A stretch of 20,899 bases of DNA from a virus, in IMG/VR virus record IMGVR_UViG_3300025141_012362, positions 1 through 20,899 of that record; one strand, 5' to 3'. Below are positions 1-20,899 of this stretch, in pieces. Within the stretch, counting starts at the first letter, position 1. Every line of letters begins with the position of its first letter. Under the pieces are notes generated by a model. It did no database searches, had not been told where the DNA came from, and was given only the letters and a program-made list of their open reading frames with translations. A program made the position numbers and the translations under genes.

Positions 1-1556
1 GCCAAATTATTGACTGCGATGCTCCAGCTCCACAGGAAGAAGTTTGTGATTATGAAGATAACGATTGCGATACTCGGATTGATGAAGGGCAACGCAATGA
101 GTGTGATGCATGTGGGCCTGTTCCCGTTGATGAGTGTGACGGACAAGACAATGACTGTGACGGCGCAGTGGACGAAGAGTTGATACGTGAATGCGAGACA
201 TTGTGTGGTGTTGGTTTTGAAACTTGTTCGGATGGTAATTGGGCTTCCTGCACTGTAGATCAGCCTACTGAAGAGGTAGATCCTTGCGATGGTATAGACC
301 AGGATTGCGACGGATTAATAGATGAGGGCCTTAATTGTGAATGTACCGTGCAAGATGTTGGTGTTTTAATACCCTGTTCTGAACCTCCACTTATTTGTGG
401 CCAAGGATTTAAAACTTGCGAATGTAATGACCCACCAGAGTGCACTGACTTGGCGATGTCTGAGTGTCTGGCTTTATGTGCTCAGTTGGATATATTAACT
501 GATCAAGAATGTGATCCCTATACTGGCATGATTGTAGAGAACGAGATATGTAACAACTTTGATGAAGATTGTGACCAGGAGATAGATGAAGATTTAATGG
601 TGGCATGTTATACAGGCCCCCAAGAGACATTGGATGTTGGGGTATGTGTAGCTGGAAGTATGATATGCAATCAAGGCCAGTGGGGGAACAATGATCGTTG
701 GGATAGGTTTCAAAGAGATTTCTGTAAGGATGAGATTGTACCTTCGCAAGAGGTCTGTGACGGGGCCGACAACGACTGTGATGGTGTGACGGATTACGGA
801 GAAGAAATAAAAGATACAGACATCCTATTCATTATTGATTGGTCAGGTTCAATGGCAGAAGAAATAGCTGCGGTACGCTCAGCTCTGAATAGGTTTGCAG
901 CCCATTTCCAGGCAGAGGAGAAACTGCATTGGGGTCTGGTTGTTGGTCCCAAGGAAGACGAACTGGGGAGAGAGCGCCTGTATTTGATATCAGATATTTC
1001 TCCTTTTGATAGTTTTCTTGCTTCTTTCGCTGGCTTAAATGGGGATGGAATGGACACTAGCGAAGAGATGCTTAGAGATGCCTTATATTTTTCTATAAGA
1101 GACATTTCATCAACTGCTAGTTTAGATGTCAGCAATTCCTCCTGGCGTTCTGATACAGGATCAACACCTAGTAAAGAAAATTTTAAAATTAGCTGGAGAC
1201 AAAATGTGGATAAAATCGCTATTGTCTTCTCTGATGAAGAAGATCAATCTTGGCTAAGGCCAGAGTTAACTCCAGATGTAATAAGCGATACTCTGGCAGG
1301 CACAACAAGATTTAAATTGTATACCTTTATAACGGGATATAATTCTGGGAACTGGGAATCGTGGGCTACGCAAACTGGTGGTAGAAAATTTGAATTGACA
1401 TGGAATCAGAATCAGATGTATGAAAATTTAATGTCAATAATAGATGAGGCATGCTTAGGCCCTGACAGCGATTCGGAAGAACAAACCAACAATAGCATGC
1501 AGCCTATCAATTTCGTTGCGTATCGTTATGATTATGTAGGCTTAGTGTGTCTGTGA
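1..1556 (+). CDS. MopE-repeat + von Willebrand factor A protein, 3' part
   Basis: The reading frame is open from the first complete codon (base 3), so the 5' end is missing; a GTG at 168 is probably internal. At least five cysteine/aspartate-rich repeats of the form CDGxDNDCDGxxDE are visible at roughly 36-89, 129-179, 276-329, 540-593 and 747-800. They match the putative metal-binding MopE repeat family. A von Willebrand A-like domain follows: its MIDAS motif DWSGS is at 837-851, a DTSEE segment comes later, and FSDEED carries a further candidate metal Asp at 1233-1235. Such proteins are normally secreted or surface-exposed and bind Ca or Cu. The last ~25 residues are ordinary and show no membrane anchor. 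The stop overlaps the next gene, so it is part of the phage-like operon. A virion adhesin or an acquired host surface gene are both possible; the role is inference. The repeat and VWA assignment is strong. Confidence 0.85.
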   Translation, partial: QIIDCDAPAPQEEVCDYEDNDCDTRIDEGQRNECDACGPVPVDECDGQDNDCDGAVDEELIRECETLCGVGFETCSDGNWASCTVDQPTEEVDPCDGIDQDCDGLIDEGLNCECTVQDVGVLIPCSEPPLICGQGFKTCECNDPPECTDLAMSECLALCAQLDILTDQECDPYTGMIVENEICNNFDEDCDQEIDEDLMVACYTGPQETLDVGVCVAGSMICNQGQWGNNDRWDRFQRDFCKDEIVPSQEVCDGADNDCDGVTDYGEEIKDTDILFIIDWSGSMAEEIAAVRSALNRFAAHFQAEEKLHWGLVVGPKEDELGRERLYLISDISPFDSFLASFAGLNGDGMDTSEEMLRDALYFSIRDISSTASLDVSNSSWRSDTGSTPSKENFKISWRQNVDKIAIVFSDEEDQSWLRPELTPDVISDTLAGTTRFKLYTFITGYNSGNWESWATQTGGRKFELTWNQNQMYENLMSIIDEACLGPDSDSEEQTNNSMQPINFVAYRYDYVGLVCL

Positions 1557-2320
1557 GGGAGGAGACTATAATAGTTGGATCTAGTCTTCATGCGCTCTTG
1601 TTAAGTTATCATAAAGATGTGCCGATAGTACTGTCTGATTTTAAGGTTCCATCGTTAGATGTTCGCTTTTCTTCGCCTTTGGAGATAGAGAATATATCGT
1701 TCAATAGACACAGCGATTGTTGGCAGTTTCTAAAATTTGTGGTTTCACAGAAGGGTTTACTGAGAAACAATTCCAGTCCTGATTATGTCAGAGTGGAGGA
1801 CAAGATATATTTTAATTCATCTGCCAGGAAACTGTCTTTGGAGTATGAGGAGTGTCTATTATTCAGTGATTCTAAAATAAAATGCGTCAACGGCATCAAA
1901 AAAACAATTAATTCAGGGTTGTATAAAGTTCTGGATTTTGTTAAAATATCTCATTGTGATGTATCAAAGTTGGATACCATATACCCAGAAGACACGCACA
2001 TTGAGAAAATACTTTTTGAAGGCCCCCGGAACGCTTTGTGTATTTCGCTTTTAAATTTCCAGCAATTGTTGGACTTTGATTATTCTGATACGATGTCAAG
2101 ATTTATACTAGAGAAACAACTTAAGAGTTTAAACGTTGAGACAGCACCAGCTACCAAGGATGGTAAATACAGAAGAAAACCTCTTCTGATCGTCACTTCA
2201 AGGCAGGTTGAAGATATTGAAAAGACTATATTTCACGATAGCGAGAAGATAAAGAATTATGGATACGACGACGAAAAGCGCATTGAGCAAGCATATCGCA
2301 GGGATTGTCCCAGTATCTAA
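1547..2320 (+). CDS. Unknown protein with Rossmann-like N-terminus
   Basis: A 257-aa protein that I do not recognise by name. It starts with a hydrophobic beta strand and a glycine turn (TIIVGSSLHALLLSY), followed by a second hydrophobic strand (DVPIVLSD). This looks like the first beta-alpha-beta unit of a nucleotide-binding Rossmann fold, but the full GxGxxG is absent. The rest is mixed alpha/beta with no catalytic signature I can name. GTG 1547 is preferred because TAGG lies about 6 bases upstream; GTG 1553, which would give a GTGA overlap with the preceding stop, is the alternative. The 3' end overlaps the next gene by 62 bp in another frame, unusually long for this window, which suggests the two are translated and inherited as a pair. 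Confidence 0.7.
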   Translation: MSVREETIIVGSSLHALLLSYHKDVPIVLSDFKVPSLDVRFSSPLEIENISFNRHSDCWQFLKFVVSQKGLLRNNSSPDYVRVEDKIYFNSSARKLSLEYEECLLFSDSKIKCVNGIKKTINSGLYKVLDFVKISHCDVSKLDTIYPEDTHIEKILFEGPRNALCISLLNFQQLLDFDYSDTMSRFILEKQLKSLNVETAPATKDGKYRRKPLLIVTSRQVEDIEKTIFHDSEKIKNYGYDDEKRIEQAYRRDCPSI

Positions 2321-3086
2321 AATTGATTCTGATTTTGATTTATTCCTTCACCCTTGTGTTATGCCACTAGATAATGGTTTTTATGCTATACAAAGAAGTA
2401 TAATTGAATGTGCATATGCTGGGTGTAAAACAATATGGATTGTTTGTGATGATTCTGTCGCACCTCTAATTAAGAAAATATGTGGCGACTTTGTGCAGGA
2501 CCCGATTGCAATAACAAATTCAAAATACAAGACATTTCCACAGGAAAACTTAAAATCAATACCAATATTTTATGTTCCCTTGTCTTATAAAAATCAAAAC
2601 AAGGAAGGGATAGGAATGTCTGTGCTAGATGGTATAACTGCAAGTTTTTTAGTTAGTGACAAAATATCCAAATGGGTTATCCCACAGAGGTACTATGTGT
2701 CTAGTCCATATGGCGTGTATGATCCATATTGTATCAAAGAACAGAGAGATCAAATATTAATAAATGATTCGTTTCTATTAACTTGCAATGATAAAAGTAT
2801 TTTTACTAATGATCATTTAGGTTTTAGTATAAGTCCGAAACAGTTCAAGCATTGCAATTATTTATTCAAAAGAATGGATGTAAAAACAAAGTTTAATCTT
2901 GACATTATTTTTGGGAATGATATAATGAGAGAAAATATGGGCACTGGCTCCGTTGATTGTTACTACAATATAAAAGATTGGGAAGGGTACCAATCAGTCT
3001 TCAAAAACGGATTAAGTTTTGAATCAGTGTCGTTCTGGAAAAGTTTGTTTACTGGTAATATTAAAAAAATTGAAAGGCAATTATAA
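2259..3086 (+). CDS. Nucleotidyltransferase-like (GT-A fold?) protein
   Basis: A 275-aa protein. Its N-terminal part reads as strand, loop with PVS, then a segment with MPLDNGFYAIQRSI, a helix, and a strand ending TIWIV. That order resembles the start of nucleotide-sugar/NTP transferases, where a proline-rich loop is followed by an 'xxPLxxxxxI' helix and an 'aGxxxIxIV' strand. A DPI segment follows near residue 80. I see no full catalytic Asp pair I would vouch for. ATG 2259 is chosen because a purine-rich GAGAAGATAAAG sits upstream, inside the previous gene; TTG 2283 would shorten the overlap but has no ribosome site. The stop touches the DNA polymerase start directly. A non-catalytic fold relative is also possible. 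Confidence 0.65.
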   Translation: MDTTTKSALSKHIAGIVPVSKIDSDFDLFLHPCVMPLDNGFYAIQRSIIECAYAGCKTIWIVCDDSVAPLIKKICGDFVQDPIAITNSKYKTFPQENLKSIPIFYVPLSYKNQNKEGIGMSVLDGITASFLVSDKISKWVIPQRYYVSSPYGVYDPYCIKEQRDQILINDSFLLTCNDKSIFTNDHLGFSISPKQFKHCNYLFKRMDVKTKFNLDIIFGNDIMRENMGTGSVDCYYNIKDWEGYQSVFKNGLSFESVSFWKSLFTGNIKKIERQL

Positions 3087-6000
3087 ATGACAGAAAACCG
3101 AGAAAACCCATCTATACCTTTTGTTGGATTGCATGCGCATTCCGTTGCAGGTTCCTTGTTTGATGCGTTAGGCTACCCACAACAACATATGGACTTTGCT
3201 TATAGTAATGGCATGAATGCTTTGGCCCTTACTGACCACGGAAATGCAAATGGATTAGCATATCAGGTATTGCACGCGAAAAAGATGCAATCTGAGGGTA
3301 AAGATTTTAAACCGATCTTTGGCTGTGAGGCTTATTTTATTCCGTCAATTGCTAATTGGAGAGAAGACTATAATAAGGCTCGCGAAGATGCCAAGAACAA
3401 AAAACATTTAAAGGATGTCAAGACCGGCACCACAATTGAAAACGAGGCTTCAAAGAAAATGATGAAGTCTATCTTAAATCGTAGAAGTCATCTCATTCTT
3501 TTAGCTCAGAACCAAACAGGCTTGCAAAATATTTTTAAGATGATTTCTAAATCATATAGTGAGGAGAATTTTTATCGTTACCCTCGCGTTGATTACGCTA
3601 TGCTTAAAAAACACGGTGAAGGTGTTATTGCCGCTAGTGCTTGCCTGGGTGGTGTGTATGCTGGTGATTATTGGCAAAACCGCGATGCAGGTGAGGATGC
3701 AATTACCGATGCTATGAGGCACACTACACAAAAGATGCAATCTATATTTGGCGACAGGTGGTATGGTGAGCTTCAATGGAATAACATACCGGAACAACAT
3801 GAATTGAATCAATATATAATCCAGATGCATTATGAGTTTGGCGTTCAGCTTATATCAACAGCTGACTCACATTATTATTCGCCCGAAGCCTGGAAGGACA
3901 GAGAACTTTATAAGAGATTGGGGTTTCTCGGTAAGAGACCGGAGTGGATGAGTGAAGACTTGCCAGTTGATGTTGAAGAAGTTGGTTATGAGTTGTATCC
4001 AAAGAATGGAGACCAAATGTGGGAGTCCTACAAGAAGTATTCTAAGGTTTGTGGGGTTAAATATAATGATGATCTGGTCCTTAACTCAATAAAGGAGACA
4101 CATAATATAGCCTACAACAGAATAGAAGCTTTTCTGCCAGACAATACAGTTAGGTTGCCTGACTTTGTTGTGCCAGAGGGTCAAACACCAGGCCAGGCTT
4201 TAGCTATGCTTTGTATCTCTGGTGCGAGGGAGAAGGGGTTTCACAACAAGCCAGAATACGTTAGTAGGCTAAAAAGAGAAGTGGCGGTTATTGAAGAGCG
4301 AGGGTTCTCAAAATACTTTCTAACAATGAAAGCAATTGCCGACAAGGCAACATTGATACAGCTAACTGGTGCAGGCCGAGGTTCGGCTGCAGGTTCTCTT
4401 GTAGCATATACTCTTGGAATTACGCAGGTAGATCCAATTAGGCACGGTCTTCAATTTGAGAGATTTTTAACTAAGGGTGGTACTGGGTATCCTGATATTG
4501 ATTATGATGTATCTGACCCGATGGTTCTTAAGGAACAACTTATAGAAGAGTGGGGAGATTCAACAGTTGTGCCGATAACAAACTGGAACACTCTCCAGCT
4601 GAGATCATTGATAAAAGATATATCAAAGTTTTACGGTATAGAATTTACAGAGGTTAACACTGTTACTAACAAGATGGTACATGAAGCTACACCTCTTGCA
4701 AAGAAGGCCCACGGTATTACTGCTGGTGTATATAACCCGACCTTTGAAGAACTTATGAAGTATTCTGAATCCTTACAGAAGTTCCTTGATAAATACCCAG
4801 ACGTTAAGACACACGTTAACACTTTGTATGGACAGACAAGATCTGCTTCTCGTCATGCTGGTGGTGTTGTTGTAGGTGAAAATTTAAATGAGTGGATGCC
4901 ACTTATTAACAGTGGAGGTGTTAGACAAACTCCTTGGTCAGAGGGCATGAATGTTAGGCACCTAGAGCCAATGGGTTTTATCAAGTTTGATATATTGGGG
5001 CTAGCATCTCTTAGAATGATTGAGGGCGCGATAGGACATGTCTTAAAAAGATATCATAACATTGAACAACCAAACTTTAATGATATTAAGAAGTTCTATG
5101 AAGAGAAGTTGCACCCAGAAAAGCTAAGCTTAGATGATAAACAAGTTTGGAGGAACATATTTCATGCCGGTAAGTGGGCTGGCATATTTCAGTTCACAGA
5201 AGGTGGAGCGCAATCTTTTTGCAAGCAAGCTCAACCAGATAATATAACTGACTTGGCAGCAATCACCTCTATTTATAGGCCTGGTCCATTATCGGCGGGT
5301 GTAGATAAGATGTACATTGGGGCTAAGCAGAATCCAGATGATGTAGAATACCTTAATTATCAAGTAAGAGAAGTCACTGAGGAAACTTATGGGTTTCTTA
5401 TTTTTCAGGAACAGATAGCTCTATTGGCACATAAACTTGGTAAAAATCTGAGTTTGGATGAAGGCAATAAATTGAGAAAACTTCTCACCAAGAAGGGCAC
5501 AGGCGAGGTGGAAAAAGAGAAGGATAAGATTTGGTGTAAGTTTAAAGATGGTTGTTTAGAAAAGGGGATGAAACTGTACGAGGCTCAGGAATTGTGGGGC
5601 AAGTTTGAATACTTTTCGGGATACGGTTTCAATAAGTCACATGCTGTTTCTTATTGTGTACTGTCTTTTCAATGTGCTTGGTTGTTAAACTATTATCCTG
5701 AGTGTTGGATGGCTGCGTTCCTTGATAAGGAGCCAGATAGTAGAAAAGAGAAAGCTATAAACATAGCCAAGTCATATGGTTTTGAGATAGAACCACTGAA
5801 TGTTAATACGTCTGGTGTTGTTTGGGAAATCAGTGCTGATGGTAAGACTTTAATCCAACCATTATCTTCCATAAAGGGCTTGGGAGATTCAGCCATAAAA
5901 CAAATTATAGAAAATAGGCCCTTTAACACGATAGAAGAGTTTCTGTTTAATGAAAACATTACGTATTCAAAATTAAATAAGAAGTCTGTGGATGCACTCT

Positions 6001-6518
6001 GTAGGAGCCAGGCGTTGAATTGCTTGATGGATGAAAGGTTCACAGGTCTTAAACATTTCTGGTCTTCGGTGGCTGTTGATAGACCAAGAAAAGAAAAGAA
6101 TCTTTTAGAGAACATTGACAACTATAGAGACGAAGGAGATTTCACAGAAGAAGAAAAGATTCAATACTTGGTGGATCTAATAGGCGTGTTTCCTATCAGC
6201 TTGGTTATGAACGAGGCACTGCAGAGCAAGATTGATAGTTTGATGATACCACCAATATCTGAATTTGATGCAGAGTTACAGGTTTGCTGGTTTATACCTC
6301 GCGAAGTCATAGTAAAGAAGACCCGTAATGGGAAAGATTTTTATATTGTAAGAGTTGTTGATTCAAATTCAGAAACCAATACAATTAAATGTTGGGGCGT
6401 AAAGCCAGAAAAAGATCATGTGTTTGTGAATAGGCCGTATATGGCCAGGCTTGACTGGGATCCGCAATGGGGTTTCAGCACCAGGTCCGTTAGAAGGATG
6501 TTTAAACTACTAGCTTAG
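3087..6518 (+). CDS. dnaE: DNA polymerase III alpha subunit (DnaE type)
   Basis: A 1143-aa replicative C-family polymerase, close in size to E. coli DnaE (1160 aa). The N-terminal PHP domain keeps its likely metal ligands: H16/H18 (LHAHS), the TDHG motif at 49-52, a Glu in GCEAY, the Cys of ASACLGG, and Asp/His of TADSHYY. The palm has GAGRGSAAGSLVAYTLG, the PDIDYD motif with catalytic D470 and D472, and KFDILGL with D635. RPGPLSAG and FNKSHAVSY are further C-family signatures. A helix-hairpin-helix-like segment (IKGLGDSAIKQII) and an OB-like tail follow. There is no epsilon-type exonuclease domain as in PolC. The start is fixed by GAAAGG about 9 bases upstream, directly after the previous stop. 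It probably copies the phage genome, with host or other phage clamp and helicase. Confidence 0.97.
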   Translation: MTENRENPSIPFVGLHAHSVAGSLFDALGYPQQHMDFAYSNGMNALALTDHGNANGLAYQVLHAKKMQSEGKDFKPIFGCEAYFIPSIANWREDYNKAREDAKNKKHLKDVKTGTTIENEASKKMMKSILNRRSHLILLAQNQTGLQNIFKMISKSYSEENFYRYPRVDYAMLKKHGEGVIAASACLGGVYAGDYWQNRDAGEDAITDAMRHTTQKMQSIFGDRWYGELQWNNIPEQHELNQYIIQMHYEFGVQLISTADSHYYSPEAWKDRELYKRLGFLGKRPEWMSEDLPVDVEEVGYELYPKNGDQMWESYKKYSKVCGVKYNDDLVLNSIKETHNIAYNRIEAFLPDNTVRLPDFVVPEGQTPGQALAMLCISGAREKGFHNKPEYVSRLKREVAVIEERGFSKYFLTMKAIADKATLIQLTGAGRGSAAGSLVAYTLGITQVDPIRHGLQFERFLTKGGTGYPDIDYDVSDPMVLKEQLIEEWGDSTVVPITNWNTLQLRSLIKDISKFYGIEFTEVNTVTNKMVHEATPLAKKAHGITAGVYNPTFEELMKYSESLQKFLDKYPDVKTHVNTLYGQTRSASRHAGGVVVGENLNEWMPLINSGGVRQTPWSEGMNVRHLEPMGFIKFDILGLASLRMIEGAIGHVLKRYHNIEQPNFNDIKKFYEEKLHPEKLSLDDKQVWRNIFHAGKWAGIFQFTEGGAQSFCKQAQPDNITDLAAITSIYRPGPLSAGVDKMYIGAKQNPDDVEYLNYQVREVTEETYGFLIFQEQIALLAHKLGKNLSLDEGNKLRKLLTKKGTGEVEKEKDKIWCKFKDGCLEKGMKLYEAQELWGKFEYFSGYGFNKSHAVSYCVLSFQCAWLLNYYPECWMAAFLDKEPDSRKEKAINIAKSYGFEIEPLNVNTSGVVWEISADGKTLIQPLSSIKGLGDSAIKQIIENRPFNTIEEFLFNENITYSKLNKKSVDALCRSQALNCLMDERFTGLKHFWSSVAVDRPRKEKNLLENIDNYRDEGDFTEEEKIQYLVDLIGVFPISLVMNEALQSKIDSLMIPPISEFDAELQVCWFIPREVIVKKTRNGKDFYIVRVVDSNSETNTIKCWGVKPEKDHVFVNRPYMARLDWDPQWGFSTRSVRRMFKLLA

Positions 6519-6530
6519 AAAGGAGAAAAG

Positions 6531-6980
6531 ATGAAGCTCAAAGTTTACAAAGTTAGAGAAAATGCGAAGTTGCCCGTAAGGGCGCACCCAACAGATGCGG
6601 GAATGGACTTATTCTTTTGCCCAGAAAACAATCAGTCAAGAAATATTTATTCTGGTAAAACAGAATTGTTTCCTACTGGGCTAAAGATTTCTGTACCAAA
6701 CAACCACATGCTTGAAATTAAAAACAAGTCGGGTGTTGCTTATAAGAAACAATTAGTTGTTGGTGCTTGTGTGGTTGACAATGGGTATGATGGTGAAGTG
6801 TTTGTCAATCTCCATAATATTGGAACAAATGTGCAAGTACTAGAGCCAGGACAAAAGATAGCACAGGCCGTACTGGTACCGATTGTTACTCCAGAACTTG
6901 AAGAGATTAATGAAGATAACATTTACGGCGCAGAGACCGAGAGAGGCGCAGGCGGGTTTGGTTCTACGGGTTTGTATTGA
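6531..6980 (+). CDS. dut: dUTP diphosphatase (trimeric dUTPase)
   Basis: A 149-aa enzyme that hydrolyses dUTP to dUMP and pyrophosphate, keeping uracil out of phage DNA and feeding dTMP synthesis. All five trimeric-dUTPase motifs are present in order: HPTDAGMDL (19-27), NKSGVA (65-70, with Lys where RSG is usual), VVDNGYDGEV (81-90, catalytic D83), PGQKIAQ, and RGAGGFGSTG at the C-terminus. Length is normal for the family. A strong AAAGGAG site sits about 7 bases before ATG. The gene follows dnaE by 12 bp, and its stop overlaps the next start (TGATG), so it belongs to the replication operon. Confidence 0.97.
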   Translation: MKLKVYKVRENAKLPVRAHPTDAGMDLFFCPENNQSRNIYSGKTELFPTGLKISVPNNHMLEIKNKSGVAYKKQLVVGACVVDNGYDGEVFVNLHNIGTNVQVLEPGQKIAQAVLVPIVTPELEEINEDNIYGAETERGAGGFGSTGLY

Positions 6981-7252
6981 TGTCTTCTGCTAATAGAAAA
7001 TTACGAAGAAATAAATTGAAGCAAGCCAAGAAACAAATGAAAGAAACTCTTGGTTTGTTTGACAAAATACCAAGTATGTGCTTGACTTGTGGAGAGCCAT
7101 ATGATAAAACTAATAGAGAGCATGTTACTACCTGGAATGTAGTGGTTAGAAAGAAAGAAGAAAAAATCAACCTCTATTGCCCAACTTGTTGGAATGATGC
7201 TAAGGAATTTTTGGAACAATTAAAGGAGCATATTGATGAAACAAACACATAG
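6980..7252 (+). CDS. Small zinc-ribbon-like protein
   Basis: A 90-aa protein. The first ~30 residues are highly basic and helical (RKLRRNKLKQAKKQ), followed by two CxxC knuckles, C34/C37 and C67/C70, separated by about 30 residues. This spacing fits a zinc ribbon. The C-terminus is an acidic helix. The start ATG 6980 overlaps the dUTPase stop by one base; a TTG three bases earlier is less likely. The 3' end holds the AAAGGAG ribosome site of the IMPDH gene. A nucleic-acid-binding role is plausible from the basic tail plus zinc ribbon, but nothing identifies a partner or specific function. Confidence 0.75.
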   Translation: MSSANRKLRRNKLKQAKKQMKETLGLFDKIPSMCLTCGEPYDKTNREHVTTWNVVVRKKEEKINLYCPTCWNDAKEFLEQLKEHIDETNT

Positions 7253-8273
7253 TTTTGATGACGTATTGTTGGTACCTCAAAGTAGTGATGTAAGATCTAG
7301 AAGCGAAGTAGATCTTACAAGAAAAGTATCCGGCAATAAATTTAGTTTGCCGATTATGTCTAGTCCTATGGATACTGTTACAGAGGTTGATATGGCTCTA
7401 AGTATGTTTCGTGCTGGCGGGCTGGGTATTGTTCACAGGTATAATACTATTGAACACCAAGCAAGCCTTGTTAGCGAGATAAGAGATGTATTAGAAGAAG
7501 AACAAAGCTCTCAGGTTCATTCTATTGCCGCAGCGATCGGCGCATCTGGGGATTTTTTTGAACGAGCCCAAGAGTTATACAATGCTGGTACTCGTATATT
7601 TTGTATTGACGTGGCCCACGGCCATCACACCCTTGTTGAGCGAGCCATCAAGGAGGTTAGGGCACAGTGGGGTCTAAACGCTACAATTATAGCTGGCAAC
7701 GTTGCAACAGCAAAAGGTTATCTTGATTTGTCAGAGTGGGGTGCTGATGCTGTTAGGGTTGGTATTGGTGGGGGTTCAATATGTTCAACAAGAATCCAAA
7801 CAGGGCACGGCGTACCTACATTTCAGTCGGTGTATGATTGTAAATACGAAGATGGGGCAGCCATCATAGCAGATGGAGGTATCAAGACGGCTGGTGACAT
7901 TGTAAAGTCTTTAGCAGCTGGTGCTGATTTTGTCATGTTAGGGTCTATGTTGGCTGGTACGGAAGAAAGTCCGGGTTCTGTACATTCAGCATCTAATGGA
8001 AAAAGATATAAGGTATATAGAGGTATGGCAAGTATAGAGGCTCAAGTAGCTTGGCGAGGTAACGCTCGTTCACTGGAGGGTGTTTCTACTACTATACCTT
8101 TCAAGGGGCCAGTGAATAAAATACTTGATAACTTAGCGATGAATATAAAGTCTGGCTTGTCATATACAGGTGTGCGAAACATAACTCAATTACAGTCTCG
8201 CTGTGAGTTCATAACTCAAACAACGGCTGGTCGGACTGAAAGTGGTACGCATATTTTGAATAGAAATGTATAG
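7236..8273 (+). CDS. guaB: IMP dehydrogenase, CBS-less (GuaB/GuaC family)
   Basis: A 345-aa TIM-barrel enzyme of the IMPDH/GMP reductase family. Family marks: FDDVLLVP at the start, [18 protein letters not shown], and the catalytic loop [15 protein letters not shown] with C183; then [26 protein letters not shown] and [13 protein letters not shown] and the tail [10 protein letters not shown] favour IMPDH (IMP to XMP with NAD); GMP reductase normally has NMDTVGT. The two regulatory CBS domains of usual IMPDH (about 490 aa) are absent, and the active-site flap is short, lacks a clear RY dyad and is closer in length to GMP reductase, so GuaC-like activity is not excluded. Start ATG 7236 has AAAGGAG 7 bases upstream; TTG 7233 is rejected. 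Probably raises guanine nucleotide supply during infection. Confidence 0.93.
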
Positions 8274-8298
8274 ATACGGGAAAGAAGAGAAGAAGATA

Positions 8299-8595
8299 AT
8301 GTTTGCTGATACTGATAAGCGGCATGCAGAGTTGCGCTTAAAGTTAAGGCGAGATGGATTATCACAAGTTGAATTTTTTAAATCAATTGTGACAGGGTAT
8401 ATAGAAAACGATCCGAACATCGTTTCTTATATATCTTTGATCAAAGAAAACAAAAAACTTATTGGTAAAAAGAAATTAAAGGATCAAAAGTCTTTGATAG
8501 AAAAAGGCAATCAAACTCTGAAGGACTTAGGACTGACAGAGGGAGATCTAGATTTCGTTTACGATCTAATTGAAAGAGGAGAAGATGATATATAA
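8299..8595 (+). CDS. Hypothetical phage protein, charged helical
   Basis: A 98-aa protein without a family I can name. It opens with FADTDKRHAELRLKLRRDGL, then a segment ending FKSIVTGYIENDP, and continues into a long lysine-rich helix and an acidic C-terminus. It looks fully soluble and helical. ATG 8299 is chosen because AAGAAGAGAAGAAG lies just upstream; an in-frame ATG at 8266, overlapping the IMPDH stop by 8 bases, would add 11 residues. From memory, similar short proteins occur in large marine phages, without known function. It ends in a one-base overlap with the region-4-like gene, so the two are likely co-translated. Confidence 0.65.
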   Translation: MFADTDKRHAELRLKLRRDGLSQVEFFKSIVTGYIENDPNIVSYISLIKENKKLIGKKKLKDQKSLIEKGNQTLKDLGLTEGDLDFVYDLIERGEDDI

Positions 8596-8858
8596 TGAGT
8601 TTACCAGAGTGTTCTAAACGTTGTAAGGAATTGAATGTCGGTTGTCCGAATACTGATTGCAGGATGTGGATTGATTTTCCAAAAGAAAAAAACTGTTGTT
8701 TAATTTCAATTGATGATAAAGAAAAGGGTCTTACACTTCATGAAGTTGCTGAGAGGTTGAAAATAAATTACCTTAAAGTTAGACAGATTGAGATGAAGGC
8801 ATTGAAAAGATTGAATTTTCGCAAGGAGCTTAAGAATCTGTTCTTAAACGAACAGTAA
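8595..8858 (+). CDS. Sigma-70 region-4-like mini-protein with Cys-rich head
   Basis: An 87-aa protein in two parts. Residues 1-38 are cysteine-rich (C6, C10, C17, C22, C34, C35) and may bind zinc. Residues 44-73 read GLTLHEVAERL, then a turn, then VRQIEMKALKRL. This closely follows sigma factor region 4.2, where 'tLeEvgerlgvsreRVRQIExkALxkLr' forms the -35-binding helix-turn-helix. Regions 1-3 are absent, so it cannot act as a full sigma factor. It is more likely a transcription modulator that binds DNA or the RNA polymerase beta flap. TAATG overlap couples it to the preceding gene. Two overlapping potential hairpins lie at its 3' end. The region-4 match is clear to the eye; the mechanism is inference. 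Confidence 0.8.
   Translation: MSLPECSKRCKELNVGCPNTDCRMWIDFPKEKNCCLISIDDKEKGLTLHEVAERLKINYLKVRQIEMKALKRLNFRKELKNLFLNEQ
8830..8855 (+). promoter_or_regulatory. Two mutually exclusive hairpins before a T-rich gap
   Basis: TTAAGAA (8830-8836) pairs with TTCTTAA (8841-8847) over a 4-base loop. CTGTTC (8838-8843) pairs with GAACAG (8850-8855) over a 6-base loop. The two share bases 8838-8847, so only one can form at a time. A T-rich run at about 8863-8880 follows. It could be a weak terminator or attenuator between the region-4 gene and the acidic-protein gene, but the distance to the T-run is longer than usual. Confidence 0.35.
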
Positions 8859-8940
8859 TTTATATTCTTTTTGTTTTTATTTAGTCTATTTATATTAGTG
8901 TTAGCACAAAATTATTTCTTTTAAATAAAAGGAGAGAGAC

Positions 8941-9600
8941 ATGTCAGACAAGAAAACCAAGAAAGCAATTTTGAACGAGACCACAACCCGTAGGTTTTGG
9001 CAACTCGCAGGCTTAAAGCCTATCAATGAAAAGGCTTACGTCTTTGAAGAAGATGAAGAGCCGGCTGAAGAAGTGACTGAAGAAGCAACTGAAGAGGTTG
9101 AAGAGGGTAGCATCGGTGTCACCGAAGAAGAAGAGCCTATTGAAGAAATGGGCATATATGCTGCTGAAGATGAAGAAGAACTCGGTGCCGAAGAAGAACT
9201 CGGTGCTGAAGAAGAACTCGGTGCTGAAGAAGAACTTGGTGCAGAAGACGACCTTGCTGGGGAAGAGCCAGTTGAGGACGCCGAAGACATTGAAGTTGAC
9301 GTTCCTGAATCTGATGCTGAGTCCCTTAGAACCGCTAGAGACGTTCTTGATCAGATCCTCTCTGCCCTTGATGGCGGAGAAGAGGACACCGACGATGCTC
9401 TCGGTGATGAGGAATTGGCTGATACCGAACTAGACGCTGAAGAGCCCCTAGACGGTGAAGAAGTTCTTGATGATGAAGAACCTCTAGAAGAGGTTGATGA
9501 AGCAGAACTAGAGGAAGTTGCAGAAAGAATCGCAAATCGTGTCGCGAAGAAGATTCAAGAAGCACTCCAGAAAAAAATCAAGAAAGCTAAAAAAGATTAA
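8941..9600 (+). CDS. Very acidic repeat protein, probable virion/scaffold component
   Basis: A 219-aa protein, extremely rich in Glu and Asp from residue 35 to about 195. It is bounded by an N-terminal segment with ILNETTTRRFWQLAG and a basic, coiled-coil-like C-terminus (ERIANRVAKKIQEAL, then a lysine tail). In the middle, a six-residue unit (LGAEEE) is repeated four times. The layout of acidic core and basic amphipathic end resembles phage prohead core or scaffold proteins. LNE at 11-13 and INE at 28-30 fit the (L/I)xE cleavage rule of T4-type prohead proteases, a very weak motif. A strong AAAAGGAGAGAG ribosome site precedes ATG, and the gene uses more GCC/CTC/GAC codons than its neighbours, suggesting high expression. 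Function is inference. Confidence 0.75.
   Translation: MSDKKTKKAILNETTTRRFWQLAGLKPINEKAYVFEEDEEPAEEVTEEATEEVEEGSIGVTEEEEPIEEMGIYAAEDEEELGAEEELGAEEELGAEEELGAEDDLAGEEPVEDAEDIEVDVPESDAESLRTARDVLDQILSALDGGEEDTDDALGDEELADTELDAEEPLDGEEVLDDEEPLEEVDEAELEEVAERIANRVAKKIQEALQKKIKKAKKD
9181..9252 (+). repeat. Four 18-bp in-frame tandem repeats
   Basis: Four units begin at 9181, 9199, 9217 and 9235, each coding for Leu-Gly-Ala-Glu/Asp acidic triplets. Units 2 and 3 are identical (CTCGGTGCTGAAGAAGAA), unit 1 differs by one base, and unit 4 has diverged at several bases. This indicates recent slippage or unequal exchange that lengthens the acidic region without breaking the frame. Confidence 0.9.
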
Positions 9601-9610
9601 TTTTGGTCTT

Positions 9611-9644
9611 GAGGAGCTTTTGAAAATGTGCTACATTTAAAATG
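9611..9644 (+). promoter_or_regulatory. Distant Shine-Dalgarno with bridging hairpin
   Basis: GAGGAG (9611-9616) is 25 bases before ATG 9642, too far for normal initiation. Between them AAATGT (9624-9629) and ACATTT (9633-9638) form a 6-bp hairpin with loop GCT. Folding it removes 15 bases and leaves about 10, a usable spacing. No other good ribosome site precedes this gene. Confidence 0.45.
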
Positions 9645-10001
9645 GAAATGATACTCTCCTTCCTGTGGTTTGCTGCGGGGGCTGTTTCAGCCCTCGTAGT
9701 TAAAAGCACACTTCACTTTAATGAGCAACGCAATACAATTGTAAGGTTGGTTGCTACCTTTACCTACTTAATAACACAACTTAAAAAAGAAATAAGAAAA
9801 GGCTACCAACTGAAGCACACAGCCTTAAATTCATCTGAGTTGGATAAAAAAGAGCTTGACAAAATCAAAGAATTAGATAATAATGTAATAGAGAATTGGG
9901 AATTGGTTTCGTTCGCTATTATGATGGAATGTTTACCAGAGAAGTATAGAGTATTTTTTGAGGATTCGCCTCTTGTTAAAAAGAAAGGAAGAAAGAAATG
10001 A
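9642..10001 (+). CDS. Small protein with one N-terminal membrane helix
   Basis: A 119-aa protein. Residues 1-21 are strongly hydrophobic (ILSFLWFAAGAVSALVV), followed by positively charged soluble sequence with coiled-coil character (SSELDKKELDKIKELD) and a lysine-rich C-terminus. It is most likely anchored in the inner membrane by this single helix; the A-G-A-V-S-A stretch could also be a signal-peptide end, so secretion is not excluded. ATG 9642 is used, although an ATG two codons later is possible. The Shine-Dalgarno sequence is remote and may be brought close by a hairpin. The 3' end overlaps the next gene (ATGATG/TGA). I recognise no family; role unknown. Confidence 0.65.
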   Translation: MEMILSFLWFAAGAVSALVVKSTLHFNEQRNTIVRLVATFTYLITQLKKEIRKGYQLKHTALNSSELDKKELDKIKELDNNVIENWELVSFAIMMECLPEKYRVFFEDSPLVKKKGRKK

Positions 10002-10297
10002 TGGACATTGTTGGCTGGAAGCAAGCATCATTGAATGATGATACTATTAAGTGTGTGCTTCAGGTTTCTTACAAAGACGGCAGGACTATCAAAACCGTTT
10101 TAAAGCAATTGAGTGACTGGCGTCAATCAGGAGAAGGGTATAGTTATAGCAGTAAGGATGCGATACTTCTCTTTACAAAGGAGTTTAAAAGTGATTACAT
10201 GTGGAAAAAGTTTCTCAAACAATTTCCATATAGAATCATAGAAAAGTCTAAGAGAAACAAAGAAAAGGTTTATAATGCAGATAAAATTATCAGATAA
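9998..10297 (+). CDS. Hypothetical 99-aa protein
   Basis: A small soluble protein of mixed composition with a lysine/arginine-rich C-terminal third (IIEKSKRNKEKV). It contains several aromatic residues (YSYSS, YMWKKFLKQFPY) but no motif I can assign. ATG 9998 overlaps the preceding stop by four bases, with ATG 10001 as an alternative; AAAGGAAGAAAG lies just upstream. Its end overlaps the ClpP-like gene by 23 bp, so it probably lies on the same transcript. The function is unknown to me. Confidence 0.6.
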   Translation: MMDIVGWKQASLNDDTIKCVLQVSYKDGRTIKTVLKQLSDWRQSGEGYSYSSKDAILLFTKEFKSDYMWKKFLKQFPYRIIEKSKRNKEKVYNADKIIR

Positions 10298-10940
10298 GAT
10301 AGAATTACCAGATGCTACCACTATAGAAGAGCAGCAACCAATTTATATAATCAACAACATAGATTCTTCAGACAAGAATGATGGCCGAGATTCATTAAGG
10401 AGTATAACACTGTATGGTGATATCCGTGAGACAATGGCTACAGATGTTATTCAAGCTCTGTTGTATTTTGATCACACTAGCAAGGAGATCGTTGAAACAA
10501 AAACTGGTGAGACCTTAGAAATTAATAAGCCAATTAAGATGTATGTTTCTACACACGGCGGTGTAGTGAATGACATGTTTTCTATTCTTGATGTGATAGA
10601 TGACATCAAAAATCGTTGCGCTATTGAAACGGTAGGTCTTGGTAAGGTTATGTCAGCAGGTGTGTTGCTTCTTGCTTCAGGTACAAAAGGAAAAAGGAAG
10701 ATAGGGAGGAACTGTAGAGTAATGCTTCATAGTGTTGTTGGTGGACAATACGGCTCATTCGCTAATTTGGAAAATGAAATGAAAGAAACCAAAGCACTTC
10801 AGGAGATGTTTTTTGATTATCTCTGTAATAACACGAAGCTAACGAAAACCAAAATAAAAAAGCTTCTTATTCCTAATGTTGATATCTATTTATCTGCAGA
10901 GGAAGCAATTGAGTACGGGATTGCTGACGAGATTCTTTAG
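10275..10940 (+). CDS. ClpP-like serine peptidase (family S14 type)
   Basis: A 221-aa ClpP/crotonase-fold peptidase. It contains STHGGVVNDMFSI (substrate/oxyanion strand, compare 'SPGGxxxxGxAI'), GLGKVMSAGVLLLASG with nucleophile S127, RVMLHSVVGG with H152, and NVDIYLSAEEAIEYG with D203. The Ser-His spacing of 25 and the 'YLSAEEAxEYG' context match ClpP, so the triad looks intact. It is slightly longer than bacterial ClpP, mainly in the N-terminal ~60 residues. Without a Clp ATPase in the window it may act alone or borrow the host unfoldase. Phage homologues are often prohead proteases; the nearby acidic scaffold-like gene fits that, but degradation of host proteins is an alternative. AAAAGG upstream supports the ATG. 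Confidence 0.88.
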   Translation: MQIKLSDKIELPDATTIEEQQPIYIINNIDSSDKNDGRDSLRSITLYGDIRETMATDVIQALLYFDHTSKEIVETKTGETLEINKPIKMYVSTHGGVVNDMFSILDVIDDIKNRCAIETVGLGKVMSAGVLLLASGTKGKRKIGRNCRVMLHSVVGGQYGSFANLENEMKETKALQEMFFDYLCNNTKLTKTKIKKLLIPNVDIYLSAEEAIEYGIADEIL

Positions 10941-10942
10941 TT

Positions 10943-11929
10943 ATGTCAGATATACTTAATCACTATAGGGATCAATTAATAAAAGAACTGGCAAACGTTG
11001 TCGGTTTACCGATGGTTACAGAACAAAGTATTGAAGAACAGAGTGAAGACATAATATTAAGATACACTCCAATTACAATTGATCGTTCTTGGATGGATGA
11101 TGAGGCTGCGGCAACGTCAGATGCACAATACAATAAACTTAAAAAAGCAATTAACAATCTTGGAATAACAGGAATAGGAGATATTGATGAGTTCGTTGGT
11201 GCGATGAATAGCTTTATCTCACAACCAGTGGATGTGTCAAACCATTCCGAAGCAATTTCGCGAGTTGATGTGTTAAGAACTTTTTATCATTTATTGACCT
11301 CACCTAATGAACAAAGTAAGGGATATGATTTTGAACATTTCTTGGCACATGTCTTTAAGGGTAAAGTTATTCCAGCACAAGGAGAGCCTGGAATAACGGA
11401 TGTTTATTTTCCCGGAGATAGAGCTAATATCGCTGCTAAATTCATTAAACCTGGTGCTGTTATTAAGGGCTCTATGTCCGAAATGCAGGCAACGATGGAC
11501 AATAAGGGTATTGTAAGTTATTTGGTTGGCACCAAAGGTGAGGTGAAAGAAAGGGGGGTCGTGCACTTTCATATGTTTGTGATTGATCGCAATAATATTG
11601 ACTCCGTACCGGTGTCCAAGAAAGGCCAAATGAATTTTACTATAAAAAAATTAAGTTCACCAGAGTACGCAGATAAGTTTCAATTTCGGGAGTTATCTAA
11701 TTCTCCTCTTGATTTAAGAGGGTGTTTAGAAGTTACAGAAAAAGTTTTTGAAGCCTTAGACAAAAAGTTTCAAGGTCTTCTAAGAGAGATGCAAGACCTT
11801 GTTAACCAAGTAGACGACCTATTGTATTCAGCCACAGATGACAAAGAAACTAAGCAGTCTGCTGGTGCTGCGAAAAAGAAAGCCGAAAAGGTTAGAGCAA
11901 GCGCCCAAGATATAGAAACAACTAATTAG
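10943..11929 (+). CDS. Unknown 328-aa protein with nuclease-like core
   Basis: Residues ~128-170 read FEHFLAHVFKG, then GITDVYF, then NIAAKFIK. This recalls the PD-(D/E)XK nuclease core: a helix Glu (E131), an Asp in a strand (D153) and a Lys 13 residues later (K166). The acidic residue of (D/E)XK is Ala here, so catalysis is doubtful. The C-terminal ~90 residues are helical, with coiled-coil character (LLREMQDLVNQVDDLL) and a charged tail. The N-terminus is helical. It starts 2 bp after the ClpP-like stop with only a weak ribosome site, suggesting coupling. It ends in the first ACTAATTAGT palindrome, just before the groEL promoter. An inactive nuclease fold used structurally is one option; certainty is low. 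Confidence 0.7.
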   Translation: MSDILNHYRDQLIKELANVVGLPMVTEQSIEEQSEDIILRYTPITIDRSWMDDEAAATSDAQYNKLKKAINNLGITGIGDIDEFVGAMNSFISQPVDVSNHSEAISRVDVLRTFYHLLTSPNEQSKGYDFEHFLAHVFKGKVIPAQGEPGITDVYFPGDRANIAAKFIKPGAVIKGSMSEMQATMDNKGIVSYLVGTKGEVKERGVVHFHMFVIDRNNIDSVPVSKKGQMNFTIKKLSSPEYADKFQFRELSNSPLDLRGCLEVTEKVFEALDKKFQGLLREMQDLVNQVDDLLYSATDDKETKQSAGAAKKKAEKVRASAQDIETTN

Positions 11930-11930
11930 T
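11921..11930. promoter_or_regulatory. Palindrome ACTAATTAGT, copy 1
   Basis: A perfect 10-bp palindrome overlapping the TAG stop of the preceding gene and lying 12 bases upstream of the -35 box of the groEL promoter. Identical copies are at 15919 and 18966. Its position suits a repressor or activator site for groEL. Confidence 0.5.
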
Positions 11931-11942
11931 AAAAAATAATCC

Positions 11943-11970
11943 TTGACACACATGGTATAGTGTGTATAAT
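11943..11970 (+). promoter_or_regulatory. Consensus sigma70 promoter for groEL
   Basis: TTGACA (11943-11948), a 16-bp spacer, then TATAAT (11965-11970): both boxes match consensus exactly. TG directly precedes the -10 box. Transcription should start near 11977, giving a leader of about 18 bases with a GTGAGG ribosome site. The spacer holds a 6-bp inverted repeat (ACACAC/GTGTGT, 11946-11951 and 11960-11965) that might be an operator. Confidence 0.85.
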
Positions 11971-11994
11971 ATTAATATAACAAAGTGAGGTATA

Positions 11995-13593
11995 ATGTCC
12001 AAGAGTTATTCTAATGGAAAGAGTTTGTATGAGTTGATGTTGGAAGGTGTTAACACACTGGCCGACAACGTAGCATCTACGTATGGCCCCCGTGGCCGTA
12101 ATGTAATATTAAAAGAAAAGGGGAAGCGTCCTATCATAACAAAAGATGGCGTAACCGTTGCTAGGTTCGTAACATTGGACGACCCATTTCAAAATGTAGC
12201 AGTTGAAATCGTCAAACAAGCATCGGAGAAAACTAATTCAGATGCCGGTGATGGTACTACAACTTCTACAATATTGGCCCGAGAATTGTTCTCTAACTCG
12301 CTTGAATTGTTGAGCAAGGGCATATCTCCTATTGAGGTAAAACGTGGCTTAGACAAGGTTTGTGGGCTTGTATGTGATAAAATAAGAGAGGTTTCACGCC
12401 CAATTTCTAGTGCCGAAGACATTGCCTTCGTAGCGAAAATATCAGCAAATAATGATTCAGTCATTGGAGATCTTGTATCTACTGCAGTTGATAAAGTGGG
12501 AAAGTCAGGCTCGGTGACTATTGAGGATGGTAGATCTACAGAAACTACCCTAGATCTTGTAGAGGGATTTAAATTTAATTCTGGTTTTGTTTCAAATTAT
12601 TTTGTAACAGACCAAAGAAGAAATGTTTGCAGGTATGAGAATCCGCTTTTGTTTTTGTGCGACTCGCAGATTGAGAACGTTCAAGAGATCTTGCCTGTAC
12701 TAGAAATTGCAGCTAGAGAGAACAAGCCGCTGGTTATAGTGGCAGATGACATTGCCGGTCAAGCACTGAGCGCGCTTATTATGAATACAGCGCGTGGCTC
12801 TATGAAAGTCGCTGCTGTTAAATCACCTAAGTATGGCGAGGAACGTAGAGCAATAATGCAAGATATGGCTATTGCAACTGGGTCCAAGTATTTTAAGACT
12901 ATGTTTGGTCATGATCTAAGAACTGTCACGATTAATGATCTTGGCACGTGTAATACAGTGGAGATTTCAAAGTATAACACAATTGTTGTAGGTGGCGCTG
13001 CTAACACATCAGAATTATCAGAAAGGATTGATGATCTCAGGGAACAAATTAAAGACACAGAAAGCTTGATTGATGCAGAGCAAATACAGGAAAGAGTAAC
13101 AAGGTTGTCTAGTGGTGTTGCCATTGTGAGAGTTGGTGCAGCAACAGAGATTGAAATGATAGAAAAGAAGCACAGGATAGAGGACGCTTTGGAAGCAGTT
13201 AGGTCTGCGCAACAAGAAGGTATTGTTCCTGGCGGCGGCATCACACTTTACAGAATAGCAGAATCTCTAAGAGAGGATGTGAAGGAGCTGGAGCTGTCTA
13301 ATGAACAGTCTTTTGCTGTTGACATATTTCTAAAAGTATTACGATCTCCAATTGCGACTATGATTGAAAATACCGGCCTAAATTTTTCCGAGATTAATGA
13401 ACTTCTTTTACAGGAAAAAGGAAATGAAAACATCGGGTTTAATTTTTTGACTGGTGAGTTGGTGGATATGTTTGAGGAAGGTATAATTGATCCTTGTAAA
13501 GTGACAGTCAACGCATTAAGGAATGCAGTGTCGGCAGCCGGGACATTGTTGACGACTAATTTTGCAATTATTCAAGATAAAAGTGAAAAGTGA
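11995..13593 (+). CDS. groEL: GroEL-type chaperonin (group I)
   Basis: A 532-aa Hsp60 subunit, near the E. coli length (548). ATP-site motifs are in place: TYGPRGRNV, KDGVTVA and DAGDGTTTSTIL with D86, plus the catalytic Asp of RIEDALEAVRSA (D397, E. coli D398) and GIVPGGGITL. Apical substrate-binding positions remain hydrophobic (FVSNYFVTD; ALSALIMNTARG). The usual GGM-rich C-terminal tail is absent; the protein ends KSEK. It should form an ATP-driven folding ring for phage proteins such as the capsid. No groES lies beside it, so it needs host or distant phage GroES, or works alone as described for some phage chaperonins. It has its own consensus promoter and a GTGAGG ribosome site. Confidence 0.97.
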   Translation: MSKSYSNGKSLYELMLEGVNTLADNVASTYGPRGRNVILKEKGKRPIITKDGVTVARFVTLDDPFQNVAVEIVKQASEKTNSDAGDGTTTSTILARELFSNSLELLSKGISPIEVKRGLDKVCGLVCDKIREVSRPISSAEDIAFVAKISANNDSVIGDLVSTAVDKVGKSGSVTIEDGRSTETTLDLVEGFKFNSGFVSNYFVTDQRRNVCRYENPLLFLCDSQIENVQEILPVLEIAARENKPLVIVADDIAGQALSALIMNTARGSMKVAAVKSPKYGEERRAIMQDMAIATGSKYFKTMFGHDLRTVTINDLGTCNTVEISKYNTIVVGGAANTSELSERIDDLREQIKDTESLIDAEQIQERVTRLSSGVAIVRVGAATEIEMIEKKHRIEDALEAVRSAQQEGIVPGGGITLYRIAESLREDVKELELSNEQSFAVDIFLKVLRSPIATMIENTGLNFSEINELLLQEKGNENIGFNFLTGELVDMFEEGIIDPCKVTVNALRNAVSAAGTLLTTNFAIIQDKSEK

Positions 13594-13685
13594 GACATCC
13601 AGGTCTATATATTTAGTAGGTTGTCACTTCTATGTGGGTCGCTGTTTTTGTTTTTTAATCACACCAAAACAGGAGGTCCTTATCA

Positions 13686-13964
13686 ATGTCAGAAACGCCA
13701 ATTAGTAATGAATTTGTCTTGGAATTAACTAGAAAATTAGATAGATTATGTAACTCTATTGATTCAATGAAAGAGAGACAAGATGAGATGGTAGAAAATG
13801 TTGCAAAAATCAAAGAAGCGGTATACAATCCAGATGAAGGGTTGTATGCTAGAATAAGAGCATTAGAGAGCTGGAAGGCTACATCTTCCAAAATGTTGTG
13901 GACGCTCTTTACAGCTTTGATTGGTTTATCCAGTGCTTTCATATTAAAAACTATAGGAGGTTGA
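13686..13964 (+). CDS. XhlA/holin-like protein: coiled coil + C-terminal TM
   Basis: A 92-aa protein. Residues 10-50 are an amphipathic coiled coil (ELTRKLDRLCNSIDSMKER), followed by NPDEGLYARIRALESWK and a single hydrophobic helix (MLWTLFTALIGLSSAFIL, about 70-88) at the C-terminus. This order (coil, then W-containing linker, then terminal membrane helix) is that of XhlA-type phage proteins, which sit on the cytoplasmic side of the membrane and assist lysis. The start is secured by a full AGGAGGT at 13671-13677. The gene follows a 92-bp gap after groEL that is T-rich (about 13650-13658) and shows only weak foldback, so a terminator is possible but not clear. Other membrane-tether roles remain possible. 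Confidence 0.75.
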   Translation: MSETPISNEFVLELTRKLDRLCNSIDSMKERQDEMVENVAKIKEAVYNPDEGLYARIRALESWKATSSKMLWTLFTALIGLSSAFILKTIGG

Positions 13965-13965
13965 G

Positions 13966-14313
13966 TTGAAGGTTAAAGTTTCGTATGCAGTTGATTTAAG
14001 TGAGGTTCCAGAAGTTTTAAGACAGTTAATCAACAAGAATGCAGAGGTTTTGTCGGAGTTGGCAGAACTTAATGATAATTTGTGTGTGGGTGATTATGGT
14101 GTTTCTTCACACAGGAAGCTAGAGGTGTTGGCTGATAAGACGGCATCGTTGGCAGAGAACTATTCAGATTGTGCCTCCATATTAGCAGGGTTTTTACAAA
14201 CGATGGTACCTGCGGTAAGCCCCGAGAGCGATCAGGAGCTTCAAGAAAAAATTCACAAATTAAAAAAAGAAAGTCAGGAGAATGAAGACAATGTTAAAAC
14301 TAGAAGTGCTTGA
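13966..14313 (+). CDS. Hypothetical 115-aa helical protein (TTG start)
   Basis: TTG at 13966 is preceded by AGGAGG five bases upstream, which decides this start; the previous stop is one base away. The protein begins with a short beta-like segment (KVKVSYAVDLSEVPEVL), then long helices with heptad-like spacing and a very charged C-terminus (QELQEKIHKLKKESQENED). It looks like a small dimeric or scaffold-type protein; I recognise no family. The last 23 bp overlap the next gene. Confidence 0.65.
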   Translation: MKVKVSYAVDLSEVPEVLRQLINKNAEVLSELAELNDNLCVGDYGVSSHRKLEVLADKTASLAENYSDCASILAGFLQTMVPAVSPESDQELQEKIHKLKKESQENEDNVKTRSA

Positions 14314-14560
14314 AGATTCTAGACATCAGAGTGGTGATACAACTTTTTTATCAATTAATCCTAGCTCAATTGTAACAATGCGACCTATTAAGAATGGCAT
14401 ATGGGAATACAGACAACCAAGCGGTCCAGATGCACACCTGCAGGAATTTACAGAAATAACATATTCGCTTGGTAATGAAACAAGGACCGTCGTGGCCTTG
14501 GGTAATTTTCAGAAACTGTCTAATAGGATTAAGAGTTCAAAGGGGGTGCTTTATGGTTAG
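14291..14560 (+). CDS. Hypothetical 89-aa protein
   Basis: ATG 14291 is preferred over ATG 14282, since AGGAG at 14276-14280 is 10 bases from the former but only one base from the latter. The sequence alternates short hydrophobic strands and turns (LKLEVLED, SSIVTMRPI, FTEITYSL, TRTVVALG) and ends with a basic helix, suggesting a small beta-barrel or SH3-like fold. No motif identifies a function. Its end carries the GGGGGT ribosome site of the glutaredoxin gene and overlaps that gene by 8 bp. Confidence 0.65.
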   Translation: MLKLEVLEDSRHQSGDTTFLSINPSSIVTMRPIKNGIWEYRQPSGPDAHLQEFTEITYSLGNETRTVVALGNFQKLSNRIKSSKGVLYG

Positions 14561-14792
14561 GTTTTTTGTTTACGGTAGGTCTACTTGTGAATACTGTGTA
14601 GAAGCAGTTCGCATTCTCAGAGATTTAAAAATAGACCATCAATACTTTGATTCTGATCCAGAGTTTTTAGAAGAAGCCAAACAATTTTATAATCGCGAAA
14701 CTGTACCAATTGTGTTGAAAAACAACAAAAATACTGGTAAGGTTACATTAATAGGCGGTTGTGACGACCTGAAAGAATATTTGGATGTTTAA
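14553..14792 (+). CDS. Glutaredoxin-like thiol oxidoreductase
   Basis: A 79-aa glutaredoxin. It opens with a beta strand (VRFFVYG) and the dithiol site STCEYC (C12/C15), then the helix VEAVRILRD. The cis-proline motif TVPIVL and the C-terminal IGGCDDLKEYL (the glutathione-side 'GGxddL' motif) follow. Length and order are typical of phage glutaredoxins. It may supply reducing power for ribonucleotide reductase or keep phage proteins reduced; no reductase gene lies in the window. ATG 14553 has AAAGGGGGT a few bases upstream, and a longer in-frame extension from 14469 lacks sense and a ribosome site. The 3' end overlaps the next gene by 8 bp. Confidence 0.92.
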   Translation: MVRFFVYGRSTCEYCVEAVRILRDLKIDHQYFDSDPEFLEEAKQFYNRETVPIVLKNNKNTGKVTLIGGCDDLKEYLDV

Positions 14793-15177
14793 GTGCAGTT
14801 TTATACCTATGTCAGAGTATGAGTCTTTAGGGGACTTAAAAACAAAGACAAAAATGGGCAGGTACCACGGCAGTATGTTTTGGGACATCCCTGGTTTTGC
14901 TTCCAAGAAGTGGGTCCTCGCAACAAGAATTTTAGTTGAAGATAATATACCAGACAACATACCGGATGAAGACCTAATCAGTGGATGCGTTGAGTATATC
15001 AATCAGCCCCCACCTAGAAAAAAGTATCAAAAGAAAAAACCAGTACCCAAATTTGGTAAACTGGAACTGTATAAGGCAGAAATTAAGAAAGAGGGGAATG
15101 AAACTCACATTGTTGCTTTGTTGGTCACTCGCGATAGAAGAAACAAATATTTTTGGGGTAAAGGTTTAATTGGATAA
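14785..15177 (+). CDS. Hypothetical 130-aa protein
   Basis: A small mixed alpha/beta protein. An N-terminal segment with FIPMSEYESLGDLK is followed by aromatic/glycine-rich sequence (GRYHGSMFWDIPGF), a proline- and lysine-rich linker near the middle (QPPPRKKYQKKK), and a final strand pair (THIVALLVTRD). I recognise no catalytic motif. The start overlaps the glutaredoxin stop by 8 bp with a weak GAAAG upstream, so it is probably translationally coupled. The basic linker might contact nucleic acid, but that is a guess. Confidence 0.65.
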   Translation: MFKCSFIPMSEYESLGDLKTKTKMGRYHGSMFWDIPGFASKKWVLATRILVEDNIPDNIPDEDLISGCVEYINQPPPRKKYQKKKPVPKFGKLELYKAEIKKEGNETHIVALLVTRDRRNKYFWGKGLIG

Positions 15178-15517
15178 GCAAAATAAATTTGGTGTAAAGC
15201 TATCTCCCGCAGAGGTAAAAGCTTTTGGTGAAATGGCACAACAGAATATGGACTTCTGCAAGAGGTTGATGTTTGATCACTTCACCGGACAAAACGATTA
15301 TTCTGAGGATCACTTCTTTGAGATAACAAAACTATATTCTAATTCTTATTTGTTTTTGGACTATCTAAAGAAAGTTACAATCAACAAGAAATTGGATGTA
15401 GAAAATCTATACTCTATGGAAACAGACGAAGTTTTGAATATCAGCAAGTGTGTTATAACGCTTGTAGAATCTAAACAGGAGTTAAAAGATAGAGGCATCA
15501 ATCTGGCACTACAATGA
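15170..15517 (+). CDS. Hypothetical 115-aa helical protein (TTG start)
   Basis: TTG 15170 overlaps the previous stop by 8 bp and has GGGGTAAAGG just upstream, which supports this non-ATG start. The protein is mostly helical (SPAEVKAFGEMAQQNMDF; VLNISKCVITLVESKQEL), acidic overall, with no membrane helix and no motif that I recognise. It ends in an ATGA overlap with the membrane protein that follows, so the pair is likely co-expressed. Confidence 0.65.
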   Translation: MDKQNKFGVKLSPAEVKAFGEMAQQNMDFCKRLMFDHFTGQNDYSEDHFFEITKLYSNSYLFLDYLKKVTINKKLDVENLYSMETDEVLNISKCVITLVESKQELKDRGINLALQ

Positions 15518-15855
15518 GCATATTGATTCAAGCTATATTTTTCTTTTTTGCAGGCCAAGTGCTGGCTTGGTTTCAACTTAATACACAATTCTTATCTAGT
15601 TGGTGGCAAGACCGACCGGTTGCTTCAGCGTTGTTGATGGGGGTGCCTTGTTCAATATCTTTTTGGTATGGATGGAAATTGATATGGATTTATTCTGAAT
15701 CAGTTTGGACCGCAAGGTTTATTGCTCAGTCTGTCGGAATTTTGGTATTCCCTCTTTTAACCTGGGCACTACTGGGTGAAAGTGTGTTAACTCCAAAAAC
15801 ATTATCTTGTTTGGCATTAGCATTAATTATACTTTTTATTCAAATTCGCTATTGA
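15514..15855 (+). CDS. Four-helix integral membrane protein
   Basis: A 113-aa protein made almost wholly of four predicted membrane helices: about 2-20 (LIQAIFFFFAGQVLAWF), 38-58, 65-88 and 92-111 (LSCLALALIILFIQI). Size and the last helix pair (LTWALLGESVLTPKTL) resemble the small multidrug resistance/DMT type fold, but the buried membrane Glu of EmrE-like pumps is not evident in helix 1. From memory, similar four-helix proteins occur in large marine phages. It would sit in the host inner membrane; transporter or membrane-remodelling roles are both conceivable. A consensus promoter lies across its stop. Confidence 0.75.
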   Translation: MSILIQAIFFFFAGQVLAWFQLNTQFLSSWWQDRPVASALLMGVPCSISFWYGWKLIWIYSESVWTARFIAQSVGILVFPLLTWALLGESVLTPKTLSCLALALIILFIQIRY

Positions 15856-15879
15856 CATAGAAACAATAACCTGTATAAT
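15852..15879 (+). promoter_or_regulatory. Consensus sigma70 promoter
   Basis: TTGACA (15852-15857), 16-bp spacer, TATAAT (15874-15879). Both boxes and the spacer length equal those of the groEL promoter, and TG again directly precedes the -10 box. Expected start is near 15886, inside the left arm of the following terminator hairpin. It should drive the 781-aa gene at 15947. Confidence 0.85.
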
Positions 15880-15880
15880 T

Positions 15881-15908
15881 AAAGAGGAGCATTTGCTCCT
15901 CTTTTCTT
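15881..15908 (+). terminator. Intrinsic terminator overlapping a promoter start
   Basis: AAAGAGGAGC (15881-15890) and GCTCCTCTTT (15895-15904) form a perfect 10-bp stem with loop ATTT, followed by TTTTCTT. It should end transcripts of the small-gene cluster that closes at 15855. It begins two bases after the -10 box of the downstream promoter. Confidence 0.9.
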
Positions 15909-15918
15909 ATAAAATAAC

Positions 15919-15928
15919 ACTAATTAGT
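15919..15928. promoter_or_regulatory. Palindrome ACTAATTAGT, copy 2
   Basis: The second exact copy of this 10-bp palindrome, about 33 bases downstream of the predicted start of the 15852 promoter and 18 bases before ATG 15947, directly upstream of the AAAAAGGG ribosome site. In this position a bound protein could block elongation or, as RNA, influence ribosome access. Confidence 0.5.
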
Positions 15929-15946
15929 TGAAAAAGGGTATACTAA

Positions 15947-18292
15947 ATGTCTTATAACACTAGAACCTGGAAAAATTTCTTAAATAATAATTCCTTTGAT
16001 CTTCTTACCGAAGCCAGGATCAAAGATATAAAAGCTAAATATCCGCATTGGGACACTTGGAATATAATAGATCTCTTTGTGCAAGAGCTGACACACAGAA
16101 AACTAAAAGTATCTAAATATATTGAGTGGCTTACAATGGTAATGCAGGATTCCTTTAAAAATAACGTTGCTGACTATGATCCTGATGAACCTTTTGATAC
16201 CAGAGAAATGGAAGACATGCAAGAAACGGCTATAGACTTCTTAAATTTGGTCCAAAATTTTGATAAGAATGTGTCAAAAATTCCAGAAAAAGATATAATG
16301 AAATATAAGAAGCCTATAGATTTAGAAACCGCTGTACTGAAGGCAGGTCCAAGTCGCAGCGAAACGGAGCAGGTGTTGAAGCAAGACATTGATAATGTTT
16401 ATCGTGACGAGGTTGCAGTAGTAGCCCGCCCCCATACTGAGGAAGCGGCATGCTATCTTGGCAGAAATACTAAATGGTGTATTTCTGCAACAGATGCTGA
16501 TAATTTAGATTTTGACAATCAGTTTAGGACTTACACCAAACAGGGAAATGTTTTCAGTATCGTGAGATTTCCAAACATCCCACAAGATAATCGTTTTCAT
16601 AAGCTTGCTCTCCGTTTAAACAAGGATGAAGCGAATGATTATCATATTGCTGATGTTTGGGACGTGTTGGACAAAGACTATCAAGTAGAGGATGCTTTAC
16701 CGAAAGCCCTCAAGCTTTCTGGCCTAAAGGGTACTGATGTGGGTGATGTATACGACGATATAACCACCGCTGCGTTAACGAATGCAAGGAACCGCCCACC
16801 AGATACAACTTATCTTGATTTAGAAAGCGCTCAGTGGCAACTGAGAAGAGCCAAGCCTGATTTTCATAGTAATTTTAATGTCTTCTATGTTAAGAGAGGT
16901 GATGGACAACCTGGGATTGAATATGGTGCAATGTTTACGATGTATTTTGAACAGGATGAGTTTGAAAAATCGGCAGAGGGTGATTACCGTATAGAATCAA
17001 AAGCGATTAGACACACCATCGCAGACTTGTTTGCTGAAGTGGCGGGCTATAGCCTAATGCGCAAGCTTGACGCAGGGGAAAGAGTTCTCGTTTCTACAGA
17101 GGAGAATAAGATCGTCTTAGATCTAAAACCAGAATTTGATAGACCGGTCTATCATACTGACCCAGACAGTTATTCCAAGAACGGCGATGGCTTTAAGAAG
17201 TTTCTAAACAATAGGAGCATTTCAAAGGGTGCGGGTATGGATATTGAAGCACACATAAGAAAGGGGCTTATTGAAAGGGCGGCGATAAAGAGAAGTCTTT
17301 TTCATACTGTTACTTCTAATAAGGAGAAGGTTCAAAAAGGTTTAAAGAATTTTAAGGAAGACAGAGGTCTTGAATATGTAGAGGGCCATCCAACGGAGTA
17401 TTCATTTCAGGTATATTATGGTAATAAATTTGAATATACAACTGATAATGAAGATTATGAGTTTCCTGCCAACCCTTGGGATATCACGGAGGGTTCAATG
17501 GGACAGGATGCACGTAGATTGATGCAGATGTTGAGAAAACATATGCTTAAGCGCGTAAGATCTGTTGCCCCAAAAGATCGCCTCAAAGACATAATATCTA
17601 TTTTAGACGATAGTATGGTTGATCGCAGTAAGGGCTTTTCTTTCAGGGTCCATACCTGGAATATAACAGGATTCGGAGGCGAGATTACTTCAGATCAGGT
17701 AACTGGCACCAAGCCCAGTAAAAAAAGAATACAATTGAATCCTGTGATTAAACTTAATTATAAACACACTGATGATGATGTGTACGCGCTTTTAAGTCTT
17801 TTACAACTATTAGATAAAGAGGAAGCATTCTTTAAAGAGAGTTTTGAGGCTGCTGTTGAGGATTTTATGAGAAAATATAGTCCTGGATCCTGGGTGAAAC
17901 ATGATAATCAGGAGATAGAAGAAGACGTGACAAAATATTTCCAAGAAATGATTAGTGAAAGGTCTAGACAAACACAGATATATGCTTTTTATCTTATGCT
18001 AGGGTATCGTCCTGCTAAAGATACAGATGATCGTATGCGTGGTCTTGAAGACATTGTGGCTGATATCCGCGCTGTGCCAAGCGTGACAGTTGTTGATGTT
18101 AAGGTTAAAAATCAAAAGATCAGTGAAACCGATTATATAGCTGGGCTCAAGCTAAAATTTATTCCAAGTATACCAGGTATTCTTAGATCTCCAGAAGATG
18201 CAAAGGTAAAGATTCTACAAGCCATAAGAAAGACCAGGGGGGTGATCAAGATTTTTAAGATTTCGGCTGGTTTTGAAAAGGCTGAATTATGA
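15947..18292 (+). CDS. 781-aa phage protein with 'TKWC' domain
   Basis: A large, mostly soluble protein. Residues 1-35 contain a short N-terminal segment ending FDLLTEAR, then helices with many aromatics. Around residues 165-220 it carries the block ACYLGRNTKWCISATDADN followed by FSIVRFP and KLALRL. This is the hallmark of a family seen in many phage genomes, without known function ('GTKWCTA' proteins). The middle part is mixed and charged. The last ~75 residues (VPSVTVVDVKVK, then KILQAIRKTRGVIKIFKI) suggest a small ferredoxin-like domain. LTE at 20-22 fits a T4-type prohead cleavage site but is weak. AAAAAGGG precedes ATG, and the gene begins a unit driven by the consensus promoter upstream. 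An internal virion protein is my best guess. Confidence 0.75.
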   Translation: MSYNTRTWKNFLNNNSFDLLTEARIKDIKAKYPHWDTWNIIDLFVQELTHRKLKVSKYIEWLTMVMQDSFKNNVADYDPDEPFDTREMEDMQETAIDFLNLVQNFDKNVSKIPEKDIMKYKKPIDLETAVLKAGPSRSETEQVLKQDIDNVYRDEVAVVARPHTEEAACYLGRNTKWCISATDADNLDFDNQFRTYTKQGNVFSIVRFPNIPQDNRFHKLALRLNKDEANDYHIADVWDVLDKDYQVEDALPKALKLSGLKGTDVGDVYDDITTAALTNARNRPPDTTYLDLESAQWQLRRAKPDFHSNFNVFYVKRGDGQPGIEYGAMFTMYFEQDEFEKSAEGDYRIESKAIRHTIADLFAEVAGYSLMRKLDAGERVLVSTEENKIVLDLKPEFDRPVYHTDPDSYSKNGDGFKKFLNNRSISKGAGMDIEAHIRKGLIERAAIKRSLFHTVTSNKEKVQKGLKNFKEDRGLEYVEGHPTEYSFQVYYGNKFEYTTDNEDYEFPANPWDITEGSMGQDARRLMQMLRKHMLKRVRSVAPKDRLKDIISILDDSMVDRSKGFSFRVHTWNITGFGGEITSDQVTGTKPSKKRIQLNPVIKLNYKHTDDDVYALLSLLQLLDKEEAFFKESFEAAVEDFMRKYSPGSWVKHDNQEIEEDVTKYFQEMISERSRQTQIYAFYLMLGYRPAKDTDDRMRGLEDIVADIRAVPSVTVVDVKVKNQKISETDYIAGLKLKFIPSIPGILRSPEDAKVKILQAIRKTRGVIKIFKISAGFEKAEL

Positions 18293-18849
18293 ATAAAGAT
18301 CAGCTACGTGAATTTTTCCAAGAATACTTACAAGACATTTTTGAATTAAAGCTCATAGATTATAACTTACAGGAATCTGCTAGTAGTGAGTCCAATATTG
18401 AGATCAACGCACAAGAAGGTGAAGTACCCACAGTACTTAAAGGGTCTGGAGTGGGCCTGTTGGATTCAGCATATTCAGCGCTGTTTAAACATTATGAGAA
18501 AAAATATACTTCTCTGGCCAGTTTAGATCTATATGATGCTTATTTTCAAATAGATCACAGGGCAGAAATATTAAAATCCAATATGAAAATCAAAATTCAA
18601 TTCAAAAATTCCAGGGGGATTATAACAGATTTTTCTTCCAGCGGGTCTTCAATGGGTTTGACTGGTGTTAACGCACTAGTAAATGCTTTATCTTTTTATA
18701 TAAATTGTGAATCCCTATTTTGTCGGATGAGATATCTAGTTAAAGATGCAGAGTCCAGAAAAAGAGGTGATATCCTAAGTAAATATAAATATGTTATGGG
18801 CCAGGTTGTGGAGGTAAATAACTATTCCGTTGTCACACAAGCTACTTGA
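18289..18849 (+). CDS. Protein resembling the LeuA allosteric domain
   Basis: A 186-aa protein. After a helical N-terminus, residues ~48-145 read GSGVGLLDSAYSALFKHY, then a strand with LDLYDAYF, then MKIKIQF, a turn, then SSSGSSMGLTGVNALVNAL. The order follows the regulatory domain of isopropylmalate/citramalate synthase (LeuA_dimer): 'GxGPvDAxxxAL', 'LxxYxVxa', 'vxVxl', 'GxGxsxdIxeAsxxAylxAl'. No catalytic TIM barrel is present, so it is not the synthase. It could bind an amino acid or just reuse the fold. The start has AAAAGG upstream and an ATGA overlap with the 781-aa gene, so the two are probably partners. Confidence in the fold is moderate, in any function low. Confidence 0.65.
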   Translation: MNKDQLREFFQEYLQDIFELKLIDYNLQESASSESNIEINAQEGEVPTVLKGSGVGLLDSAYSALFKHYEKKYTSLASLDLYDAYFQIDHRAEILKSNMKIKIQFKNSRGIITDFSSSGSSMGLTGVNALVNALSFYINCESLFCRMRYLVKDAESRKRGDILSKYKYVMGQVVEVNNYSVVTQAT

Positions 18850-18862
18850 AAGACTTTCTTTG

Positions 18863-18970
18863 ATGTTATGGTCTGCAATATTAACGTTTGCTATCTTCGC
18901 GATAAAGGACTGCGACGATCACAATAAAAGTGTTGAAAACCCTAGCATTAATCAAACTTATGAAGACTAA
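18863..18970 (+). CDS. Putative 35-aa membrane mini-protein
   Basis: A short frame: a hydrophobic stretch (MLWSAILTFAIFAI) followed by a charged tail (KDCDDHNKSVENP). An in-frame TTG at 18830 would extend it to 46 residues, with GGAGGT 14 bases further upstream; for ATG 18863 only a weak GAAAG is seen. The frame has no stop up to 18818. One membrane helix plus a short polar tail is typical of small phage membrane proteins. It fills most of the otherwise empty 128 bp between its neighbours, and its stop lies in palindrome copy 3. The call is tentative. Confidence 0.4.
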   Translation: MLWSAILTFAIFAIKDCDDHNKSVENPSINQTYED

Positions 18971-18975
18971 TTAGT
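18966..18975. promoter_or_regulatory. Palindrome ACTAATTAGT, copy 3
   Basis: The third exact copy. It contains the TAA of the mini-protein and ends two bases before ATG 18978, in the place where a Shine-Dalgarno would be. Protein bound here on DNA, or an RNA-level effect, could control the downstream start. No promoter boxes are obvious nearby. Confidence 0.5.
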
Positions 18976-18977
18976 GT

Positions 18978-19286
18978 ATGGCATTTTGTTTCCAAAGACC
19001 GAGAAAGTTCAAGGTAGGGGATTTGGTTGGACACTATTTACACGCTAGGGAGTGGATCGGCCTGATACTAAAGTTAAACCTTTTGGGGGAGATTTGTAGC
19101 GTAACTGATAGATATGATAATGAAAAGGCGCTGGTAAAAATTATACCAGGAACCAAATATCAAGATTATTTTCATCATCAGAGTGGAGATTTAACAGGGC
19201 AGGGTTGGATTTATTGTAAGTGGCTTTACATGATGGATAAAGGAGACAAATATGAATATAAGAAAATTAAAACCGATAATGATTGA
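18978..19286 (+). CDS. Hypothetical 102-aa protein, SH3-like
   Basis: The N-terminal half, FKVGDLVGHYL then WIGLILKL, ICSVTDRY and ALVKIIPG, looks like a small beta barrel of the SH3/KOW-like type, where 'F.vGDlV' and a 'G.I..v' strand are common. The C-terminal half is charged. I see no catalytic motif. The start ATG has no ribosome site because the palindrome ACTAATTAGT sits there; coupling to the mini-protein may serve instead. It overlaps the next gene by 35 bp and carries that gene's AAAGGAG. Confidence 0.6.
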   Translation: MAFCFQRPRKFKVGDLVGHYLHAREWIGLILKLNLLGEICSVTDRYDNEKALVKIIPGTKYQDYFHHQSGDLTGQGWIYCKWLYMMDKGDKYEYKKIKTDND

Positions 19287-19608
19287 GAAAAGTAAAGTTC
19301 CAGTGTTTTTATCAAAGTTTGCACCGATCACAATTGGGGCTATTGCTTTATTCCCGTTTGTTTTTTCGGTGGGTGTAATGAGTACTCGCCAAAAGCGTCA
19401 TGAAACAATACACTTTCAACAACAATTAGAAACAGGTGTACTTGGTTTTTATTTGATCTATCTCTGGGACTATGCCAGAATGAGAATCAAAGGTGTCAGT
19501 GGCCCCGAGGCGTATAGGCAGATAAGGGCTGAACAAGAAGCGCATGCCAACGATGCATATGCATCATATCTTTCACGCAGAAAGCGTTATGCTTGGTTGA
19601 GGAGGTAA
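19252..19608 (+). CDS. HExxH membrane protein, possible zinc peptidase
   Basis: A 118-aa protein with a hydrophobic helix at about 22-43 (ITIGAIALFPFVFSVGVM), then the zincin-type motif HETIH (H50, E51, H54) in the context RHETIHFQQQLE, a second partly hydrophobic helix (GVLGFYLIYLWDYARM), and an acidic helix RAEQEAHAND whose E94 or E96 could be the third zinc ligand. Small bacterial and phage proteins with 'RHExIHxxQ' plus an 'EREAY' helix have the same plan, and their activity is untested to my knowledge. AAAGGAG fixes ATG 19252. It precedes an L,D-transpeptidase-like gene by 4 bp, so action at the envelope is likely, perhaps in lysis. Fold claim moderate, activity unproven. Confidence 0.75.
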   Translation: MNIRKLKPIMIEKSKVPVFLSKFAPITIGAIALFPFVFSVGVMSTRQKRHETIHFQQQLETGVLGFYLIYLWDYARMRIKGVSGPEAYRQIRAEQEAHANDAYASYLSRRKRYAWLRR

Positions 19609-19612
19609 CATA

Positions 19613-20230
19613 ATGGCAACTGTTGAAGGCTTGGCAGCAAAGATTGTAGCTTTAAAATTCAAAAAGATTATGGAACGTAAAGGATATATCTTCTTTGAAT
19701 CTGGAGATCACAACCTAAACATTGTAGGTGTAAGAAATTCCTCTGGTGATGCTAGTAAATTTGATGATTTCTTGAATATGTTTTACAAAACAAAAGGCAA
19801 ATGGGTCTGGGATTGTTTTCAAATTACAACAGAGCCGGGATGGAAAATTTTAAAAAGACCCATCAACGAAAAGGGGACGGCCATTCTTGTGCCAGATCAA
19901 TATAGAGGTGTTTATAAGATTGATATACACAAAACATACCCAGCACTTTGTCAGCGCGGAGGCGTTGTAAAAGTTTGGAGAGACAATAACAGGGATAGCG
20001 AACCTGATTACGTGGGACCAGAAGATGAAGGCTGGTATGGTATAAATATTCATAAACAATTAGGCTCAGATACAAGGACAGATACGGGAGGCTCAAGCGC
20101 GGGCTGCCAGGTGTTCAGGAGCAGCAGAGACTTTAATAGGTTTATGAAGATATGTAATCTCTCAAAAGATAGGTGGGGTAACAGGTTTACATACACACTT
20201 ATTGAGGAAAAAGATTTAAATTTATGTTGA
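19613..20230 (+). CDS. L,D-transpeptidase/YkuD-like protein
   Basis: A 205-aa protein. The C-terminal part carries GINIHKQLG with H147, then SSAGCQVF with C165, and ends with a strand GNRFTYTLIEE. This resembles the YkuD motif HX(15-18)[ST]HGC, where Cys is the nucleophile, though the second His is Ala here and the spacing is one residue short. YkuD enzymes make or cut peptide bonds in peptidoglycan. No signal peptide or membrane helix is seen, which fits a phage lysin released through a holin, or a virion protein. AGGAGG overlapping the upstream stop gives a strong ribosome site. Alternatives: an unrelated Cys-protease-like fold. Role as endolysin is inference. Confidence 0.7.
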   Translation: MATVEGLAAKIVALKFKKIMERKGYIFFESGDHNLNIVGVRNSSGDASKFDDFLNMFYKTKGKWVWDCFQITTEPGWKILKRPINEKGTAILVPDQYRGVYKIDIHKTYPALCQRGGVVKVWRDNNRDSEPDYVGPEDEGWYGINIHKQLGSDTRTDTGGSSAGCQVFRSSRDFNRFMKICNLSKDRWGNRFTYTLIEEKDLNLC

Positions 20231-20255
20231 CTTGTATAAAATTATTTGATACATT
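20227..20255 (+). promoter_or_regulatory. Possible sigma70 promoter before DUF2061 gene
   Basis: TTGACT (20227-20232), a 17-bp spacer and TACATT (20250-20255). The -35 box is good, the -10 box mediocre. Start would be near 20262, two bases before ATG 20264, giving a leaderless message. Confidence 0.4.
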
Positions 20256-20263
20256 ATAAACAT

Positions 20264-20491
20264 ATGATAGAACGAAAAAGACATTTAGCGAAAGCGATCA
20301 CCTGGAGAGCCGTGGGAAGTGCTGATACTTTTTTATTAGGCTGGTTCTTAACAGGTTCAATAAAAACTGGTGCCTCATTAAGTATTTTAGAGACGCTAAC
20401 AAAGACTGTATTATACTATTTACATGAGAGAGCTTGGTATAAGACCAGGTGGGGTGTTAAATTAAACAAGAGAAAGGCAGAAGATGTTTAG
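20264..20491 (+). CDS. DUF2061-type small membrane protein
   Basis: A 75-aa protein starting ERKRHLAKAITWRAVGSADT, then two hydrophobic stretches (FLLGWFLTGSI; ASLSILETLTKTVLYYL) and ending HERAWYKTRWG plus a basic tail. The motif set 'K(A/T)ixWRxxxxxdT', 'ExxxKxxLYyxHERxW' is that of the DUF2061 membrane family, of unknown function, found in bacteria and some phages. ATG 20264 is the first good start, but no Shine-Dalgarno precedes it; TTG 20246 would add six residues and also lacks one. The last 8 bp overlap the next gene. It might modify or sense the membrane during infection. Confidence 0.85.
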   Translation: MIERKRHLAKAITWRAVGSADTFLLGWFLTGSIKTGASLSILETLTKTVLYYLHERAWYKTRWGVKLNKRKAEDV

Positions 20492-20899
20492 TATCAATAA
20501 TAAAGAAAAGCTAAATCAGATTTGCAACACCATTGAAGACATTATTAAAGCTCATCATAATATATACGACTTACCAGTACTAGCAGAATATTGGGAAAAC
20601 GTGCTTTCTAGATCATTGAGAGCAAATGGAATAAATAACGACTGGACACCAGACCTAAACCACGCTCAGGGGTTAGATATGATTATAGAAGACAAGCTGC
20701 GTGTATCTTGCAAGTCTGGTCAAATATTGGGTAGGAAGCAGAACGTCTTGAAGATTAGTGGCTCCCGAATGACAAAACACAAAACACTTCAAGAAAAATT
20801 AGATTACTTGGCCGACAAGAAAGAAGATGTTTATATGTGTCTTTCAAGGTCCAAGAAAGATTGGAACAAGGGGAAAAGAAAATATAGTTTCGTTGTATT
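20484..20899 (+). CDS. Nuclease-like protein, 5' part
   Basis: Open from ATG 20484 to the window end (138 codons), so the C-terminus is missing. AGAAAGGCAG is just upstream and the start overlaps the DUF2061 stop by 8 bp. An N-terminal helix with EYWENVLSRSLRANG is followed by GLDMIIEDKLRVSCKSG, whose Asp, strand and SCK resemble the PD-(D/E)XK core of restriction-type endonucleases with a Ser in the acidic place. A basic stretch (MTKHKTLQEKL) follows. DNA cleavage, for example host DNA breakdown or defence, is plausible but unproven. Confidence 0.65.
   Translation, partial: MFSINNKEKLNQICNTIEDIIKAHHNIYDLPVLAEYWENVLSRSLRANGINNDWTPDLNHAQGLDMIIEDKLRVSCKSGQILGRKQNVLKISGSRMTKHKTLQEKLDYLADKKEDVYMCLSRSKKDWNKGKRKYSFVV

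Follow-up and report, generated by a model that had tools for sequence, protein, structure and literature searches.

A phage YkuD-like protein with a predicted L,D-transpeptidase fold is a candidate stand-alone lysis enzyme

We analysed a stretch of DNA of 20.9 kb, the whole of a virus record (the window), and our main finding concerns one of its genes, which encodes a YkuD-like protein. We lean slightly towards the view that this protein has an L,D-transpeptidase fold and serves the phage as a stand-alone lysis enzyme, its neighbours being ordinary phage genes that lie beside it by chance. Because of the place that its homologues occupy in other phages, we suggest that it probably helps to burst the host. 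That host is suspected to belong to the Bacteroidota, since homologues of the neighbouring HExxH protein are found in Bacteroidota genomes and many homologues of the YkuD-like protein come from Bacteroidota phages and genomes. The genes concerned are the following:

15947..18292, + strand: Q781, an upstream gene kept in the same block
18289..18849, + strand: Q186, a conserved partner preceding the mini protein and SH3-like genes
18830..18970, + strand: mini membrane protein of 46 aa (single predicted helix and a polar tail; start codon TTG)
18978..19286, + strand: SH3-like small protein, 102 aa (recurrence beside Q186, dN/dS)
19252..19608, + strand: HExxH protein of 118 aa (phrog_15610, a zincin-like 'protease' family)
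19613..20230, + strand: YkuD-like protein of 205 aa (predicted to act in lysis; fold of the L,D-transpeptidase type)
20264..20491, + strand: DUF2061 protein, 75 aa (PF09834; 81 aa if the start is the TTG at 20246)

The last five of these form a compact cluster of same-strand open reading frames (18830-20491), as the original prediction had stated; they overlap or lie 4-33 nt apart, and the last 35 nt of the SH3-like gene double as the start of the HExxH gene. Comparison with the close relative L002 indicates that all five are real genes kept by purifying selection: dN/dS was 0.07 for the mini protein, 0.10 for the SH3-like protein, 0.16 for the HExxH protein and 0.10 for the DUF2061 protein, and in the YkuD-like gene synonymous change was saturated (pS 0.89) with a pN of 0.06.

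The YkuD-like protein is predicted, from a structure model with a pLDDT of 94.1, to have an L,D-transpeptidase fold. Among the best 50 of 999 aligned chains, the first 45 were entries of this fold, with Z running from 9.1 to 5.7 and dropping to 2.5 in the row that followed. The top match was Pgp2 (Z 9.1, rmsd 3.8, 124 aligned residues), and Csd6 (Z 8.7), Bd1075 (Z 8.4) and DpaA (Z 8.0) were further matches. Foldseek returned no PDB match to the model at E <= 0.001 (best 1.5e-2), and a sequence search of solved structures gave no relative of the YkuD-like or HExxH protein. The two rows for A1 in the latter search, at E 0.9-1, were ABC transporters. Members of the YkuD family carry a catalytic His followed, after 14-17 residues, by Ser/Thr-x-Gly-Cys. 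The window protein has this motif at the family's spacing, with 14 residues separating His147 from Ser162 and the Cys lying 18 residues after the His, and both His147 and Ser162-Ala-Gly-Cys165 are invariant in 44/44 aligned sequences. The Cys/His site of the L,D-transpeptidase-like enzyme that had been predicted here is confirmed by these invariant residues. The textbook form of the motif is SHGC, with a His inside; that His is replaced by Ala163 (SAGC), again in all 44.

In PHROGs the protein matches phrog_3000, its sequence family, which is without assigned function (E 4e-31), and phrog_33083, annotated 'endolysin' (E 7e-12), although in the latter it covers only positions 297-437 of a 456-position profile. 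Pfam gave no match to the window protein up to E 1, that is, below the PF03734 gathering cut-off; one of the 44 members weakly matched YkuD (E 0.044) and two the Tlde1 domain (best E 0.0084). Other weak, unrelated matches also turned up in that scan. The window protein has no predicted helix or signal peptide and no flagged lipobox, and several homologues in bacterial loci have a C-terminal helix.

The family is spread over large, mostly marine phages, crAss-like phages, the P2-like phage ACA1 and Bacteroidota elements. In ACA1 the homologue, gp35, lies between the tail tube and tail chaperone genes. Phage PV94 has a holin and endolysin between a tail protein and the chaperone, and HP1 has hol-lys-Rz after its tail genes, so the ACA1 homologue occupies the interval that holds holin and endolysin genes in both. 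The authors of ACA1 write that its tail genes lack a lysis module and that they did not identify the endolysin (PMC10612066). The ACA1 record carries two annotated holins, located elsewhere than gp35. Among the matches listed, spanin-like membrane genes follow the YkuD-like gene in 7/7 distinct crAss-like phages: the first encodes a small protein whose helix is N-terminal, the second one whose helix is C-terminal. In ctcc615 a single gene has both helices, and in cr8_1 the pair is separated from the YkuD-like gene by one other gene. In crAss002 this was the only such helix pair among 75 same-strand adjacent pairs (79/81 genes tested). These spanin-like genes were called from topology alone, and none of the four scanned, from crAss-like phages and contigs, had a spanin match in PHROGs. 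No spanin-like pair stands beside the homologue in the Bacteroides phages DAC16 and SJC03. Both of these encode a 65-aa two-helix protein two genes upstream of it. In the window's own phage group, the YkuD-like gene lies outside any recognisable lysis cassette.

If the protein is indeed a lysis enzyme, it would, without an export signal, accumulate in the cytoplasm and cross the inner membrane through holes made by a holin. His147 would activate Cys165, which would attack, in the peptidoglycan stems, the bond that links D-Ala-4 to the L-centre of residue 3, diaminopimelate; with water as the acceptor, the resulting L,D-endopeptidase reaction would cut cross-links and the wall would fail. We know of no reported activity for this family. 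As a lysis enzyme it would most likely be an L,D-endopeptidase, and it would work in the same way in the window phage. According to a review, LdtCd2 and LdtCd3 have L,D-endopeptidase activity, i.e. cross-link hydrolysis by a YkuD-type fold, which the same review describes as unseen in other YkuD-type enzymes (PMC12729407).

The YkuD-like protein could instead play an accessory part in peptidoglycan processing, as an L,D-carboxypeptidase or trimming transpeptidase, with the main endolysin being a different protein, for example one of the SLT, M15 or amidase proteins encoded elsewhere in relatives. Among the 15 largest records bearing the YkuD-like gene, 12 have another peptidoglycan-hydrolase domain over the cut-off, in a search for SLT, M23, M15_4, M15_3, Amidase_2, Phage_lysozyme and GH108. 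SLT was found in 9/15 (8 over the cut-off), M23 in 5/15 (3 over the cut-off), M15_4 in 3/15, M15_3 in 3/15 (2 over the cut-off) and Amidase_2 in 1/15. Phage_lysozyme was found in 0/15, with control genomes positive in 3/14, as was GH108, for which the control genomes gave no match either, so that we do not read this zero as absence. In G002 the sole other hydrolase match was M23, below the cut-off, and in G004 and G013 none of the families tried was found, a weak absence since these records are possibly incomplete. Because of the 12 records with another hydrolase, we rejected the idea that the YkuD-like protein is the sole hydrolase of these phages. In 14/80 bacterial loci an amidase lies directly before the YkuD-like gene, ending -42 to +74 nt from its start (a single one of these, L229, was scanned and gave PF01510 at E 1.9e-17); we count this for the lysis role as well as for an accessory one. 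An accessory role is also in keeping with nearest folds that include Pgp2, Csd6 and Bd1075, which we take to be L,D-carboxypeptidases. However, no other endolysin is annotated among the 52 genes of ACA1, nor is any among the 81 of crAss002, which has an annotated holin. We consider an accessory role unlikely, if well short of far-fetched.

It is more doubtful still that the YkuD-like protein is no lysis factor and serves to remodel the wall of the infected cell, whether by cross-linking against superinfection, in virion entry or otherwise. Its fold is that of transpeptidases, hydrolysis by it is a prediction, and in the window's group its gene is unlinked to small membrane genes. However, host L,D-transpeptidases carry an export signal or helix, unlike the window protein, and the homologue in ACA1 sits in the lysis slot.

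The original prediction had instead suggested that the five genes together may be a non-classical lysis or cell-wall-remodelling cassette with two different envelope enzymes, the YkuD-like and HExxH proteins. In such a cassette the mini and DUF2061 proteins would disrupt membranes. The HExxH protein can be assigned to a zincin-like family, which some Bacteroidota also have in one copy per genome: it matches phrog_15610 at E 1.2e-20 over residues 25-117, H50-E51-x-x-H54, E94 and E96 are invariant in 55/55 aligned sequences, and 6/11 bacterial genomes tested have one match each. Its model (pLDDT 93.4) had no PDB match at E <= 0.001, and of 14 re-aligned chains the closest, from a zinc metallopeptidase, reached a weak Z of 3.5 (rmsd 5.4, 102 aligned residues), a kinship that we did not accept. 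Genomic context was examined in 8 of 60 phage records with relatives of this protein. In Riemerella phage RAP44 the gene right after the homologue is a holin (phrog_14914, E 1.7e-82); next come a protein with a lipobox and C-terminal helix and then an annotated endolysin. In three crAss-like phages the gene preceding the homologue encodes a small protein in which 2-3 helices are predicted. In PM21P1, EMB2, cr4_1 and BS-TP1, in contrast, the surroundings are head, portal or other genes.

The probable start of the mini protein (hydropathy 1.67) is the TTG at 18830 and not 18863, because the N-terminus from there is conserved in relatives; its 12 matches are 9 distinct contigs, window included, and no lipobox was flagged that would mark it as a spanin. 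The DUF2061 assignment is secure (PF09834, E 7e-21, 74.8 bits against a gathering cut-off of 23.1), and its gene shifts position among relatives, with a single relative in phage records. The count of three membrane-type proteins that had been proposed is uncertain: the mini protein has its one predicted helix, the hydrophobic stretch of the HExxH protein is modelled as strands ahead of a long helix, and the DUF2061 protein, a membrane protein per Pfam, falls below the hydropathy threshold used. An SH3-like fold was not borne out, as no Pfam match over the cut-off was seen in 16 members; this protein has no relatives in phage records. Nor does a 113-aa multi-helix protein (15514-15855) have homologues there. 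The SH3-like gene was found in 18 distinct contigs including the window, beside Q186 every time, and each of the 22 matches to Q186 in the fetched loci (some overlap) comes with Q781 and the SH3-like gene; Q781 itself had 24 matches (some overlap), and a short stretch of it matches jumbo-phage proteins. Q781-Q186-SH3-like is a steadier unit than the five-gene module.

No holin or spanin family match (Pfam, PHROGs) was found for the five genes, and across the window no holin was recognised and no protein was flagged for a lipobox. Among fetched loci, the full five-gene grouping recurs only in the close relatives L002 and L003, and the YkuD-like gene directly follows the HExxH gene in just 3/12 contigs with both in the fetched stretch. 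Small membrane neighbours of these two genes showed no clear enrichment in this phage group (6/43, 0.14, against a background of 0.16; 19/60, 0.32, against 0.25). A complete holin-endolysin-spanin set elsewhere had been named as evidence against the cassette, and parts of one were seen: the additional hydrolases described above and, in the closest relative (G001), an amidase together with a spanin-like gene, both of them elsewhere. Despite the tight same-strand packing and the neighbours of the HExxH homologues in RAP44 and three crAss-like phages, we rejected the cassette, which now seems very improbable, because its gene order is not conserved and membrane neighbours are not clearly enriched. 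Envelope action as a lysis enzyme is retained for the YkuD-like gene alone, from evidence in other phages, and for the window a tempting reading is corrected as unsupported.

More tentatively, and with rather less confidence than we place in the lysis role itself, we suggest that the whole phrog_3000 family of stand-alone proteins may be an endolysin that has been overlooked in many phages, both marine ones and those of Bacteroidota, including ACA1 and several crAss-like phages. It would cut L,D-bonds with a cysteine nucleophile and not by the usual muramidase or amidase chemistry. Carbapenems form adducts with L,D-transpeptidase-type enzymes, and lysis by such phages might be carbapenem-sensitive. 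The YkuD-like homologues offer testable candidates for the endolysin that the ACA1 authors could not find and for that of crAss002. If these suggestions are true, a fold of cross-linking enzymes has been turned to lysis by gut and marine phages, and its cysteine active site may be blocked by existing beta-lactam inhibitors of L,D-transpeptidases.

Several known systems resemble what is described here. The HExxH protein matches in sequence the phrog_15610 'protease' and the crAssphage 'putative zincin superfamily protease', a family whose genomic context varies among lysis, head and tail genes and for which we know of no tested function. The YkuD-family L,D-transpeptidases (PF03734; B. subtilis YkuD, LdtMt2, Pgp2, Csd6) have the same catalytic fold (Z up to 9.1) and the same His...Ser-x-Gly-Cys arrangement as the window protein, which, unlike them, is below the Pfam cut-off, has SAGC and no export signal, and is phage-encoded. 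The HP1-type holin-endolysin-spanin cassette lies in the same interval as the ACA1 homologue; unlike that cassette, the ACA1 gene is alone there, and the window is without a recognised holin or spanin. No characterised stand-alone YkuD-type endolysin was found in the open-licence PMC literature. Among phage lytic proteins, the PhaLP table has 10 entries with a YkuD catalytic domain (PMC8310338), and one gut endolysin of 15 domains also has such a catalytic domain (PMC13284279). Unlike these, the window protein is a stand-alone protein of 205 aa beyond the reach of Pfam YkuD, but they too use an L,D-transpeptidase-type domain in a phage lytic protein, as we propose here.

The window, 20,899 bases long, is an IMG/VR record in its entirety. 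Seven genes on the same strand lie at its right end, each overlapping the next or separated from it by a gap of 4-33 nt.

Gene block at the right end of the window
15947-18292, + strand, conserved gene Q781
18289-18849, + strand, conserved gene Q186
18830-18970, + strand, mini membrane protein, 46 aa
18978-19286, + strand, SH3-like protein, 102 aa
19252-19608, + strand, HExxH protein, 118 aa
19613-20230, + strand, YkuD-like protein, 205 aa
20264-20491, + strand, DUF2061 protein, 75 aa

Substitution patterns show the small genes of the block to be real: comparison with a close relative of the window (L002) gave dN/dS values of 0.07-0.16 for four of them and, for the YkuD-like gene, a pN of 0.06 at a pS of 0.89, where synonymous sites are saturated.

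The original prediction was that the last five of these genes may form a non-classical lysis or wall-remodelling cassette. Gene order was counted by profile searches over the window and loci fetched from viral contigs, 62 with a YkuD relative and the best 80 of 104 with an HExxH relative, some of them parts of 70-395 kb records. The SH3-like gene was found in 18 distinct contigs, every one of which also carried Q186 and Q781, and nine of which carried the mini protein. An HExxH gene followed within about 0.4 kb in 14/18, but ten of these 14 stretches had entered the set by way of the HExxH search; where a YkuD relative had led to the SH3-bearing stretch, the HExxH gene followed in 3/7. YkuD came directly after HExxH in just three of the 12 contigs with both genes in the fetched stretch, namely the window and two close relatives. 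In the remaining nine it lay 371 nt downstream (one), 1.5 kb downstream (one) or 4.6-5.7 kb upstream (seven), and the DUF2061 gene also shifts position. The module is therefore a local arrangement, and a conserved five-gene cassette is not supported. Within the window's own group, a small membrane protein neighboured YkuD in 6/43 cases, against a background of 0.16, and HExxH in 19/60 (0.32), against 0.25, with no clear enrichment for either gene.

The part of the proposal that stands concerns the YkuD-like gene: for its product an L,D-transpeptidase fold is well supported, and a role as a lysis enzyme is probable. It matches phrog_3000 (function unknown) and phrog_33083 (endolysin). The window protein matched no Pfam family, and when 44 members were scanned, YkuD was reached by one (E 0.044) and the Tlde1 domain by two (best E 0.0084), among unrelated weak matches. 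All 44 share H147, S162-A-G-C165, R123-D124 and H106, among other invariant residues. With the AlphaFold2 model (pLDDT 94.1, pTM 0.91), Foldseek ranked L,D-transpeptidases first, weakly (E 0.015). Re-alignment of 999 chains placed this fold in 45 of the 50 entries listed, one row per entry, at Z 9.1 to 5.7, the next being 2.5, with the top values near the level flagged by the tool's own warning. We find the fold convincing because of the contrast with unrelated rows and the invariant His147-Cys165 dyad. No export helix was predicted for the protein.

The surroundings of its homologues were surveyed in phages and bacteria. Just downstream of YkuD, all seven distinct crAss-like phages among the matches listed (crAss002, cr107_1, ctcc615, cr8_1, cr271_1, jaberico and cr127_1) encode spanin-type topology, with a lipobox-like LLSC in three. 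The crAss002 pair is the only one with spanin topology among 75 pairs, and that record has an annotated holin and no endolysin annotation. According to a review, the late genes in the crAss-like order include spanins and lysins, a "lysozyme-type amidase" being named as well (PMC10136315); therefore, other crAss-like lysins exist. The Bacteroides phages DAC16 and SJC03 have no spanin-type pair next to their YkuD homologue. Among the best 80 of 98 bacterial loci, mostly Bacteroidota by title, 14 have an amidase gene whose end lies at -42 to +74 nt relative to the start of YkuD, that of L229 being confirmed as Amidase_2, and many of the YkuD proteins have a C-terminal helix. The elements at L229:4555-8174 and in similar Bacteroidota loci (L218, L220, L227, L228, L230 and L247) bring together Amidase_2, a YkuD-like protein that has a C-terminal helix, a further protein with terminal helices (on one side or on both) and a membrane protein of 57-58 aa.

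Of the 62 records with a YkuD relative, the 15 largest were searched for other wall hydrolases. SLT was found in nine (eight over cut-off), M23 in five (three over), M15_4 in three, M15_3 in three (two over), Amidase_2 in one and Phage_lysozyme in none; GH108 was also at zero, in a search whose control gave no match. At least one such domain exceeded the cut-off in 12/15. The closest relative, G001, has an amidase within a 490-aa protein that looks virion-associated and, far away, a 153-aa spanin-like protein with a signal-like start and a C-terminal helix. Thus, the YkuD-like protein may be one of two wall enzymes.

For the HExxH protein, which matches phrog_15610 ("protease"), an envelope role is plausible. 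H50-E-x-x-H54, E94 and E96 are invariant in 55/55 aligned sequences, and structure comparison of its confident model (pLDDT 93.4) gave no clear PDB match. Genomic context was taken from 8/60 phage records. In Riemerella phage RAP44 the homologue is followed by a holin, a protein with a lipobox and C-terminal helix, and an endolysin; in Carjivirus, cr110_1 and cr3_1 it is preceded by a small protein for which 2-3 helices are predicted; and in the other four it is found beside the portal gene, within the head/terminase region or close to an integrase. Six of 11 bacterial genomes tested had a single match each. In three of these six (L274, L275 and L278) the homologues have a common neighbourhood, in which, from reading the sequences, we recognise what look like a lipoprotein of the DUF4136 type, a PLP enzyme and a glucosaminidase.

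Elsewhere in the window, the 113-aa protein at 15514-15855, with several predicted helices, and the 92-aa coiled-coil protein at 13686-13964, with a C-terminal helix, both have counterparts in G001 and are possible membrane-lesion candidates. An open-ended ORF at 3-1556, which would be an unusual gene in a phage, has metal-binding repeats of the MopE type (PF11617, E 9e-11) and also matches VWA weakly; a 750-aa lipobox protein of G001 is its probable counterpart. By eye, the ORF at 11995-13593 resembles a GroEL chaperonin, that at 10275-10940 a ClpP-like protease and that at 7233-8273 an IMP dehydrogenase or GMP reductase. An acidic protein with tandem ELGAEE-type repeats lies at 8941-9600.

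In the mechanism inferred here, the YkuD-like protein would hydrolyse peptidoglycan cross-links. A review lists L,D-transpeptidase, L,D-carboxypeptidase and L,D-endopeptidase activities for the family, the last described for LdtCd2 and LdtCd3 and not seen for other YkuD-type enzymes (PMC12729407); thus, cross-link hydrolysis by this fold is possible, not the rule. Gp35 of the P2-like Pseudoalteromonas phage ACA1, annotated only as a hypothetical protein, is a homologue (36% identity) and lies between the tail tube and tail chaperone genes (L144:4974-5594), in the interval that holds lysis genes in HP1 and PV94. In HP1 a holin, endolysin and Rz-like spanin come after the tail genes, and in PV94 a zinc-finger gene, holin, endolysin and two hypothetical genes precede the chaperone, whereas ACA1 has gp35 there. 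The ACA1 authors note that its tail genes lack a lysis module and describe the endolysin as unidentified (PMC10612066); we suggest gp35 as a candidate for it. A few phage lytic proteins with a YkuD-type domain are already on record, ten of them in the PhaLP table (PMC8310338), so the window protein is a relative of a known lytic-protein type, from which it differs in being diverged and stand-alone.
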